Shown here in pieces: positions 1 to 64,000 of a DNA stretch of 64,000 nucleotides. Source of the stretch: Pelotomaculum thermopropionicum SI (GTDB lineage Bacteria > Bacillota > Desulfotomaculia > Desulfotomaculales > Pelotomaculaceae). The stretch spans positions 2,108,001 to 2,172,000 of the forward strand of contig AP009389.1 in the NCBI GenBank assembly GCA_000010565.1, given 5' to 3'. Each line of letters begins with the position of its first letter. Within the stretch, counting starts at the first letter, position 1. The notes beneath the pieces were generated by a model, which was given only the letters and a program-made list of their open reading frames with translations, did no database searches and was not told the DNA's origin. The position numbers and the translations under genes were made by a program.

Positions 1-1893
1 ATGCTTGTCAAGGTTGCCGCCCAAGAGGTTAAAAAGCCTCGAAAAATACTCTTTGAATATATCCGGGTAATTAAGTGCACCGGCCCCTCCTCGCTCGGAC
101 AAAATCACTCTGGCCAGTTCGAACCAGGCTTTATAGGGGCCAGACGGAGCCTTCTCGCCCTCCAGGATGAACAGCTTAACCAATCCGCTTTTAGCCCTTC
201 CCTCCCTGTTGCACCTGCCTGCCGCCTGGACAATCCTGTCCAGCGGCCCGACGGCCCTGTATACCAGCGGAAAATCCAGGTCCACCCCGGCTTCCACCAC
301 CTGGGTGCTCACAAGTAGTAAAGGCGATTTTGGGCCCGGCCTTTTGTTCAAATCCAGCCTGCGCCTGACCTCGTCCAATATTACCCTGCGGTGCGCCCCG
401 CACAGCAGGGTGGACAGATGAAAGCACTCCCTTCCCCGCCGGACCAGTTCGTCTACCAGCCGTATGGCTTCTTTCCTGGTGTTCATAATTACCAGTACCT
501 GTTCATGGCCGGCAAGTTCCTCCGCTAAATATTCCAGAGAAACCTGGCCGGGCAGCAGGCAATACTCCACCCTTTTAAGAAGCTCGAAGTGCTTCTGATA
601 GTCGGGAACTATTTCGGTAAACTCCATCCCCTGCACATCAGGCAAAAATTCTGAGTTGAACGCAGGCTGGGTTGCGGTCGACAGCACAACGGTTGTTCCG
701 TAGTTTTCCACCAGGTCTTTTAATACATCGAGTGTGGGTTTTAACAAGAGGGGCGGGAGAGTCTGAGCTTCATCGAAGATCAGAACGCTGTCGGCTATCC
801 TGTGTATTTTCCTGCACCTGGAGGGCTTATTAGAAAACAGGCTTTCCAGTAATTGGACGGTCGTGGTAACGATTACGGGAAGGTCCCAGTTCTCTTCGGC
901 CAATTGCAGGCGGAGCAATTGCGGGTCATCCGCTTCCTCATCGCCAACAGCAGGAACTGCCGTCTGGCTGTGGTATTCCAGAACAGCCTCGCTGCCCAGG
1001 ATTTCCCGGTATACCCTGGCATTCTGATCTATAATGCTTGTATAGGGCAGGACAAAAATAATTCTTCTTTTTTTATGGAAAATCGCGTGTCCGAGTGCAT
1101 AAGCCAGGGAACTTCTCGTTTTACCACCGCCGGTTGGCACCGTCAGGCGGTAAAAGCCGGGCTTTTTAGATGCTGCAGCAAGGCACGCTTCATAAACTTC
1201 TTTTCTTACCCGGTTCACTACCGTAGGGTTCCGGGCAGCTTTCTCAAGCAGCAATTTTTGATCCTGTTTAAGACGTTCAGCCAATTCTTCCAAGCTGGGG
1301 TGTTTTTCGCGCAGGCGTCTCTTTTCAGGGTAAAAATGGGCCTCGGTATCCAGCCTGTCCGCATCTAATAATGCCGAAAATACCATTCTGCCAAGCATCT
1401 CCAGTTGAATTGCGTCCAAATCCGGCCAGGATGCCGCGCGAGGAACTTGCAACAAACATTCGTTATACAGGGATTGAAGAAACAGATGCATCCTGGTCAG
1501 CATTTCCTTCGAGGTGTACGTTGAGATCTTGGACGAGTAATCGCCAGGCTCGGTTAACCCTGAATGATGGCCGTAAATGATCAGTCCTAAAAGGCATCGC
1601 AGTTGCTGGGGAAGCTGCAAACAGCCGGCCAGCGCTGCCCCCCAGGGGGAATGTGGCACCTTTTCGCCTCTGCCGCCTTGATCAACAACCTTCAAATATT
1701 CTTGAAAGCCCGGGTGGCACTTGCCAAGATCATGCAGCAGACCGGCCATCCATCCCAAAAAGGTAAAGCTTCCCCGGTAAAAAGGGGCGGTGAACCGGGA
1801 CGCCATTTCCGCAGCAGATATAAGATGCTCATCTAAAAGATGCCTGTTTCCAAGGCCGTTTTTGCTGTGAGAACAGTACTGCCCGTTAAACAT
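1..1893 (-). CDS. cas3: CRISPR-associated helicase/nuclease Cas3 (type I), 3' end beyond the window
   Basis: Partial gene of 631 codons, open to the left edge with no stop. Type I Cas3 is recruited by Cascade to unwind and shred invading DNA. The reading has an N-terminal HD nuclease motif (H54-D55 in LLHDLGK), a Walker A (GGGKT, residues 255-259), a DEAQ box (374-377) and a motif VI QxxGRxxR (Q556-R563), so it is an HD-helicase fusion in the usual order. The start is ATG at 1893 with AGGAGG eight to ten bases upstream. It lies 42 bp downstream of a WYL regulator on the same strand, so the two are probably co-transcribed; the remaining cas genes should lie left of the window. A cas3-first order would fit subtype I-C, but the subtype cannot be fixed from here. 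Confidence 0.93.
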   Translation of the reverse strand, partial: MFNGQYCSHSKNGLGNRHLLDEHLISAAEMASRFTAPFYRGSFTFLGWMAGLLHDLGKCHPGFQEYLKVVDQGGRGEKVPHSPWGAALAGCLQLPQQLRCLLGLIIYGHHSGLTEPGDYSSKISTYTSKEMLTRMHLFLQSLYNECLLQVPRAASWPDLDAIQLEMLGRMVFSALLDADRLDTEAHFYPEKRRLREKHPSLEELAERLKQDQKLLLEKAARNPTVVNRVRKEVYEACLAAASKKPGFYRLTVPTGGGKTRSSLAYALGHAIFHKKRRIIFVLPYTSIIDQNARVYREILGSEAVLEYHSQTAVPAVGDEEADDPQLLRLQLAEENWDLPVIVTTTVQLLESLFSNKPSRCRKIHRIADSVLIFDEAQTLPPLLLKPTLDVLKDLVENYGTTVVLSTATQPAFNSEFLPDVQGMEFTEIVPDYQKHFELLKRVEYCLLPGQVSLEYLAEELAGHEQVLVIMNTRKEAIRLVDELVRRGRECFHLSTLLCGAHRRVILDEVRRRLDLNKRPGPKSPLLLVSTQVVEAGVDLDFPLVYRAVGPLDRIVQAAGRCNREGRAKSGLVKLFILEGEKAPSGPYKAWFELARVILSERGGAGALNYPDIFKEYFSRLFNLLGGNLDKH

Positions 1894-1935
1894 CCTTGAT
1901 ATCCTCCTAATACACCTGCTTTGCTAAACAGGCCT

Positions 1936-2946
1936 TCACTGCCCGGGCCGGTAGACCCGGGCGACCCTTTCCGCCATCGCGCGCATTTCTTCCCGCAGCC
2001 ACTGCGGCTCCAGCACCTCCACCATGTCCCCCCACTGAAGAAGCCAGCCCGTCATTTCGGCAAGGCCGCATACCTCAAAGGAAACCACCGCCGAACCGCC
2101 GGGGAGCTCTTCTTCAATTTTCTGGGAAGGGTGATAGAGGACGTTTCTCACCCGGTGGGCAATCCTTTTGTCAAATTTAATTACCACCCGGCACACTTTC
2201 CCGTCGTTGATGACGCCCCAGCTCGAAGCCATATAACCGGTAAGGGTGAAATCCGCAGGATATTCAAAATGTTCGCCGGTGTACGGAAAGACATCCTTAA
2301 TCTGATCGACCCGGAAAACCCGGATGTCGTTTCTTTTCCTGCACCGCCCGACCAGGTACCAGTTCTGGTGCTTGCAGATCAGGCCGTAAGGCTCCACCAC
2401 CCGCTCGGTTTCCTCACCGCTGTGGGTGGTGTAATACCAGATTTTTACCCGGTGGGAATCTTTAATAGACTGCACGAGAACGGCAAAAAGGCCGCCCACC
2501 TTCTCCGGCTCGGCCAGGGTCTCTTCCACGATGTGGATGCGTTTCTGCAGCTTTTCTACTGCCAGTTCTTTGGGATCGTAGTGGTACTTGAAGAGGGTGG
2601 ATACGAGGGCGTCTTTAATTTCGTTGAGGTGGCCGGAAAGGGCGGAACCTTTCTGCTGGAGCAGGCTCAAAAAAATGACCGTTGCCTTCTCCGGGCTTAA
2701 ACTGGGCAGGTAGCCGGATTCTATGCGCACGCGCACGGCTTTGCCGTTCTCCTGGCGCACCAGCGGAACGCGCAGGTAATTTTCGATGGTGTTTAAGTCC
2801 CGGTAGACCTGGCGCTCGCTCACTTCAAACTTCTCAGCAAGTTCTTTGACGGTGACGCCGCCGTAAGGGGTCTTTTTGTTGAGCCAGTCGACAATCATGT
2901 TCAGCCTTAAGCCCCGCGAGGCGTCTTTTTTCACTTTACCCGGCAT
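1936..2946 (-). CDS. HTH-WYL domain transcriptional regulator
   Basis: 336 aa. An N-terminal winged HTH (about residues 14-58, VKELAEKFEVSERQVYRDL) is followed by a linker and a WYL domain carrying the name-giving W196-Y197-L198 and the RVFRVDQI stretch just after. WYL domains sense ligands, probably nucleic-acid or nucleotide signals, and many are linked to CRISPR and other defence loci. The start ATG at 2946 has GGAGG nine bases upstream. It is the first gene of the leftward unit that continues into cas3, so its likely role is control of the CRISPR-Cas operon and of itself; that role is inferred from position. Confidence 0.9.
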   Translation of the reverse strand: MPGKVKKDASRGLRLNMIVDWLNKKTPYGGVTVKELAEKFEVSERQVYRDLNTIENYLRVPLVRQENGKAVRVRIESGYLPSLSPEKATVIFLSLLQQKGSALSGHLNEIKDALVSTLFKYHYDPKELAVEKLQKRIHIVEETLAEPEKVGGLFAVLVQSIKDSHRVKIWYYTTHSGEETERVVEPYGLICKHQNWYLVGRCRKRNDIRVFRVDQIKDVFPYTGEHFEYPADFTLTGYMASSWGVINDGKVCRVVIKFDKRIAHRVRNVLYHPSQKIEEELPGGSAVVSFEVCGLAEMTGWLLQWGDMVEVLEPQWLREEMRAMAERVARVYRPGQ

Positions 2947-3046
2947 GACGAACCTCCGGCCGATTTGTAATTTATCCTAAATAATTTTCGCCAAAATACC
3001 ACAATTTACCTGCCGGAAATTTATTTTTCGGGGCGCCGGGCCTGCC

Positions 3047-3988
3047 TTACCTGCAGTAAACGCACCGGTCCAGCCCTTTCACCCAGCCGGTCCAGGAGGA
3101 GTCGCCATCTTCCCGCCCCGCTGCAGCGCGGGAGAACATGTCCGCCTGGGCGTCCAGCAGGTCGAGCTGGTGCAGCAGGGCCGCCTCCAAAAACTTGGGC
3201 CGCTTGGGGGACTGCCACTCGTAGCGCCCGTGGTGGCTGGTAATCATGTGCAGAAGCTTTAAGCGCAGGTCCGCCGGGAAGCCCGGCACACCGGCAATGG
3301 CGCGGTCTAAAAACAGCACGCCGGAAACAATATGCCCTAAAAGACGCCCCTCGTCGGTCTGCTCCACGGTGCCGCGGCAGCGGTATTCCTGCACCTTGCC
3401 GATGTCGTGCAGGATGGCCCCGGCCACCAGAAGGTCCCGGTCTGCGCCCGGATAGTCTTTAACCACGCCGTCGGCCGCCGAAGCTACCGTGACGCTGTGG
3501 ACCAAAAGCCCGCCCAATAGGGCATGATGGTACTGGGCAGCGGCAGGAGCCCGGCTGAAGGCTTCGTAAAAGTCCTGTTTTGAAAAAATATGCGTTAAGA
3601 GCGCCTTTAAGTAGGGCTGGGTTAAAGAATCAATTAGCTGCATAAGCTTCATTTCGGCCTCCTCCAGCCTTCCTGCGGAAGGGATGAACTTTGCCGGGTC
3701 AATCCGGCCATTTTCTTTGACAATTGAATCGATCCGCAACTGCACGGAACCGTTGTATGCCACGGCCAGCGCCTCAACGGTAACAATATCCCCCGCCTTC
3801 AGGCGGGAGTCTGCTTCCTCGGCCCCTTCCCAGAGCCGCCCCTCAACGCTGCCGGTGCGATCGGCCAGAGTAACGGCCAGGAAATGTCCCGGCGCCTCCC
3901 GGTAGGGAAGAAGTTTTTTTGCTTTAAGCGCGAAAGTTCCTTGTACGGTTGCCCCGGGACAAATCTGGTTAACAAGCAGTTCTGCCAT
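3047..3988 (-). CDS. YhaM-like 3'-5' exoribonuclease (OB-fold + HD domain)
   Basis: 313 aa. The N-terminal 90 residues read as an OB-fold (nucleic-acid binding). The C-terminal half is an HD phosphohydrolase domain with H154-H155, H164, H194-D195 (AILHDIGK) and a distal HMITSHHG. This order is that of YhaM, a Mn-dependent 3'-5' exonuclease for RNA and single-stranded DNA, and the length (B. subtilis 314 aa) agrees. ATG at 3988 follows GGAGG with a seven-base spacer. The gene stands alone between a small gap and the WYL regulator; nothing indicates an operon with cas3. Confidence 0.85.
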   Translation of the reverse strand: MAELLVNQICPGATVQGTFALKAKKLLPYREAPGHFLAVTLADRTGSVEGRLWEGAEEADSRLKAGDIVTVEALAVAYNGSVQLRIDSIVKENGRIDPAKFIPSAGRLEEAEMKLMQLIDSLTQPYLKALLTHIFSKQDFYEAFSRAPAAAQYHHALLGGLLVHSVTVASAADGVVKDYPGADRDLLVAGAILHDIGKVQEYRCRGTVEQTDEGRLLGHIVSGVLFLDRAIAGVPGFPADLRLKLLHMITSHHGRYEWQSPKRPKFLEAALLHQLDLLDAQADMFSRAAAGREDGDSSWTGWVKGLDRCVYCR

Positions 3989-4056
3989 TTAAGGACCTCC
4001 ATAAGGGCTAGTAGTTCCCTAAAATTTTTATATCCGGAGTAAAAGCTACTAAACAG

Positions 4057-5046
4057 CTACAGTCGCGCCGCCCGCCGCCGGTTCGGGTTGCTCAAACGGC
4101 CGCCCCTGCCCTGCACCCCCCTTTCCGTGCCGGCAAAAACGGCCAGGTGGATTACCCTGCCGTCCAGGAGTAAACAGGAGCCAATCACTCCCTCAGCCTT
4201 TATGCGCAGGTCTTCGCCAAGGCCGATGGAAGGAAAGCGCGCCACTCCGGCGGCAGCTATTTTTTTCAGCAACCGCTCCGCTGCACCCTTTTTAGCCTCC
4301 TTCTTGTCCTGGCCGGCCTGTTCCAGAGCATCCAGGGCGTAGCTTTCAATCATCTTCGGGTACATCTTGTGCAAAACCGCCGGACTGTCGAAAACGTCAA
4401 GGCAGATAAAATGCCCGTTAATAAAAGCTGCCACACCCACCTGTCCTTCCATGGGTGAAAAGGCCGAACGGAACTTTTCCAGCTTATCCGCATAGCTTTC
4501 GTATATTCCATTAACCGCCCTGGTAGGGGATTCCGCCCCCATTTCCGTTTGCTTACGCTCCACCTCATCCCAGATGGCACCCTGGTCCGCACTGAAAACC
4601 CCGTGTGAATAGAGGTTATAGGCCACCTGCGCAGATTTCTGGGCGCGCAGGCGGGTATAGGAGAAGCGGCCCCCCGTGAATTTTTCCGAAACGTAACACC
4701 AGCGGCCTTCCTCTACACAACTCACCGGTATTCTCAGCTCACTGCGGGCTGCCACCAGAATGCTGGCATTAACCACCCGGTTCTGTTTGGCCCCGGCAAG
4801 AATCTCCCCGTCAATGAGAAGGACGGGCAGGCCGCCCTTATTGATCGCCAGAATTTCATTTACCCTGCCGGCTTCGCTCACCTCTTGCAACTCGAACTGA
4901 CCCTGCGCCATAGCTTCGTCCAACAAAAGGTAACCGGGTTCACGAAACTTCGTCCCGAGCAGCGGAAAAATAGTTAGATTCCCGCAAGCCTGCGGCTCAC
5001 CCAACCGCAATGTACCCAGGAATTCCTCCAAAACCGTCACGCCCAC
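4057..5046 (-). CDS. ARPP-1/DUF6569-like protein of unknown function
   Basis: 329 aa, soluble, no signal peptide. The sequence resembles the ARPP-1 (DUF6569) family: an N-terminal beta-rich part with VLLIDGEILAGAKQNRVVN, then SYTRLRAQKSAQVAYNL and a C-terminal repeat of the fold with GHFICLDVF. The family has no established activity; it was named for neighbourhood with ADP-ribosyl- and phosphatase-type genes. The start is GTG: the first (5046) is only three bases after GGAG, while the GTG at 5040 has better spacing and may be the true start. The gene is monocistronic between two intergenic gaps. Confidence 0.6.
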   Translation of the reverse strand: MGVTVLEEFLGTLRLGEPQACGNLTIFPLLGTKFREPGYLLLDEAMAQGQFELQEVSEAGRVNEILAINKGGLPVLLIDGEILAGAKQNRVVNASILVAARSELRIPVSCVEEGRWCYVSEKFTGGRFSYTRLRAQKSAQVAYNLYSHGVFSADQGAIWDEVERKQTEMGAESPTRAVNGIYESYADKLEKFRSAFSPMEGQVGVAAFINGHFICLDVFDSPAVLHKMYPKMIESYALDALEQAGQDKKEAKKGAAERLLKKIAAAGVARFPSIGLGEDLRIKAEGVIGSCLLLDGRVIHLAVFAGTERGVQGRGGRLSNPNRRRAARL

Positions 5047-5196
5047 CAGCTCCTTTAAAAATTTCCTGACCTGATTGTAGCAGGCGGCCGTGACACATGC
5101 TTGTCATTCAAAAAATGCGTTTAATCCTTTCATTGATGAATTGCCTCACAGCGCAAGACAGGCCGAAGCCTTGCCTGCCGTAGACCGGGTTTCATC

Positions 5197-5224
5197 ACAA
5201 AAATGGAATATATTGCATATAATA
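5197..5224 (+). promoter_or_regulatory. candidate promoter for multicopper oxidase/SOD pair (sigma-K-like or sigma-A)
   Basis: AC at 5197-5198, a 17-base gap, then CATATAATA at 5216-5224, which fits the sigma-K pattern AC-N16/17-CATAnnnTA. The same bases contain a perfect TATAAT (5218-5223) but no good TTGACA upstream, so a housekeeping promoter cannot be excluded. It lies 74 bp before the multicopper oxidase start. Confidence 0.4.
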
Positions 5225-5297
5225 CATAAAATTAAAATCTTACTGCTTCACTATGGGGAAATAGCCAGAAAAAAAAATTTATTGCGAGGGGGTCAAT

Positions 5298-6854
5298 ATG
5301 CCCAAAAGATATTTCTGGAGTTTATTTGCCACAGACGGTTTTATAAACCTGCCCACCGATCCCACGGGGACTGCGCCCCGTGAAAAGGTTTACGTTTTCG
5401 GCTTTGTAGGAGGGCTGTTCAAAACCCAGCCAATCGACGTCATGGGCAGGCCCACGGGCCCTGTCAAAACAGTCAACCCGCAATTCGATCCGGCCATACC
5501 GGAAAACCTGGATAAACTGAGGGGAACGGCAGTAATCCCGGCACCAAGGATCGATCTGGAAGTCGGCGACGAGCTTTACCTTACTCTCACCAACCTCGGG
5601 TTCTTTCTCACCGAACCGCCGATACTGGACGTTCACACCATCCATATTCACGGGGCTCACATAGCCACCCAGCTCGACGGCGTCCCTGAAACATCATTTG
5701 GCTTGCCCGTAACTCCGCCAGGCATGCCCGGCATTACCATAACCTACTATTTTAAACCGGAACGGCCCGGCACCTATTTCTATCACTGCCACCAGGAGGC
5801 TTCCGAGCATATCCAGATGGGCATGTACGGAGCGCTGATCGTCTATCCCTCCATGGAAAGCCTGGCCAGGGCCGGTATTCGCAAAGATCCCAAAACCGGC
5901 GAGTGGTTCTTTCACGGGGTACGGCAGGTACAGATTCCAAGAACGGCCACCAACAGGAACTTCGCCTACGACGACATCAATACTTTCTTCAACAGCGACT
6001 GGGTCCTGCTCTTTTCAGACATTGACTCCGCCTGGCACAGGGCGGTTTTCGAGCAGGCCGATTTCAACCCCGTAAACTACAAGCCCGACTGGTGGCTGGT
6101 AAACGGCCGCGCCTTCCCGGACACACTGCTGCCGGTCAGCCTGCCTGAAGACCTTGTGCCCGGCTTCGGTTACAGCATCCCGGCAGGGTATGAAACCTAC
6201 GTCAGGGTTTCTACAGGTGCCGGCGGCATCAAACCGCCCGACAAATTCCTTTTGCGCATGAGCAATCTGGGCTATCAGCCGGTTCCTTTCCACGTTCACG
6301 GCTGGCACGGTCTAATAATCGGCAAGGATACAGACCCGAGGGTGGCCGACATGAAAAACCCCGCCCACCAGATGAACTTCACCACCCTGGTCGGCTCCGG
6401 GGAAAGCTATGACGTTCTCTACACCGCCGATGACAAGCGGGACCTTTACGCAGATTATATATTCTGCGGCAAGGCCGGTTTCCCGTCCTTAAAGCAGCAG
6501 ATAGAGGAAGCCACCGCCAGGTCAATTGCAGCCGGTACATTTATTCCTCCGTTCCCGGGAGCAACCGATCTGTGGGCCGCTATCATCCTGGAAACCGGTC
6601 TGAAACAGGGTAATTTCATTCCGCCGTACAACTGGGCAGCCTGGAACTACGGTTCCGGCGAGGCCGACGGCTTTTTCTTCCCGCAGTTCTATTTAGCCCA
6701 CAATCATGATGATTACAAAGTCACGAACAACGGCGTCTATCCGGGCGGCCAGTTGATATTTATCGAGACCGACTACCCCGGATCAAATTACAAGGCAACT
6801 CCGCCCATAGTAAAGGAACGGCCCCATGTCTGCCCGAAAAAGCCGATACCATGA
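5298..6854 (+). CDS. multicopper oxidase (laccase/CotA-like)
   Basis: 518 aa. Copper-oxidase motifs are visible: HTIHIHG (H113, H116, H118), HCHQEASEHIQMGM (H163, C164, H165, H171, M176, a type-1/type-3 copper site) and FHVHGWHG (H332, H334, H337), with a further HNH near the C-terminus. The HCH...GM motif sits in the N-terminal cupredoxin domain rather than the last one, unlike CotA. No Sec/Tat signal peptide is present, which suits a cytoplasmic or spore-coat enzyme. ATG at 5298 follows GAGGGGG. A superoxide dismutase starts 30 bp downstream, so the two form an operon; in an anaerobe this suggests spore-coat or oxygen-defence use (inference). Manganese oxidation is another option. Confidence 0.88.
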   Translation: MPKRYFWSLFATDGFINLPTDPTGTAPREKVYVFGFVGGLFKTQPIDVMGRPTGPVKTVNPQFDPAIPENLDKLRGTAVIPAPRIDLEVGDELYLTLTNLGFFLTEPPILDVHTIHIHGAHIATQLDGVPETSFGLPVTPPGMPGITITYYFKPERPGTYFYHCHQEASEHIQMGMYGALIVYPSMESLARAGIRKDPKTGEWFFHGVRQVQIPRTATNRNFAYDDINTFFNSDWVLLFSDIDSAWHRAVFEQADFNPVNYKPDWWLVNGRAFPDTLLPVSLPEDLVPGFGYSIPAGYETYVRVSTGAGGIKPPDKFLLRMSNLGYQPVPFHVHGWHGLIIGKDTDPRVADMKNPAHQMNFTTLVGSGESYDVLYTADDKRDLYADYIFCGKAGFPSLKQQIEEATARSIAAGTFIPPFPGATDLWAAIILETGLKQGNFIPPYNWAAWNYGSGEADGFFFPQFYLAHNHDDYKVTNNGVYPGGQLIFIETDYPGSNYKATPPIVKERPHVCPKKPIP

Positions 6855-6884
6855 ATATATATAAAATAAAAGCGGGGGTGTGCC

Positions 6885-7529
6885 ATGCAATATCCGATGG
6901 TGCCGCCGGGCGGCCACAGGCTGCCGCCATTGCCCTACCCGTACAATGCACTCGAACCTGTAATCAGCCCGGCAACATTGAGGTTTCACCACGATTACCA
7001 CCATAAATCTTACGTTGAAGGCCTGAACAAAGCCGAGCTGAATCTGGCAGAGGCGCGCCAGAAGAGGGATTTTTCGCTGATAAAGCACTGGGAGCGCGAA
7101 CTTGCCTTCCACGGCTCCGGGCACATACTGCACAGCATTTACTGGACCGTCATGGCGCCCGCCGGCAGCGGCGGGCAGCCCGGGGCCCTTACGCAAAATT
7201 TAATAACCGCATATTTCGACGGCCTGCCTTCCTTTCAGGAGCAGTTCAGCGAGGCGGCAATAAACGTGGAAGCTTCCGGCTGGGCAATGCTGGTTTGGCA
7301 GCCCGCCTGGAACCGCCTTGAAATATTAAACTCCGAGAAGCATCAGAACCTGACTCAATGGGGCGGCATTCCCATCCTGGTAATAGACGCGTGGGAACAT
7401 GCCTACTACCTGGACTACCAAAACCGCCGGGCAGATTACGTTAAAGCCTGGTGGCAACTGGTCAACTGGTACGAAGTTGAAAGAAGGCTTCTTCTGGCAT
7501 CACAGGCGCACATGCCGCTGACAATTTAA
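6885..7529 (+). CDS. Fe/Mn superoxide dismutase
   Basis: 214 aa. All four metal ligands of the Fe/Mn-SOD family are in place: H35 (RFHHDYHH), H83 (ILHSIYW), D168 and H172 (DAWEHAYYLDY). The active-site W-x-V-W-Q-P around residues 133-140 is also family-like. A proline-rich N-terminal extension of about ten residues (PMVPPGGHRLPPLPYP) precedes the usual start of the fold. ATG at 6885 is preceded by GGGGGTG. Second gene of the multicopper-oxidase operon. In several clostridia SodA is a spore-coat protein, which matches the pairing; that link is an inference here. Confidence 0.93.
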   Translation: MQYPMVPPGGHRLPPLPYPYNALEPVISPATLRFHHDYHHKSYVEGLNKAELNLAEARQKRDFSLIKHWERELAFHGSGHILHSIYWTVMAPAGSGGQPGALTQNLITAYFDGLPSFQEQFSEAAINVEASGWAMLVWQPAWNRLEILNSEKHQNLTQWGGIPILVIDAWEHAYYLDYQNRRADYVKAWWQLVNWYEVERRLLLASQAHMPLTI

Positions 7530-7633
7530 TATAAGAAAAAAGGTTTGACAAGCTTTCCCTGGCCCGGATAAAATTTTGTCAACAACGGCCTTTGTGCTGC
7601 GGCAAAGACATACAGGGAAGGATTGGTACGAGG

Positions 7634-8773
7634 ATGTTAAAGTTTTCTGAGCAGCAGGAACTGGTAAGAAAAGCGGCCAGGGACTTCGCCGAGAATGAAA
7701 TTGCGCCTTTAGCGCAAAAATTTGACGAAGAGGATATCTGCCCGGTCGAGCTGTTCAAAGAAACGGCCCGGCTCGGTTTCAACGGCGTTTTTGTACCTGC
7801 GGAGTATGGCGGGGCAGGCCTGGGCTGTACCGAAATGGCCATTATCCTCGAGGAGACAGGCCGTTACTCCGCAGGTTTTGCCGTAAGCCTGGTAGCCCAC
7901 TACATGGGTACCTACGCCATCATGACCTGGGGAACTGAAGAGCAAAAACGAAAATACCTCCCGGCGCTATGTTCAGGCTCTTTCGGAGGCTTTTCACTGA
8001 CCGAGCCGGGGGGAGGCTCGGACTTCTCCGGCCAAAAAACCAGCGCAAGGCTGGCCGACGGTAAATGGGTCTTAAACGGCCGCAAATGCTTTATCACCAA
8101 CTCGCACTGCATGGATGTCAACGTGGTAACGGCCCGCACCGGGGAAGACGCCGAAGGGCGCCCTCAAATATCGGTTTTCATCATTGAAGGAAACGCTCCC
8201 GGCCATGCTCCCGGGCGTAAAGAAAAAAAGGCCGGCTTAAGGGGTTCCTGCACCGGAGATATCGTTTTAAACAACGTGCAACTGCCGCAAAGCTGCCTGC
8301 TCGGTAAACCCGGCGAAGGCATTAAAATTGCCCTCGGCACTTTGAGCGGGATGGGCAGGTGCGGGACGGCGGCCGTTGCGCTGGGCATCCTGCGGGGATG
8401 CCTGGAGGAGTCGGTAAAATTTGCCAGAAACCGGGTAATTTACGGGAAACCTCTCTCCAAACTGACAAACATCCAGTTCATCATTGCCCAAAACCGCACC
8501 GACTACGAGGCGGCCAGACTGATGACCTACAACGCCGCCGGCATGAGGGACGCCGGCATGCCGTGCGGCGCAGAAATGTCGATGGCTAAGTTTTTTGCTT
8601 CCGAAGCCGCCGTCAACGCGGCAAGGCGGACCATGGAACTGATGGGAGGTTACGGTGTGATTACCGACTACCCGGTCAGCCGCTACCTGCGGGATGCGGT
8701 GTCAGCCATTCCGGCCTGTGGAACTTCACATATAATGCAAATAATTATTGCTGAAAACGAACTGAAAAAATAA
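7634..8773 (+). CDS. acyl-CoA dehydrogenase family flavoprotein lacking the usual catalytic glutamate
   Basis: 379 aa from ATG 7634 (a start at 7592 would add 14 atypical residues). It oxidises acyl-CoA to enoyl-CoA, or runs in reverse, with FAD, passing electrons to ETF. The FAD/substrate motif GFSLTEPGGGSDF and the C-terminal GGYGVITDYPVSRYLRDA are classic. Where the family has YEGT with the catalytic Glu, this protein has PACGT, so Cys362 replaces it; the alternative isovaleryl-CoA-type Glu in helix G is Gly here. The reaction may therefore differ from plain alpha,beta-dehydrogenation. It heads an operon with etfB and etfA, the likely electron acceptor. Confidence 0.88.
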   Translation: MLKFSEQQELVRKAARDFAENEIAPLAQKFDEEDICPVELFKETARLGFNGVFVPAEYGGAGLGCTEMAIILEETGRYSAGFAVSLVAHYMGTYAIMTWGTEEQKRKYLPALCSGSFGGFSLTEPGGGSDFSGQKTSARLADGKWVLNGRKCFITNSHCMDVNVVTARTGEDAEGRPQISVFIIEGNAPGHAPGRKEKKAGLRGSCTGDIVLNNVQLPQSCLLGKPGEGIKIALGTLSGMGRCGTAAVALGILRGCLEESVKFARNRVIYGKPLSKLTNIQFIIAQNRTDYEAARLMTYNAAGMRDAGMPCGAEMSMAKFFASEAAVNAARRTMELMGGYGVITDYPVSRYLRDAVSAIPACGTSHIMQIIIAENELKK

Positions 8774-8840
8774 TTTTTTGGAAAATGCAGGGCCGGAAAC
8801 GGCCCCGGAAACATTTACTGCAGCGGAGGAATCGACAAAA

Positions 8841-9635
8841 ATGAACATAGCAGTATGCCTTAAACCGGTTCCCGATCCCAGACACTACGGCAAATTAACC
8901 ATTAACCCGGAAACAAAACTGCTCGAGCGCGGAGTGGCTCCGATGGTAATAAACCCTGCCGACCGGCACGCCGTTGAAACGGCCCTGCGGTTAAAGGAGC
9001 AGCACGGCGGGAAAGTCGTGCTGGTCAGCATGGCCCCTCCGGAAGCCGGGACAACGCTGAAAGAAGGGTTGGCCATGGGCGCCGACGAAGCCTACCTTTT
9101 AAGCGACCGGGCTTTTGCCGGTTCCGACACGCTTGCCACGGCGCGGGTCCTGACCGCCGGCCTGAAAAAAATCGGCAGCTTTGATTTAATCCTGGCCGGC
9201 TCTGCAAGCGCCGACAGCGGGACAAGCCACATGCCTTCCCAGCTTGGCGAGCTATTGGGGCTGCCCCACCTGAACTGCCTTATCGATTTAAGCCTGGAGT
9301 CCTCCATTTTAAAAATGAAAGCAAAAACCGAATACGGTTACGTCGAATACGAAGGGTGCCTGCCAATGGTCCTGGGCGTTGCCAGGGAAATAAACAAGCC
9401 GCGCTATATTTCGCTGATGGGGATTGTTGCGGCCGGAAACAAGCCGCTTATAACCTGGAGCCTGCACGACCTGGGGTTAAGCCCCGACGACGCCGGCCTG
9501 GCCGGCTCGCCTACCAGGCCGGGAGAGCTGCACAGGCCGGAGCATAGAAGAAAAGTGCAGATGCTTGAAGGCGGGGCCGGCGATGCAGCCGTAGAAATCT
9601 TAGCAATCCTGCGCGCCGCGGGCGTGCTTTCTTAA
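8841..9635 (+). CDS. etfB: electron transfer flavoprotein beta subunit
   Basis: 264 aa. Begins MNIAVCLKPVPDPRHYGKL and carries the EtfB pattern INPADRHAVETAL and GxxSADSGTSHMPSQLGELLGLP. EtfB binds AMP (or a second FAD in bifurcating forms) and pairs with EtfA to carry electrons from acyl-CoA dehydrogenase. ATG 8841 is chosen because GGAGGA lies ten bases upstream; an upstream start at 8778 gives a non-homologous leader. It sits 67 bp after the dehydrogenase and 15 bp before etfA. Whether the pair is electron-bifurcating cannot be settled by eye. Confidence 0.93.
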   Translation: MNIAVCLKPVPDPRHYGKLTINPETKLLERGVAPMVINPADRHAVETALRLKEQHGGKVVLVSMAPPEAGTTLKEGLAMGADEAYLLSDRAFAGSDTLATARVLTAGLKKIGSFDLILAGSASADSGTSHMPSQLGELLGLPHLNCLIDLSLESSILKMKAKTEYGYVEYEGCLPMVLGVAREINKPRYISLMGIVAAGNKPLITWSLHDLGLSPDDAGLAGSPTRPGELHRPEHRRKVQMLEGGAGDAAVEILAILRAAGVLS

Positions 9636-9650
9636 AGGGAGGGACGAGCC

Positions 9651-10673
9651 TTGCACAAACAGACCGGGGCAATCTGGGTAATAGCGGAAAAGGCCGGGGA
9701 CAAACCGGCCGAGGTCTCCCTTGAACTGCTGGGAAAGGCCAGGGAACTTGCCGAATCAAACGGTGTGCCAGTGGCAGCCGTGCTCCTGGGAAACAACGTC
9801 GAGCCGCTGGCTGAAGAACTCATTGCCTTCGGCGCGGACAGGGTTTACCTGATCGACCATCCGCGGCTGGAGCTATACCAGAATGACACTTACGCCCTTG
9901 TTCTAACCGGGCTGATAAAAAGGCACCGCCCGGAAACAGTTCTTTTCGGCGCCACTTACGGCGGCAGCGAGCTTTCTGCCACGGTGGCGGCCAGGCTGGA
10001 AACGGGGCTTGCGGCGCACTGCGTGGACCTGCGCTTTAATGAGGCGGGAGAGCTGGTGCAGGTGGTCCCGGCCTTCGGCGGAACGGTCCTTTGCGACATC
10101 ACCTGTCCTGAATCACGCCCTCAGATGGCCAGCGTCAGACCGGGCGCGTTCCGGAAAAGAGAAAGGGACACCTCCCGCTCCGGGGAAGTGATAAAAGAAT
10201 CCGCTGCCGTGCTGGACGGCTACCGGTCGCCCCTGAAGGCCGTGCGTCTTGTCCGGCACAAGCCGCCGGGACTGCCGCTCGAGCAGGCTGAGGTTGTGGT
10301 GGCCGGCGGCTGGGGAGTGGGCCCGGAGGCATGGCACTTTCTTGAAAAAATTGCCCTTGAGCTTGGGGGGGCGGTTGGATGCACCAGGCCGGCCCTTGAC
10401 GAAGGGTGGGTCAAAGATGAGGGCGCCATGATCGGCACCAGCGGGAAAACCGTGCGGCCGCGGGTTTACCTGGGTTTCGGGATTTCTGGCTCCACCCACC
10501 ATACCGCCGGAATGAAGGACAGCGGTGTAATCATCAGCGTCAACACGGACCCTGAAGCGCCTTTCTTTCAGGTTTCGGACTACGGGGTGGTTGCCGACGC
10601 AAAAGATTTTCTTCCCGTACTGCTGGAAAAAATCAGGGAGTATAAAGGTCTGGATAAAACAACAAGGCGGTAA
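9651..10673 (+). CDS. etfA: electron transfer flavoprotein alpha subunit
   Basis: 340 aa, TTG start with GGGAGGG eight bases upstream. The C-terminal FAD-binding domain is typical: YLGFGISGSTHHTAGM, then INVSTDPEAPFF-like SVNTDPEAPFFQVSDYGVV and a final helix. The usual Gln-His of the flavin site is His-His here. Together with EtfB it accepts electrons from the upstream dehydrogenase; the quinone- or NAD-linked partner is not in the window. The operon ends at a strong intrinsic terminator 35 bp downstream. Confidence 0.94.
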   Translation: MHKQTGAIWVIAEKAGDKPAEVSLELLGKARELAESNGVPVAAVLLGNNVEPLAEELIAFGADRVYLIDHPRLELYQNDTYALVLTGLIKRHRPETVLFGATYGGSELSATVAARLETGLAAHCVDLRFNEAGELVQVVPAFGGTVLCDITCPESRPQMASVRPGAFRKRERDTSRSGEVIKESAAVLDGYRSPLKAVRLVRHKPPGLPLEQAEVVVAGGWGVGPEAWHFLEKIALELGGAVGCTRPALDEGWVKDEGAMIGTSGKTVRPRVYLGFGISGSTHHTAGMKDSGVIISVNTDPEAPFFQVSDYGVVADAKDFLPVLLEKIREYKGLDKTTRR

Positions 10674-10707
10674 AAAACCTTTTCATCTTGAATTGAGTTT
10701 TTCAGGC

Positions 10708-10753
10708 AAAAAGCGCCTGTTAACCCCTGGTCCGGATTTACAGGCGCTTTTTT
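10708..10753 (+). terminator. intrinsic terminator of the acyl-CoA dehydrogenase-etfBA operon
   Basis: Stem GCGCCTGT / ACAGGCGC flanked by an A-run on the left and a run of seven T on the right. Classical rho-independent shape, 35 bp after the etfA stop. Confidence 0.9.
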
Positions 10754-10809
10754 ATGTCTGTGAGCACCAGCATTTGAAAAAATCCATAAGATAAACTGTT
10801 TATTTAAAT

Positions 10810-11052
10810 TTATTTGTATTTATTGTTAAAATATCTCATTATTTCCTCTTCGATCCTCATTTTTATCTGGGGAATGCCGGAACACTCCATGCAGTAGACG
10901 GGATGCACCGCCTGAAGGCAAATATATTCGCCATTCTTCAAAGGCCGTGTAACTTCATACTTTCCGTCTACATAATCCACCTCAAAGCTAACTTTCACCA
11001 TACCGTTCACAACGTCACAAAAAAAATCAATACTATCCTGACAACCAGGCAA
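10810..11052 (-). CDS. small protein of unknown function with CxxC
   Basis: 80 aa, not recognised. TTG start at 11052 with GGAGGTGG seven bases upstream, which is the main support for translation. It has C-residues at the start (PGCQDSIDFFCD) and a YCMEC pair near residue 55, hinting at metal or redox binding, and a basic C-terminus. It has no TM segment and stands alone between two convergent or divergent gaps. Confidence 0.5.
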   Translation of the reverse strand: MPGCQDSIDFFCDVVNGMVKVSFEVDYVDGKYEVTRPLKNGEYICLQAVHPVYCMECSGIPQIKMRIEEEIMRYFNNKYK

Positions 11053-11124
11053 AATACCACCTCCTGTATTACTTTATATCAATATTATCACAAGCTGGTC
11101 AATTATTGACCGTATCTTTATGGA

Positions 11125-11147
11125 AATTGATCTAAACGAGATCGATT
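11125..11147. repeat. 9-bp inverted repeat upstream of the sigma-54-like promoter
   Basis: AATTGATCT and AGATCGATT, five bases apart with one mismatch, centred 37 bp upstream of the -24 element and followed by eight T. It could be an activator site for the sigma-54 promoter, or a weak terminator hairpin; the sequence allows both. Confidence 0.4.
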
Positions 11148-11170
11148 TTTTTTCTTTTAGAAAAAATTTT

Positions 11171-11187
11171 TTGGCATAAAATTTGCG
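11171..11187 (+). promoter_or_regulatory. sigma-54 (-24/-12) promoter
   Basis: TTGGCAT-N5-TTGCG with the invariant GG (11173-11174) and GC (11185-11186) exactly ten bases apart, matching TGGCAC-N5-TTGCW. It points at the AmiS/UreI-like gene starting at 11325, leaving a leader of about 125 bases. No enhancer-binding protein gene is seen in the window. Confidence 0.7.
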
Positions 11188-11324
11188 CTATTGTTTGGAT
11201 TATGAATATTTCAAAATTATCCCGGAAGAAAGGGGGTGGGATTTGCAATACTGCGCTTGTCCGCAATTTTTAAAGGGAGAGAGGAAAGTTTCTTTAAAAA
11301 AAGCTTGAAAGGTGGCTGCAAGCT

Positions 11325-11846
11325 ATGCCGTTAACATTAGGTGTCCTTATATTTATTGCAATTATGTGGATACCAGTAGCACTTCTCTTTCTGGGCAAGG
11401 GGGAAGCTAAAGGAACTGGTTTTGTAACCGGTGTTGTGGGCGTCCTTGTGGTTGTGGGGGCGCTTGTGGAGGCTACTCCTGCATTCAAGCAGGACGTTTT
11501 CGGGGCCGGACTGCTGTTTGCCCACGGTATACTTTACATTGTCGTATCGTATGCCCTTTTAAACGGACTGGAGGACATGAGGTCGGTCGGCAACGTAAGC
11601 CTGACGGTGGCAATAATCTCTCTGGTGTATTTTCTCGTTTATGCCCTCGGCACTCCGCTGGTACCGGTAAGCCCCTACCTGGCCCTGATGTGTGCCGGTT
11701 ATACCGTCCTGACAGTCGAGGTCTGGCTGAACGCATACGGAAAGTTTCCAGCCGGTGCGCTGGCATGGTCTCTTATTGTTTGGGCGTTTGTCGGCCTGTG
11801 GATACCTGCCTTTTCAGTTTTAACCACAGGCAAGTTCCCCTTTTAA
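11325..11846 (+). CDS. AmiS/UreI-like six-TM membrane protein
   Basis: 173 aa, almost entirely hydrophobic with about six predicted TM helices. Length and the central pattern GLLFAHGILYIVVSYALLNG followed by a loop and a further helix resemble the AmiS/UreI family of proton-gated urea or short-chain amide channels. ATG 11325 has AAAGGTGG ten bases upstream. It is the only gene behind a sigma-54-type promoter, so its expression probably answers a nitrogen or carbon signal (inference). No amidase or urease gene adjoins it, so the substrate is unknown. Confidence 0.6.
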   Translation: MPLTLGVLIFIAIMWIPVALLFLGKGEAKGTGFVTGVVGVLVVVGALVEATPAFKQDVFGAGLLFAHGILYIVVSYALLNGLEDMRSVGNVSLTVAIISLVYFLVYALGTPLVPVSPYLALMCAGYTVLTVEVWLNAYGKFPAGALAWSLIVWAFVGLWIPAFSVLTTGKFPF

Positions 11847-11950
11847 CATTCACTAAAATTAACCGGGTACGTTTAAAATATAAATTTAAATATTTAGATA
11901 TTGCTTTTGCTTTTTAAGAAACTTTCCCTCTCTCTCTTTTTACAATAAAT

Positions 11951-14182
11951 TCACTGTTCTTTTCTTTTCCTTTCCAGCAGCTCCAGAAATTTATCCACCA
12001 GGTAAGGATCAAACTGGGTTCCTGCACACCTCTTAAGCTCACTTACAGCTTCTTCATGGGTCATGGCCTTCCGGTAGGGCCGGTCGCTGGTCATGGCATC
12101 ATAGGCGTCGGCAATGGTCAATATACGGCATTCCAGCGGAATGTCCTCGCCTTTCAGGCCAAGGGGATAGCCCTTCCCGTTCCACCACTCGTGATGCTTT
12201 AAAATCAGGTCGGCTATGTGGTTCAGATCAGGCGGCGACATTGCAATCAGGTGGCCAATTTCACAATGCCGCTGCATCTCCATATATTCTTCGGGGTCCA
12301 GGGCACCCGGCTTGAAAAGAATGCTGTCGGGAATTCCCACCTTGCCGATATCGTGAAACTGGGCTAGCAGGCGGAGATCGGCTATTTTGTTTTCGGGCAG
12401 GGAAATTGCCCTTGCCATTTCCGTAACCAGGCTTTGCAGGCGCTCGGTATGGCCGTCATAGATGAAGTCCCTTGCTCCAAGCGCCTTCTTGAGGGTTTGG
12501 AAGGCAAAATTCTGGGCATTTCTGCTGCGGTACAGCTTTTCCCTGTACATCTTGTTATCCGCTTCCTTGAAAAGGTCGCTCATGCTCTTGGGTATGCCGC
12601 TCCTGGCGGCAAAGCCGATGGAAATGCTCAGGGGCAGTCCGGGGTTTTCGGCGTTGTACCTGGCAATGGCCCCGCGTATCCTGCAGCAGGCATCCTCAAG
12701 GACTTTGTAGTCGCTTTCGGGGAGCAGCACTGCGAATTCATCACCTCCAATCCGGGCAACCATATCGCCCTCGCGAAACGATTCTTTTATTACTCTGGCA
12801 GCCGCAATCAACAATGCGTCGCCGGCATCGTGGCCCAGAGTGTCGTTTACTATTTTCAGGTCGTCCACGTCGCAGATGATAATCCCTACAGAGTCATAGC
12901 GCCCCTCCCCGGCCCGGCGCATCTCCTCCTCAAAATAGGCGCGGTTGTAAAGGCCGGTCAGGGAGTCATGCAGGCTCAGGTACATCAGCTGTTTTTCCAC
13001 CTGTTTGCGCTCGGTAATATCGCGAATGGATTCAATGGCGCCGATCAGGTTCCCTTCGCTGTCGAAAAGGGGTGAGGCCTTACCCCAGAGGTGGACACCT
13101 CTTTCCTTTTTATACATGGACTTTATAAAGACCTCGGCAAAAATCGTCATATCGTCCCTTTTAACGTATTCATACTGCCGCTCTGTCTCCATGTCAACTT
13201 CAAAGACCAGGTCTATTAAAATGGGCCTGGGCTTTCCGTAAAAGGGCACGGCGTAAACATAATCGCCCTTGCCCAGGATTTCTTCCTTGCGCACTCCGGT
13301 AAGCTCCTCAATGGCCCGGTTCCAGGCAATTACCCTTCTGCTGCAGTCTATCACAAAGGTCGGGTCGGGCAGAAATTCAATTATGTCCACAAGCTGCCGG
13401 TTGGCAGCGCAAAGGTTTTCTTCCGCCCGCTTCCGCTCGGTAATGTCGCGGGCAATAAAGATGGCACCCGTTATCTGGCCTTCCTCGTCAAAGGTAAGGC
13501 TCCCGGTCGTTTCAAACCAGATGTAGTGGCCGTCAGCATGCCTGTAACGGTACTCCACCTTGCCCGCCGAGCGGGTTTCAACAGCGTGATCGTAAGCGGC
13601 CTTTACCTTTTCCAGGTCGTCCGGATGCACCAGCTCAAAAATTTGTGTCCCGATTATTTCCTCCGGTTCGTGCCCGGTGATGATCTTCGCCGAGGGGCTG
13701 ATGTACTCGTAAATGCCGTCTTTGTTGACAATAGAAACTATATCGAAAATGTTTCCGGTAATCTGCCTCAGCCGATTCTCGTAAATTCTGAGATCGCTTT
13801 CCATCTTTTTTGGCCCTGTAATGTCCACACAGTTTCCCAAAACGGCCTTTTCCCCTCTGTAGGTGATGGGTGCAACCTGTTCTTGAAACCACCGAATCTC
13901 CCCGCTTTTTGTAACAATCCTGAACTCGTAGGGGAATTTCTCCTTCCCCCTTAACATACTGATGGCGTATTTCCTTACCTTTTCCCTGTCCTCGGGAAAA
14001 ACGAGGGACGTTGCATCCCGTCCAAGCAGCTCGCCGGCGCCATAGCCGGTAATTTTCTGAAACTTGGGGCTGACGTACTGGAACTTTCCGCCGCGGACGA
14101 TATAAACCCCCGACGGAAGGCTGTTCAATATATTTTCGTAAAGTTTTGTCGGCTGCTCCTTAATTCCATTTTCATATACCAT
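11951..14182 (-). CDS. multi-PAS GGDEF / HD-GYP cyclic-di-GMP signalling protein
   Basis: 743 aa. Three PAS/PAC sensor units fill residues 10-400, followed by a GGDEF domain with an intact GGDEF at 479-483 (diguanylate cyclase) and a C-terminal HD-GYP phosphodiesterase (HDIGK with H610; HHEWWNGKGYP). Both making and breaking activities therefore look intact. ATG 14182 is preferred over 14224: it has TTTTGGAGG eight bases upstream, whereas the 14224 ATG overlaps a TATAAT -10 element. No N-terminal membrane segment, so it is cytosolic. Ligand of the PAS domains unknown. Confidence 0.93.
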   Translation of the reverse strand: MVYENGIKEQPTKLYENILNSLPSGVYIVRGGKFQYVSPKFQKITGYGAGELLGRDATSLVFPEDREKVRKYAISMLRGKEKFPYEFRIVTKSGEIRWFQEQVAPITYRGEKAVLGNCVDITGPKKMESDLRIYENRLRQITGNIFDIVSIVNKDGIYEYISPSAKIITGHEPEEIIGTQIFELVHPDDLEKVKAAYDHAVETRSAGKVEYRYRHADGHYIWFETTGSLTFDEEGQITGAIFIARDITERKRAEENLCAANRQLVDIIEFLPDPTFVIDCSRRVIAWNRAIEELTGVRKEEILGKGDYVYAVPFYGKPRPILIDLVFEVDMETERQYEYVKRDDMTIFAEVFIKSMYKKERGVHLWGKASPLFDSEGNLIGAIESIRDITERKQVEKQLMYLSLHDSLTGLYNRAYFEEEMRRAGEGRYDSVGIIICDVDDLKIVNDTLGHDAGDALLIAAARVIKESFREGDMVARIGGDEFAVLLPESDYKVLEDACCRIRGAIARYNAENPGLPLSISIGFAARSGIPKSMSDLFKEADNKMYREKLYRSRNAQNFAFQTLKKALGARDFIYDGHTERLQSLVTEMARAISLPENKIADLRLLAQFHDIGKVGIPDSILFKPGALDPEEYMEMQRHCEIGHLIAMSPPDLNHIADLILKHHEWWNGKGYPLGLKGEDIPLECRILTIADAYDAMTSDRPYRKAMTHEEAVSELKRCAGTQFDPYLVDKFLELLERKRKEQ

Positions 14183-14215
14183 ATCAGAGCCTCCAAAACA
14201 ATCAGTAAAAGGAAC

Positions 14216-14221
14216 ATTATA
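14216..14221 (-). promoter_or_regulatory. -10 element of the PAS-GGDEF-HD-GYP gene
   Basis: Perfect TATAAT on the minus strand 34 bp upstream of the preferred ATG. The -35 region is weak (TTAAAG-like). It supports the shorter gene start. Confidence 0.4.
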
Positions 14222-14296
14222 CAAAAAACGACAAAAACCTTTAATTGTTTATTTTTTTCTTTAGATTTATTATTATATAATTTTTATGAAAAAGCA

Positions 14297-14323
14297 AAAA
14301 ATGAACCACCTCCAAAGAGGCGG
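14297..14323 (-). terminator. intrinsic terminator after the PLP decarboxylase gene
   Basis: Minus-strand stem CCGCCTC / GAGGTGG followed by TTCATTTTTT; directly after the stop at 14326. Confidence 0.75.
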
Positions 14324-14325
14324 CA

Positions 14326-15774
14326 TTAGCTGAGAATTAAAATATTATCTGCCTTTGGATCGGCAGTTCCCTGGAGGGTGCACTTTTCACGCTTAAGCAT
14401 CTTAACATACTCCACAATTTCTTCTGTAATAATTTCTCCCATGCATACCACGGGAATGCCGGGAGGGTAAACCATGACCATTTCGCCCGCAACTTCGCCG
14501 GCGCAATGCTCGAGGGGAACGGATCTCTTTGGAGTATAAAAGGCATCCCTGGGCGGCATCACCACTTTGGGGTTAAACTGAAAGGCTTCAATTTTTTTTG
14601 TGCCGCGCCTTGCCGCCGTCCTGGAAATATCCTGCAGGGCACTAACCAAAGCTTCCAAATATTCCTTGCGCTCGCCTATGCTTATTATTGCCAGGATGTT
14701 GTACATATCGGCAAGCTCGATAAGAATGTTGTAGTCCCTGGCCAGCATTTCCTCCACTTCATAGCCGGTGAGCCCCAGTTCCTGGACGTTGATTAACAGC
14801 TTTGTCTCATCGAAACCAAAAGAGCCCGTCTCTTCAAAGAAGCCTTTATCGGGCGCAAAAAGCCCGTCAATCTTATTTATTTCTTCTCTTACCCACCTCG
14901 TTATTTCCAAAACCCGCTCCAGTATTTGCGCGCCTCTGGTGGCAAGCTGCTTTCTGGCAACATCGAGGGAACACAAAAGAATATAGGACGGGCTGGAGGT
15001 ATAGGTCAGGTTCAGAACCTGCCTCACATAACCGGGGTCCACCTTGCCGGCGCCGATGAGCAGCGCCGAACTTTGCGTCAGCGAACCGCCGGTCTTGTGA
15101 AGGCTTACCGCGCTCATATCGGCCCCGGCTTTCATGGCAGACACCGGGAAACAGCCGTGGAAGTGCATATGGGTACCGTGGGCCTCGTCGGCCAGCACCG
15201 GAATATTGTTCTGCCGCGCCGCTTCAACAATACCCTTCAAATTGGAAGCAATGCCGTAATAGGAAGGGTTTATTACCAGGACCGCTTTCGTGCCGGGGTT
15301 TTCCTTTATAGCAGCAGCCAGGCTGTCCTCCGTAACGCCCAGCACAATGCCGAGCCTGTCGCTGACTTCCGGGAGCACATAAACCGGCCTGGCCCCGCTT
15401 AAAATTAAGCCGTTAAAAATCGACTTGTGCGCATTCCTGGGAATTATCACCTGTTCTCCGGGCTTGCAGGCGCTCATGATCATTGCCTGCACCCCCGAGG
15501 TGGTGCCGTTGATTAAAAAAAAGGCATGCTCCGCCCCGAAAGCATCCGCCAAGAGCCTTTCGGCCTCGGCAATTACCGCCGGTGGGTCCCAAAGAAAATC
15601 GATGCCCCTGGTCTGGTTGAGGTCCATTCTCAAGACGTTTTCGCCAACAAAATCCCTGTACTCTTCCAGGCCGTTTCCGTGTTTATGGCCCGGTATCTGC
15701 AATGGAACGGCATTTCTTTTAACATGATACTTTACGGCATCAAAAAGCGGCGTCCTGTTCTGGTCCAACAGCAT
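14326..15774 (-). CDS. Orn/Lys/Arg decarboxylase family PLP enzyme
   Basis: 482 aa. Fold-type I PLP enzyme with PGHKHG near residue 28, the substrate loop FFLINGTTSG, ADEAHGTHMHF and the PLP lysine K227 in SLHKTGG. The length and C-terminal domain (VVMPPRDAFYTPKRSVPLE, MVYPPGIPVVCMGE) match the short SpeA/Cad-like decarboxylases of Firmicutes that feed polyamine synthesis. Which basic amino acid is used cannot be told. Third gene of a leftward unit after the amidase and the CofE-like gene (31 bp gap). Confidence 0.9.
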   Translation of the reverse strand: MLLDQNRTPLFDAVKYHVKRNAVPLQIPGHKHGNGLEEYRDFVGENVLRMDLNQTRGIDFLWDPPAVIAEAERLLADAFGAEHAFFLINGTTSGVQAMIMSACKPGEQVIIPRNAHKSIFNGLILSGARPVYVLPEVSDRLGIVLGVTEDSLAAAIKENPGTKAVLVINPSYYGIASNLKGIVEAARQNNIPVLADEAHGTHMHFHGCFPVSAMKAGADMSAVSLHKTGGSLTQSSALLIGAGKVDPGYVRQVLNLTYTSSPSYILLCSLDVARKQLATRGAQILERVLEITRWVREEINKIDGLFAPDKGFFEETGSFGFDETKLLINVQELGLTGYEVEEMLARDYNILIELADMYNILAIISIGERKEYLEALVSALQDISRTAARRGTKKIEAFQFNPKVVMPPRDAFYTPKRSVPLEHCAGEVAGEMVMVYPPGIPVVCMGEIITEEIVEYVKMLKREKCTLQGTADPKADNILILS

Positions 15775-15805
15775 CTGTCTCCATCCTCTTCTTTCACGTA
15801 TGGCT

Positions 15806-16456
15806 TTATGCGAAATATTTCATGTTTTCAGATGACACAAGCACAACAATCGGCGTCTGCTGGTCGTCGTTGCCATGAGGGTTGTCCTTCAGGAACCTGC
15901 ACAGCGCCTCCTGATCCACACCTTCTGTTGCCGCAAGGATATCCACGTTTCCTATGTCGTTTACATCCGTAATAACCGCCTCGGCACCGGTGGCCTGCTT
16001 GATTTTCTCAACAACTTTCTGCGGATCCTTTGGGCCCAGGATTATGTGCCGGTCGTAAGGCCACATTGTGCCGGCAAAGTCGTCAATCTGGGCCAGATGG
16101 CGCCCGGCCACCCGGTAAAAATCACCTTTGCGGCCAACCAGACGGCCCAGCACGGCCGCAGCCACACCCAGCAGGAAACGCGCCGTGCCCGCCTCCTCAA
16201 TAGCCACTTGCAGGGAGGGCGGGGCCGCCAGGCTGCCGTCCTTCCCCGGAAAACGGCACAAAAAGCGGGCCAGCCACCCCGGCCTGACCGTTTCCGGCCG
16301 GATTGCCCGGCCCTGGCTGATTGCCACAACGCTTTCGGCCACGGCAATGACATCTCCCGGTAAAGCTATTTCTCCGGCGTATTTTTTTGCCACTTCCACA
16401 ATATCATCTTTTTCGGTTACAATGTGCGTCCTGACCGGAATCCTTCCCGCATACAC
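15806..16456 (-). CDS. coenzyme F420:L-glutamate ligase (CofE)-like protein
   Basis: 216 aa. The N-terminus (RTHIVTEKDDIVEVAKKYA, then PGDVIAVAESVVAISQGR) has the CofE/FbiB pattern of GTP-dependent F420-0 gamma-glutamyl ligase, and the length is close to archaeal CofE (about 240-250 aa). No other F420 biosynthesis gene is in the window and Firmicutes are not known F420 users as a rule, so the substrate may be different. The GTG start abuts the stop of the upstream amidase, implying translational coupling. Confidence 0.65.
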   Translation of the reverse strand: MYAGRIPVRTHIVTEKDDIVEVAKKYAGEIALPGDVIAVAESVVAISQGRAIRPETVRPGWLARFLCRFPGKDGSLAAPPSLQVAIEEAGTARFLLGVAAAVLGRLVGRKGDFYRVAGRHLAQIDDFAGTMWPYDRHIILGPKDPQKVVEKIKQATGAEAVITDVNDIGNVDILAATEGVDQEALCRFLKDNPHGNDDQQTPIVVLVSSENMKYFA

Positions 16457-17389
16457 TTAGTTTTCACCCTCGCTGTCCTGCCGGTTCCGGGCAAAATATT
16501 TGATTAAGCCGTTGAAAATTCCCTCGGCAGCTTTTTTCCGCACCGTAAGCCCGCGCAGGAAAACCTCTTCCACCAGGTTGGTAATGGCCAGCACCTCTGT
16601 TTCCACCGCCGGTATGCCGCCCATTGCGGCCAGCTCAGGCTGCCCGCCTGTCCCCCTGTTGCGGGCCTTAAGCTTTTTGAGCAGCTCCTCCTGGATAAAA
16701 CCTGCCAGCAAGGCGCTCTGCCGGTTGGCCGGTGAGTACAGGGTGGAAATTCCCTCCTCGCTGCTGTCAGCACGAGCCAGGTTGTGTATGCTGATATAAA
16801 CGTCGGCGCCTGCCCTGCCGGCCATTTGAAACCTTTCTTCCCTGGAAAGATCAATATCTCCCTCTCTGGTCAGAATGACCTGCGAACCCGCTCTATGCAA
16901 CAGTTTTTCCAGATTTCTGGCTATAAGAAGAACAATGTCCTTCTCAAGGAGGCTGACCGGCCCCCTGCCGCCGGCATCCCTTCCGCCGTGGCCCGGATCC
17001 ACCGCCACTTTTTTCCCGGTAAACAGGTTGATTATAGGGGAACGGTCGAAAAAAATCTTCACCCGGAAGGGAAGGCCTTTTTCAGCAGACAGCCGGAATT
17101 CCGCGGGGTGGTCAAGCAACATCTCCACAGAAAAAAAATCCCTCTCATCCGTTCTGATCCCTATCTCCCGCAAGAGGCCGTCGTTTACCTCAATTTTGCC
17201 TTCAGGCAAATTTACAACAGCCCCTTTGCCTGTAAATGTCACTTTGCTGCCGGAATTTCTGGCAATGTACGAGTAAGGCCTCGTGGACTCGATGACCACC
17301 TTGGAAAGCCATTCGCCGTTTTCACCATCAACTACTTTCGACCAGATGTTGGTTATTCTCGGCGCTTTCGGGAAATTCAAGCAGGCCAC
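16457..17389 (-). CDS. N-acetylmuramoyl-L-alanine amidase (AMIN + Amidase_3)
   Basis: 310 aa. An AMIN-like beta domain (about 10-115) is followed by a zinc Amidase_3 domain with ligands H134 (VDPGHGG), E149 and H202 (SIHNLA), and a late catalytic Glu region (PAVETEVLAITN). It cleaves the amide bond between muramic acid and the stem peptide. No signal peptide is visible, which is odd for a cell-wall enzyme. Start options are GTG 17389 or TTG 17380; the TTG has better spacing after the G7 run. First gene of a three-gene leftward unit. Confidence 0.85.
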   Translation of the reverse strand: MACLNFPKAPRITNIWSKVVDGENGEWLSKVVIESTRPYSYIARNSGSKVTFTGKGAVVNLPEGKIEVNDGLLREIGIRTDERDFFSVEMLLDHPAEFRLSAEKGLPFRVKIFFDRSPIINLFTGKKVAVDPGHGGRDAGGRGPVSLLEKDIVLLIARNLEKLLHRAGSQVILTREGDIDLSREERFQMAGRAGADVYISIHNLARADSSEEGISTLYSPANRQSALLAGFIQEELLKKLKARNRGTGGQPELAAMGGIPAVETEVLAITNLVEEVFLRGLTVRKKAAEGIFNGLIKYFARNRQDSEGEN

Positions 17390-17480
17390 CCCCCCTTATG
17401 ACGAGTTAATAATTCTTTAAAATTCAAAGGTTTTCCTGCCGTTTTTTTTTCGACATTTTAAAAAAATTGCTCAAAAAAAA

Positions 17481-17517
17481 TTACCTCAGCCTTAAAAAAA
17501 GCAGTTTGCTGAGGTAA
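17481..17517 (-). terminator. intrinsic terminator after glgP
   Basis: Ten-base perfect stem TTACCTCAGC / GCTGAGGTAA followed on the minus strand by a run of eight T; lies 60 bp after the glycogen phosphorylase stop. Confidence 0.85.
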
Positions 17518-17575
17518 AAATGCGGCAACCAGGTACCATGGCCAAAAAACTTTATATTCAAGCAGGGCTATATGG

Positions 17576-19273
17576 TCAAGAAGGGCTGTAAACAAACACA
17601 TTTTGTTCTTCATTATTAAAGGCGCGTTCAACCTCCCTATGCGGGCCGGCCTCTCCATCCCTGTACATGAGATCGTAATACTCGCGGATCATCCGCCGGG
17701 ATGAAAACTGCCAGTGGGCCATATCTATGCTTGCGTGCATCATGTCCACCCATCTGGTCCGGTCATTGTAAAACGTAGGAATAACCTCGTTAATCAATAC
17801 TTCGTATAGGACTCTCAGGTCCTCCTCATCCTGCTCCCAGTCTGCCGCGGCCCTTCTAATGCCATTAATAAGCCAGCCGCTTACTCCGTGCTGGGGCCCT
17901 TCGCCGACCCAGCCGTCCACCACGCTCAGGTTCAATACACCGTTAACCGCCGCCTTCATTCCGGAGGTCCCGCTGGCTTCCAGCGGCCGCCTGGGATTGT
18001 TCAGCCAGAGGTCGCAGCCGGTTACCATCATGCGGGCAATTTCCATGTTGTAATTTTCCAGAAAGACTATGCTGTCCCTGTATTTCCTGTCCATTTCAAT
18101 TAAAGCCTTAATTATTTCTTTGCCTCTTTTGTCGTCAGGGTGTGCCTTTCCCGAAAAGACAAGCTGAATCTTCTTTTCCCGCAGGAGGGGTGCAATAATG
18201 TCCTCGTGCTTAAAAATCAGATCGCTGCGCTTGTATGGAGCCGCCCTTCTGGCAAAACCGATAACAAGTGCGTTTTCATTAAGCTGGGTGCCCGTGTGAC
18301 GCCTGATAAAACTGATTAAATTCCTTTTCAGCCTTAAGTGCTGCTCCCAGAGATCGCCGCCGGTTTTAAATGCTTCTCTCATCCCCCGGTCCTGCCAGGT
18401 GTCGAGATGGATGCCGTTTGTAATGGAAATAATGGGCGCCGCCCGGTAAATGTTCCTCCACATCTGCCTGGCGGTTCGCCCGTGGGACTTTGAAACTGCG
18501 TTGCTGATGCGCGACAGGCGCAAGGCGGCTACGGTCATATTGAAGGGATCGCCGCCCAGCGCTTTCATCTGATTGTAATTAAGCCCATTGTAGGCTTCCA
18601 TGTAGCGCAAAAGGCCGTGGTCGTGGGATTCGTTGCCGGCCGCCACGGGGGTATGGGTTGTAAAAACCACCTGCTTTCTGGTTTCGAGCCAGGCGTCTTC
18701 AAAAGACATCCCCTGCTCCTGCATTTTTTCCCTTATTAGCTCAATGCCAGCCAGCGCGGCATGTCCCTCGTTAAAATGGTAAACATCCACAGGTATATTC
18801 AGCGCCCTTAAGGCGCGCACGCCGCCTATGCCGAGGATGATTTCCGCCGCCACTCTTTCCTGGGGACCTCCCCCGTACAGGCGGCTGGTCATCCAGCCGT
18901 GGGGGCTGCCCGGGTAATTTGTGTCAAGAAGATACAAAGGGGCGTTTCCATATTGGTCAACCAGGCGCACCCGGCAGACCACATCCTCCCCGCGCACACG
19001 GACCTTAACAGTTACGCCGGTATCTTTGACAAAGTCGTAATCGATGTTGGGAAAAATGTCATAAGGACGAAGGTCGTCGCCAATAAACTGGTGGGTGTAG
19101 TCCTGTCTCCAGAGAATTCCCACGGCCACCACGGGCAGGCCCAACTCCCTGGCCGTTTTGATGTAATCGCCGGCCAGTACGCCAAGACCTCCGGCATAGA
19201 TGGGAAGCTGCTCGCTGAGGCCGTATTCCATGCAGAAATAAGCAACTCTGGGTAAATTGCTGCTTTGCGCCAA
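17576..19273 (-). CDS. glgP: alpha-glucan (glycogen) phosphorylase, short form
   Basis: 565 aa GT35 enzyme that releases glucose-1-phosphate from storage glucan. The start of the fold (RVAYFCMEYGLSEQLPIYAGGLGVLAGD), VYHFNEGHAA and the PLP site EASGTSGMKAAVNG with K440 are all present. It is much shorter than the 800-aa animal/E. coli type and corresponds to the compact bacterial and archaeal subfamily. TTG start at 19273 with GGGAGG nine bases upstream. Monocistronic, ended by a strong terminator. Confidence 0.92.
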   Translation of the reverse strand: MAQSSNLPRVAYFCMEYGLSEQLPIYAGGLGVLAGDYIKTARELGLPVVAVGILWRQDYTHQFIGDDLRPYDIFPNIDYDFVKDTGVTVKVRVRGEDVVCRVRLVDQYGNAPLYLLDTNYPGSPHGWMTSRLYGGGPQERVAAEIILGIGGVRALRALNIPVDVYHFNEGHAALAGIELIREKMQEQGMSFEDAWLETRKQVVFTTHTPVAAGNESHDHGLLRYMEAYNGLNYNQMKALGGDPFNMTVAALRLSRISNAVSKSHGRTARQMWRNIYRAAPIISITNGIHLDTWQDRGMREAFKTGGDLWEQHLRLKRNLISFIRRHTGTQLNENALVIGFARRAAPYKRSDLIFKHEDIIAPLLREKKIQLVFSGKAHPDDKRGKEIIKALIEMDRKYRDSIVFLENYNMEIARMMVTGCDLWLNNPRRPLEASGTSGMKAAVNGVLNLSVVDGWVGEGPQHGVSGWLINGIRRAAADWEQDEEDLRVLYEVLINEVIPTFYNDRTRWVDMMHASIDMAHWQFSSRRMIREYYDLMYRDGEAGPHREVERAFNNEEQNVFVYSPS

Positions 19274-19415
19274 CCTTATAAACCTCCCTGCGAATATTAC
19301 GGCAGCTAGGTTTATATTCTGTTTTCCAGGCGATAATTATTCAATCAGGCCGGCAAAATAGCTATCTAAAATTCTTCCGGAAATCAAATGCCAATTTATA
19401 ACGCTGCATAAAACC

Positions 19416-20093
19416 TTAAAAGTTAAGAAAAGACAGCTGCCTGGCTTTATTTTTTATTTTATTGCCCAGCCATTCGGCCCATTCCTCAATGCCCTCGCCC
19501 GATCTTGCAGAAATAGAGAAAAACTGCACGTTTGGATTAAGCTTCCGCACGTCCGAGATAAAGCGGCCCATGTCAAAATCCGTATAAGGCAGAAGGTCTA
19601 TTTTGTTCAAAATAACGGCGCGGCACTCGCTGTACATTAAGGGGTATTTCGCCGGTTTGTCGTGCCCCCCGGCCACACTTGCCGTCATTACCTTGATATC
19701 TTCGCCAAGGTCGAATTCGGCAGGACAGACCAGATTGCCCACGTTTTCGATGAACAGGACGTCCACTCCCTCCAGCTCAAGCTCTTGCATCGCCTTGAAA
19801 ATCATGCCGGCCTCGAGATGACTCGCCCCCCTGGTATTGATCTGGATCACCTGAACCCCTTTTTTGGCAATGCGCCCGGCATCGCGATCGGTGTAAATGT
19901 CGCCCCCGATGACGGCAATTTTATATCTTTTTCCCAGCCTGTCAATTGTCCTCTCCAGGATGGCGGTCTTTCCCGATCCCGGCGCTCCCATCAGGTTTAC
20001 GCAAAAGACCCCCAATTCGTTAAGCAGCCGCCTGTTCTGCCCGGCAAGAATGCTGTTTGCGTCTAAAAAGTCACTTATTAACTTGACCTGCAT
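19416..20093 (-). CDS. hypB: hydrogenase/urease nickel GTPase HypB, atypical metal site
   Basis: 225 aa SIMIBI GTPase for nickel insertion into [NiFe]-hydrogenase. P-loop GAPGSGKT (36-43), FIENVGNLVCPAEFDLGE and the NKIDLLPY GTP-specificity motif are typical. The dimer-interface metal motif, normally Cys-His before Leu-Glu/Asp-Ala, reads S91-H92-L-E-A, so the nickel cysteine is lost, while the later Cys (NLVCP) remains. There is no N-terminal His-rich or Cys-rich metal store. No hypA is adjacent. The neighbouring hydrogenase is [FeFe], which does not need nickel, so the client lies elsewhere. Confidence 0.9.
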   Translation of the reverse strand: MQVKLISDFLDANSILAGQNRRLLNELGVFCVNLMGAPGSGKTAILERTIDRLGKRYKIAVIGGDIYTDRDAGRIAKKGVQVIQINTRGASHLEAGMIFKAMQELELEGVDVLFIENVGNLVCPAEFDLGEDIKVMTASVAGGHDKPAKYPLMYSECRAVILNKIDLLPYTDFDMGRFISDVRKLNPNVQFFSISARSGEGIEEWAEWLGNKIKNKARQLSFLNF

Positions 20094-20475
20094 TAATACC
20101 CCCCCCTGGCCATGAAATTTTTATGTAACGTCTAAAGGCGTCCCCCCTGAAATTCAAACCCGATTACTAACGATACCTTACCGCAAGAAACAAGTCAAGT
20201 CATTGGCAAACGGGACCAAATTAAATTTTTGGCGGATGTACTTTTTAACATAAAGAATCTCATACCTGCAATTCCCGGTTAATCAACATAAACAATAAAA
20301 CAGAATTAATTAAATTAAGATTTCCTTTTTATGGTCATTGACTAAATTAAACTCAACTAAATTTAATTAATATTTTCGTGCGATAAGCCCAATCGCTAAA
20401 AAAATCCCCATCTGAAAGCCTTCTTTCAGATGGGGATGCTATATGAGGATTGGGAGGGATGGGTTTACTTTAAGT
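20094..20475. other. 382-bp AT-rich gap between hypB and hydA
   Basis: No gene is supported. It holds the hydCBA terminator at its right end and AT-rich sequence (many AATT/TTAA words around 20340-20375) that must include the hypB promoter; no clear -35/-10 pair was identified. Confidence 0.6.
20398..20437 (-). terminator. intrinsic terminator of the hydCBA operon
   Basis: Fifteen-base perfect stem ATCCCCATCTGAAAG / CTTTCAGATGGGGAT with a four-base loop, followed on the minus strand by seven T. It lies 39 bp past the hydA stop. Confidence 0.95.
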
Positions 20476-22200
20476 TTACTGCTTGTTTATGCCCCTCGGA
20501 GTGTAATGGGTATGGAGAAGTTCGTGGGACTTGTGGCCCAGCGGCTTTTCCAGGAACTCTTCGTACAAAGCCTTGACGGCCGGGTTCTCGTGCGACTTGC
20601 GCAGTACCATGCGCTCGTCCTCGGTGTAGGTGGCGTCAATCCTCTTCAGGCGGATTTCGGTGTTGGTCGGGATGGGTGAACCGCCGCCGCCGATGCAGCC
20701 GCCCGGGCAGCACATGATTTCAATGAAATGGTAATCGGCCTCGCCGGCGCGGACCTTGTCCAGAACCTTCCTGGCATTGCCCAGGCCGTTGGTAATTGCA
20801 ATCTTGACAGGCAGGTCGCCCACTTGAATGGTGGCTTCTTTCACGCCTGTAAGACCGCGGCATTCGACGAAGTTGATGTTATCAAGCTCTTTTCCGGTAA
20901 CAACTTCATACACGGTCCGCAGGGCGGCCTCCATAACGCCGCCGGTTGCACCGAAGATTTCGCCGGCGCCGGTGGAAATGCCGAGCGGAGCATCGTATTC
21001 TTCCTCAGGCAGTTCGGCTATGTTAATATTGGCCTGTTTGAACATGCGCCCCAGTTCGCGGGAGGTCAGCACCACGTCCACGTCCTGGTAGCCGCTGTCT
21101 TTCATCTCAGGCCGCTGGCACTCAAACTTCTTGGCGGTACAGGGCATTATTGAGACGACGAAAATGTCGGCGGGATCAATGCCTTCCTTCTGCGCGTAGT
21201 ACGTCTTGGCCAGAGCGCCGAACATCTGCTGCGGCGACTTGCAGGTGGACAGGTGAGGCAGCAGGTCGGGGTAGAAATGCTCGGCGAACTTAATCCAGCC
21301 CGGGCTGCACGAGGTTATCATGGGCAGCACGCCGCCCGTCTTGATCCGCTGGAGAAGCTCGTTGCCCTCCTCCAGAATGGTGAGGTCGGCGGTAAAGTCG
21401 GTATCGAATACTTTGTTGAAGCCCAGGCGCCTTAATCCTGCAACCATTTTGCCGGTAACAATGCTACCCGGCTCCATTCCCATGGTTTCACCAAGCTGCA
21501 CCCTGGTGGCCGGCGCAGTTTGAACCACAACATGCTTCTTGGGATCGGCCAGGGCCGCCCAAACCTTGTCGATATCGTCTTTTTCCTGGATGGCCGCGGT
21601 CGGGCAGACCAGGGAGCACTGGCCGCACTGGACGCACTCCATGTTGGCCAGTTTCTCGTTAAAGGCGGGGGCGATCAGCGTATCAAATCCTCTCTCCTGA
21701 GCGGTAAGGGCATTCACCGTCTGAATATTGCTGCACACAGCTACGCAGCGGCGGCAGAGAACGCACTTGCGCGGATCCCTGATGATGGCAGGAGAGGAAT
21801 CATCGATGGGATATTCTGTTTTTGCGCCGTCAAAACGCACTTCCTTAATCCCAAACTGTTCGGCAAGCTTCTGCAGTTCGCAGTTCTGGTTGCGGACGCA
21901 GGTAAGGCACTCCATGGGGTGGTCCGAAAGGATTAATTCCAGAACCAGCTTGCGGGCCTTAATGACAGCCGGAGTATTGGTCCGGACGACCATGCCTTCT
22001 GCCACCGGGGCAACGCAGGCAGGAACGAAGGTCCTCGCCCCCTGCACCTCCACCATGCAAATCCGGCAGGCCCCAATCACATTGATGTCTTTCAGGTAGC
22101 AAAGCGTCGGGATGTTTATCCCCAACTTTTTAGCGGCCTCGAGTATGGTTGAACCCGGTTCTACCGCTACTTTCTGGTTATCAATTGTTAATGTTATCAT
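20476..22200 (-). CDS. hydA: [FeFe]-hydrogenase catalytic subunit HydA (trimeric NAD(H)-linked type)
   Basis: 574 aa. In order: N-terminal [2Fe-2S] domain (C34, C45, C48, C62), the His-Cys3 cluster (H94, C98, C101, C107), two [4Fe-4S] motifs (C146-C156 and C189-C199), then the H-cluster domain with TSCSPGW (C298), MPCTAKK (C353) and EIMCCPGGCIGGGG (C498, C502). It makes or uses H2 in the cytoplasm. The second H-cluster loop and the open C-terminus match the HydABC/Hnd family. Third gene of the hydC-hydB-hydA operon. For an acid-oxidising syntroph it would vent electrons from NADH, with or without ferredoxin. Confidence 0.97.
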   Translation of the reverse strand: MITLTIDNQKVAVEPGSTILEAAKKLGINIPTLCYLKDINVIGACRICMVEVQGARTFVPACVAPVAEGMVVRTNTPAVIKARKLVLELILSDHPMECLTCVRNQNCELQKLAEQFGIKEVRFDGAKTEYPIDDSSPAIIRDPRKCVLCRRCVAVCSNIQTVNALTAQERGFDTLIAPAFNEKLANMECVQCGQCSLVCPTAAIQEKDDIDKVWAALADPKKHVVVQTAPATRVQLGETMGMEPGSIVTGKMVAGLRRLGFNKVFDTDFTADLTILEEGNELLQRIKTGGVLPMITSCSPGWIKFAEHFYPDLLPHLSTCKSPQQMFGALAKTYYAQKEGIDPADIFVVSIMPCTAKKFECQRPEMKDSGYQDVDVVLTSRELGRMFKQANINIAELPEEEYDAPLGISTGAGEIFGATGGVMEAALRTVYEVVTGKELDNINFVECRGLTGVKEATIQVGDLPVKIAITNGLGNARKVLDKVRAGEADYHFIEIMCCPGGCIGGGGSPIPTNTEIRLKRIDATYTEDERMVLRKSHENPAVKALYEEFLEKPLGHKSHELLHTHYTPRGINKQ

Positions 22201-22275
22201 TTTTCACTTTCCCCTCCAAACTCCCGTATTCTTCTACATTTCATTTTTCATAAAAAGCTGCGGGAGCGGCTTTTA

Positions 22276-23976
22276 TTACTTTAACTCGCAAACGCCTGCA
22301 CGGCACTTGCGCTCCTTGATGTGCTCCTCATACTCGTCGCGGAAATATCTGATCGTGCTCAGAACAGGGTTGGGCGCGGTCTGGCCGAGTCCGCACAGGG
22401 CGGTGTTCTTAATTGTGGTTGCCAGCTCGCTCAGAAGCTCGATATCGCCTTCCCTGCCCTGGCCGTTGGTAATCCGGTCAAGAATTTCATACATCCGCTT
22501 GGTGCCGATCCGGCAGGGCGAACATTTGCCGCAGGACTCGTCTACTACGAAGTCGAGGAAGAACTTGGCTATATCCACCATGCAAGTGTCTTCGTCCATA
22601 ACGATCATGCCGCCGGACCCCATGATTGCACCCAGCGCTCCAAGGGAATCATAGTCGATCGGAGTATCCAGATGCTCGGCCGGGATGCAGCCGCCGGACG
22701 GACCGCCGGTCTGGACGGCCTTAAACTGCTTCTTCCGGGGTATGCCGCCGCCGATTTCATAAACAATTTCTCTTAAAGTGATGCCCATGGGGACTTCCAC
22801 GATACCGGTATTGTTGATCCTGCCGGCCAGGGCAAATACTTTGGTGCCCTTGCTCTTCTCGGTACCGATGGAAGCATACCAGTCTGCCCCTTTAAGAATA
22901 ATCGGCGCAATATTTGCCCATGTTTCAACGTTATTGATAACGGTAGGCTTGCCCCAGACGCCGGACTGGGCCGGGAACGGAGGCCTGGGTCTCGGCTCGC
23001 CGCGCTTGCCTTCAATGGAGGCCAGCAGCGCAGTTTCTTCGCCGCAGACGAAGGCGCCGGCACCTATGCGGATTTCAATGTCAAAGTTGAAGCTGGTTCC
23101 GAAAATGTTCTTGCCCAGCAGACCGTACTCGCGGGCCTTTTCAATGGCATAGCTCAACCTCTGAATGGCAAGAGGATACTCCGCCCGCACGTAGACGTAT
23201 CCCTGCTCGGCGCCGATGGCATAGCCGCAGATGGCCATACCCTCGATAACGCTGTGGGGGTCGCCTTCCAGAACGGACCTGTCCATGAAAGCGCCCGGGT
23301 CTCCTTCGTCACCGTTGCAGACCACGTATTTTGGAGTTCCCGGAGCCGCTGCGGTAAATCCCCACTTCATGCCGGTGGAGAAGCCGGCGCCGCCCCGCCC
23401 GCGCAACCCTGACTTTTTGACTTCCTCAATAACCTGCGCCGGGGTCATTTGAGTGAGAACTTTTGCAAGGGCAGCATAGCCGTCTCTGCCGATGTATTCC
23501 TCTATTGAAAGGGGATCTATATAAATCGTGTTGCGAAGAACTATCTTTTGCTGCTTTTTAAACAAATCGATATCATGAATGCAGGGTGTCGGCTCCTTGG
23601 CCCCCGGTGCCCTGTACAGCAAGCGCTGCACCGGAGCGCCCTTCATGATATGCTCCTCAACAATTGCCTCGGCATCCTTCGGCCTAAGCCTCCGGTAGAA
23701 GGTGGCATCAGGATAAACAATGGCAACCGGACCCATATCGCACGGGCCCATGCAGCCGGTCAGGATGATTCTAACCTGCTCCGTCAGCCCGTTTTTGTTG
23801 AGGGACTCTTTCAGGGCGTCTACGACCTCACCGCACTTGGAAGAAATACAACCCTGACCGCCGCAAACCATGATGTGGGCCTTACAGGTTGCCGACGGTA
23901 CGCCTTCGCGTACCTTCAGGACTTCCTGCATGCTTTCTTTAATCTTTGCCAGTTCGTCCACAGACTTTACTGTCAC
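22276..23976 (-). CDS. hydB: HydB/NuoF-like NADH-binding subunit of the [FeFe]-hydrogenase
   Basis: 566 aa, GTG start at 23976 after GGAGG. A thioredoxin-like [2Fe-2S] N-terminus (MVCGGQGCISSKC; TGCMGPC) precedes the FMN/NADH domain (GLRGRGGAGFSTGMKW, GDEGDPGAFMDR) and the NuoF [4Fe-4S] motif ESCGKCSPCRIGT. The protein stops at KCRAGVCELK, where most HydB proteins continue into a C-terminal two-cluster ferredoxin domain; that domain is missing and no remnant follows. The operon gap to hydA is 75 bp. Loss of the extra clusters may bear on whether the enzyme bifurcates. Confidence 0.95.
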   Translation of the reverse strand: MTVKSVDELAKIKESMQEVLKVREGVPSATCKAHIMVCGGQGCISSKCGEVVDALKESLNKNGLTEQVRIILTGCMGPCDMGPVAIVYPDATFYRRLRPKDAEAIVEEHIMKGAPVQRLLYRAPGAKEPTPCIHDIDLFKKQQKIVLRNTIYIDPLSIEEYIGRDGYAALAKVLTQMTPAQVIEEVKKSGLRGRGGAGFSTGMKWGFTAAAPGTPKYVVCNGDEGDPGAFMDRSVLEGDPHSVIEGMAICGYAIGAEQGYVYVRAEYPLAIQRLSYAIEKAREYGLLGKNIFGTSFNFDIEIRIGAGAFVCGEETALLASIEGKRGEPRPRPPFPAQSGVWGKPTVINNVETWANIAPIILKGADWYASIGTEKSKGTKVFALAGRINNTGIVEVPMGITLREIVYEIGGGIPRKKQFKAVQTGGPSGGCIPAEHLDTPIDYDSLGALGAIMGSGGMIVMDEDTCMVDIAKFFLDFVVDESCGKCSPCRIGTKRMYEILDRITNGQGREGDIELLSELATTIKNTALCGLGQTAPNPVLSTIRYFRDEYEEHIKERKCRAGVCELK

Positions 23977-24125
23977 TTTATTACACCTCCGTTTAAATCC
24001 TCCAGCCGTTTCTCAAAAATATCCCCTGTCAAAAAACCTACCTGCACCCATCCGGCGGGACCCCGGGTGCACCGCGCCAGCAAATCAAATAAAAGACAAG
24101 GGATATTTAGTATATTTCAATATTC

Positions 24126-24614
24126 TTATGCGTACTGTTCGAGAATTGCAGGAATTTGCTCCGGTTCCAAGCGGCCGTGCACGTCTTTGCCGTCGATGAT
24201 CATTGCGGGAGCAAGACCGCAGGCTCCAATGCAACGGACAATTTCAAGCGTAAACCGGCTGTCTGGGGTAGTCTGGCCGGGTTTAATACCGATAGCCTCT
24301 CTAAGAGTTTTAAGAACCATCTTGGTTCCTTTAACATAGCAGGCAGTACCTGCACACACGCTGATTTTGTGCCTGCCCCTGGGTATCAGAGAGAAGAACG
24401 CGTAGAAAGTAACAACGCCGTACACTTCCTGAAGCGACAGCCCCAGCCCTTCAGCAATCATAATTAAAGCCCATCTGGGCAGGTACCCGATCAGTTCCTG
24501 AGCCCTGGTCAACACCTGGATCAGGCCGGTAGGCTGCCCCCTGTACTGGTCGATAATCTTTTCCAGTTGTTTAGTCAGTTCGTCTTCTCCGCACTTGCAT
24601 TCACATGCCACCAC
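24126..24614 (-). CDS. hydC: HydC/NuoE-like thioredoxin-fold [2Fe-2S] subunit
   Basis: 162 aa, GTG start at 24614 with GGGAGG eight bases upstream. Cluster cysteines lie in SVCAGTACYVKG and RCIGACGLAPAM, as in NuoE/HydC. It is the first gene of hydC-hydB-hydA and relays electrons between the NADH site of HydB and the rest of the complex. An additional Cys-rich N-terminal stretch (ACECKCGED) is visible. Confidence 0.95.
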   Translation of the reverse strand: MVACECKCGEDELTKQLEKIIDQYRGQPTGLIQVLTRAQELIGYLPRWALIMIAEGLGLSLQEVYGVVTFYAFFSLIPRGRHKISVCAGTACYVKGTKMVLKTLREAIGIKPGQTTPDSRFTLEIVRCIGACGLAPAMIIDGKDVHGRLEPEQIPAILEQYA

Positions 24615-25185
24615 AACTCTAACCTCCCTCGCTTAATTGCCTTTAGGGTTCTCCAGTTGTAATCTTTTTCACATAAGTCCATAAGTAATGAAATTCTTGC
24701 GTCGACCAAGCATTCTTCTTGCGGCTAAAAAACGCCCTGATTTCAAAACAATTCATAATTACGGCATGGCAGAATGTTTCCTACCCTGATGTCCAAAAAG
24801 ATGGCTTAAGAAACCGGTTTTCCTGCTTTGTGTTTTAATTTAACATAGCGTCTATCTAATTCAACAAAATTTCCCTTAAATATTGCAACAGCTTCTTTAA
24901 TTCGCCGGCCTTGCCGGAACCATCCCCCGGGACCCTTACCACACCTCCTTTCTCAAAAAAATTTATATTAAATTATAAATTTTCTTATTCTCCTTAATTA
25001 TTAAAGATATATTAAACTCGAGCCTTAATCATTAGATAACGGGACTAAAGAAATATGCCTGCAATTATGCTCTTTAGTAAGTTCAAAACGAACAAATTTG
25101 ATGCTTTGTGAGTATATATTAACAACTAAACAAATAGCACCAATATAATAATGTTTTTTTATATCATTCTTACAAAATGATATAC
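24615..25185. other. 571-bp AT-rich upstream region of hydCBA
   Basis: No gene is supported. It must carry the hyd operon promoter, but no convincing -35/-10 pair was picked. An 8-bp inverted repeat TATATCAT/ATGATATA sits at 25160-25184, and a Rex-like but mis-spaced palindrome lies at 25106-25125. Confidence 0.5.
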
Positions 25186-26358
25186 CTAAACAGGTTCATG
25201 GGTGCCGATCTGCTTCATAATCAGGGCAATGGCCAATACCAGCGCGTCATAAAAAGATCTGGGGTTTAAACCCGTAAGGGACTGAATCTTATCCAGGCGG
25301 TAGGTAAACGTATTGCGGTGCAGGAAAGCCTTTTCGGCAGCCTGGGCGATATTCAGGTTATTTTGAAAAAAAGCTTCCAGGGTTTCCTGCAGTTCTTTCT
25401 CATCCTTTATGCTTCCCAGGTAACGCTCAATAAACCTTTCTTTTTCCTCATCGCAAATTCTGGACAGCAGGCTTTCCAGCGCAAAGTCGGAAATATGGTA
25501 AATATTTGACTGCCTTACCTCTTTAAAGTACTTCCCCATATTTAGAGCCAGGTAAGCTTCCTGATACGAATGACGGACCGCCAGAACCCCCCTGTGACAC
25601 TCCCCGATACCAATGGAGACGTCATGTTTTGTGCCAAGCAAAATGGCCTGGCGCAATGACTCGCCCAGGGAAATCAAGTGTTTTCTGCACCTTAACAGCA
25701 CCTCGCCCTTTTCTTTCCCGCCATTCTTACAGCTGCCGGCTTCCCGCCCGGCTTCTTCATAAAGTATGTTTTTGAGCACCACAATCCTTCCGCTGAAATA
25801 GGAAACAACAATGAATCCGCCGGAAAACTTAAAGAAATTTTCAATAATTTTAATTGCAATAGACCGCAGCCTGTTCCACTCGGGAGACCTGTCGTTCAGC
25901 GACTCTTTCTTTTCAAATTCAACAATAAACACAACCTGGGGATCTTCAAGATCATAGCCGAGAATACGGCCGAGTATATTAAGGGTGGGATTAGGCTGGC
26001 TGCTTTTCTGGTTTAACAGCTGGGACACAAACAACTCCTTAGCCTGGCTCTCCCTCTGCTGCTCTTCGACCAGAAAGGCCTTTTTTAAAAGCATTTCAAT
26101 AACAGACCTGGAAATATCAAGCGTGCCCTTTACCTGTCCCTCCTCCCGGCATATCTTAATTGAACCGATAACATGCCCCCCGTATTCCAGGGGAATTTCA
26201 CTTCCTTCAATTTCCTGCCCTAGGAGCAGAGAAATATTTTCTGAAAGGCCGTCTTGAATCAGCGCTGGAAACTGCTCGCCCGCTATCAGGGCTTCCTCTT
26301 TAATAAAGGGTTCGTCCTCCTGGAATTCACGCAATTCCAAAAGTTCCTTCTCGGCCAT
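25186..26358 (-). CDS. CdaR/PucR-type transcriptional regulator
   Basis: 390 aa. The N-terminal part (IPLEYGGHVIGSIKI) resembles the sugar-diacid recognition domain of CdaR; the C-terminus has the PucR-family HTH (NNLNIAQAAEKAFLHRNTFTYRLDKI). Such proteins activate genes for carboxylic-acid or purine use. ATG 26358 is preceded by GAGGG. It lies upstream of the hyd operon on the same strand but 570 bp away, so a regulatory link to hydrogenase is possible but unproved. Confidence 0.85.
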   Translation of the reverse strand: MAEKELLELREFQEDEPFIKEEALIAGEQFPALIQDGLSENISLLLGQEIEGSEIPLEYGGHVIGSIKICREEGQVKGTLDISRSVIEMLLKKAFLVEEQQRESQAKELFVSQLLNQKSSQPNPTLNILGRILGYDLEDPQVVFIVEFEKKESLNDRSPEWNRLRSIAIKIIENFFKFSGGFIVVSYFSGRIVVLKNILYEEAGREAGSCKNGGKEKGEVLLRCRKHLISLGESLRQAILLGTKHDVSIGIGECHRGVLAVRHSYQEAYLALNMGKYFKEVRQSNIYHISDFALESLLSRICDEEKERFIERYLGSIKDEKELQETLEAFFQNNLNIAQAAEKAFLHRNTFTYRLDKIQSLTGLNPRSFYDALVLAIALIMKQIGTHEPV

Positions 26359-26531
26359 AAAAACCCTCTTCCCCTAAAGGCTCCTTGGTGATATATTCGC
26401 CAACAAAAATAAAAACCCTTCTTAAGGTTGTCAATTTGTCTCCTTGCTTTTAAAAAGGGCATTAACCAAGGCCGTTCTACTTCAAACACATTACAATACC
26501 TCGCCGGCCGGGCATGGGTGCCCCGCGGCTT

Positions 26532-26690
26532 TCAGCCGGTTTTTTTACACCTGCTGTTAATTTCTTCTTCAATTTTCTTTATCTTACTAAGAAACAGGTT
26601 AATATCAATCCACCCGAACTCCTCGTCATAAACCCATGTTGTCCTCGCCGGCACCTCGAGTTTTTTGCTTTTCTTTTTTCTGCCCCTCAT
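26532..26690 (-). CDS. small basic protein of unknown function (52 aa)
   Basis: ATG at 26690 has GGAGGG seven bases upstream, so this start is preferred over one at 26762. The protein opens with a lysine/arginine cluster (RGRKKKSKK), has a central TTWVYDEEFGWID and an amphipathic, coiled-coil-like C-terminus. Not recognised. It is divergent from the miniprotein pair across a 387-bp gap. Confidence 0.45.
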   Translation of the reverse strand: MRGRKKKSKKLEVPARTTWVYDEEFGWIDINLFLSKIKKIEEEINSRCKKTG

Positions 26691-26847
26691 TGTCCATCCC
26701 TCCGTTGTTCTTATATCTATAAATCTCATAAGTTTCTTTGTTAAAGTACAAAGCAAAAACAATGCCAGGTTTAAATAAAATTAATTTGACCTTGATATAA
26801 AACATTTTTCTAAGAACTTATCAACCGGGAGCCTCATAAAATATGAT

Positions 26848-26876
26848 GCAAAATGGAACATTTTGTTCCATTTTGC
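26848..26876. repeat. perfect 13-bp inverted repeat, three-base loop
   Basis: GCAAAATGGAACA and its exact complement flank TTT. It is not followed by a clean T-run, so it looks more like an operator than a terminator; the inner GGAAC-N5-GTTCC is unlike the LexA box in both spacing and flanks. Confidence 0.7.
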
Positions 26877-26952
26877 GATACCGCTCGACAGCATAATCAA
26901 AACGGTATATAAATATTCAGTTCTGACCGTAACACCGGCCCTTTTCACTGTA

Positions 26953-26979
26953 ACCAATTTTTTTTTAAGTCATATTATA
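26953..26979 (+). promoter_or_regulatory. sigma-K-type sporulation promoter
   Basis: AC (26953-26954), sixteen bases, then CATATTATA (26971-26979), an exact fit to AC-N16-CATAnnnTA. The leader to the first miniprotein would be about 90 bases. Confidence 0.5.
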
Positions 26980-27077
26980 AAGTAAAAACCAACACTAAGG
27001 GGGTTTCTGAAGAGAAAAAACCTTCACCATGCCTGTCAATTTTTATCCTGGACAGAAGAAGAAAAGGAGGCTAAAAC

Positions 27078-27185
27078 ATGGAAGCTAAAGTGGAAGGAGT
27101 ACCCGGGTTCGGCAGCTGGGCTTTCATCCTCTTCCTGATCCTGATTCTCCTCGTTTTCGGTATCGGCTTCTTGTTCATTAACTGA
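27078..27185 (+). CDS. tiny single-TM membrane protein 1 (YjcZ-like, 35 aa)
   Basis: MEAKVEGVPGFGSW then one hydrophobic helix (AFILFLILILLVFGIGFLF) and a two-residue tail. AAGGAGG lies seven bases upstream of ATG. Size and glycine-then-hydrophobic layout resemble the YjcZ group of tiny sporulation membrane proteins. A sigma-K-like promoter precedes it and a near-copy follows 24 bp later. Function unknown; a forespore-membrane, mother-cell-membrane or coat role is inferred. Confidence 0.75.
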   Translation: MEAKVEGVPGFGSWAFILFLILILLVFGIGFLFIN

Positions 27186-27307
27186 GTCTATCTTTAAGGA
27201 GGTCCAAAAATGGCAGACGTTAAGGTTGAACAGGTCCCGCCGGCATTCGGCAACTGGGCTTTCATCCTCTTCCTGATCCTGATTCTCCTCGTTTTCGGTA
27301 TCGGCTT
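27116..27307 (+). repeat. tandem 54-bp direct repeat spanning the two TM segments
   Basis: 27116-27169 and 27254-27307 are identical by eye and encode the same helix. Zero silent changes in 17 codons points to recent duplication or conversion. Confidence 0.75.
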
Positions 27308-27338
27308 TATCTGGGCCGGCGGGGTTGTCGATCCTTAA
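27210..27338 (+). CDS. tiny single-TM membrane protein 2 (YjcZ-like, 42 aa)
   Basis: Paralog of the preceding gene: the tryptophan and the whole TM helix (W16 to F33) are the same at protein level and about 54 bases are identical at DNA level, while the N-terminus (MADVKVEQVPPAFGN) and tail (WAGGVVDP) differ. Own ribosome site AAGGAGG. Same operon, ended by the stem at 27382. Confidence 0.75.
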   Translation: MADVKVEQVPPAFGNWAFILFLILILLVFGIGFIWAGGVVDP

Positions 27339-27381
27339 AAAATACAGCAAGCAACCCTTTGGGTGGCCGGTGCGGCGGCCT

Positions 27382-27407
27382 GGTGGCCGGCATCTCGGCC
27401 ACCTTTT
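27382..27407 (+). terminator. intrinsic terminator of the miniprotein pair
   Basis: GGTGGCC / GGCCACC stem, eight-base loop, then TTTT; 44 bp after the second stop. Confidence 0.7.
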
Positions 27408-27526
27408 GCATTTTCCGGCCCGCCACTATTTTGCGGCTATTTTTTAAAAAGCGTTGTTTATTTTGCAGGGGATGTGCTAGACTACTAATGACATAAGCAG
27501 TAAACTTGCGAGGTGCTAATAAAATT

Positions 27527-28288
27527 TTGCCAGACAACCGGACCGGACAGACAGTTGCCGGGCGCACAAGGAAAAAAAAGCCGCCGCGCCGGAAAGAAAC
27601 CCCGCCGCCGGACACCGGCAGGCTGATTCTGGACGACTTTCAGAATAAGGCAATAGAAGCCTTGCGGAAGGGCTATTCGGTTTTGGTATCCGCGCCTACC
27701 GGCAACGGAAAAACGCTGGTGGCCGAAATACTGGCTAAAGACCTGATGGCAGCCGGCCGGGGCATGGTCTATACATCTCCTTTGAAAGCCCTTTCCAACC
27801 AAAAATTCAGGGACTTTAAAGAAATTTTCGGCGAGGAGTCGGTCGGGCTGGTAACAGGCGACATCAGCATAAATCCGGGAGCCCCCATGCTGATAATGAC
27901 CACCGAAATATTCAGAAACTGGTGCCTGAGCGAGCCCGAGCAACTGGCCAGGACTTCTTATGTGGTTTTCGACGAAATTCATTACCTGGACGATGAGGAG
28001 CGTGGTACCACCTGGGAGGAAAGCATCCTGTTCGCGCCGCCCCACATGAAAATTTTAGGCCTTTCCGCAACCGTTCCAAATATAGATGAAATTGCCGGAT
28101 GGATTGGTTCGGTACGTGGGGAAAACGTGGTTATTATCAGGGAAAACAAAAGGCATGTGCCCCTGGAAATCCGGTGGATTCTGCCAGACGGCCGGATCGT
28201 GCGGGAAAGGGAAGCCTGCCGCGAAATTGACGAACTCAACGGGTACCTGAAAGCATTGCGGAACAAAAAGCGCCTGATTGAAGAATAA
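27527..28288 (+). CDS. Ski2/Mtr4-like superfamily II helicase, N-terminal half
   Basis: 253 aa from a TTG (27506 is an alternative TTG). It contains RecA-like domain 1 only: Q-region LDDFQNKAIEAL, Walker A SAPTGNGKT, Ia TSPLKALSNQK, DEIH box and SAT motif, and ends VRERE...KRLIEE at the point where domain 2 should begin. The second half is encoded in another frame just downstream. Either a frameshift split one gene, or the two halves are made as separate chains. Ski2-like bacterial proteins unwind RNA; the substrate here is unknown. Confidence 0.85.
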   Translation: MPDNRTGQTVAGRTRKKKPPRRKETPPPDTGRLILDDFQNKAIEALRKGYSVLVSAPTGNGKTLVAEILAKDLMAAGRGMVYTSPLKALSNQKFRDFKEIFGEESVGLVTGDISINPGAPMLIMTTEIFRNWCLSEPEQLARTSYVVFDEIHYLDDEERGTTWEESILFAPPHMKILGLSATVPNIDEIAGWIGSVRGENVVIIRENKRHVPLEIRWILPDGRIVREREACREIDELNGYLKALRNKKRLIEE

Positions 28289-28319
28289 AATTCCCAAAAA
28301 TGTTTCCAGGAGTGAAAAA

Positions 28320-29864
28320 GTGTTAGAGCTGCCTGAACTGCCGTGTGGAGAAATAATTGAATTAATTCAGGACAAGCTGCCGGCCCTTTTTTTTGTATTC
28401 AGCCGCGGGCGCACCGAAATGCTGGCGCAGGAACTTGGGCGTGAATGGGATTTCCTGGACGCAAAGGAGAAGCGCATCCTGGGCCGGCAGGTAAGGGCGG
28501 CCGAAGCCGAACACCCCGGCACCTTTAGCGGTTCCGGCTGGCGCAACCTGCGGCGCCTGCTTTACCAGGGAATTGCCTATCATCATGCAGGGCTCCTGCC
28601 GCCGGTTAAATACCTGGTGGAAAAACTCTACTCACAGCGCCTGCTTTGGGTGGTTTTTTGTACCGAAACTTTTGCCGCCGGGGTAAATTTTCCGGCAGCA
28701 AGCGCGATCTTCGACTCAACCAGAAAATGGGACGGACGCGACTTCCGCATTTTGCAAAACAGGGAGTTTTTTCAGATGGCCGGGCGGGCCGGCCGGCGGG
28801 GCTTTGACCGGGTCGGCCACGCCTTTATCCGCGTGGACAGCCGCTTTCCGGAGCAAACCGGGTTCTTTAACGAAAAAGAAATCGAGCCGGTGTCGGGAAG
28901 GCTGGTTATTTCCCCCAACACGGTCTTAAGCCTTTTAAGGTATAAAACGGACGGCGAAATTGACCGTTTTTTAAATGAAAATTTCAAGATGTACCAGATC
29001 AAAAGAAGAAAAAAACACCTCGAACAGGAAGTAAAAAAATATGAGGAGCGCATTGCATCAATTGAAGCCAGCCTGTGCCCGGAGAGCCGGACCTTTGCCT
29101 GCCCGGTGGAAAGAATAAAGGCCCGCAGGCACCTGAAGCGCCTTCGCTGGAGAGGCAAGAAAAAGGAAAGGGAGCTTTTGCAAAAACAGCTCGCCTCCTT
29201 CGCCCCGAAAAAATGTCCGGATAACGAAAGGTGCCGGGCCGCGCTCGAACTTCTTAAACACACCCGCAACCGCTTCCAGCTTTTAACGAACGAATACAAT
29301 GAAGTTTCGGCCCAGGCAGACTCCATCTTTACGGAATTCCAGGAAGTCCGCGATATCCTGGAAAAGCTGGGTTACGTAAAGGGCAGGGAATTTTATCCGC
29401 GGGGCATCTTTGCCCTTGAGCTGCATGTGCAGGAAATACTGGTAACGGAACTGGCCTTTTCAGGCCTCATTGAAGATGCCGACCCGGCGGAAGCTGCCGC
29501 CGTCCTGGCAGGGGTGGAATTAATACCCGGCAGGCACTCCCGGGCAGTCAGGATGGAGCTGCCCGCCCTGCATGAAGCCGGCCTGCTCAGGCGCAACCTG
29601 CGCAAGATGGGCGTGCCGGACCGTTTCTGCATCTGGTCGGACTTTCCCGGGCCGCTGGCCTACGCCTGGTACAACGGGGCCAGTTTTTCAGAACTGCTGG
29701 AAATGTCTTCTCTCCAGCCCGGCGACCTGTTCTCAATTTTCCGGCGGGAAATAGACCTCCTCCGCCAGATCGAACGGGCGGCTTCCGGCAATCCCGCCCT
29801 GGCCCAAAAAGCCAGGTTAATCCGGGAGCGCCTGGACCGCGACGAGGTGGCCCTGACCTTTTAA
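28320..29864 (+). CDS. Ski2/Mtr4-like helicase, C-terminal half
   Basis: 514 aa from GTG 28320; the frame is open from 28278. It holds RecA-like domain 2: ALFFVFSRGRTE (motif IV), GVNFPA (V), QMAGRAGRRG (VI), then a basic coiled-coil-like insert (residues about 220-340) and the winged/ratchet C-terminus. AGGAG sits seven bases before the GTG, so independent translation is credible. The upstream half ends at 28288. Joining both by a one-base shift gives a normal 770-aa helicase. Confidence 0.85.
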   Translation: MLELPELPCGEIIELIQDKLPALFFVFSRGRTEMLAQELGREWDFLDAKEKRILGRQVRAAEAEHPGTFSGSGWRNLRRLLYQGIAYHHAGLLPPVKYLVEKLYSQRLLWVVFCTETFAAGVNFPAASAIFDSTRKWDGRDFRILQNREFFQMAGRAGRRGFDRVGHAFIRVDSRFPEQTGFFNEKEIEPVSGRLVISPNTVLSLLRYKTDGEIDRFLNENFKMYQIKRRKKHLEQEVKKYEERIASIEASLCPESRTFACPVERIKARRHLKRLRWRGKKKERELLQKQLASFAPKKCPDNERCRAALELLKHTRNRFQLLTNEYNEVSAQADSIFTEFQEVRDILEKLGYVKGREFYPRGIFALELHVQEILVTELAFSGLIEDADPAEAAAVLAGVELIPGRHSRAVRMELPALHEAGLLRRNLRKMGVPDRFCIWSDFPGPLAYAWYNGASFSELLEMSSLQPGDLFSIFRREIDLLRQIERAASGNPALAQKARLIRERLDRDEVALTF

Positions 29865-29901
29865 ATAAAGACATGCAGTCCATGCGAGGTTGCTTTAGAC
29901 A

Positions 29902-30966
29902 ATGAATAATTCCATTTGGGTTTACCGCCTGTTTGACGTTGCAGAAGAAATCAACCTGGAAGAGGTAGAAAAAATCCTGGCCCAGGAACACCAGCCGACA
30001 AGAATGCGCCTATCCCGGATCAGGCCGAAATCCATCCAGTTTAAAAACCCGCCGGTTGCGGTGGAACTGGGCGAGCAAAAGGTTAAAATCGGAAGGCAAA
30101 CCTTTAAAGCGCAGTTTACCGGCAAAATCTACGACCTCGGCGTAATTGGAATAATCATGCGGCTCCCCCTGCAGGAGGGCACCGCCTTCGGCGAATTGCA
30201 GAACATCGCCGTTGAACTTTACAACAGCGACGAAATTGAGCAGGTTTTTTTCTGGCAGCTTGACAGCATCAGGAAAACCCTTTCGGCCGCCCTGGTCAAG
30301 GAAGCTTACAGCGGCTTCGTGGAGGATTTCACCGTATACTATTTCCGCGAATGGGACCCGGCCCTCGACCCCACCCAGCTTCTCCTGGCCGAGCGGGAAC
30401 CGGTAAGCGAACAGGTGCGGCGGGAAACAATGCGCAATTCTTTCTCTTACGGCCCCGACGATTTAACCGTGATAACCTGGGACTCGGCCCTGGTTTACGA
30501 CTCTACCGGCAGCACCGACATTCCCGACCTGCTCGAGTTTGCCAACGCCCAACTGCTGGAGCTGAGGTACTACGACAACCTTTTAACCGGCGAACTGGAA
30601 AAAATGTACGATGCCATAGAAGAAGCGGAAAAAGTGATCAGCTTCAGGCGCCTGGGCCATTACCGTCGGATTATGAACCAGTTGATGGAGCTTATTGCCG
30701 ACGTAACCGAAATTACCGAACGCATAGACAACTCATTGAAGGTTACAGAAGACGTGTTTTATGCCCGCATATACGGGGCGGCGCTTTCCATTTTCCGCAC
30801 CAGGGCCTGGGCGGAAAGCATTGACAGAAAAATTTCTATAATAAGCCAGAGCTACACCATGCTGAGCAACAGGATTATCAACCAGCGCTCGGAGCTCCTG
30901 GAACTCGCCATTATTTTACTGATCCTGCTTGAAGTCATCCTCGGCACACTTGGGGTAATAAAATAG
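29902..30966 (+). CDS. RMD1/YagE-family (DUF155) membrane-anchored protein
   Basis: 354 aa. The C-terminal third carries the conserved pattern LLELRYYDNLLTGEL, KVTEDVFYARIYGAALSIFR and ISQSYTMLSNRIINQRSELLELAII ending in one TM helix, as in the yeast RMD1/YagE group. Those proteins are membrane-attached by the C-terminal helix and mainly studied in mitochondria and fungi; the bacterial role is unknown. It follows the helicase by 37 bp with a weak ribosome site, possibly the same transcript. Confidence 0.8.
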   Translation: MNNSIWVYRLFDVAEEINLEEVEKILAQEHQPTRMRLSRIRPKSIQFKNPPVAVELGEQKVKIGRQTFKAQFTGKIYDLGVIGIIMRLPLQEGTAFGELQNIAVELYNSDEIEQVFFWQLDSIRKTLSAALVKEAYSGFVEDFTVYYFREWDPALDPTQLLLAEREPVSEQVRRETMRNSFSYGPDDLTVITWDSALVYDSTGSTDIPDLLEFANAQLLELRYYDNLLTGELEKMYDAIEEAEKVISFRRLGHYRRIMNQLMELIADVTEITERIDNSLKVTEDVFYARIYGAALSIFRTRAWAESIDRKISIISQSYTMLSNRIINQRSELLELAIILLILLEVILGTLGVIK

Positions 30967-30975
30967 CGGCACGGT

Positions 30976-31947
30976 TTAGAAAAGCTCCCCGGTAAAGGGC
31001 CGGCACTTTATCTTGCAGCCGTTCCCAAAAATCTGACGGTAGCGGCCGCAGGTCCGCCGGCTGGGGTTTATAACAACAATCTCCCTGTTTTTATCCGGCG
31101 CGTTCAAGGCCCTTTTAAGCGTGGCAATGATCGAGGTGTCGGCCGGGTCGAGGGAATAGCCGATGACGACAAGCCGGTCGCACTGGCTGATTGCCGCGCA
31201 GGCGCTGTCCCAGACATTTTGCAGCCTGCTTATTTTGTACGATTTATACAATGTCGGGGCGATAATAACGGCCTGCGGATTTGCCCCTCCGCAATTCATG
31301 CAGACAATGGGGCTGTTCTCGCTGAACAGGAGATGGGCCACCTTTTCATTGTGCTCTGCAATTTCCCCGCACAGGGGGCAGAAAGACCAGTTCAGGGATC
31401 CGTGCAGCTTGTAAAGGGGAACCTGCCCGGCCTGGCCCAGGTGGTCCCTGTGACTGCCGTAAAAACCGTATTCCGGCCGGCAGCCCGCCGCTCTGATGGC
31501 CCTGTCCAGAACTATATCGTAATTTAAGGAAATAAACGTGGGAACCTCCCGGCTTTCCTGCAGGGCCCTGAGCACAAACGAACGGTGAATGCTGTTGTCC
31601 GGGGGCAGGGACCGGTCCAGGGTCATGCTGATCAGCTTCACCAGGGCCGTCTTTAAATCGTCCAGCCTCTTCTGCGGAAACCTGGCCGAAAAAGCCTGAT
31701 TGTGCAGCAGGTACCAGTCCACTATGTTGAATATTTCATCAATGCCGGGATACCTGTCCAGATCCGATCCGGAGCTTATTACAGACCTTTTGCCGTAAAA
31801 GTGCTCCAGGAACTCCCAGACAATTTCCAGACCCGCATCGTATTGCTCTTCTTTAAAGTACCGGTACGCCATCCGGAAAAAATTGCGCACAACCGGCGCC
31901 CCCTCCGCGGCCGAAGCGCCGGCTCCAAAAATATAGACCGCTTTCAT
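30976..31947 (-). CDS. SIR2-like domain protein with zinc ribbon
   Basis: 323 aa. Rossmann-like SIR2 layout: GAGAS at residues 8-12 (NAD loop), SLNYD (N142-D144), KLHGSLNW (H182), a four-cysteine zinc ribbon (C190, C193, C216, C219) and a distal VIGYSLDPAD. Catalytic Asn and His equivalents are in place, so NAD hydrolysis or deacylation is plausible. SIR2-like NADases are effector parts of several phage-defence systems. It reads away from the dynamin-like gene, sharing the 179-bp gap between their starts. Function not proved. Confidence 0.8.
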   Translation of the reverse strand: MKAVYIFGAGASAAEGAPVVRNFFRMAYRYFKEEQYDAGLEIVWEFLEHFYGKRSVISSGSDLDRYPGIDEIFNIVDWYLLHNQAFSARFPQKRLDDLKTALVKLISMTLDRSLPPDNSIHRSFVLRALQESREVPTFISLNYDIVLDRAIRAAGCRPEYGFYGSHRDHLGQAGQVPLYKLHGSLNWSFCPLCGEIAEHNEKVAHLLFSENSPIVCMNCGGANPQAVIIAPTLYKSYKISRLQNVWDSACAAISQCDRLVVIGYSLDPADTSIIATLKRALNAPDKNREIVVINPSRRTCGRYRQIFGNGCKIKCRPFTGELF

Positions 31948-32126
31948 CCCCCTGAAAACACCCGCCTAAACCGAACACGGCGGCAATGCCGTGCAAAAAG
32001 CCCTCTTGTCTAATGCCTACGCTTATTTTTCCATCCGAAAAGCAAAATATTTGAGATGGCATAAAAGGCCGCCCTCATTAATATATACAGATATAGAAAG
32101 ATTTACCACACCAGGGGGCGGTTTCA

Positions 32127-33416
32127 ATGAATGCCATTAACCATTTCATTTCCGCTTCTGAAGAGCTGAAACAAATTTCCGGGCAGGACTACAGGCCCTG
32201 CGTGGTTATTCTGGGGTCGTTCAATTCAGGAAAATCAACCCTGCTGAACTCCCTCCTGGAAGAAGATGTCAGCCCGGTGGGCATCATCCCCACCACGTCC
32301 TGCCTTATGCACTTCACTTACGGCAGTACCTTTAAAGCCAGAACCAGCGGCTCCGGAGAAAAAAGGGTATTCCACCATAAGGAGCAGCTTTACTCGTTTC
32401 TGGCCAAAGTAGGGCTGGCAGGCGGCCGGGTGGACGTCGAGATGCCCTCCGGCATTTTGAAAAAGTGCCGGCTGGTGGATACCCCCGGTATAGACTCCCC
32501 CGGCGGCGATGCGGGCCGCCTGGCCGAACAGGCTGCAGCAGAGGCAGACAAAATAATATATCTTTTTCACCAGCGCGGGATAGAAGATTATAACCGGGTT
32601 TTTCTTTACAGGCTGGCCTCCCTCTGGAAAAAGAAAAGTTTAAGCGACATTTCGTTCTGGATTAACTGCAACTTAGGCCCGTGCGACGGCACTTCCCTGG
32701 AGACAACCCGTTCGGCCTTGAGAGAAATTTTCTTAAGCCAGGTCAGGCTGAACACCATCAATACTGCAAAACGGGAAAACGTCGAAATGCTCCGGAAGTT
32801 CCTGGAGGTGGAGTTGGCCCGGGATTGCTTGCAGCACGCCGCAGAAAAACTGAAAAAAATGGATCGCGAGCTGCCTGAAAGGCTAAAAAAAGCTGCCAGG
32901 ATAAGGGATGACGCTCTTTTTCTCTGCGAATTCTGGAAGGTGCGGGAAACAGCCCGGAAGGTTCTGGAGGCGGAAAAGCAGATTTACTCCGTTCCTTCAG
33001 TCTTAAAAGAAATCGACGGCCACTTTAACTTAATAAATTCCTCCAACCTGGGCACCTCAGGGGCTGCACCGGGCGGCAGGCCCTACCGGCCGAAGGCGGC
33101 CGGGCTTAAAGAAATTAAAAAAGCCCTTCTCGAGCTGAGCTTTAGCCTGCTGGAACAAAATGAGCTCCTTAATTTTGTCGACCGGTCAAAGCTGACGAGA
33201 TTTTTCCGCCAGGTGGAGGAGGAGCGCTTTACCGTGGCGGCCGCCGGAGGGTTTTCTACCGGCAAGTCCACGTTTTTCAATGCTATTTTAAAAGAAAAAG
33301 TTCTACCCGCAGCCGACGGGCCAACCACCGCATCGGTAACCAGAATTTTTTTCGGCAGGCAAAAAAAGGCGACAGTATATACCCCTCTTCAGGTCCCCTG
33401 CAGCTTTTCGGGCTGA
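32127..33416 (+). CDS. double dynamin-like GTPase, first part
   Basis: 429 aa. First GTPase: G1 GSFNSGKST (30-38), IPTTS (G2), DTPGID G3 (118-123). A helical stretch (about 215-345) leads to a second GTPase whose G1 GGFSTGKST (374-382) and G2 GPTTASVT are here; the frame then stops 27 codons later. The rest of the second GTPase (its DTPGLD) continues in the -1 frame from an A7 run at 33361-33367. ATG 32127 after GGGGGCGG. Family: bacterial dynamin-like proteins, often membrane-remodelling and sometimes defensive. First gene of a five-frame rightward operon. Confidence 0.85.
   Translation: MNAINHFISASEELKQISGQDYRPCVVILGSFNSGKSTLLNSLLEEDVSPVGIIPTTSCLMHFTYGSTFKARTSGSGEKRVFHHKEQLYSFLAKVGLAGGRVDVEMPSGILKKCRLVDTPGIDSPGGDAGRLAEQAAAEADKIIYLFHQRGIEDYNRVFLYRLASLWKKKSLSDISFWINCNLGPCDGTSLETTRSALREIFLSQVRLNTINTAKRENVEMLRKFLEVELARDCLQHAAEKLKKMDRELPERLKKAARIRDDALFLCEFWKVRETARKVLEAEKQIYSVPSVLKEIDGHFNLINSSNLGTSGAAPGGRPYRPKAAGLKEIKKALLELSFSLLEQNELLNFVDRSKLTRFFRQVEEERFTVAAAGGFSTGKSTFFNAILKEKVLPAADGPTTASVTRIFFGRQKKATVYTPLQVPCSFSG
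33361..33367 (+). other. A7 homopolymer at the dynamin frame junction
   Basis: CAAAAAAAGG: moving from the first to the second GTPase frame needs a -1 shift, and this is the only homopolymer of seven between the last aligned motif of frame 1 and its stop. It is a possible slippage site or an indel hot spot. Confidence 0.6.
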
Positions 33417-33556
33417 TTGACGGAAAAGCGCGCTTAAACACGGAAGCGCTGGCGGCACTGGAGAGGTGGCTGGCCGCCCCTCAATCCGGCATCGCCCGCC
33501 TGGAAATCTGTCAGGAGGGCGCCTACCGGTTTATCGACCGGCACGAGGCTTGCACC

Positions 33557-34429
33557 ATGGCCGGCCGCCTCAGGGAACTGTTTGCCGCCGGCGGTATCAG
33601 AGGATCTAGCAGGACCGCACCGGCCGCCTACAGAACCGTTTCCCTGAAATGGCTTAAAGGGAAGAGGGTGCCGCAAAGTATCAGGGTGACCTTTCAAAAT
33701 CCGGGGGCACATGAGTTTGACCTCTCAACCCCCGAGGGTAAACAATCTTTCGAGCTTGCAGTGGCTTATGACAACGCCTTCAGGATAGAAACCGTGCACA
33801 TCGAATACCCCTCCGAATATTTAAAGCTGGCCGACTTCATCGACACGCCCGGTCTGGACTGGATTCAAAAGCATCATTGCGAAAAATCTGCCCGGTACAT
33901 CCGCCAGAGCGACGCCCACCTGGTTTTCTTCAACGGCAAGCATATTCTCAATCAAATGGACGAGAAAAACTTCCGCAACCTGTTTTTGTCAGGAACGGCC
34001 GGCCACTTAAAACAGGCCGTGGCGCCGGGCGGCGAAGAAAAACTGTATTTTGTAATCAATTTTGCCGACTCCCTGACTCCATCCCAGCGGGAAGCAGTTT
34101 ACAATTTCGTCAGGAATAACCTTTCATCGCCGCGTATATACCTGATTTCCGCCCTTAAAGCCCTGTCCGGCGAAGACGGGGGAATGAATTATTTTTTGAA
34201 GAGCCTGGAGGAGGGAATTTTAAGATACCGCGGCAGGGCCTTCTATCTGGCAAAATTAGATGAACTGTACTCCATCCTGGACCTGGCCGGCCGGCAGGTA
34301 AACGGCGAGATTACAGGCCGGCAGCCGCATGGCGGGGAAAAGAACCTGCGCAAGGCGCAGGAGTTGCTCAGAACTTCAAAAAGGAAATTAAAGGAAATGC
34401 GGAAAACAATCTACAGCACCGGGGGGTAA
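33557..34429 (+). CDS. double dynamin-like GTPase, second part
   Basis: 290 aa from ATG 33557, but the frame is open from 33362 and its upstream residues (PLQLFGLIDGKARLN) look coding, so the ATG is probably not a real start. It supplies G3 DTPGLD (about residue 96), the NFADSLTP region near a G4 position and a basic C-terminal helix. It has no P-loop of its own. Joined to the upstream frame by a -1 shift at A7 it gives a roughly 767-aa two-GTPase protein. Could be a pseudogene half, a slippage product, or a sequence error. Confidence 0.8.
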   Translation: MAGRLRELFAAGGIRGSSRTAPAAYRTVSLKWLKGKRVPQSIRVTFQNPGAHEFDLSTPEGKQSFELAVAYDNAFRIETVHIEYPSEYLKLADFIDTPGLDWIQKHHCEKSARYIRQSDAHLVFFNGKHILNQMDEKNFRNLFLSGTAGHLKQAVAPGGEEKLYFVINFADSLTPSQREAVYNFVRNNLSSPRIYLISALKALSGEDGGMNYFLKSLEEGILRYRGRAFYLAKLDELYSILDLAGRQVNGEITGRQPHGGEKNLRKAQELLRTSKRKLKEMRKTIYSTGG

Positions 34430-34433
34430 TAAA

Positions 34434-34631
34434 ATGGAAAATGCAAGGCTTTTAGACGAGCGGTTGCGCAAAATCATAAGCGAGGTAAGCGGGTGCGCCG
34501 GTCAGGAAATTAAAAAAAGCCTCCTCGATGACTTTACTGAGTGCGTTCAGGCTGCGCTGGAAGAAAATTCTCGCAGAGCAGCCGTCAGGTTTTTAGCCCT
34601 CTTAAGAAAAGCCGTTGAAAAATTTAATTGA
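34434..34631 (+). CDS. small helical protein of the dynamin operon (65 aa)
   Basis: Not recognised. Highly charged and helical throughout (ARLLDERLRKIISEVSG, then RAAVRFLALLRKAVEKFN). GGGGGG eight bases before ATG. It starts five bases after the dynamin stop, so it is co-transcribed. Confidence 0.6.
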   Translation: MENARLLDERLRKIISEVSGCAGQEIKKSLLDDFTECVQAALEENSRRAAVRFLALLRKAVEKFN

Positions 34632-34649
34632 AAGCGGGGTGTAAAGAAC

Positions 34650-34946
34650 ATGGAGTTTAAACTGGAGTTGCTAAAGGACGAAAAGGGCGGGGACGATGTA
34701 ATCCAGCAGATGCTTGGGGATATCCTTGCCAGCTTAAGGGCAAAACTGGTGCAGCCCGTAATAGACGGCAATGCCAGAATAGCCTGCCGCCTGGATGAAC
34801 TGGACGAACAAAACAGGGTAAAAATAGCCGAGTTGATGGAAAGGCTGCAAGTGCTGGAAGACAAAGTCCGGCAGCTTCCCCTGGTTATTCTTTCGGCCTT
34901 GCGGGACGCCATCAACCAGGCCGGCGGGGGAAACGAAGATGTCTGA
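34650..34946 (+). CDS. small coiled-coil protein of the dynamin operon (98 aa)
   Basis: Not recognised. A heptad-like region (DELDEQNRVKIAELMERLQVLEDKVRQL) suggests a coiled coil. It overlaps the next gene by eight bases, implying coupled translation. Confidence 0.6.
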   Translation: MEFKLELLKDEKGGDDVIQQMLGDILASLRAKLVQPVIDGNARIACRLDELDEQNRVKIAELMERLQVLEDKVRQLPLVILSALRDAINQAGGGNEDV

Positions 34947-35196
34947 AAAAACTCAAAACGGTGCCGAACTGATCCGGTCGCTGGCCTCTACCATCCAAAA
35001 AAAAATTGTCGAACCCGCTGCAGGCAGGGCAAACGCAATTAACTTGGAAATACTTGAAATAAACAAAAAAATGGAGGCCATGGAAAAAGAATTGTCCCTT
35101 CTGGCGGCAGCCTGCAGAAAAACAGGGCTGCTGGCAGCCGCAGCCGTGCTGGGAATGATTTTGCTGGCAATTATCCTGTTTGTTCCTTTTTCTTGA
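34939..35196 (+). CDS. tail-anchored small membrane protein of the dynamin operon (85 aa)
   Basis: Not recognised. An amphipathic/coiled-coil N-terminal part (INLEILEINKKMEAMEKEL) precedes a single C-terminal TM helix (LLAAAAVLGMILLAIILFV). It would present the coiled coil to the cytoplasm and could tether the GTPase to the membrane. Confidence 0.65.
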   Translation: MSEKTQNGAELIRSLASTIQKKIVEPAAGRANAINLEILEINKKMEAMEKELSLLAAACRKTGLLAAAAVLGMILLAIILFVPFS

Positions 35197-35206
35197 GTAC
35201 CAGCAA

Positions 35207-35224
35207 GCCCGGGATTTCCCGGGC
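35207..35224 (+). terminator. GC hairpin after the dynamin operon
   Basis: GCCCGGGA / TCCCGGGC with a two-base loop, ten bases after the last stop. It lacks a T-run, so termination is uncertain. Confidence 0.4.
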
Positions 35225-35249
35225 CTGCCCAGGTTGTTGACAAAGTCCC

Positions 35250-35456
35250 CCGGTGGCTGAAACCGCTTGGCTCAGAATGCTCCGCGTCGGGTGAACTATG
35301 GCTCACTTCAGGCGGAATTGGGGCGCCCTCAACTCACCGTCCTGGCTCGGTGAGGGCTGGCGCGGACATCCTGTCCGCGCCCCCAATTCCGCAACCTCAG
35401 CTTCGCCAAGTTCACCAAACGACGCTACGCAACAGAGCAGCGTCTTCAGCCACCGG
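35250..35456. repeat. 207-bp imperfect palindromic element (MITE-like or structured RNA)
   Basis: The ends CCGGTGGCTGAA (35250-35261) and TTCAGCCACCGG (35445-35456) are exact complements. Inside, GGTGAACT/AGTTCACC and GCGGAATTGGGG/CCCCAATTCCGC continue the pairing, and two local hairpins (35332-35353 and 35360-35380) cap it. No ORF. The layout suits a non-autonomous mobile element or a folded transcript; no target duplication was clear. Confidence 0.7.
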
Positions 35457-35489
35457 TGGCTTTAATGGCAGTTTGTCTTCAGTCTAAGC

Positions 35490-35511
35490 AGGCCCGGGGT
35501 GCCCCGGGCCT
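35490..35511 (-). terminator. GC hairpin after the CotF-like gene
   Basis: AGGCCCGGGG / CCCCGGGCCT, two-base loop, five bases past the stop of the coat gene. No T-run. Confidence 0.4.
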
Positions 35512-35516
35512 GTCTC

Positions 35517-36086
35517 TTAGTGTCCCGTCATCGGCTGATAGGTTTGCTGCATCTGGTGGATAACCCGGTCCGGCATCAGGGGAACCGGATACCATCCTTT
35601 ATGATTCATGTACTGGAACAGCTCGTAGGCCATCTCCATGCAGGACCGGGCGGAAGACGCCAGCACATTGCGCAGGTGCGGGTTGGCGCATTCCAAGGCC
35701 GCATTGGTGGACCGGACGGCACTGCACTTATGAAAAACAAGAGCGCCCATTGCAATTGTACGGTCGCTTAAAGTTCTAGCATCGGGCCTGGGAACCACCG
35801 GCGATCCCTGCTGCATGCCGTACTCAGGCCTGCTTTCCACCGGCATGCCGGCCGTCCCCGCCCCCATGGTAGCAACGGGAACCCTGGAAACATCTATTCC
35901 CTGCCCCTGCATTACATTAACTTTGGTGTTGTAAGAATCGATCATATGGCGCTGCTGGCGTTCGAGAATGCGGCGCAGTTCGGGGTCCTGGCACTGGCTG
36001 ATGTACATGGCGTAATGATCGATGATGCAGGCCGACTCGCTTAAAACTTCGTGCATCTCTACAGCTTCGTGGGTTCCGAATTTCAT
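35517..36086 (-). CDS. CotF-like spore coat protein
   Basis: 189 aa. A duplicated helical bundle: N-terminal EVLSESACIIDHYAMYISQCQDPELRRIL and C-terminal DRTIAMGALVFHKCSAVRSTNAALECANPHLRNVL, the pattern of the Coat-F domain, joined by a Met/Pro/Gly linker. Such proteins are deposited in the spore coat. ATG 36086 after GGGAGG. An insertion sequence begins 31 bp upstream, so the native promoter may have been moved 1.6 kb away. Confidence 0.85.
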   Translation of the reverse strand: MKFGTHEAVEMHEVLSESACIIDHYAMYISQCQDPELRRILERQQRHMIDSYNTKVNVMQGQGIDVSRVPVATMGAGTAGMPVESRPEYGMQQGSPVVPRPDARTLSDRTIAMGALVFHKCSAVRSTNAALECANPHLRNVLASSARSCMEMAYELFQYMNHKGWYPVPLMPDRVIHQMQQTYQPMTGH

Positions 36087-36116
36087 AAATCCTGCCTCCC
36101 GTTTAATATTTATCTA

Positions 36117-36134
36117 GTGTCCCCTGAAAAAATC
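36117..36134 (+). repeat. left terminal inverted repeat of the IS
   Basis: GTGTCCCCTGAAAAAATC, exact complement of 37715-37732. Confidence 0.95.
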
Positions 36135-36213
36135 GATTTTTAAAAAACCTTATTCTCACGAGTTTTCCAGGGGGGTAATAATTTAAATTCCAAATTCCTA
36201 GTGGGCTTTGTAT

Positions 36214-37575
36214 TTAGATTATCTGGGCTGCTCTTTTGAGATTATGGACCCAAATTCCAAAGCCCACCCAGGTCTTTGAGCCAGTAAAGCCCCTATAAAG
36301 GCTGCGGTTTAAACCATACTTTCGTTTTAACAAACTAATTTTCGCTTCTCCGGCTGCTCGAAACCGCTGCAGGTCTTTAAACCAAAGCTGGGCTTCGTAT
36401 TCCATCCGTTTCTTGCTTTTTCTGCCCTTAAGCGGGGAGCTAATGCGCCTAACACCAAGGGTATGTAAAGCTTCTTCATTGCTTTGGCTGCCAAATCCAC
36501 GGTCTGTGGCAACCGCGCTCGGAGAAGAGCGGAATCGTTTTTTGTGTTGTTCAACAGCCGGTATTAGAAGGCCATCGTCTGCTGGATTCCCCTGGTACAG
36601 TTGATATCCAGTAACGAATCCGCTTTCGGTTTCATCGATACGCAGTTTATAACCGAATTCTGCCGTTTTGCCCAGCTTGCCTTTCTTGATCGGGCGTGCT
36701 TTTGGATCAAAGAAACTCACAATCCGGTCGGGAATGTTTCGGTTGCCGGATGTCACCTGTTTGGCCTGGTCAATCAATTTTTGGGTTAAGTCAACAGCCT
36801 GACTAAGTTTGTCTTTTAACGCTTTAATAGAAGTGCGGCCTTTGTCGTTAACCCGGCTGATCACTTCAAGAGCTTCATTGCAAACTTCTTCGGTTATCTC
36901 GGTGACTTTTTGGGTTATTGCGTTGATATCTTCCCAGGACTGCCCCGTCCTGCGGCGCAGCAATTTGGCAATGGATAATATCTGTTCCTTGACTTCTTGG
37001 GTTCGGTCCGCAAAACCTTTTGCAGCTTGCGAGGCTACTCTGCGTATTTTACTGACAAAACGGGTAATTACCTTGACACCATCGTGTAATAATGTTGCAT
37101 CTGTTGGATGGTGAATATTGGATTCGACTACGGTTGTATCTACACGCAGTTTACGGGTTTTTAAAATCTTCTCATCCTGAAGTTTGAGCAGCAGTAATTC
37201 GTTCAGTTGTTCGACCACTTCATCTCCGTAACGCTGACGTGCCTTAATCAGTGTTGTAGGGTCGGGCATTTCTTCATCAATAGGAATCCGGCAGAACCGG
37301 CGCCAGGTAATGCTGTCTCCAACTTCTTTGATTAGGGTCTCGTAACCCAGTTGGTAGCGCCTTTTTAAATACATCAACCGCAAGTATGTTTCAATGGGTA
37401 TGGTCGGCCTGCCGCGTCTGGTATTGAATTTTGCAATGAACGGCTGCATGAAGACTGGGTCGTCTAATATATCGTCAATTTTGGCCAGTTCAGCGGGTAA
37501 GGACCTGAAAGATTCGGGAAGAACTGTGTCCCAAAGGCTTATTTGATTCTCTCGGAGTTTTAACATGAAACCCAC
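36214..37575 (-). CDS. IS transposase (DDE, DUF772/Transposase_11 type)
   Basis: 453 aa. N-terminal DUF772-like part (PIETYLRLMYLKRRYQLGY, then WRRFCRIP), the first DDE aspartate in LRVDTTVVESNIHHPTD, the second in ATDRGFGSQSNE and a C-terminal NRSLYRG. It matches the group named ISNCY in public annotation, as far as I recall it. Full length and uninterrupted. Confidence 0.93.
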   Translation of the reverse strand: MGFMLKLRENQISLWDTVLPESFRSLPAELAKIDDILDDPVFMQPFIAKFNTRRGRPTIPIETYLRLMYLKRRYQLGYETLIKEVGDSITWRRFCRIPIDEEMPDPTTLIKARQRYGDEVVEQLNELLLLKLQDEKILKTRKLRVDTTVVESNIHHPTDATLLHDGVKVITRFVSKIRRVASQAAKGFADRTQEVKEQILSIAKLLRRRTGQSWEDINAITQKVTEITEEVCNEALEVISRVNDKGRTSIKALKDKLSQAVDLTQKLIDQAKQVTSGNRNIPDRIVSFFDPKARPIKKGKLGKTAEFGYKLRIDETESGFVTGYQLYQGNPADDGLLIPAVEQHKKRFRSSPSAVATDRGFGSQSNEEALHTLGVRRISSPLKGRKSKKRMEYEAQLWFKDLQRFRAAGEAKISLLKRKYGLNRSLYRGFTGSKTWVGFGIWVHNLKRAAQII

Positions 37576-37714
37576 CTCAAAAACAGGATTTTTGAGGGGC
37601 CATGAAGAAATTTATTAAGCAAGGAATTCGGCCCCTCGTTTGGAATTGGTTTGTTGGTCAATAACAATTTCCATTTCAGAGTGCCGAGTTCCTTTTACTT
37701 TTGTAAAACCCCCT

Positions 37715-37732
37715 GATTTTTTCAGGGGACAC
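37715..37732 (-). repeat. right terminal inverted repeat of the IS
   Basis: Exact complement of the left repeat; followed by the TATCTA duplication. Confidence 0.95.
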
Positions 37733-37797
37733 TATCTAGTATTTTGCTGCCGGCCGGTAAAAATTATACCTCGTTAAAAAATCTTTTATCAGGCTTT

Positions 37798-38109
37798 TCA
37801 ATCAGCCTTCTTCTGCCCTTTCTCCTTTTTCATCAGGGTGTAGACAAATGCGGTGGCGCCGGAAATAACCAGGACCTTAATAATGAAATTCGTTGTTTCA
37901 GCCTTAAACCTGGATTTTTCTTTTCTTAACTCCACTGCCGGATCGAGCTTTAAATCCAGAAAGGTGCCCCTGGTCTCAAACTGAACCATTTGCTTCTCAA
38001 GTTTGGTCATCCGCTCTTCGTGCCTGGAAATACCCGCCATGTAGCTTACAACCTGGATGGCGATAAAGGCCAGGGCAAACAGGATCAAAAGGAAGCGAGG
38101 GTTATTCAT
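37798..38109 (-). CDS. small membrane protein with central coiled coil (103 aa)
   Basis: Not recognised. TM helix at residues 6-24, a charged coiled-coil-like middle (EERMTKLEKQMVQFETRG) and a second hydrophobic stretch at 74-92 with a Lys-rich tail. Before the IS arrived it may have shared a transcript with the CotF gene. Confidence 0.55.
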   Translation of the reverse strand: MNNPRFLLILFALAFIAIQVVSYMAGISRHEERMTKLEKQMVQFETRGTFLDLKLDPAVELRKEKSRFKAETTNFIIKVLVISGATAFVYTLMKKEKGQKKAD

Positions 38110-38280
38110 AAAAACATTCCCCTTTTTGCATTGAATTCATTCTTTAACCTTCTTTTTACAATAACCTTTCCAGGCTGACGGCAACTCTATTCAACACCTG
38201 GCGCCCAAAACCCTCCAAAAATTAAGCGCTGCGCCAAATACGCCGGGTCTAAAAGGGCGGAAGCCTGCCCCCGCTTATTT

Positions 38281-39666
38281 TCAAAAGCCCTGCAGCAGTT
38301 CACCGCTGATGTGGTCGACAAACTGTCTGGCGGTGCGTCCTGAGCAGCCGTTCTGCCAGGCCTCCCAAAGCAGCGCTCTGCGCTCGAGTTCTTTTTTGTC
38401 CAGCGAAAGCCCCCTCTGTTCGGCCAACCCCCGGACGATGTCCAGGTAGAGCGACCGGTCGGGCATAGGAAAAAGAACGGTAATTCCAAACCGGTCTGCC
38501 AGGGAAAGCTTTTCCTGCATGGTATCGTTTTCCCGAACCTCTCTGTCAGAACCCTGCGCCGTTTCACGGTCGCCGAAAACTTCCCTGATCAGATGCCGCC
38601 TGTTGGAAGTGGCGTAGATTAGCACGTTGGATGGCCACCTGGCCAGGCCGCCCTCGAGAACCGCTTTCAATTCCTTGTATTCAACCTCTGATTCCTCAAA
38701 GGAAAGATCGTCGATAAAAATAATAAACCGCTGGGGGCTTGACTTTAAAATGCTGATGACGTAAGGCAAATCTCCGAGAAAGCTCTTGGAAATCTCAACC
38801 AGGCGCAAACCAGCTTCACCGTAACGGTTTAACAGGGCTTTCACCGTTGACGACTTGCCGGTGCCCCGGTCGCCGTACAGCAAAAGGTTATTGGCCGGCA
38901 GGCCCGCCAGAAACCTTTCCGTGTTGGCCAGCACTTCCTGCTGCTGCGGGCGGTAGCCGATAAGTTCCTCCAGACGGGTGGGATCGGGTTCCTCTATCCC
39001 CTCAAGGGCGGAAAACCGTCCTGCCCACCTGAAAGCCCAGTACCTGCCAAAAATTCCTGCACCGGCAAGCCGGTAATACTCCGCCAGCTCCCGCAGGCAG
39101 GCGCCCCAGTTGCCGGATCCGTTCAACAAAACTTTAATTTTCCGGGCATGCTTTTTTCCCGCGGCAGGGCGGCAGCCCGCGGCGGAAACACCCAGGTCGT
39201 CCCACACCGGAAGCCCGCCCTCCGGCACGCAGCCCTCTCCCAGCACCTGAAGGGCTACATCGCGGGCGGCAGCGGCGTCCACCCGGTACAGGAGCTGCAG
39301 CCTTATTAAATCCCCTTCTGCCGCCTTTCGCAGGGAAAGCCCCAGACTGTCAAAGGAAGCCGCCGCCGCGGCCCGGCTGAAGGCGTTGTCATCGTAAAGC
39401 AAAAGCTGCAGCAGGTGGTTTTGCCAGGCATCCCCCACCGGCTCCTCTTTTGTTTCCAAAGCCTTTTCAGACAATAAAAAAAATAAATTGCAGTAAGACT
39501 CCAGCACCTCTTCCGGCCGTGCCGCACCGGTAACGGCCTCAATGAACCTTACCAGTGCCAGGCAAACCGGGTCCTTTAAAATATTCCGGTAGACGGCCAG
39601 CCCCCTGGCCGCCCGGAGCGCGTCCGCAAGCACGGCCGGGTGAGCGGTTTTAGCTGCGTTATTCAT
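38281..39666 (-). CDS. DUF815-family AAA ATPase
   Basis: 461 aa. The C-terminal half has Walker A GDRGTGKSS, Walker B FIIFIDDLSFEE, sensor YATSNRRHL and the family-specific LADRFGITVLFPMPD. DUF815 proteins are MoxR/DnaA-like ATPases of unknown role common in Firmicutes. The N-terminal 200 residues are helical. ATG 39666 with a G7 run upstream. No operon partner is clear. Confidence 0.88.
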   Translation of the reverse strand: MNNAAKTAHPAVLADALRAARGLAVYRNILKDPVCLALVRFIEAVTGAARPEEVLESYCNLFFLLSEKALETKEEPVGDAWQNHLLQLLLYDDNAFSRAAAAASFDSLGLSLRKAAEGDLIRLQLLYRVDAAAARDVALQVLGEGCVPEGGLPVWDDLGVSAAGCRPAAGKKHARKIKVLLNGSGNWGACLRELAEYYRLAGAGIFGRYWAFRWAGRFSALEGIEEPDPTRLEELIGYRPQQQEVLANTERFLAGLPANNLLLYGDRGTGKSSTVKALLNRYGEAGLRLVEISKSFLGDLPYVISILKSSPQRFIIFIDDLSFEESEVEYKELKAVLEGGLARWPSNVLIYATSNRRHLIREVFGDRETAQGSDREVRENDTMQEKLSLADRFGITVLFPMPDRSLYLDIVRGLAEQRGLSLDKKELERRALLWEAWQNGCSGRTARQFVDHISGELLQGF

Positions 39667-39788
39667 TTCTCAAATTCCCCCCCTGTGAAGAATATTCTCC
39701 GGCCTTTTCTGCTTTCCTCCGGGCACCTGAAACTAAACATTTAAAAAACTCATAATATGTAATAAAATTTGTAAAAGGAGTGTTTTAA

Positions 39789-40820
39789 ATGGAATACCCC
39801 AGCAACGCGCCCCAAATTCTTTATGCCCTTAAGGCCAACATGGCAGCCCAAATCCGCTGGCTCAAAAGCTGTCAGATCCTATGCCCGGGAAACGGTGCCG
39901 ACGGAGCCATCACCAGGTACCCTGATCAGGGTTGGGTAACACCCTACTTTTCAAATTTTGCAGCACTGGCCCTGCTTGAAGAACCGTCATGCCTTCCCCT
40001 GGCGGAGCGCTATCTCGACTGGTACCTGCGCAACATAGAGAAAAACGGAACCATCCTCGATTATCATTACGGCCAGAACCTGTCCCCCAAAACGGCCCGG
40101 CCCGACTCTGAGGATGCCTATGCGGGGACCTTCCTTTCCCTGGCCGCCGCATACCATAAAAAATCCGCCCAAACCGGCTGGGCTGAGAAAAACATTTCCG
40201 GTTTAAAAAAAGTGGCCCGGTCCGTAGTAAATTTAATGGACCGGGACGGTCTCACCTTCGCCCTGGCCGGCTACAGGGTAAAATACCTTATGGACAACTG
40301 TGAAGCATACCGCGGCCTGGCAGACTTCGCGGAGCTTCTAGAGAGCCTCGGCGACGAGGAAGCTGCCTATTTTAAGGCCAGGGCAAAAGCCATTGCCGGC
40401 GGGGTCGAAAGGGTGCTGTGGAACAGGCGGGGCGGCTACTACCACCCCAGCAAGTACGGCTGGAGCAGGGCGGCCGTAGACATGAGAAAATTTTATCCAG
40501 ATGCGGCCTGCCAGGTCTTCCCCGCCCTTTACGGACTGATCGAGCCCGGCTCGGAGCGGGGCATGCAGCTTTACAAGAAATTCAACGAATACCAGCCGGA
40601 CTGGATTGCCATCAAACCGCCCGACTACCCCTGGGTAATCCTGGGATACTGCGCCTGCCTGCACGGCGACTACAGTCAGGCTTACGAAAAGATCCGCATG
40701 GTGCGGGAAACATACATCGATACCGGTTCGGGGAACTGGTTCTGTGCCGAAGCGGCCTTTTTCGTCCTCACCTGCGCCAGGCTGATTCAAAACAGCGAAC
40801 ACTGGCTTGGCATAAAATAA
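39789..40820 (+). CDS. six-hairpin glycosidase-like protein, function unknown
   Basis: 343 aa. Alternating aromatic-rich helices (WVTPYFSNFAALALLEEPS, WYLRNIEKNGTILDYHYG, AYAGTFLSLAAAYHKKS) suggest an alpha/alpha barrel like six-hairpin glycosidases. No signal peptide. AAGGAG eight bases before ATG. I do not recognise the family with certainty. Confidence 0.55.
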   Translation: MEYPSNAPQILYALKANMAAQIRWLKSCQILCPGNGADGAITRYPDQGWVTPYFSNFAALALLEEPSCLPLAERYLDWYLRNIEKNGTILDYHYGQNLSPKTARPDSEDAYAGTFLSLAAAYHKKSAQTGWAEKNISGLKKVARSVVNLMDRDGLTFALAGYRVKYLMDNCEAYRGLADFAELLESLGDEEAAYFKARAKAIAGGVERVLWNRRGGYYHPSKYGWSRAAVDMRKFYPDAACQVFPALYGLIEPGSERGMQLYKKFNEYQPDWIAIKPPDYPWVILGYCACLHGDYSQAYEKIRMVRETYIDTGSGNWFCAEAAFFVLTCARLIQNSEHWLGIK

Positions 40821-41259
40821 AACCCTAGAAAGGCTGGCGGCATAAGGCGGAATAAAAAAGATGGATGAAGAAAGCATATTATAATACCAGTCATTAAAGC
40901 TTTTTTATACAGATGACACCAACATCCTTGAAACAGCCCTGTCAAGCCAAAAGCTCGGCCTCAAAACAGTGCAAAAGGAGAAAAAAGCAAAAAAATAACC
41001 TTTCTTGCCTACTACGCCTTTGAGATTGAGGAATCCTCTATTTATGACGGGGCTTATATGGATTTTTCCAGCAATTCGCCGATCTTTTTCCGCAGGAAGG
41101 TATACCTGGCAGTGGCCGGGGCAGGGTATCCGCTGGCCGGTTACCGCTGCGGAAGGCGGGGCACTCCGTCAGACCCCTTTCAGGAGCGGGTTTGCAGGTA
41201 ACGCCGGCGGAAGCTTGCCGGGGATGGCGGTTAAAAAGATTAAACCGGAGTGATTTACT
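40821..41259. other. 439-bp stretch with a possible gene remnant
   Basis: Two short frames (about 40890-40998 and 40999-41200) read as plausible protein (TDDTNILETALSSQKLGLKT; ITFLAYYAFEIEESSIYDGAY) and would join if one A were added to the A7 run near 40991. No start codon is visible and no family was recognised, so this is best treated as decayed sequence. Confidence 0.35.
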
Positions 41260-42141
41260 GTGAACTGTTTATTAAAAAGGGTGCGCCTGCCCTCAAAGCA
41301 TTTCCTTAAAGCGGTATCGGCAAACCTTCTGGTTATAATTGCCGGCGCCCTGCTGATAGCTTTAAGCCTGAACGTCCTTTTAATCCCTTACGGGCTGCTG
41401 ACAGGGGGAGTTTCCGGGCTGGCCTTGATTATTTTTTATTTATTTAAAATACCGGTATTTGCCAGCATCATCGTTTTCAACATTCCCATTTTCCTCTGGG
41501 GTGCAAAAGAAATCAACCTGCAGTTCTTTATGTACAGCCTGGCCGGCACCCTGGCCCTGGCGGCCCTTTTGCCGGCAACCGAAGGATGGGTCCCGGTTCC
41601 CCAGGTAGACCTGCTCATGGCGGCAATTTTTGGCGGAATCCTAAGCGGGGCAGGGCTCGGACTGGTTTTCCGGGGTCACGGCAGCACCGGGGGCAGCGAC
41701 ATCGTGGCGGTAATTCTGAGAAAAAAGAAGAACCTCGGCCTGGGCGAGGTAAGCTTCTACTCGAACCTGCTGGTGGTAGGCATATCCATGATTTTCTTCC
41801 CGGTCAACACAGGGCTGTACAGCATAATATCCATGTTCGCGGCGGGAAAATTCACCGACGTAATAATAACCGGCCTGAATATTAACAAATCAGTTGTCAT
41901 CATATCAGACAGGTCATTCCTGATTGGCAAAAGAATTATGGACGAGATGCGCCGCGGCGTGACCTATTTTGAAGGAACGGGCGCTTATACCAGTGAGAAA
42001 AAGGCGGTAATCAACTGCGTGGTGAGCAGGTTTGAACTGGCCAGGCTAAAAAGCATCGTGGCCGAAACAGACCCCGGCGCCTTCATGTACATATCCGATG
42101 CCAGTGAAGTGCTTGGCAAGGGATTTTCAGCCCCAAAATAA
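41260..42141 (+). CDS. YitT-family membrane protein (DUF161 + DUF2179)
   Basis: 293 aa, GTG start after CGGAGTG. Five to six TM helices (LLVIIAGALLIALSLNVLLIP and on) with GLLTGGVSGLALI, then a soluble DUF2179 domain (GTGAYTSEKKAVINCVV). The family is widespread in Firmicutes, function undefined; some members affect stress or transport. Confidence 0.88.
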   Translation: MNCLLKRVRLPSKHFLKAVSANLLVIIAGALLIALSLNVLLIPYGLLTGGVSGLALIIFYLFKIPVFASIIVFNIPIFLWGAKEINLQFFMYSLAGTLALAALLPATEGWVPVPQVDLLMAAIFGGILSGAGLGLVFRGHGSTGGSDIVAVILRKKKNLGLGEVSFYSNLLVVGISMIFFPVNTGLYSIISMFAAGKFTDVIITGLNINKSVVIISDRSFLIGKRIMDEMRRGVTYFEGTGAYTSEKKAVINCVVSRFELARLKSIVAETDPGAFMYISDASEVLGKGFSAPK

Positions 42142-42232
42142 GGCGAGCCTTAATTTAACAAGATTAAAAACTTTAAAAATGCAGATATTAATAAAGGCTA
42201 TCGTTCTTCAACTGAATAAGGAGGTTGGGCTA

Positions 42233-42418
42233 ATGAGCAGAAGGCGCGGAGGAGTAATGTCCGAAAGGCTGAAGTACGAGTTAGCCGACGAACTTGGCGT
42301 AGGTGACGTGGTACGCAGGGACGGCGGTTACTTCGGTAACGTTTCCTCGCAAAACTGCGGTAACCTCGTCCGGCTTGCCATTGAACGTGCCGAGAGGGCG
42401 ATGGCAGGAGAACGGTAG
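42233..42418 (+). CDS. alpha/beta-type small acid-soluble spore protein
   Basis: 61 aa from ATG 42233 with AAGGAGG ten bases upstream; a longer frame from 42098 is not coding. The alpha/beta SASP pattern is clear: YELADELGV, GYFGNVSSQNCGNLVR and LAIERAE. SASPs coat spore DNA and are degraded at germination. It lies alone and is closed by a terminator. Its forespore promoter was not identified. Confidence 0.88.
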   Translation: MSRRRGGVMSERLKYELADELGVGDVVRRDGGYFGNVSSQNCGNLVRLAIERAERAMAGER

Positions 42419-42426
42419 CCGAAACG

Positions 42427-42454
42427 AAGGGTGCCCTTTTTAAGGGTACCCTTT
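42427..42454 (+). terminator. intrinsic terminator of the SASP gene
   Basis: AAGGGTGCCCTT... pairs with AAGGGTACCCTTT; eight bases after the stop. Confidence 0.7.
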
Positions 42455-42555
42455 AAAATCTTCTTACCGGCGCACGGCAATGAACTATAATGGTTGTATA
42501 TAATAGTTGTAAAGGGCTTTTAAGCCTGCTTAAAACAGAAAGGAGCTGATTAAAC

Positions 42556-43017
42556 TTGCCTATCAACGAAACACAAATAGCCATTAGGCTTTTTCTGGCG
42601 TTTTTGGTAGGTGCTGTGATCGGAACTGAGAGAAAGATCATGCACAAGCCGGCCGGGCTCAGAACTCACGCCCTGGTCGGCCTGGGCGCTGCTCTTTTTA
42701 CCATCATCAGCGCTTACGGCTTCGTCGAATTCGGCGGCCCGCCCTACTACCGCACCAATATGGACCCTGCCAGAATTGCGGCGCAAATTGTGGTGGGGGT
42801 CGGCTTCATCGGCGGCGGGTTAATTTTCAGGGAGGAAAACAAGGTGAGCGGCCTGACAACGGCCGCCAGCATCTGGCTTACCGCCGCCCTGGGTACAGGA
42901 ATAGGAGCCGGTATGTATTTTCCCGTCCTTATCGCGGCAGTTTTGGGCTTTATTGCCCTAAGACTGAACCGGATCCTGAAATTCTTCGGCATTAATCTCG
43001 AAGAGCACCACGACTAG
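42556..43017 (+). CDS. MgtC/SapB family membrane protein
   Basis: 153 aa, TTG start after AAAGGAG. Conserved N-terminal RLFLAFLVGAVIGTERK, GLRTHALVGLGAALF and GVGFIGGGLIF, with four TM helices. MgtC-like proteins act in magnesium limitation or modulate the F-ATPase in pathogens; in this organism the role is open. No MgtB neighbour. Confidence 0.88.
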   Translation: MPINETQIAIRLFLAFLVGAVIGTERKIMHKPAGLRTHALVGLGAALFTIISAYGFVEFGGPPYYRTNMDPARIAAQIVVGVGFIGGGLIFREENKVSGLTTAASIWLTAALGTGIGAGMYFPVLIAAVLGFIALRLNRILKFFGINLEEHHD

Positions 43018-43046
43018 CACTCCCCAGTAAAAATCATCCCGCCAGC

Positions 43047-44090
43047 TTAAAAACCGAAATCCCAGTAACTGCCGTGTATTTTTACAACTTCTTCAATAAT
43101 TCCCATTACGTTTACTTTTACCGGTTTTTCATCTGCCGGCTGACTGCTGCTGCCGGCGTCCCAGCCGGCCATTGTATGCAATACCGCAAACACGCTTTCG
43201 GCCAGGGCACCCGGGTTATAGCCGCCTTCCAGTACGGCAGCCAGCGCCCCACCGCAGCAGGTGGCTATTTCGCATACTATTCCGGTCAGCGCCATATAAC
43301 CGTACGGGGTCAGGCTCATCTGGCCGATCAAGTCGTCCCTGTGGGCGTCAAACCCGGCGGAAACCAGCACCAGTTGCGGGCGGTAGGCCAGCGCAACAGG
43401 CCGGAGGATGCGCCGGAAAACATGCTCATAGTCGGCGTCGCCCGACCTTTTGGGCAGGGGCACATTGATATTAAAGCCCTTTCCCTCCCCGTCCCCGGCT
43501 TTTGCCGCCTGGCCGGTGCCCGGGTAGCTCCAGTCGCGGTGGACGGAAAAGTACAGAACCGAGGGGTCGCTGTAAAAAATTTCTTCGGTACCGTTGCCGT
43601 GGTGCTCGTCCCAGTCAATTATCAGCACCCTGCTCAAGCCATACCGCTTGATGGCATAGCGCGCCGCTATGGCAGCGTTGTTAAAAAAACAGTACCCCAT
43701 TGCCTGCCCCGGCCTGGCGTGGTGGCCGGGAGGACGCACCAGGGCAAAAGCGCTTTCCACCCTGCCTTCCAGCACCGCTTCTACTGCCGAAAGTGTTCCG
43801 CCTGCCGCCAGCAGGGCGGTTTCAAAAGTTTCAGGCGAACCGGTAGTGTTATTGCCAAAACTGCCCCCGCCCCGTTTAGAAAATTCTTTTACCCTTTCGA
43901 TGTAAGCGGGCAGGTGCACCAGCGACACTTCCTCGACGGTGGCCGGACGCGGTTTGATTGTTACCAGTTTTTCCAGCATCCCGGCTATTTTCAAAATCTC
44001 ATAAGTGTGCTTTACCCTGGCAGGGCTTTCCGGACAGCCGTGCGTTTCGTGGTCAAGGTAGGCGGCATCGTAAATCAGCCCGGTGCGCAA
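43047..44090 (-). CDS. class II histone deacetylase / acetoin-utilisation deacetylase (AcuC-like)
   Basis: 347 aa from TTG 44090, preceded by GGAGGGG; the upstream ATG at 44114 has no ribosome site. Active-site motifs VRPPGHHA, IDWDEHHGNG and SAGFDAHRDD are intact, so zinc-dependent deacetylation of lysine or acylpolyamines is expected. AcuC controls acetyl-CoA synthetase in Bacillus; no acs or acuA gene is nearby. Confidence 0.92.
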   Translation of the reverse strand: MRTGLIYDAAYLDHETHGCPESPARVKHTYEILKIAGMLEKLVTIKPRPATVEEVSLVHLPAYIERVKEFSKRGGGSFGNNTTGSPETFETALLAAGGTLSAVEAVLEGRVESAFALVRPPGHHARPGQAMGYCFFNNAAIAARYAIKRYGLSRVLIIDWDEHHGNGTEEIFYSDPSVLYFSVHRDWSYPGTGQAAKAGDGEGKGFNINVPLPKRSGDADYEHVFRRILRPVALAYRPQLVLVSAGFDAHRDDLIGQMSLTPYGYMALTGIVCEIATCCGGALAAVLEGGYNPGALAESVFAVLHTMAGWDAGSSSQPADEKPVKVNVMGIIEEVVKIHGSYWDFGF

Positions 44091-44217
44091 ACCGATCCCC
44101 TCCATATTTTTCATTTGCGGTATCTATTCTATGCCCCCGGCAATTTAACCTCCAGCTTTTGCCTATTTAATGAAGAAACTCATTTTTTACTGCCCGAAAA
44201 TAAAAGAGGATAAGCCC

Positions 44218-44604
44218 GTGCTTTGGCGAATAATCCAGCAGAGGAAGGGGGCAAGCCGGCAAATGAATGAAATAATGGATGAAATGTTGTTCAAACGGCT
44301 GTTAACGGCCGGGGAAGAGGAGGAAAACATCGAGGAGCTCATTGCGATGGGTTATTTCACAAGAAAAGGCGGCGTTATCTGCCGGACCAGGAAATACCGC
44401 GAGGAAACCGAAAATTTTATCAGCTCAAAAAAAGAACGCCTGTATGAGGTCATAAAAAGGCACGGAAGCGCCGAAGATATTCCCAGGGTCATGGGCGAAG
44501 CAGGAATTTCAGACTTCATCACCTTCATATTCCTGGCCGAAGAACTGGTTGCGGACGGAAGGCTGGTAAAAGACAGGGTTAAAAACTGCGTGGTTAAAGA
44601 GTAA
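44218..44604 (+). CDS. hypothetical protein (128 aa)
   Basis: Not recognised. GTG 44218 follows GAGGATAAGCCC; ATG 44170 and ATG 44263 are alternatives. Charged, helical and without TM segments (MDEMLFKRLLTAGEEEENIEEL; AEELVADGRLVKD). Ends at a bidirectional terminator. Confidence 0.55.
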   Translation: MLWRIIQQRKGASRQMNEIMDEMLFKRLLTAGEEEENIEELIAMGYFTRKGGVICRTRKYREETENFISSKKERLYEVIKRHGSAEDIPRVMGEAGISDFITFIFLAEELVADGRLVKDRVKNCVVKE

Positions 44605-44622
44605 CTGCCGGCCGCACGGCAA

Positions 44623-44662
44623 ACGGCAGGCCTCTCCTTTTTCCGGGGGAATGGCCTGCCGT
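44623..44662. terminator. bidirectional hairpin between convergent genes
   Basis: ACGGCAGGCC / GGCCTGCCGT, ten perfect pairs, between the stops at 44604 and 44677. Confidence 0.7.
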
Positions 44663-44676
44663 AAGTTTTGCCGGGT

Positions 44677-45519
44677 TTATCTTCTGCCTGGCTGATCCTC
44701 CCGCCTGCCGTAGGGAAGCGGTATGAACTGCACGGACGGGCGCCGCTGGGGTGGCTGCGGGTAAAGGTCCATCAGGTAGTAGATTTCGCTCATCAGCCCC
44801 ACGGTTACCGGGAGCCCCATTTCCTTCAGCTTCTCGCAGTCGATGGGATAATCGTGAGTCCAGGTACCGCTTGCAAGCAGTTCTGCCAGTTCTCTGGCCC
44901 TGGCCTCCTCCATTTTATCCGAAAGAAGAAAATAAAGAAATTCTTTTACCTGGGAGACGGCCTTAGAGGCAATTTCTGCCAGCATTAAGGTACGGTCGTC
45001 AACCCTGTCCCTGCCTTTCTGGCGGACCACCTCAAGCACCGACACCGCGGGAAATTCGCCCAATTGCGGGTCTACCGGGCCCAGAACGGCGTTTTCGTCC
45101 ATCACAATTTCATCGGCGGCCAGGGCAATCATGGTGCCGCCCGACATGGCGTAATGGGGCACAAAAACGGTTACCTTCGCCGGGTGCTTCTGGAGCGCCC
45201 TGGCGATTTGCTCTGAAGCTAGAACCAGCCCGCCGGGGGTGTGCAGGACCAGGTCGATGGGCATGTCATCGGGGGTCAGCCGGATTGCCCGCAGGACGGC
45301 TTCCGAGTCTTCAATATTGATGTAGCGCGATATGGGTATGCCCAGAATGCTTATCGACTCCTGCCTGTGAATAAGGGTGATCAGGCGCGACTTGCGCTTT
45401 AACTCGATCTGGCGGATCAGCTTGAGCCTGACAATTTCCAGGCGCTGCTGCTTTAATAAAGGCAGAAAAGCCATAAACAAAAACACAAACCACAATATTT
45501 CGGTTAAACTAAAGGCCAC
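44677..45519 (-). CDS. membrane-anchored SDH-type Clp-fold serine protease (DUF114)
   Basis: 280 aa from GTG 45519, eight bases after AAAGGAG. An N-terminal TM helix (ILWFVFLFMAFLPLL) leads to a ClpP/crotonase-like domain with LHTPGG, the nucleophile Ser126 in HYAMSGGTM and DPQLGEFPAVS. The SDH family are intramembrane-associated proteases of unknown substrate, common in Archaea and Firmicutes. Confidence 0.88.
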   Translation of the reverse strand: MAFSLTEILWFVFLFMAFLPLLKQQRLEIVRLKLIRQIELKRKSRLITLIHRQESISILGIPISRYINIEDSEAVLRAIRLTPDDMPIDLVLHTPGGLVLASEQIARALQKHPAKVTVFVPHYAMSGGTMIALAADEIVMDENAVLGPVDPQLGEFPAVSVLEVVRQKGRDRVDDRTLMLAEIASKAVSQVKEFLYFLLSDKMEEARARELAELLASGTWTHDYPIDCEKLKEMGLPVTVGLMSEIYYLMDLYPQPPQRRPSVQFIPLPYGRREDQPGRR

Positions 45520-45593
45520 GGCCACCACTCCTTTTGTTCTCATTATTTAACGGAAAATTATAAAAATTTCAAGTCAAATAATTCCAGAAAAAC

Positions 45594-45610
45594 TTAACAC
45601 AGATTTAACA
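45594..45610 (+). promoter_or_regulatory. PHO-box-like tandem repeat upstream of DUF47-pit
   Basis: TTAACA at 45594-45599 and 45605-45610, eleven bases apart, as in Bacillus PhoP sites. It lies 63 bp before the first gene of the phosphate-transport operon. Confidence 0.5.
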
Positions 45611-45672
45611 TTTGCTTTCCTGTAAGGTATGTTAATATTACGAAGGGGGCAATTTCCCAAGAGGTGAAGCTG

Positions 45673-46302
45673 ATGTTCCTGAGCTTTTTAAGAAAAAAGA
45701 GAAAAGACATTTTTTTTGAGTATTTTATACTGGTCGTAAAGAATATCCAGCTTGCTTCCCAGGTGTTCAGGGAAGAACTGCACAATTTGAAGGACGCCGA
45801 GCAGTTTGCCCTTCAGATAAAAACCGTAGAAAACATGGGCGACCAGTACACCCATGAGATTATCATGGCCTTAAACAAAACCTTCATTACCCCTTTAGAA
45901 CGGGAAGATATTCTCGATCTAACCATTAAGCTGGACGACATCCTGGATTTGATCGAAGCCTGCGCCTGGAGTTTCGACCTGTTCAACATAAGCGAGCCGG
46001 ACGAATACATGAAGCTCTTTGCCAGAAACATCGAAATGTGCACCCAGGAAATAGTATATGCTATTAATTACCTGGTTGAGAAAAAACTTCCAGAAATAAC
46101 CAGGCACACCCATAAGATTAACGACCTGGAAAATGTGGCCGACGACTTGCTCAGGGACAGTCTGAAGACATTATTCTCTACCTGCACCGATCCCATTGAG
46201 CTGATTAAAAGGAAAGAAATATACCACATGATGGAGGAAGTTACGGACGCCTGCGAAGACGTGGCCAACATTCTGGAAGGCATCATCATGAGAAACTCCT
46301 GA
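45673..46302 (+). CDS. DUF47 / PhoU-like protein of Pit transporter
   Basis: 209 aa from ATG 45673 (AGAGGTG six bases upstream; GTG 45664 lacks a site). All-helical DUF47/PhoU-like fold with a DDILDLIEACAWSFDLF region and DLENVADDLLRDSL. DUF47 proteins accompany low-affinity phosphate transporters and may gate them. It ends 12 bp before pit. Confidence 0.9.
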   Translation: MFLSFLRKKRKDIFFEYFILVVKNIQLASQVFREELHNLKDAEQFALQIKTVENMGDQYTHEIIMALNKTFITPLEREDILDLTIKLDDILDLIEACAWSFDLFNISEPDEYMKLFARNIEMCTQEIVYAINYLVEKKLPEITRHTHKINDLENVADDLLRDSLKTLFSTCTDPIELIKRKEIYHMMEEVTDACEDVANILEGIIMRNS

Positions 46303-46314
46303 GGAGAAGGTAGA

Positions 46315-47316
46315 ATGCCTGATTCAGCGCTGGTCATTATTGCCGCCGTTGTGCTTCTCGCTCTTTCGTTTGATTTCATCAACGGCTTTCATGATACAGC
46401 CAACTCCATAGCTACAGCCATCTCGACCAAAGCCATGCCGCCCAGGGCGGCGATTGTTCTTGCGTCCTTCATGAACCTCCTGGGCGCCCTTTCCTTCACC
46501 GGAGTAGCCAAAACCATCGGCGGCAAAATAGCCGATCCGCTCACCCTGGAACACGGCATGTACATCGTTGCCGCCGCTCTCATTGCCGGCATTGCCTGGA
46601 ACCTGATCACCTGGTATTACGGCATACCCAGCAGTTCTTCCCATGCCCTGATCGGTTCCCTTACCGGCGCCGTCATCACCGCAGCAGGTTTTAAAGCAGT
46701 GAACTTCAGGGGTTTTCTGGCCATCCTGGAGGCCCTGATAATTTCACCTCTTGCGGCTTTTTCCACGGGCTTTGTCATCATGACCATGGTGAAAATCATT
46801 TTCCGGAACTGCCAGCCGGCCAAATTAAACCGCCGCTTCCGCATCCTGCAGATATTTACCGCTGCCTGGCAGGCCTTCAGCCACGGCACCAACGACGCCC
46901 AAAAATCAATGGGGATTATAACCTTTGCCCTGATTGCAGGAGGGTTCCAGTCAACCCTGGACGTGCCCCTGTGGGTCAAGGTTTCCTGCGCCTTCGCCAT
47001 GGCTGCAGGAACTTCCATGGGGGGCTGGAAAATCATTAAAACCGTCGGCACCAGGATAATCAAGCTGGAGCCGGCCAACGGCTTTTCGGCCGACTTCAGT
47101 TCGGCCCTGGTAATCATTCTGGCTACCTTGTTTAAAATGCCGGTAAGCACCACCCACGTCATTTCATCCTCAATCATGGGCGTGGGCGCGGCCAAGCGGG
47201 TTTCGGCGGTAAACTGGGAAACGGCGGAAAAGATGGTAGTGGCATGGATGATTACCCTGCCCGTAACGGCCCTCTTTGCCGGAGTGATATACGGCCTGCT
47301 TTCCATCTTCTTTTAA
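46315..47316 (+). CDS. pit: inorganic phosphate transporter, PiT family
   Basis: 333 aa, about ten TM helices. Both PiT signature repeats are present: FINGFHDTANSIA near the N-terminus and FSHGTNDAQKSMG in the middle, plus GIPSSSSHALIGSLTG and VSTTHVISSSIMG. It imports phosphate (usually as metal-phosphate) with protons or sodium. Second gene after DUF47, with a PHO-like box upstream. Confidence 0.94.
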   Translation: MPDSALVIIAAVVLLALSFDFINGFHDTANSIATAISTKAMPPRAAIVLASFMNLLGALSFTGVAKTIGGKIADPLTLEHGMYIVAAALIAGIAWNLITWYYGIPSSSSHALIGSLTGAVITAAGFKAVNFRGFLAILEALIISPLAAFSTGFVIMTMVKIIFRNCQPAKLNRRFRILQIFTAAWQAFSHGTNDAQKSMGIITFALIAGGFQSTLDVPLWVKVSCAFAMAAGTSMGGWKIIKTVGTRIIKLEPANGFSADFSSALVIILATLFKMPVSTTHVISSSIMGVGAAKRVSAVNWETAEKMVVAWMITLPVTALFAGVIYGLLSIFF

Positions 47317-47335
47317 ATATCTCATTCACCCAGGC

Positions 47336-47356
47336 AACCCCGGACGGGGGTTCTTT
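47336..47356 (+). terminator. intrinsic terminator after pit
   Basis: AACCCCG / CGGGGGTT then TTCTTT, twenty bases past the stop. Confidence 0.55.
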
Positions 47357-47444
47357 AATTTAACAGACAAAAGCAGGAATTACAGGTACCTATAATGAAA
47401 AATCTATTATATTGCGCCCGCCTGCCAAAGCAGCCCGTATCAGG

Positions 47445-47969
47445 TCAGCGGGCTTTTCCGGCGGCAGTGCGGGCATGCTTTTCCGCCATCTTGAGGTACC
47501 TGCCCACAGCCCCCAGAAACCGATCCACCTCGTCTTCCCTGATCGGCCTGACAACCCTGGCGGGTGAGCCCAGCGCCAGCATTCCGGGAGGAATTTCCTG
47601 GCCCTGCAGGACAAGGGAACCGGCCCCCACCACGGCTCCGGCGCCTATTCTGGCGCCGTTGAGCACTATTGCCCCCATGCCGATATAGGCCCCGTCTTCA
47701 ACCGTGCAGCCGTGCAGCAAAACCCGGTGCCCTACGGTCACCCTGTCTCCTATGACCAGGGGAAAGCCTGCATGCTCGTGCAGGATAGAACCGTCCTGGA
47801 TGCTGGTGCAGGCTCCGATTACAACAGTATCAACATCGCCGCGGACCACCGAGTTGTACCAGATACTCGAGTAAGGGCCGATTTCTACCCTCCCCACCAC
47901 CACCGCGGTGGGCGCTATGAAAGCTGTTTCGTCAATTTCCGGCCGCACTCCGTCATAAGGCAAGATCAA
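47445..47969 (-). CDS. gamma-carbonic anhydrase-like hexapeptide protein
   Basis: 174 aa from TTG 47969, preceded by GGGGAG; the upstream GTG at 48041 has no ribosome site. Left-handed beta-helix repeats (VVVGRVEIG, VVRGDVDTVVIG, GDRVTVGHRVLLHGC) with the zinc histidines in HEH and GHRVLLHG. YrdA/PaaY/Cam-like group: carbonic anhydrase or CoA-linked enzyme. Confidence 0.88.
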   Translation of the reverse strand: MILPYDGVRPEIDETAFIAPTAVVVGRVEIGPYSSIWYNSVVRGDVDTVVIGACTSIQDGSILHEHAGFPLVIGDRVTVGHRVLLHGCTVEDGAYIGMGAIVLNGARIGAGAVVGAGSLVLQGQEIPPGMLALGSPARVVRPIREDEVDRFLGAVGRYLKMAEKHARTAAGKAR

Positions 47970-48097
47970 ATAAAAACACTCCCCTTCCGGCGCAAGCTCC
48001 GACCTTAAAAACACGGGCCCGCCCGCGCCAAAATAAATCACGAAACCGGACGCAAAGCTGCTTAGATCATTATACCTTTTAAAAAACAGCGATCAAG

Positions 48098-48125
48098 ATC
48101 TTTATTACAGAATCTTTATTACAGA
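48098..48125. repeat. 14-bp tandem duplication
   Basis: ATCTTTATTACAGA occurs twice back to back, between the stop of the BON gene and the carbonic-anhydrase start region. No function seen. Confidence 0.7.
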
Positions 48126-48143
48126 AACCCCGGGGGCTTTTCA

Positions 48144-48662
48144 TCAAACTTCTCTTCTGTTGTTCTCCTCCCCGTCGTTATTGACCTGGCTGTGGAATAT
48201 CCCGTCCAGGGTGAGCTCCCGTGCCGTTTCCATTTCCAGCTGGCTTACCACCTCCCGCACTCCCCTGGCCTTCGCAGCGGCATTAACGGCCGCCTCCCTT
48301 TCTGCTTCGCTGTTTACCCTACCTTTTAAAAAAACCCTGCCCCTTACGGACTTCACCCCTATATGCTTGAGATTTACGCCTGAACCGGCCTTAAGCTCCT
48401 CCATTACTTCAAAGGTTACGTCCCCGTCGTCGACAGCCCCGTCCGTACTGATGGCAATGTTATTTTCTACGCCCCGCACGCCTTCAATGTCCCCAACCAT
48501 TTTGCTTATGCTTTCCTTTTCCGAAAGGGTGTCGACAATTCCCGTAAGTATAACCACTCCGTTGACAACATCCGCCTTTAACCCGTATTCCCCCGATTCA
48601 ATGTTTGAATCGAGAACCTCCTGCACCTTCCGCCTGATTTCGTCATCGGCTTGTTTTGCCAT
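48144..48662 (-). CDS. double BON-domain protein (OsmY-like)
   Basis: 172 aa from ATG 48662 with GAGGAG nine bases upstream. Two BON repeats (about residues 5-75 and 85-150), each with the G-V-V-x-L-x-G turn (NGVVILTGIVD; RGRVFLKGRVN). BON proteins bind phospholipid or help envelope stress; here there is no signal peptide, so the protein is cytoplasmic. Confidence 0.85.
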   Translation of the reverse strand: MAKQADDEIRRKVQEVLDSNIESGEYGLKADVVNGVVILTGIVDTLSEKESISKMVGDIEGVRGVENNIAISTDGAVDDGDVTFEVMEELKAGSGVNLKHIGVKSVRGRVFLKGRVNSEAEREAAVNAAAKARGVREVVSQLEMETARELTLDGIFHSQVNNDGEENNRREV

Positions 48663-48879
48663 TTTCCCACTCCTCTTATAACATTTTTTAACCATAATCA
48701 TTCATTTCTAAATAAAAGCCCGGCATGGTTCAAGCTTAGCCGAACTGTTCTAAAACGGTATTATCCCCCCATAAGGCATCATTAAAATTCTTAAAGTGCG
48801 GAAACCGGCAGAACCTGTTATAATATTATTGTAATTATCTGAATCATCACTCTCTATAAGGGGGGGAAGGGAGGCGCTC

Positions 48880-50166
48880 ATGCCGGTAGCCAGGATTGAC
48901 AGGAGGGTCAATAAAAAGGAGCTGACGGTGGACGAGCTTGAAATAATTCTTAAACTCAACAATATCGTCAGCTCAAACCTTGACATGGACGAAATCCTCT
49001 ATTCCGTTCACTCCTACCTGCCCAGGCTTATTTTGCACTCGAAAAGCGTCATCTACTTCTACCACGAGAGAACCGGGGTCGTCACCGTCCAGTCCAACAT
49101 CGGCCTGAGTGAAAAGCTGTTGAAAATTTTAACCGAAAACTCGGAGATCAACTTCCTCCTGCAAAAGATCCTTGAAACGAAAAAAGCCTGGCGGGTCACC
49201 GATATCTGTTCTGTGGAAGAAATAAAAAATTCACAGTACTACCAGTCTGCCTTGAGGTACGAAGGTTACCTTTATGCAATGGGCGCCCCGATCCTTCTGG
49301 ACGGCAACCTTATCGGAACAGTCCACGCCGTCCGGCCGGAAAGCCGGCAGGACTTCAGCCTTAAAGATCTGCGGATGCTCGAACTGGTGGCCAACCTGAT
49401 CGGCACCGGCTTTAAAAATGCCATTGCCTACGAAAAAGAATTAAAGGAAAAAGAACACATTATTAACATGATGGAAAAAAAGGTTAAGCGGGCCGAAAGG
49501 CTGGCCGCCCTGGGCCGGGCGGCGGCAGTTATTGCCCACGAGGTAAAAAACCCTCTTACTTCCATAAGGCTTGCCCTTTACTCAATAGAAAAAAAATCAG
49601 CCTGGAAAATGGACTTCCACGAAGACTTAAAAATCCTTAAGGAAGCGGTGGACCGGGTCAGCCGCACCACAGAAGATCTTTTGCATTTTTCCACCGACAC
49701 CAACCTCAGGGTTAAGGAGGTCGACCTGAACGAGCTGTTAAAATGCCTGGTTGCCGAATTTAAAAAGCAAAACGGTAAAGATATAATTATCGAAACATCC
49801 TTAAACAAACCCGTCCCCCCGGTACTGGCAGACTGCGAAAAGCTGAACGAAATTTTCCGCAACCTTCTCTCCAACGCAGTTGCGGCAACCGGCAGCGGCG
49901 GTACCGTGCGCATATCTTCCAGCCCTTCTTTTGACCATGTGGCGGTGACCGTGGAAGACTGGGGAAGCGGAATTCCCGTAGAAATCCAGCAAAAAATTTT
50001 CGAACCTTTTTTTACAACCAAACAAAGCGGCACGGGCCTGGGCCTGGCCATAGCCAAGAAGAATATCGAAGCGCATGGAGGCACGATTGAAGTTAAAAGC
50101 GAGCCCGGCTGGGGTACTAAATTTATCGTCACCCTGCCGGTTTACAATCCAGGTCGGCGGGAGTGA
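48880..50166 (+). CDS. GAF-domain sensor histidine kinase
   Basis: 428 aa. GAF domain (about 40-190), then HisKA with H220 (AVIAHEVKNPLTS) and a HATPase domain (NLLSNAVAAT, DWGSGIPVEIQQKIFEPFFTT, GTGLGLAIAKKNI). Soluble NtrB-like kinase; the GAF domain should sense a cytosolic ligand or redox state. Its regulator starts 6 bp downstream. Confidence 0.93.
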   Translation: MPVARIDRRVNKKELTVDELEIILKLNNIVSSNLDMDEILYSVHSYLPRLILHSKSVIYFYHERTGVVTVQSNIGLSEKLLKILTENSEINFLLQKILETKKAWRVTDICSVEEIKNSQYYQSALRYEGYLYAMGAPILLDGNLIGTVHAVRPESRQDFSLKDLRMLELVANLIGTGFKNAIAYEKELKEKEHIINMMEKKVKRAERLAALGRAAAVIAHEVKNPLTSIRLALYSIEKKSAWKMDFHEDLKILKEAVDRVSRTTEDLLHFSTDTNLRVKEVDLNELLKCLVAEFKKQNGKDIIIETSLNKPVPPVLADCEKLNEIFRNLLSNAVAATGSGGTVRISSSPSFDHVAVTVEDWGSGIPVEIQQKIFEPFFTTKQSGTGLGLAIAKKNIEAHGGTIEVKSEPGWGTKFIVTLPVYNPGRRE

Positions 50167-50172
50167 GCGCAG

Positions 50173-50844
50173 ATGAACGAGTTTCTTACAAGCGAAATCC
50201 AGCTTTTGCTGGTAGACGACGATCCGCTGGTACGCCGCAGCCTGCGCATGCTGTTTGAACTTCACGATATTAACGTAGTAGGAGAGGCGTCCAACGGGGA
50301 GGAAGCCTTAAAAGCCATTGCCAGGCTCAAGCCGACAATGATCCTGATGGACGTTAACATGCCCAAAATGGACGGCATTCAGGCCTTAAAAGCCATTAAA
50401 ACAAATTACCCGGACATCCAGGTAATTATTTTGACGGTCCACAACCAGCACGAAAAAGTGGTGCAGGCCATTCGCGACGGCTGCTCCGCCTACGTACTGA
50501 AGGACAGCCCGCCGGAACAGCTCATAGAAGTGGTCGAAAGCGTAGCGGAGGGCCGCTATTTTGTAGACACTTCCATTGCCAACGAGCTGCTGGTAAACCT
50601 AGTCCAGGGAACACCCCGGCGGCAGCATCCCAAAAACCTCCCCCTGCTGACCCTGCGCGAAAAAGAAGTGCTCCAGCTAATCGTCAACGGCCTCAGCAAC
50701 AAGGAAATAGCAGGGAAGTTGAACATTACCCTGCGTACTGTAAAAGCCCACGTCAGCAGCATATTAATGAAGCTGAACGTTAACGACCGCACCCAGGCCG
50801 CCGTTTTAGCCATTCAGGAAAATTTAGTGCAGCCCCCCGGATAA
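50173..50844 (+). CDS. NarL/LuxR-type response regulator
   Basis: 223 aa. Receiver domain with D60 (ILMDVNMPK) and an acidic pocket at D15-D17, then a LuxR-type HTH (LTLREKEVLQLIVNGLSNKEIAGKL, about 155-215). Partner of the upstream kinase in one operon. The regulon cannot be read from the window. Confidence 0.94.
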   Translation: MNEFLTSEIQLLLVDDDPLVRRSLRMLFELHDINVVGEASNGEEALKAIARLKPTMILMDVNMPKMDGIQALKAIKTNYPDIQVIILTVHNQHEKVVQAIRDGCSAYVLKDSPPEQLIEVVESVAEGRYFVDTSIANELLVNLVQGTPRRQHPKNLPLLTLREKEVLQLIVNGLSNKEIAGKLNITLRTVKAHVSSILMKLNVNDRTQAAVLAIQENLVQPPG

Positions 50845-50852
50845 GAAAAAAG

Positions 50853-50871
50853 GCGCCTTTTATCAAGGCGC
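50853..50871 (+). terminator. hairpin after the two-component operon
   Basis: GCGCCTT / AAGGCGC, eight bases past the stop; T-run weak. Confidence 0.5.
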
Positions 50872-50974
50872 AGGTGAGAGGGGGTATTTTTTTATTTAAC
50901 TTTAAAAATTATTGCATCTTTTCTGACAGTAACCCTGCCCGGCAGATCACCTCCTGCTGATAAAAATGTATTTT

Positions 50975-51760
50975 TTACTTCTTGATTACCCTCTTCAGGA
51001 AGTACCCTTCTTTATCGATTACTTCTCTGAGAAGCCTCAAATCCTCGTCTGTCGGCTCGGCCATTTCCTTGACATCCGGCGGAATGATCAGTTCGAAATC
51101 CACCAGGGCCTGAATGTCTTCCGGCGTTTTTCCAGGTGCTACTTCCAGCAGTTTCATCCGCTTCGTCTCCTCGTCGAAGCCGAACAGGGCCTGGTTGGTA
51201 ATTACCCGGTAAGGGCCTGAACCCATCACGCCCGCCTTCTCCCGGTAGTCGGGAGAACCGTCGCCGTAGCCGATGCTGGTTACAAAGTCCAGCTTCTTGA
51301 CAAATCTCCTCTTTTCCAGCGCCATTATGGCAATTGTCTTTTCGCAGTTGGCCGCCATTGCTCCGGCGCCGCCGCTGCCCGGGAACCTGATTCCCGGCTT
51401 GTCGTAGTTGTGTCCCTCTATTGTCGAGCATATGTTGCCGTACATGTCAACCTGGGCGCCGCCAATAAAGGCGTAGTCCGCATATCCCCTCTGGGTCAGC
51501 TCAAATACCGCGCAAAGCCCCTTCAGATACACGGCTTTCCGGGCGGCCCTGGTGTCGCCTACAGACAGCGGCATTCCCATCTCCAGAATGGGGGCCAGCG
51601 ACCCTGCTTCGTATATCATGTAAAGGTTGGGCGCGTGGGTAAGCTGGGCATGCATTGCGGCAATAATCGGCAGGCCGGTACCCACGAACACAATCTTTTC
51701 GTCTTCAAGCACTCTTGAGCCGGTATAGGCTATCATTTCAAATGGGGAGTATTCAGGCAT
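50975..51760 (-). CDS. gctB: glutaconate-type CoA-transferase subunit B
   Basis: 261 aa. Family I CoA-transferase beta chain with YEAGSLAPIL (likely catalytic Glu) and LPLSVGDTR-like MPLSVGDTR. Second gene of a leftward pair with subunit A (75-bp gap). Swaps CoA between acyl-CoA and a free acid; substrate unknown. About half identical to the rightward subunit B at 54746. Confidence 0.85.
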   Translation of the reverse strand: MPEYSPFEMIAYTGSRVLEDEKIVFVGTGLPIIAAMHAQLTHAPNLYMIYEAGSLAPILEMGMPLSVGDTRAARKAVYLKGLCAVFELTQRGYADYAFIGGAQVDMYGNICSTIEGHNYDKPGIRFPGSGGAGAMAANCEKTIAIMALEKRRFVKKLDFVTSIGYGDGSPDYREKAGVMGSGPYRVITNQALFGFDEETKRMKLLEVAPGKTPEDIQALVDFELIIPPDVKEMAEPTDEDLRLLREVIDKEGYFLKRVIKK

Positions 51761-51834
51761 TCTCTTTACCTCCTTAATTTATTAGTAAGCAATGTTAAGG
51801 GTTCCGTTATCTCCCTAAAACACCTGGAACATGA

Positions 51835-52896
51835 TTACGTCAGGATAATGGGCTGGCCGCCGTCCAAATCCTTTAATTTCTTAAGGTTTTTGTACCCGAT
51901 TTTCTCAAGAAAGTCGTCAAAGGTCTCGCAGCTGAAGATGTACTCGTCGTAGTACTTCTTCAGGCTGTCCTTATTGCCGGTCTTGCGGAAGTCCTCGCAG
52001 ATGCTCCGGAACATCTTCAGGTGATCCATGTCAAACCAGTAATTTCCATAGCAGGCGCCTGGATACGCGCCAAACGGCTGCTCGGTTAAAGCATCCACTG
52101 CAGGATACGGGATTTCGGTGAGGTTTGGATAAGTCCTGATATTTTCAGTTGAAATAATTTTCTCCGCAGTCATAATGGTATAGGTGGCGGCCATGGCTAT
52201 CTCCGGGCAGGTGCAGTGGGCTCCGAAGATTCTGGCGTTGCCGTACATGTCTGCGGCGGTAACGTGGACAATGCCGACATCCGGATGGCAGGCAGGCAGC
52301 AGGTAAATATTCTTGCCGGTGAACGGGCACTCGATCATTTTGCCCCTGTTGACCAGCTCCATATCGGAACCGCCGTGGTCCCTCACCGGAATAAACGGAA
52401 TGCCCATTGCCGCCGCCTTAAACCTTACGGACATGCCGTAGTTGGTGTAGTCGTCCATTTCAATCATGCCGTTGGTTGCCAGGTAGCGAAGCAGAGGCGC
52501 AATGCCGATAATTTCATACCCCCACCAGGCCAGCTCGACCCGCTTAATAGATATCCGGTCAGGATCCAGAATCATGGCTCCGGCAAGCAGTTCCGGACAA
52601 ATGGAGTTGGACTGGAAGGACAGGGTCAGATCTCTGGCACCATGCCTTATAATTTCATGAATAATTGCAACCGGAACCCTGGTATTGACGAAACCGCCGA
52701 TGCCGATGTTGATGCCGTCCTTAACATACTTGCTTACCGCTTCCTTCAAGGACATTCTTTTATCTTTAAGGGCGTGCGACTTGTTTACCATTATCTTTCT
52801 TGCTTCATCAGGAGTCGGACCCCAGTACTCAAATTTTTTCTCCTTGTACTCAAGGGTGGAAATATTTTTAATTTTTGAACTAACGGTGTTTATCAT
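51835..52896 (-). CDS. gctA: glutaconate-type CoA-transferase subunit A
   Basis: 353 aa, ATG 52896 after GGGAGG. Alpha chain with KRMSLKEAVSKYVKDG, IGIGGFVNTRVPVAIIHEI and CPFTGKNIYLLPACHPDV. Unlike the paralog at 53723 it has a 20-aa N-terminal extension (MINTVSSKIKNISTLEYKEK). First gene of the leftward pair. Confidence 0.88.
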   Translation of the reverse strand: MINTVSSKIKNISTLEYKEKKFEYWGPTPDEARKIMVNKSHALKDKRMSLKEAVSKYVKDGINIGIGGFVNTRVPVAIIHEIIRHGARDLTLSFQSNSICPELLAGAMILDPDRISIKRVELAWWGYEIIGIAPLLRYLATNGMIEMDDYTNYGMSVRFKAAAMGIPFIPVRDHGGSDMELVNRGKMIECPFTGKNIYLLPACHPDVGIVHVTAADMYGNARIFGAHCTCPEIAMAATYTIMTAEKIISTENIRTYPNLTEIPYPAVDALTEQPFGAYPGACYGNYWFDMDHLKMFRSICEDFRKTGNKDSLKKYYDEYIFSCETFDDFLEKIGYKNLKKLKDLDGGQPIILT

Positions 52897-53722
52897 TTTT
52901 TTACCTCCCCTTTAAAAAATTCTTGCTATTATTGCCCGTCAAAGCCCAGAGACTTCTGCCCTGCTAATTTGAGCCAGCTTATCCCCTCCTTCCCATGCGC
53001 TTATTGAGCCATCCCTCCCAAATTTAGAATAAAAGTAGAAACACTACAATAAATTAGCTGGGTTTTGGCAATCACCAGCAAAGCATTTACAAACCTATCC
53101 GTATGGCTTTCATATATCCATTACTACTGTCCTGAAAAGGAAGTTATGATAACCGGCGCAAAAAAACCTAAGCTATTTTTAAACGGATAATAGTCTCATT
53201 TTTCATAATTTTAACGATATTCTCAGCCTTCTGACAATGTATCAGACGTACTAGTCCCATAATACAAGTTTGTAACCGTCCTGGCAGACAATACGGGAAG
53301 GCTGAAAACTGAAAAAGGCCCCTTATTTGCTGGAAATTTATTAATCTTCAAAAAATTTTTAATTGTTTCAGGAAAGGGGGGTACTAGTACCATGGTACAA
53401 ATATAAATTGTTCTTAGAGACAATAGAACAATATTTATCGGAAAAATAAAATTTTTTTGTAAAGGAGGTTGAAAAAGTAAAAACAAAAATTAGATTATGG
53501 AGAGGGGGAAAAAGGTTTCTAACAGCCGTTAAGGCAGCATAGCGCCGCCGCTCCCGCAAGGATTCCGGCGCCTGGTGTATTTTTTGCCTGAAACGGCAAA
53601 GGATCAAGCCCGGCCTCCTTACGGCAAGGCGGCTCAACCTGCGGCTGTCTCCCGGTTAGTCGGCGGGAGGGAAATCCGGACAAATCTGCTGACCGGGTTT
53701 CAGAAACCAGAGAGAGCAGACA
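52897..53722. other. 826-bp gap between divergent CoA-transferase pairs
   Basis: Holds a diverged direct repeat (53248 and 53381) and, near 53461, an AAAGGAGGT without a good start at the usual distance; a tiny frame MERGKKVSNSR begins at about 53498. The last 200 bp are GC-rich and may fold as a leader. No known riboswitch pattern was matched. Confidence 0.5.
53248..53400. repeat. imperfect 20-bp direct repeat, operator-like
   Basis: GTACTAGTCCCATAATACAA (53248-53267) and GTACTAGTACCATGGTACAA (53381-53400) match at 17 of 20 positions and share the palindrome ACTAGT; placed 133 bp apart between the divergent operons. Confidence 0.6.
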
Positions 53723-54733
53723 ATGTACTGGACAGGCCTTTCACCCGATGAAGCCAGGCAATTCCTGGCAAACAAGGACAAATCAAAAAGAGACAAAAGA
53801 ATGAGCCTTAAAGAAGCGGTGCAAAAGTACGTCAAGGATGGTGACAATATCGGCGTTGCCGGGTTTGTCAACGGCCGCCAGCCCATTGCAATTGTTCATG
53901 AGATCATTAGACAGGGAAGAAAAGACTTGACACTCTCCTTCCAATCGGCCGGTCTGGCCATCGAATACCTGGCCGGAGCTATGGCCCTGGACGAAAGCAA
54001 GAACAGCATTAAAAGGCTGGAGCTTGCCTACTGGGCACATGAAGCTTTCGGCATTTCCCCGCTTTTCCGCTACCTCGCCGAAAACAACAAGGTTGAACTC
54101 GAAGACTGGAGCAACTTTAACATGTCCGCCCGCTTTAAAGCCGGCGCCATGGGGCTCCCCTTCATTCCCTGCCGCAGCCCTATGGGAAGCGATATGCTTC
54201 AGCGCAACAGGGCCAAGGTTATCGACTGCCCCTTTACCGGAAGGCCAATCATGCTTCTGCCTGCCTCCCATCCCAACGTGGCCATCGTTCACGTCCAGGA
54301 AGCAGACATTTACGGCAACTGCCGGATTCAAGGCCCGCTCTATACCTGCCCCGAAATTGCCATGGCCTCCGCCCACACCATCGTCACCTGTGAACGGTTA
54401 ATCGAACACGATGAAATGACCCGGTACCCTAACCGCGTCAGCATACCATTCTTTGCCGTAGACGCAGTCATTGAAGTTCCTTTCGGCGCCTATCCGGGCA
54501 ACTGTCACGGCCTTTACTACTTTGACGAAAAGCACATTCCGGAATTCAGGAACGCTTGTGAAAGCTTCCGCAAGGGCAATCCCGGCCCGCTCAAGCAGTA
54601 CTACGATACCTATATCTTCGGCGTGGAGAGCACGGCCGAGTTCATCGACAGGATTCCGTTCAGCCAGATTCAGTACGTGCAAAAGATCGAGTCCGGCATC
54701 CGCCTTGAAGCGGGCTTTACGGTAATAGGATAG
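53723..54733 (+). CDS. gctA: glutaconate-type CoA-transferase subunit A (second copy)
   Basis: 336 aa. Closely similar to the leftward alpha chain throughout (KRMSLKEAVQKYVKDGDNIG; CPFTGRPIMLLPASHPNV) but without the N-terminal extension. First gene of the rightward pair. Confidence 0.88.
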   Translation: MYWTGLSPDEARQFLANKDKSKRDKRMSLKEAVQKYVKDGDNIGVAGFVNGRQPIAIVHEIIRQGRKDLTLSFQSAGLAIEYLAGAMALDESKNSIKRLELAYWAHEAFGISPLFRYLAENNKVELEDWSNFNMSARFKAGAMGLPFIPCRSPMGSDMLQRNRAKVIDCPFTGRPIMLLPASHPNVAIVHVQEADIYGNCRIQGPLYTCPEIAMASAHTIVTCERLIEHDEMTRYPNRVSIPFFAVDAVIEVPFGAYPGNCHGLYYFDEKHIPEFRNACESFRKGNPGPLKQYYDTYIFGVESTAEFIDRIPFSQIQYVQKIESGIRLEAGFTVIG

Positions 54734-54745
54734 GGGGTGCAGACG

Positions 54746-55552
54746 ATGCCGAAATATGCAACCGACTTTACCGCTCAGGAAATGATCGTCGTGGCCGGTT
54801 CCAGAACCCTGGAGGACAATAAAGTAGTTTTCGCCGGCACCGGCCTGCCCATGGTGGCCATCACGCTGGCCCAGCTTACCCACGGCCCCGGAATTGTCCC
54901 TGTGTTTGAAGCCGGAGCAGTGGGACCGGAACTGTCCCGTGGGCTCCCACTTTCAGTTGGCGACTCCAGAACCACCTACAAGGCCAATTACCTGCTCGGC
55001 TTGAACTCGGCCTTTGAACTGACCCAGCGCGGTTACGCCGACATTGGTTTCATCGGCGGCGCCGAAATCGATCCATACGGGAACCTGAACTCTACCATGA
55101 TGGGGGACTTCCCGGACGGCTATCAAAAGCCTAAAACCCGCCTGCCTGGCAGCGGCGGCGCCAGCGACATGGCCTGCTCCTGCGAGCGCACAATTATAAT
55201 CATGGTTCACGAACCCAGGCGCTTCAACGAAAAACTCAATTACATCACCAGCCCCGGCTACCTTGACGGTTCGCCCAACGCCCGCTGGCGCGCCGGGCTG
55301 GTAGGGCAGGGACCTTACCGCGTTATTACCACCAAGGCCATTTTAGGCTTTGACGATGAAACCAAACGGATGAAGCTTATCGCCACTCTTCCCGGCGAAA
55401 CCGTCAAGAGCGTCCAGGATGCCACCGGTTTTGAATTAATCATACCCGATGACGTCTATGAGTTTGACCCGCCTACGGAAGAAGAAATTCGCCTGATCAG
55501 AGAGGTAATTGACCCAAAGGGATATTTCGTCAAGAAAAAAATCAAGGAATAA
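54746..55552 (+). CDS. gctB: glutaconate-type CoA-transferase subunit B (second copy)
   Basis: 268 aa from ATG 54746, eight bases after GGGGG; GTG 54737 is less likely. VFEAGAVGPEL carries the likely catalytic Glu and LPLSVGDSRTTY follows. Twelve bases after the stop of subunit A. Closed by a strong terminator. Confidence 0.88.
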   Translation: MPKYATDFTAQEMIVVAGSRTLEDNKVVFAGTGLPMVAITLAQLTHGPGIVPVFEAGAVGPELSRGLPLSVGDSRTTYKANYLLGLNSAFELTQRGYADIGFIGGAEIDPYGNLNSTMMGDFPDGYQKPKTRLPGSGGASDMACSCERTIIIMVHEPRRFNEKLNYITSPGYLDGSPNARWRAGLVGQGPYRVITTKAILGFDDETKRMKLIATLPGETVKSVQDATGFELIIPDDVYEFDPPTEEEIRLIREVIDPKGYFVKKKIKE

Positions 55553-55600
55553 CCCGTTCTGCCCAACCATGTCAATTTAAATACAAAGATTCCCCTGCCA

Positions 55601-55628
55601 GCGCCTTTAAGAAAAGGCGCTTTTTTTT
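55601..55628 (+). terminator. intrinsic terminator of the rightward CoA-transferase pair
   Basis: GCGCCTTT / AAAGGCGC stem then eight T. Confidence 0.93.
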
Positions 55629-55637
55629 AAAAAATTT

Positions 55638-55663
55638 CAGGCCCCGGAAAAAACCGGGGCCTG
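55638..55663 (-). terminator. intrinsic terminator of the MFS gene
   Basis: CAGGCCCCGG / CCGGGGCCTG, six-base loop, followed on the minus strand by AAATTTTTT. Confidence 0.85.
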
Positions 55664-55673
55664 CAGCTTAAGG

Positions 55674-56954
55674 TTAGGCTTCCAGCCTTCTGGGCGGCCT
55701 CGTTACGGCCAGGACCAGAACGCCAATTGCAACCAGGATTGCGGCAATCACAAAGGAAACCATGTACGTCCCGAACCTGTCGAACATCTGGCCTGCAATC
55801 AAATTCGCCACGAACCCGGCAATACCACATGAGGTTAACAGCAGGCCGTAGTTGGAGCCCTGAGCCGTCGGACCGAAGTACTGCAGGCAGGTAGCCGGGA
55901 AAAGGGTAAACATGGCACCGTAGTTCCAACCAATGATAATGGCAACCACGCACAGCAGGAAGAGGATTTTCCCTACCGGGAACAGCACCAGCATCGCCAC
56001 TACCTGCAGGGTAAAAGTAACCAGGAAGCAAATCCTCGTTCCCGTCTTATCCGCTATAGCACCGATCAGTATGCGCACCAGGGCGTTGGCAGCATTCAGA
56101 CAACTAGTTGCAATAGCGGCCTTCATAGCAATTGCCGCGGTTAAATCCTTGGGAAGCGCGCTTACGGCAACCCCCATAGAAGCAGCCAGCGCCTTGTTCA
56201 TCTCGTTAATACCGTGGGCCGCAATAACACCGATCACCATCAGGCCCGCAAACGAACCGCAGAAATAAGCCAGGTAAAGCATCCAGAACTGAGCGGTTCT
56301 GATGGTCTCCCCAAAGGTGTAGTCCCTGCCCGCTTTTGGCGCCCCTTCTTTCGGCGCAGGCGGATTCCACCCGGCCGGCTTATAGCCCGGCGGCGGGTTC
56401 TGCAGGCACAGGCCGGCAATGATGGCCATAAAGAACATCGCTATGCCGACATACCTGAATACTGGCAGCGCTCCGCCAAAGGCGTTAATCATGGATGTTG
56501 CCAGCGGGCCCATGATGAACGACCCCAAACCGAGCCCGACGACCGTAAGTCCGGTAGCCAGAGCCCTCCGGTCGGGCCACCACTTTGGTGCGGTGGCAAT
56601 GGGCGGGAGATAAACCAGGCCGCCGCCAAAACCTGCAATGAGACCGTAATACAGATATAAGAGGCCTAAATCTGCTTTTGTCTTTATGGTTGAAACCATG
56701 AAGAAGCCGATACCAAGGATGGCACCCCCGATAACCACCACCGGCCTGGGGCCAAACCTGTCGCTCAGCTTTCCGGCCGGGAAAGTCATCAGGCCGAAAA
56801 CAAGCACGGCTATAGCATAAGCCAGCTGAACCTCGGTAGCAGTCCATCCGAACTGAGCCCTCAGCGGCTTAATGAAAACGCTGAAAGCATACAGAAGCAA
56901 CCCGCAGGTAGTGCTGCCCAGAACGCCTCCTAAAAGCGGAACCCATCTTGGCAT
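55674..56954 (-). CDS. MFS transporter, oxalate/formate antiporter (OFA) type
   Basis: 426 aa, twelve TM helices. N-terminal [29 protein letters not shown] and the MFS loop [13 protein letters not shown] are typical of the OFA subfamily of monocarboxylate carriers. ATG 56954 after GGGAGG. Next to the CoA-transferases it could import or export the acid they activate (inference). Confidence 0.88.
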
Positions 56955-57536
56955 AATTACTGCACCTCCCGAATTTTAAATTCTTACCACTTGCATGCGA
57001 GCAACAGAAAAGACATCTGAATCTTCGACAACTAAAGAATAATTACCGGGAATGACTTACTTGCAGCACATAACGCCTTGATTTTAGATATCTCCTAGAT
57101 TTCTCCTGTTTTTGCCCACCCCCCCTTTTTTTAGAAATAAAAAAATGGTTTATTGATTGTCCACTAAACACGGCTTATTAAGGACCGGCCCCGCCCGTCC
57201 TCATCTGTACGGGCTAAGCACCGTTCCCGCCGGTTTATGATACCCCCAAAAACCATTGCATAAGGTGGTTTGACTCACAGCAGCCTGCAAGAAGCTGCGG
57301 AACCAACCTCCCTATATTATATTCAACTTCCGGCTTAAAATTCCTTTTTTGATAAAGATTATTTTTTGAAAAATTTTTTAGATTTAATTAAATTGATTTT
57401 AGTACAAAAAACTTCTTCGAGCTATTTATATTATAATATCTTTTAAATAATTTTTCAAAAAATTTTTTAAATGAGGCCTGTCATCTTTTGGCATTTCCAT
57501 CTCGCCACACTTGCCAATTCTGCCGTACTTTAAATG
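56955..57536. other. 582-bp region upstream of the MFS gene
   Basis: No gene supported. Read on the minus strand it has a GC-rich segment (57180-57310) with several short inverted repeats and a weak AAACCA...TGGTTTTT hairpin (57248-57271), so a folded leader is possible; no known riboswitch was recognised. The right part (57340-57480) is very AT-rich. Confidence 0.4.
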
Positions 57537-57848
57537 CTAATTCATCCTGGCTCTGATTTTTGCATTTATTCTTTCCATCAGACAGATTGTGCTCAATTCA
57601 TGAAAGGCCTGGATTACCGCGCTCTCCACCGGTCCTTCGATCATCACCAGCCTCTGGTTTGCTTCAAACTCTACGCCGTATTTTTCCCGCAGCTTTTCCT
57701 TAACCGCCTCCAGCATACCGTATCTGACTTCCCGGCTGCCAATTTCAGACCAGTTTTTCTCTGCCAGCGCCGACGGCTCCTGGCCGGTATGCTCGGCCAG
57801 GCAACTTAAAAAAAGCTCCCTGAAAGTTTCAAAATCGGGTCTTGCCAC
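57537..57848 (-). CDS. hypothetical protein (103 aa)
   Basis: Not recognised. GTG 57848 after AAGGGGTG (ATG 57878 is the longer option). Helical, charged, with a conserved-looking FRELFLSCLAEHTGQ and a C-terminal LSTICLMERINAKIRAR. Confidence 0.5.
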   Translation of the reverse strand: MARPDFETFRELFLSCLAEHTGQEPSALAEKNWSEIGSREVRYGMLEAVKEKLREKYGVEFEANQRLVMIEGPVESAVIQAFHELSTICLMERINAKIRARMN

Positions 57849-57938
57849 ATTCTCACCCCTTGCCGGCCGTAATTTCATAACTTTTATATAAAAAATTTTT
57901 GCTGCAAGGCTAAAACCCTTCTGTAACCTGTTATCAAT

Positions 57939-58541
57939 TTAATCCAGCAAATGCAGGGAAGATGAAGAAGCATTGCAGCCTTCTGCGGCCGGCCAGCCTT
58001 TCCGGTTTTTTTCCTTTTTCTTTCTGGATTCTTCAACGGCCTTTGCCACCAGAAGCTCCAGAGAATTAAGGAAGTTTTCTATATCCTCCTGCTTTCCCAG
58101 CAACTGTTGGCGCTTATATTTGGTTGCAAAGCGGTGCAAAGGCATCTCTTCCGGAGGCTTGCCCTTCTTCCTCCACCGGACGGCCATTCCATCGCGAATA
58201 ATTACTGCGTTTGTATTGGACGACAGGATCTGGTAATCCTCCCAAGCTCTGGCATAGGCGGTTCTGCTCAGAGGAAATGAAGTCCCGTCATTAAAGCAAA
58301 GCACCCCCTTGTTAAAATCCGGATTTCCCTTCTGAATGCACTCATAATCGGCCAGCAGGCCGCGCCAGGGCCTGATCAGCCTGACGTAATAAGTGCGGGC
58401 CGAAATCCTGCGCACTGCCTCTACAATCCAGGTTTCACCGGGTTTGGGCATTATTCCTTCAGGCAGCGGAATGCAAAGGCCATCGGAAGTATTGCCGGCA
58501 ACTGTCTCCCTGTACGGAATGTCAAACGTTACCTTAAACAA
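57939..58541 (-). CDS. hypothetical protein (200 aa)
   Basis: Not recognised. TTG start after a G6 run. A beta-rich N-terminal 110 residues (GETWIVEAVRRISARTYYVRLIR) and a helical Lys-rich tail (EESRKKKEKNRKGW). No TM or signal. Confidence 0.5.
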   Translation of the reverse strand: MFKVTFDIPYRETVAGNTSDGLCIPLPEGIMPKPGETWIVEAVRRISARTYYVRLIRPWRGLLADYECIQKGNPDFNKGVLCFNDGTSFPLSRTAYARAWEDYQILSSNTNAVIIRDGMAVRWRKKGKPPEEMPLHRFATKYKRQQLLGKQEDIENFLNSLELLVAKAVEESRKKKEKNRKGWPAAEGCNASSSSLHLLD

Positions 58542-58715
58542 AACAACACCCCCCTGAACAGGAAAACGTTTTCTGCTTTCTCACCTTACCTTAAATCCCA
58601 GGTGTGCGCGCTAAGGAAACGCCCCGCAGCCAACATTTTATATAAAATTTCTTTTTTTTTCATGAGACTTTCGTCCTAATTTAATTTTCCCCCAATGGTT
58701 TTTTACCACCCCCTT

Positions 58716-60650
58716 CTATTTTGAAGCAACAAAAAGAAAAACGTCGTAATAGGCCAGCCCTTTAGCAAAACGGCGCTCCACGGCCAGGTCAAACCTGCCG
58801 TCACCGTTGAAATCGCCGGTCAGAATGCGCCCTTCCGGCACCTTGCCGCAAGCTACAGCCCGGCTTTCCGGAATAAATTTACCTCCCATAGCAGCGGCAA
58901 ATTCCCATTTGCCGGCAGTCCCGTCAAAAGCGGCCAAATCGGTCAGGCCGTCCCCGTTAAAATCGGATGCTGCTATCTGCCATCCGCTTCCGGCAGCAAA
59001 CCCGTTAAGCCAGACCGGCCCCGGGCTGTCGGCCGGCACAAACTTCCTGCCGTCGCTCAAGACCACCTGCACGGTGCCCGATGCCCCCTCGTGCAGGGCC
59101 AGGTCGCTTTTGCCATCGCCGTTAAAGTCCCCGGCCAGGGCAGTTAAACTGCCGCCCTCCTGCCACTTTTCCAGCCAGGGCACGGCCGGCAAAAAGCTCC
59201 TCCCGTCGCTTTGCATCACATAAGCGGTATTTTTGCCGCCGTCCCAAAAAAGCAGGTCATCTTTAAGATCCCCGTCAAAGTCCCCGGCAAGCAAGTTTAC
59301 CGCGCCGCCGGCAGCACCGGTCCTGCCCCAGGGACTTTCCTGCGGGGCAAACCCGCTGCCGCCGCTCAAAGCAACCCGCACATCTCCCGTTTCTCCGTCA
59401 CTGAGGGCCAGATCGTCCCTGCCGTCGCCGTTAAAATCGCCCGCTGCATATCCTGCCCGGCCGGCATTTCCCCATCCGGTCAGCCATTCCTCAGGCGCGC
59501 CGAAAGAATCCGGCCTGTTCCTGGGCACCCCCTGAACGACACTGCTTTTGATCACCTGCCAGCTGCCGGCGGCAGCATCCCCGGCAAGAAAATCCGAACG
59601 CCGGTCGCCGTCAAAGTCCCCGGCAAGTAAAACCCTTCCGCCGGCAGGCGGCAGGCCGGTCACCTGCTGGGCCGGCAGGAAGCCAATCAGTTCGTTAACG
59701 GTCACAAACCTGTAGCCTCTTTCCCTGATCCCTTCTACCAGCCTGTGCAGGTAGGAACCGGTCTCATAAACGTAAAATTCGTACCCCTCAGGCGCCTTCA
59801 TTTTATAAATGAACCTGAATTCCTGAAAGGGGTGGATAAAAAAGCTGGCAAGCATTTCTGGATCATTTTTATCCAGTTGCCTGAAGATCCTGTCGACATC
59901 TTTTTCGGCGGTAACGTTCAGCAGGGGGGCCGGAACAAAAATCACACCCCGGCCGTCCGGGCCGGCACCTTCCCACATGCTGACATTTTTATAGTTTTTG
60001 TCCTTCGGGTTCGGCTCGTATAAAAGGCCGAAATAATTTCCGAAAACCCTGTACTGCTCAGAAGAGGCGGTATAGTGCGGGGTTTCCCAGTAATCAACCG
60101 GTATGCCGGCCTCATCCATCAGCTCAAGCGCCTTTTTAACTCTTTCCTCGGCATAGGCAGGCTTTGAATACAGGAGCATGCCTTTATCCGTAAACTCGTT
60201 GCCCGATCCGGTAATATCGTAAAGGTACTGGTGGGTATAGCCGTGCAGGCCGATAATGCCCCCTTTTTCCCTCATGTACTTTATGGTTTCAACAAAGGCG
60301 CGCGCCTGCGGGCTGTTTTCGTCACCGATGCTGATTTCCACATTCTTTCTGGGATCTTTGTAAACAGGTATTACCGAAACGTGAAACGGAACGCCCTCCG
60401 AATGCAGGTAATCTGCAATGGCCTTAAGCTTCTCCAGTTTATCGGCAGAATCGTAAACGCCTGGACTGACATCTTCCAGGCGGACAAGGGCTGCTTTCCG
60501 GTTTTCCATACCATGCAACCTGCCCTGGTTTATCCTGCCCTCCGGGCGGACGGCCCAGAACAGGCCTGCTGCCAGGACTGCCAGAAACAACATGCCGGCC
60601 AGGTACAAAACTTTCCTCAACACAAAAAATACAGCCCCCTTTTGTAACAT
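58716..60650 (-). CDS. DUF2334 deacetylase with C-terminal FG-GAP propeller
   Basis: 644 aa (or from GTG 60623). One N-terminal TM helix or signal anchor (LYLAGMLFLAVLAAGLFWAV), a DUF2334 polysaccharide-deacetylase-like domain (ALVRLEDVSPGV; LHGYTHQY; FFIHPF), then six FG-GAP/VCBS repeats with calcium loops of the form DFNGDGxxDL. The protein should sit outside the membrane, modifying or binding wall or exopolymer sugars. Confidence 0.85.
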   Translation of the reverse strand: MLQKGAVFFVLRKVLYLAGMLFLAVLAAGLFWAVRPEGRINQGRLHGMENRKAALVRLEDVSPGVYDSADKLEKLKAIADYLHSEGVPFHVSVIPVYKDPRKNVEISIGDENSPQARAFVETIKYMREKGGIIGLHGYTHQYLYDITGSGNEFTDKGMLLYSKPAYAEERVKKALELMDEAGIPVDYWETPHYTASSEQYRVFGNYFGLLYEPNPKDKNYKNVSMWEGAGPDGRGVIFVPAPLLNVTAEKDVDRIFRQLDKNDPEMLASFFIHPFQEFRFIYKMKAPEGYEFYVYETGSYLHRLVEGIRERGYRFVTVNELIGFLPAQQVTGLPPAGGRVLLAGDFDGDRRSDFLAGDAAAGSWQVIKSSVVQGVPRNRPDSFGAPEEWLTGWGNAGRAGYAAGDFNGDGRDDLALSDGETGDVRVALSGGSGFAPQESPWGRTGAAGGAVNLLAGDFDGDLKDDLLFWDGGKNTAYVMQSDGRSFLPAVPWLEKWQEGGSLTALAGDFNGDGKSDLALHEGASGTVQVVLSDGRKFVPADSPGPVWLNGFAAGSGWQIAASDFNGDGLTDLAAFDGTAGKWEFAAAMGGKFIPESRAVACGKVPEGRILTGDFNGDGRFDLAVERRFAKGLAYYDVFLFVASK

Positions 60651-60707
60651 CTTAACAGGAAACGGTACGGAAAATATTGATAATTGAGGACCGGCACCAT
60701 TACAGGA

Positions 60708-60866
60708 TCATTCCCCCAGATATGACTTTCTTACTTCCGGGTTGCCGGCCATCTCGGAAGCGGAACCCGAAAGCACAATCTCTCCCGTTTCCAGGACGTA
60801 AGCCCGGTTTGCCACGGCCAGGGCCATGCTGGCATTTTGCTTCACCAGCAGTATGGTCGTTCCCGG
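60708..60866 (-). pseudogene. livF remnant (C-terminus of a branched-chain amino-acid ABC ATPase)
   Basis: 52 codons ending TGA at 60708. The frame reads GTTILLVKQNASMALAVANR, then a LivF-like VLETGEIVLSGSASEM and a final RKSYLGE, matching the end of LivF; the P-loop, signature and Walker B are absent and a stop (TAG, 60867-60869) precedes it. A clear gene fossil. Confidence 0.8.
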
Positions 60867-60996
60867 CTATTACCCCGCGCGGCTGCGCCGGCAGGCTGGG
60901 AAGCCTGGTGCTCAACCGCCTGCTCTCCCCCTCGCCGCAGCAGGAGTGCGCCACAGGCCCCTGTGCAGTTATTGAATAACCGGCTTATGCCCTGCC

Positions 60997-61566
60997 TCAG
61001 TCAAGCAATACCAGCCCGGTCCAGGTCACCCTGTCCTTTACCGGAAATTCCAGCGGCCAGCCGGCGCCGGCGCAGGTCTCGACTACGCTTATGCCGTTGG
61101 CCTCCATGGAGGAACGGGCCGTTTCCGGATGACGGCACCGTTCCCCCGGCCCGGGACAGGATCCGCACAGGCGGCAGCACCCGCCAATGAAGCCGCGCGC
61201 CCGCACGAAACCCATCTCCCTGCCGCGCCGTTCAATGCGGCAAACCATGGAATGCAGGCGCCCGGCGTGTATAAAGGCCTCGCTGTAACCGTTGCCGGCC
61301 GGGTCCGGCCTCAGGGGAGCTTCCAGTTGCAGCAAAATACCCTTGCTGTACGATGCAAGCATTTCCCTGAACTTGTCCGGAGGCGGAATAGAAGGGGGGC
61401 ACATCAGGTTGTGCCCGTACTCCGGACAGCCGGCACAGCCGGCAGAAACCACCTCTTCCCGCACGATGATATCCCCCGCCCGGATTACCCCCGCCCTGGT
61501 TATCCCAAGCTCCAGGCTGTAGTTAATCAATTCATTTACCAGTTCGTCCGGTTTTAAAAACGGCAC
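60997..61566 (-). CDS. DUF2284 metal-binding protein
   Basis: 190 aa from GTG 61566; a start at 61698 would run 111 bases into the upstream gene. Cysteine clusters CAGCPEYGHNLMCPP and CCRLCGSCPGPGERC, then RSSMEANGISVVET, are those of DUF2284, a predicted metal-binding (possibly corrinoid or iron-sulfur) family of anaerobes. Twenty bases after the C_GCAxxG protein. Confidence 0.85.
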   Translation of the reverse strand: MPFLKPDELVNELINYSLELGITRAGVIRAGDIIVREEVVSAGCAGCPEYGHNLMCPPSIPPPDKFREMLASYSKGILLQLEAPLRPDPAGNGYSEAFIHAGRLHSMVCRIERRGREMGFVRARGFIGGCCRLCGSCPGPGERCRHPETARSSMEANGISVVETCAGAGWPLEFPVKDRVTWTGLVLLD

Positions 61567-61586
61567 AGATGGCAGCCCCCGCCCGG

Positions 61587-62105
61587 CTAAACTCTTTTCG
61601 CCACATTCTCGCCAAAAGGCTGGGTGTAGCCCTCTACTTGCCCTTTGCGGATATACTCGATGGCCATTTCCGCCGCATAAACCACCATTTTCATACATTG
61701 CCTGAACCTCTCCCGGTCAAACCATTCGGGATACGTCTCGTTCAGCACCTTGCAATCAAGCGAACCGAACCGGGCTTTAAATTCATGAGGCATCCCGTTA
61801 AACAACCGGTACAGGCCGGGATTGCCGTACAGCCGGTCCACCCTGTCCTGAAACTCGCCCTCCAGCGGGTTGCGGCGCCCGTGCACGGCCCCTACCGCCA
61901 TTACGGCCCCAATCAGGGCGCCGCAGTTGTTGCCGGCCAGCCCGATACCGCCCCCGAACCCCGTTGCCATGGCCACAGCCTCGGGAGGAATGCCGGCAAC
62001 GCCGGCGTCGATTACCGCTTTTAAAACAGACTCCGCACAGTTAAGGCCTTCCTTGAAGTTCTGCCTGGCATATTCCCTGGCCTTCTCAACCAGATCACCG
62101 CTCAC
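61587..62105 (-). CDS. C_GCAxxG_C_C family redox protein
   Basis: 172 aa. Conserved cysteines in LNCAES, NNCGALIG and SLDCKVL, and a late FRQCMK match the C_GCAxxG_C_C family, thought to be redox-active and often next to DUF2284 or oxidoreductases. First gene of a two-gene leftward unit. Confidence 0.82.
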   Translation of the reverse strand: MSGDLVEKAREYARQNFKEGLNCAESVLKAVIDAGVAGIPPEAVAMATGFGGGIGLAGNNCGALIGAVMAVGAVHGRRNPLEGEFQDRVDRLYGNPGLYRLFNGMPHEFKARFGSLDCKVLNETYPEWFDRERFRQCMKMVVYAAEMAIEYIRKGQVEGYTQPFGENVAKRV

Positions 62106-62265
62106 ATCCTCAGCCCCCCATTAGTTTTTTTGTTTCTCTAAAGCCATTTTAACAGAAAAATCCTTCCGCCGTCCTGAAATTTTTCCCGCACATTCCGGAA
62201 GCAGCAGTTCACAGCACACCCGCCAAACCGGCGCACCTGTTTTAAAAAACGACAAAAAGAACTGC

Positions 62266-62294
62266 TTCAAAGTGGCCGCCGGATAAATTATAAT
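62266..62294 (+). promoter_or_regulatory. sigma-A promoter for the 58-aa gene
   Basis: TTCAAA (62266-62271), 17 bases, then perfect TATAAT (62289-62294). Confidence 0.6.
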
Positions 62295-62315
62295 ATCTGT
62301 CAGGGGTGTTATTAA

Positions 62316-62492
62316 ATGGATAACAATCAATTAAAAGGTAAATTCGTCCCCGATAAAAACGGCAAGCTCAGGCCCGTTTTAAAACTGACCGACTATGAGA
62401 TAAGCGTTTTGCGCAACTGCCCCTCATCGTTAATTAAGCAGCAGCCCTGGTACACCAGGGCATGGAACTGGGTGAGAAAGAAGATTTTATAA
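62316..62492 (+). CDS. small basic protein of unknown function (58 aa)
   Basis: MDNNQLKGKFVPDKNGKLRP start, a central YEISVLRNCPSSLIKQQ and a Trp/Lys-rich end (NWVRKKIL). AGGGGTG seven bases before ATG and a good promoter upstream make expression credible. Not recognised. Confidence 0.55.
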   Translation: MDNNQLKGKFVPDKNGKLRPVLKLTDYEISVLRNCPSSLIKQQPWYTRAWNWVRKKIL

Positions 62493-62566
62493 GCAGGAGC
62501 AAAAATAACCGGGCGCCCCGGCATTCAGGCGGCCGCGGCAAGGGGAATAAGAAACTCTGTTTCATG

Positions 62567-62848
62567 CTAGAGCAGTTCTGTCCGGTAGTCCGTAATTAAA
62601 ACCTCGCCCTGGGCCTCGACAAACCTGACTATGGCAGCAAAAACCCGGTGAACATGGGCCTGCTCGCAGCTTACAAAGGAAATTCCTACAGTTGAACGCT
62701 GCCAGCTGTCCTGCCCGCCCACCTCCGCCACCGAAACGTTAAAGCGGCTTTTTATTTTATCGATAACGCTTTTTAGCACCCTTCTTTTTTCCTTAAGCGA
62801 ATTTGCTCCGCCCAGGAACAGCTCCAGGGTCAACACGCCTACAACCAC
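62567..62848 (-). CDS. DUF503 family protein (YlxP-like)
   Basis: 93 aa, GTG start after GGAGGA. Full family pattern: LELFLGGANSLKEKRRVLKS and SRFNVSVAEVGGQDSWQRS. YlxP-like proteins are linked to ribosome maturation in Firmicutes; here the gene is alone. Confidence 0.88.
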   Translation of the reverse strand: MVVGVLTLELFLGGANSLKEKRRVLKSVIDKIKSRFNVSVAEVGGQDSWQRSTVGISFVSCEQAHVHRVFAAIVRFVEAQGEVLITDYRTELL

Positions 62849-62891
62849 CTTTATTCCTCCGGTATTTTCGGTATTTTCATCTTTTAAGCCC

Positions 62892-63521
62892 CTAAATATA
62901 TTTTGCCAGTTCCTCCCACCGGTCGATCAGGCCGTCCGGTTTTAGCTGCGCCAGTTCCTCCCTGGTTCCCAGTCCCCAGGTGACGGCCAGGGTGCGGGTG
63001 CCGGCCCTTTGCCCGGCTAAAACGTCGAATTTGCTGTCGCCCACGTAAATTGACCGGGCCGCCGCCGTTCCCAGGCGCTTAAGGGCGATCAAAAGCGGTT
63101 CCGGGTCCGGCTTGTGCCTGGAAACATCGTGGGCGGTAACTACCACATCCATAAAGCTGCCGATCCCGGTCAGGGTCAGGGCCCTGTCCGTCCCGGCCCT
63201 TCCCTTGGAGGTAACCACGCCGAGCTTGATCCCGCATGCTTTAAGCTTCTCCAGAATTTTTAATGTGCCCGGGAAAAGCCTGGTATGCAGATCGTGCTCG
63301 CGAAGGTAATGGCGCTGGTAAAGCTCTTCAAAAAAAGGGCCCTGGCTGCCGGCAAAATGCCTGCCGATATCCTTTAAAGGAAGCCCGATCATCTTTACCA
63401 CTTCGTCGTCGCCCCACGGTATGTTCATCTCCGCAAACACCAGCCGGTAAGTTTTTATAATTAACTGAAGAGAATCAACCAGCGTTCCGTCCAGGTCGAA
63501 TAAAACTGCTTCAGTCTTCAT
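62892..63521 (-). CDS. HAD-superfamily phosphatase (PpaX/Gph-like)
   Basis: 209 aa from ATG 63521, six bases after GAGGG. HAD motif I LFDLDGTLVDS, motif II VVTSKGR, motif III RHKPDPEP with GDSKFDVLAGQRAG. Size and motifs suit PpaX pyrophosphatase or phosphoglycolate phosphatase; which one cannot be told. Confidence 0.85.
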   Translation of the reverse strand: MKTEAVLFDLDGTLVDSLQLIIKTYRLVFAEMNIPWGDDEVVKMIGLPLKDIGRHFAGSQGPFFEELYQRHYLREHDLHTRLFPGTLKILEKLKACGIKLGVVTSKGRAGTDRALTLTGIGSFMDVVVTAHDVSRHKPDPEPLLIALKRLGTAAARSIYVGDSKFDVLAGQRAGTRTLAVTWGLGTREELAQLKPDGLIDRWEELAKYI

Positions 63522-63631
63522 TGCCATCCCTCTAGTTGATTAATCATAAACTTCCTTAATGTCTCACACTTATTTTAACTTACTCATATATTTTAACAAA
63601 GAAATTGAGTTAATTTTATTTAAGGAAAAAC

Positions 63632-63973
63632 ATGCTAAAGTTTAACTTTCTTAAAAAAAGCAGGCCGGCCCTGGCCGCCCCCGGCGCGGCAAAAAGCAAA
63701 AACCTGCTGGAAGTCAAAATCGGAAGCATTCTGGTCAGAATAGCGCGCAGCGCCGGCCGGGCTCCGGAAAACGAGCTGACCGTAGTCCTCCCCAGGGCTG
63801 AAATAAGGTACAGGCGCTACGAAAATGGATGCCTGGCAGAGGAAAAAGAGGTAATCCTAAGCAGCATTACCCTGGCCGACTCGCCTCGCTTTCCGCCAGA
63901 AAAGGCAGACGGCCCGGCCGGGAGGATGCCGCCGCCCCGGCAGCCTCCTTCCGGAACCACTGCCCGCCTGTAG
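63632..63973 (+). CDS. hypothetical protein (113 aa)
   Basis: Not recognised. A short basic N-terminus, a beta-rich centre (LLEVKIGSILVRIAR; NELTVVLPRAEIRYRRY) and a proline-rich tail. TTTAAGGAAAAAC upstream gives a modest ribosome site. Confidence 0.5.
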   Translation: MLKFNFLKKSRPALAAPGAAKSKNLLEVKIGSILVRIARSAGRAPENELTVVLPRAEIRYRRYENGCLAEEKEVILSSITLADSPRFPPEKADGPAGRMPPPRQPPSGTTARL

Positions 63974-64000
63974 ATGTCAAATATTAGATTTTAAATCCGT

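Follow-up and report, generated by a model that had tools for sequence, protein, structure and literature searches.

The palindrome at positions 35250-35456 of the window, the whole 64,000-nucleotide stretch of the Pelotomaculum thermopropionicum SI genome analysed here, is very probably the core of a longer, 257-bp non-autonomous MITE of the IS1182 type, which would be moved in trans and is aimed at terminator-like hairpins. We base this reading on the like ends of the MITE and of IS1182 insertion sequences, together with the autonomous IS1182 copies of a related genome, G056, which duplicate whole hairpins. Most copies of the element carry a target-site duplication of an entire stem-loop, and the CCCGGG hairpins that bracket the window copy are this duplicated target, a point that was missing from the original prediction. 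We use the wording “terminator-like” because the window hairpins (35202-35229 and 35487-35514) have no T-tract and were not called by the terminator scan, and the name “terminator” would be given to them by analogy, from their position and from the other copies.

The palindrome and the full element

The original prediction described a palindrome of 207 bp capped by two inner hairpins, and the folding of both strands bears this out, given that 35250-35456 forms a single long imperfect stem with two hairpins as its cap at -118.1 kcal/mol on the plus strand (z -9.3) and -133.5 kcal/mol on the minus strand (z -11.3), energies equalled by none of 200 shuffles in either case. The 12-bp inverted repeat CCGGTGGCTGAA is found at both termini of this segment. 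The palindrome is therefore real, but the element is longer than was thought, since the similarity between copies extends past these limits, as far as CAGGTTGTTGACAAAG at one end and CAGACTGAAGACAAAC at the other, which together make up an imperfect terminal inverted repeat; the ends read approximately CAGRYTGWWGACAAA. The end motif sets the limits at contig positions 2143230-2143244 and 2143472-2143486, and the full element, bounded by its terminal inverted repeats, spans 35230-35486 (Table 1). It contains no ORF of 60 amino acids or more and hence no transposase gene. The description of the surroundings also holds: the element sits between convergent units, with a plus-strand ORF without a Pfam match (34939-35196) on one side and a minus-strand Coat F gene (35517-36086) on the other, and the two similar CCCGGG hairpins are present, agreeing at the number of positions given in Table 1. 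A covariance-model search identified the core as a match to the RNA family TwoAYGGAY (RF01731), above the gathering score.

Table 1. Features of the window copy, numbered from the first letter of the window.
Feature	Positions	Strand	Basis
Hairpin, target copy 1, AGCAAGCCCGGGATTTCCCGGGCCTGCC	35202-35229		23/28 identical to 35487-35514; flanks compared with permuted pairs
Whole 257-bp MITE	35230-35486	- (TwoAYGGAY strand)	End motif at both ends
Terminal inverted repeat CAGGTTGTTGACAAAGTCCC	35230-35249	+	13/20 positions agree with the other end (one end read on the opposite strand)
Inner inverted repeat CCGGTGGCTGAA	35250-35261	+	Sequence
TwoAYGGAY RF01731, model 1-168 in full	35277-35432	-	64.4 bits, gathering score 43
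Loop of second inner hairpin, CAGGACG	35338-35344	-	Sequence, model alignment
Loop of first inner hairpin, CAGGATG	35367-35373	-	Sequence, model alignment
Inner inverted repeat CCGGTGGCTGAA	35445-35456	-	Sequence
Terminal inverted repeat TAGACTGAAGACAAACTGCC	35467-35486	-	Most other P. thermopropionicum copies read CAGACTG
Hairpin, target copy 2, AGCAGGCCCGGGGTGCCCCGGGCCTGTC	35487-35514		Flank alignment, 23/28 identity

Elsewhere in the window, at 32127-34429, two plus-strand ORFs of 429 and 290 aa show GTPase-like GxxxxGKS/DTPG motifs by eye and, to judge from these motifs, may be one dynamin-like gene split in two.

Copies, conserved ends, and short forms

The palindrome is not a single-copy sequence. 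A BLAST search of the P. thermopropionicum genome (3,025,375 bp, one contig) gave 22 matches, eight of which, with the window copy counted, are near full length at 93-100% identity, and the same genome has ten RF01731 matches over the cut-off. The conserved ends, CAGACTGAAGACAAA and CAGGTTGTTGACAAA, occur at 30 sites with at most one mismatch, some of these being lone sites inside genes, while the reversed control pattern occurs at none. Other copies carry the 15-base motif at both ends, and one of the P. thermopropionicum loci, L014, has lost one end.

Two short elements of P. thermopropionicum, of 59 bp (407539-407597) and 54 bp (928122-928175), have the same ends without the core and are surrounded by duplicated hairpins, and the end-and-target pattern is thus independent of the core. 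In G034, a genome of the same order and a different family, elements of 54, 77, 111, 115, 146, and 195 bp occur alongside forms measuring about 265 bp; of these, at least L181 is reversed. At a 77-bp element of this genome (L180, contig C8, near 122034), the flanking hairpins look like mutual reverse complements and not like direct repeats.

Duplication of a whole hairpin at the target

The target duplications of MITEs are usually short. In most copies of the present element, a hairpin specific to the locus starts directly past each end, and it is the same hairpin on both sides. When the 40 bases to the left of each element were aligned with the 40 bases to its right, a score of at least 13 was reached by 9/9 scored P. 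thermopropionicum elements and by 28/30 elements of G034, against 0/72 and 0/870 permuted pairs, respectively (0/942 for both sets). The nine comprise seven elements selected by end motif (7/7 at or above 13) and two, L010 and L051, that were added by hand once their flanks were known, L051 being a 41-bp odd form; the window copy is L009 in the flank-alignment set, and L011, L014, and the copies near 1032169, 1324268, 2869999, and 2958821, with single or degraded ends, fall outside it. The thirty G034 elements are exclusively those with the motif at both ends, and the two misses are L180 and L187. Copies were also selected by Rfam score with their ends ignored, and in that case 7/8 of P. thermopropionicum scored at least 12, the exception being L011, where flank duplication is absent, as did 18/20 of G034, namely the best 20 of 38, with L109 and L115 below; 2652 permuted pairs under like scoring had a 99th percentile of 10 and a maximum of 12.5.

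The duplicated stretch is about 17-31 bp long, and its limits track the feet of each hairpin. The flanks also fold unusually well, lying under the 5th percentile of the surrounding sequence in 7/18 cases in P. thermopropionicum and 32/60 in G034, and many G034 hairpins have a T-run on one side (L101, L110, and L113, for example). The state of the site without the element was sought by comparing seven joined G034 flanks, with one hairpin each, with nine genomes of G034's genus. For L102, L117, and L116, the alignment with the sister genome G352 runs through the join, and the G352 site has one hairpin and no element, with about 50 extra bases beside the hairpin at the L117 site and smaller length differences at that of L116; these three are the sites that were aligned, and further hits also touch a join.

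It could be argued that each of two convergent genes merely has a terminator hairpin of its own, similar to that of the other, and that the palindrome lies between the two hairpins by chance, given that convergent genes do flank the element in the window and that open frames end within 150 bp on both sides in 19/28 copies, chance frames included. However, the hairpins match within each locus and not between loci, as the permuted pairs indicate, and the single hairpins at the three empty sites of G352 contradict the existence of two separate terminators, which leaves this explanation with hardly any probability.

The probable IS1182 partner

The duplicated hairpins of the MITE have their counterpart in autonomous elements. 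A megatransposon of Thermoanaerobacter kivui has been tied to an IS1182-type element, and the junction printed in the available text of that report consists of a hairpin followed by CAGACTGTTGACAAA (PMC12056078). When named genomes were scanned for the pattern, 14 loci were obtained from Caldanaerobacter, Thermoanaerobacter, and a Clostridia MAG, and by eye a hairpin abuts the IS end at 14/14 of the fetched loci. Only two of these, both from T. wiegelii, are long enough to show the other side, and in both of them this hairpin is found again 2.2 kb further along, beyond the transposase gene, whose product belongs to the IS1182 family (NF033551, 490 bits, cut-off 270). In the T. wiegelii IS1182 at L197 and L200, the right end of the IS contains an apparent group II intron (GTGCGCCCGGCATGGG, opposite strand), which adjoins the duplicated hairpin.

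Among the 60 genomes near P. thermopropionicum, 14 have relatives of the IS1182 transposase. The end motif, at up to two mismatches, was found in only 8/24 fetched IS1182-like loci (G056, G023, and G033), and all eight adjoin a hairpin by eye. In G056, which belongs to the genus of G034, 3/3 intact IS1182 copies have CAGACTGTCAAA-type ends and are bracketed by hairpins duplicated exactly over 22, 34, and 27 bp, the likeness of these ends to those of the MITE being at the level of the motif and not full identity. The resemblance to a MITE that was noticed at first is thereby upheld by the copies, the terminal inverted repeats, the target-site duplication, the empty sites in a sister of the carrier G034, and the autonomous IS1182 with like ends.

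No IS1182 transposase was found at E <= 1e-20 in the genome of P. thermopropionicum or in G034, and therefore their MITEs look orphaned or use a more distant enzyme. The 12 DUF772 transposases of P. thermopropionicum were considered as partners and rejected, as a scan for the end motif with up to three mismatches gave no convincing opposed pair by eye. No transposase is present among the ORFs listed at the lone CAGACTG sites L162 and L163 (G003 and G002).

A closer candidate is the insertion sequence at about 36116-37733, which lies only 0.6 kb from the element and encodes a DUF772/DDE_Tnp_1 transposase, so it might be supposed to have moved it. This supposition is extremely improbable, since the transposase is ruled out as partner by family and ends: it belongs to ISNCY (NF033593, 510 bits) and scores 150 with the IS1182 model, under the cut-off of 270, and the ends of the insertion sequence, AGTGTCCCCTGAAAAAAT with ATCT on both sides, are unlike those of the MITE. 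A second near-identical domain match to this ISNCY is located at 1399874.

Proposed mechanism of insertion

For the IS1182-type MITE, we propose that an IS1182-family DDE transposase, probably now gone from the P. thermopropionicum genome, would move the element in trans. The target recognised by this enzyme would be a stem-loop, in the typical case a terminator-like hairpin. On each strand, one of the two 3' ends of the element would presumably be joined to the hairpin at its 5' foot, after which repair would duplicate the intervening stretch and leave a complete hairpin on each side. We infer the recognition of structure rather than sequence from the way in which the duplication follows the hairpin at any length. 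The element would then be parked in an intergenic pocket between two hairpins, probably insulated from transcription, in which neither neighbouring gene need lose its own hairpin, and a near-neutral landing site would be the consequence of the hairpin duplication.

Distribution, and other repeats with a TwoAYGGAY core

The distribution of RF01731 is patchy and often multicopy, with matches in 13/60 relatives and up to 38 copies, and in 36/299 genomes of the phylum, a survey in which at most nine candidates per genome were scored and whose copy numbers are therefore lower bounds. The combination of IS1182-type ends and duplicated hairpins is found in eight genomes, namely P. thermopropionicum, G034, G003, G021, G090, G167, G309, and G304. 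By eye, it is seen in two of the five copies viewed in G003, one of them clear and the other degraded, in the single copy of G021, with a weak hairpin, in 4/5 copies of G090, the fifth being cut by a contig end, in at least 2/6 copies of G167, and in the one fully viewed copy of each of G309 and G304.

This does not extend to the family as a whole. The proposal that all TwoAYGGAY sequences are IS1182 MITEs was rejected, because flank duplication within 100 bases exceeded the permuted maximum of 12.5 in just 7/52 loci (four more were too short); six of the seven come from P. thermopropionicum, G034, and G003, and the other, L247 of G116, is without IS1182-type ends. Copies with other ends were seen by eye in G033, G053, G298, G275, G202, G330, G236, G087, G345, G103, G116, G128, and G154, and since the core occurs with other ends in other genomes, we consider TwoAYGGAY to be a cargo common to several kinds of dispersed repeat, the IS1182 MITE being one of them.

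Several of these other repeats have features of their own. A second TwoAYGGAY-like subfamily in P. thermopropionicum (L019, L020, L021, L023, L024, and L025, near 2855419, 95964, 1928683, 203505, 2833081, and 585588) forms one long hairpin terminated by TTGTCA...TGACAA, and its outer stem varies between copies with both sides in step, GGTGGCACTTTGTCA going with TGACAAAGTGCCACC, for example, and GACGGTGCCTTGTCA with TGACAAGGCACCGTC, in what looks, from these sequences, like compensatory change or palindrome correction. In four of these six copies (L021, L023, L024, and L025), a nested hairpin (GGGGACACACCTCC...GGGAGGTATGTCCCC) occupies the same place in the first inner hairpin, as if a second small element were inside the loop. 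In G033 (L125-L140), a GC-rich long-hairpin repeat surrounds the TwoAYGGAY core, and its outer arms also vary in step, GCTGGTGTG with CACACCAGC and GCAGGTGTG with CACACCTGC. In L276 and L277 of G298, the core is enclosed by yet another dispersed repeat, whose arms read GAGTCA...GGGGACGGTTCT.

The cargo as a possible structured RNA

In the literature, TwoAYGGAY is an RNA motif without an assigned function; its discovery table rates it “RNA: y” and cis-reg “n”, while Rfam types RF01731 as cis-regulatory. A structured small RNA was the other possibility named in the original prediction, and we have to weigh whether TwoAYGGAY is a host structured RNA, either a cis-regulator or an sRNA, whose vicinity to terminators is incidental and whose repetition is secondary. 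Its standing as a curated Rfam family, the “RNA: y” rating, and the occurrence of the core between other ends in many genomes all speak for such an RNA. The TwoAYGGAY strand also folds better than its complement in 52/53 copies, a bias suggestive of past selection for this strand.

However, the same table gives cis-reg “n”, the orientation of the core relative to the T-rich side of the hairpin is inconsistent (11 right and 16 left, of 28), and no sigma-70-like promoter was found across 35000-35700. In addition, the variation between copies within genomes favours the RNA strand only weakly, with 35 G-U vs. 22 A-C pairs (6 vs. 6 in P. thermopropionicum), a difference too weak for this strand test to decide the matter, and dispersal with target duplications is the behaviour of a transposon. 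A cis-regulatory RNA of the host was discarded for want of an orientation rule and of a promoter, and we consider the host-RNA explanation as a whole unlikely, though less so than those based on separate terminators or on the neighbouring insertion sequence.

A possible CsrA decoy

A further proposal adds to the IS1182 MITE reading instead of replacing it, namely that the MITE may be a mobile CsrA decoy whose cargo, if transcribed, would bind CsrA through its two GGA loops. The match of TwoAYGGAY to CsrA sites and its binding of CsrA were already proposed, according to the available text, in PMC4333381. P. thermopropionicum has one CsrA gene, at 2205040, and GGA in the hairpin loops of the element; its copies have loops of the form CAGGAYG, one base short of the family consensus CAUGGAUG, which counts against the proposal. 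By our own tally, two CA(N)GGANG motifs are present in 97/108 copies, although the covariance model used to find these copies itself favours GGA loops.

According to co-occurrence tables compiled by hand, CsrA is present in 12/13 genomes with TwoAYGGAY vs. 20/47 of the others (p 0.0013) and, in the larger survey, in 35/36 vs. 174/263 (p 1.8e-5), yet the two genome sets overlap, the statistics ignore kinship, and stratification of the first comparison on genome size leaves only p 0.07 and 0.14. IS1182 transposases show no such link to CsrA (7/14 vs. 25/46), and the decoy would explain why TwoAYGGAY, unlike these transposases, occurs almost exclusively where CsrA is encoded. On the other side, the 54- and 59-bp elements show the same target pattern without any core. 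We therefore regard a selfish widespread element that carries a CsrA-binding decoy in TwoAYGGAY and is parked between duplicated gene-end hairpins as a tentative possibility, suggested by sequence and co-occurrence and still improbable on balance. If this were true, a transposon would hide in a harmless landing site and at the same time tap a global regulator of its host. Given the strong co-occurrence with CsrA, the CsrA-binding proposal for TwoAYGGAY is worth testing.

Significance and comparison with known systems

A curated RNA family with no assigned function becomes, in at least eight genomes, the cargo of a mobile element, and these insertions provide natural evidence of DDE transposition with a complete stem-loop of variable length as the target duplication, which suggests a route by which an element could spread without a terminator cost to its host. 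The targeting of terminators or stem-loops by IS1182 members is already published, as the available text of PMC5678879 and PMC4923244 makes clear. Within the open-access literature searched, three points are new: one branch of TwoAYGGAY as MITE cargo, whole-hairpin duplication by these MITEs and their IS1182 partners, and the co-occurrence of TwoAYGGAY with CsrA. Whole-hairpin duplication was found in that literature only as a drawn hypothesis, in the part of PMC5678879 that was available.

Prokaryotic MITEs in general are short and intergenic, with inverted repeats and without a transposase gene, as is the case here, and the duplication of a whole terminator is not mentioned for them in the available text of PMC10969869. 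In the staphylococcal members of the IS1182 family, IS1272 and TnSha1, the target is a stem-loop, often a terminator, without sequence consensus (PMC5678879 and PMC4923244, in their available text). IS1272 itself is reported there to replace the hairpin, with duplication drawn as the possible pathway b in Figure 13 (PMC5678879), and insertion of IS1272/TnSha1 in terminator hairpins is accompanied by partial deletion (PMC4923244). In contrast to this deletion or replacement, reported for IS1272 and TnSha1 without duplication as far as those texts go, the MITE described here duplicates the entire hairpin.

The IS1182 elements of Thermoanaerobacter, Caldanaerobacter, and the Desulfotomaculales relatives resemble the MITE in their end motif and abutting hairpin and, like it, show whole-hairpin duplication wherever both sides are visible. 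These IS1182 elements carry a transposase gene, whereas the MITE lacks one and has TwoAYGGAY instead. The TwoAYGGAY RNA (RF01731), for its part, is matched here over the full length of its model, but as the cargo of a mobile element.
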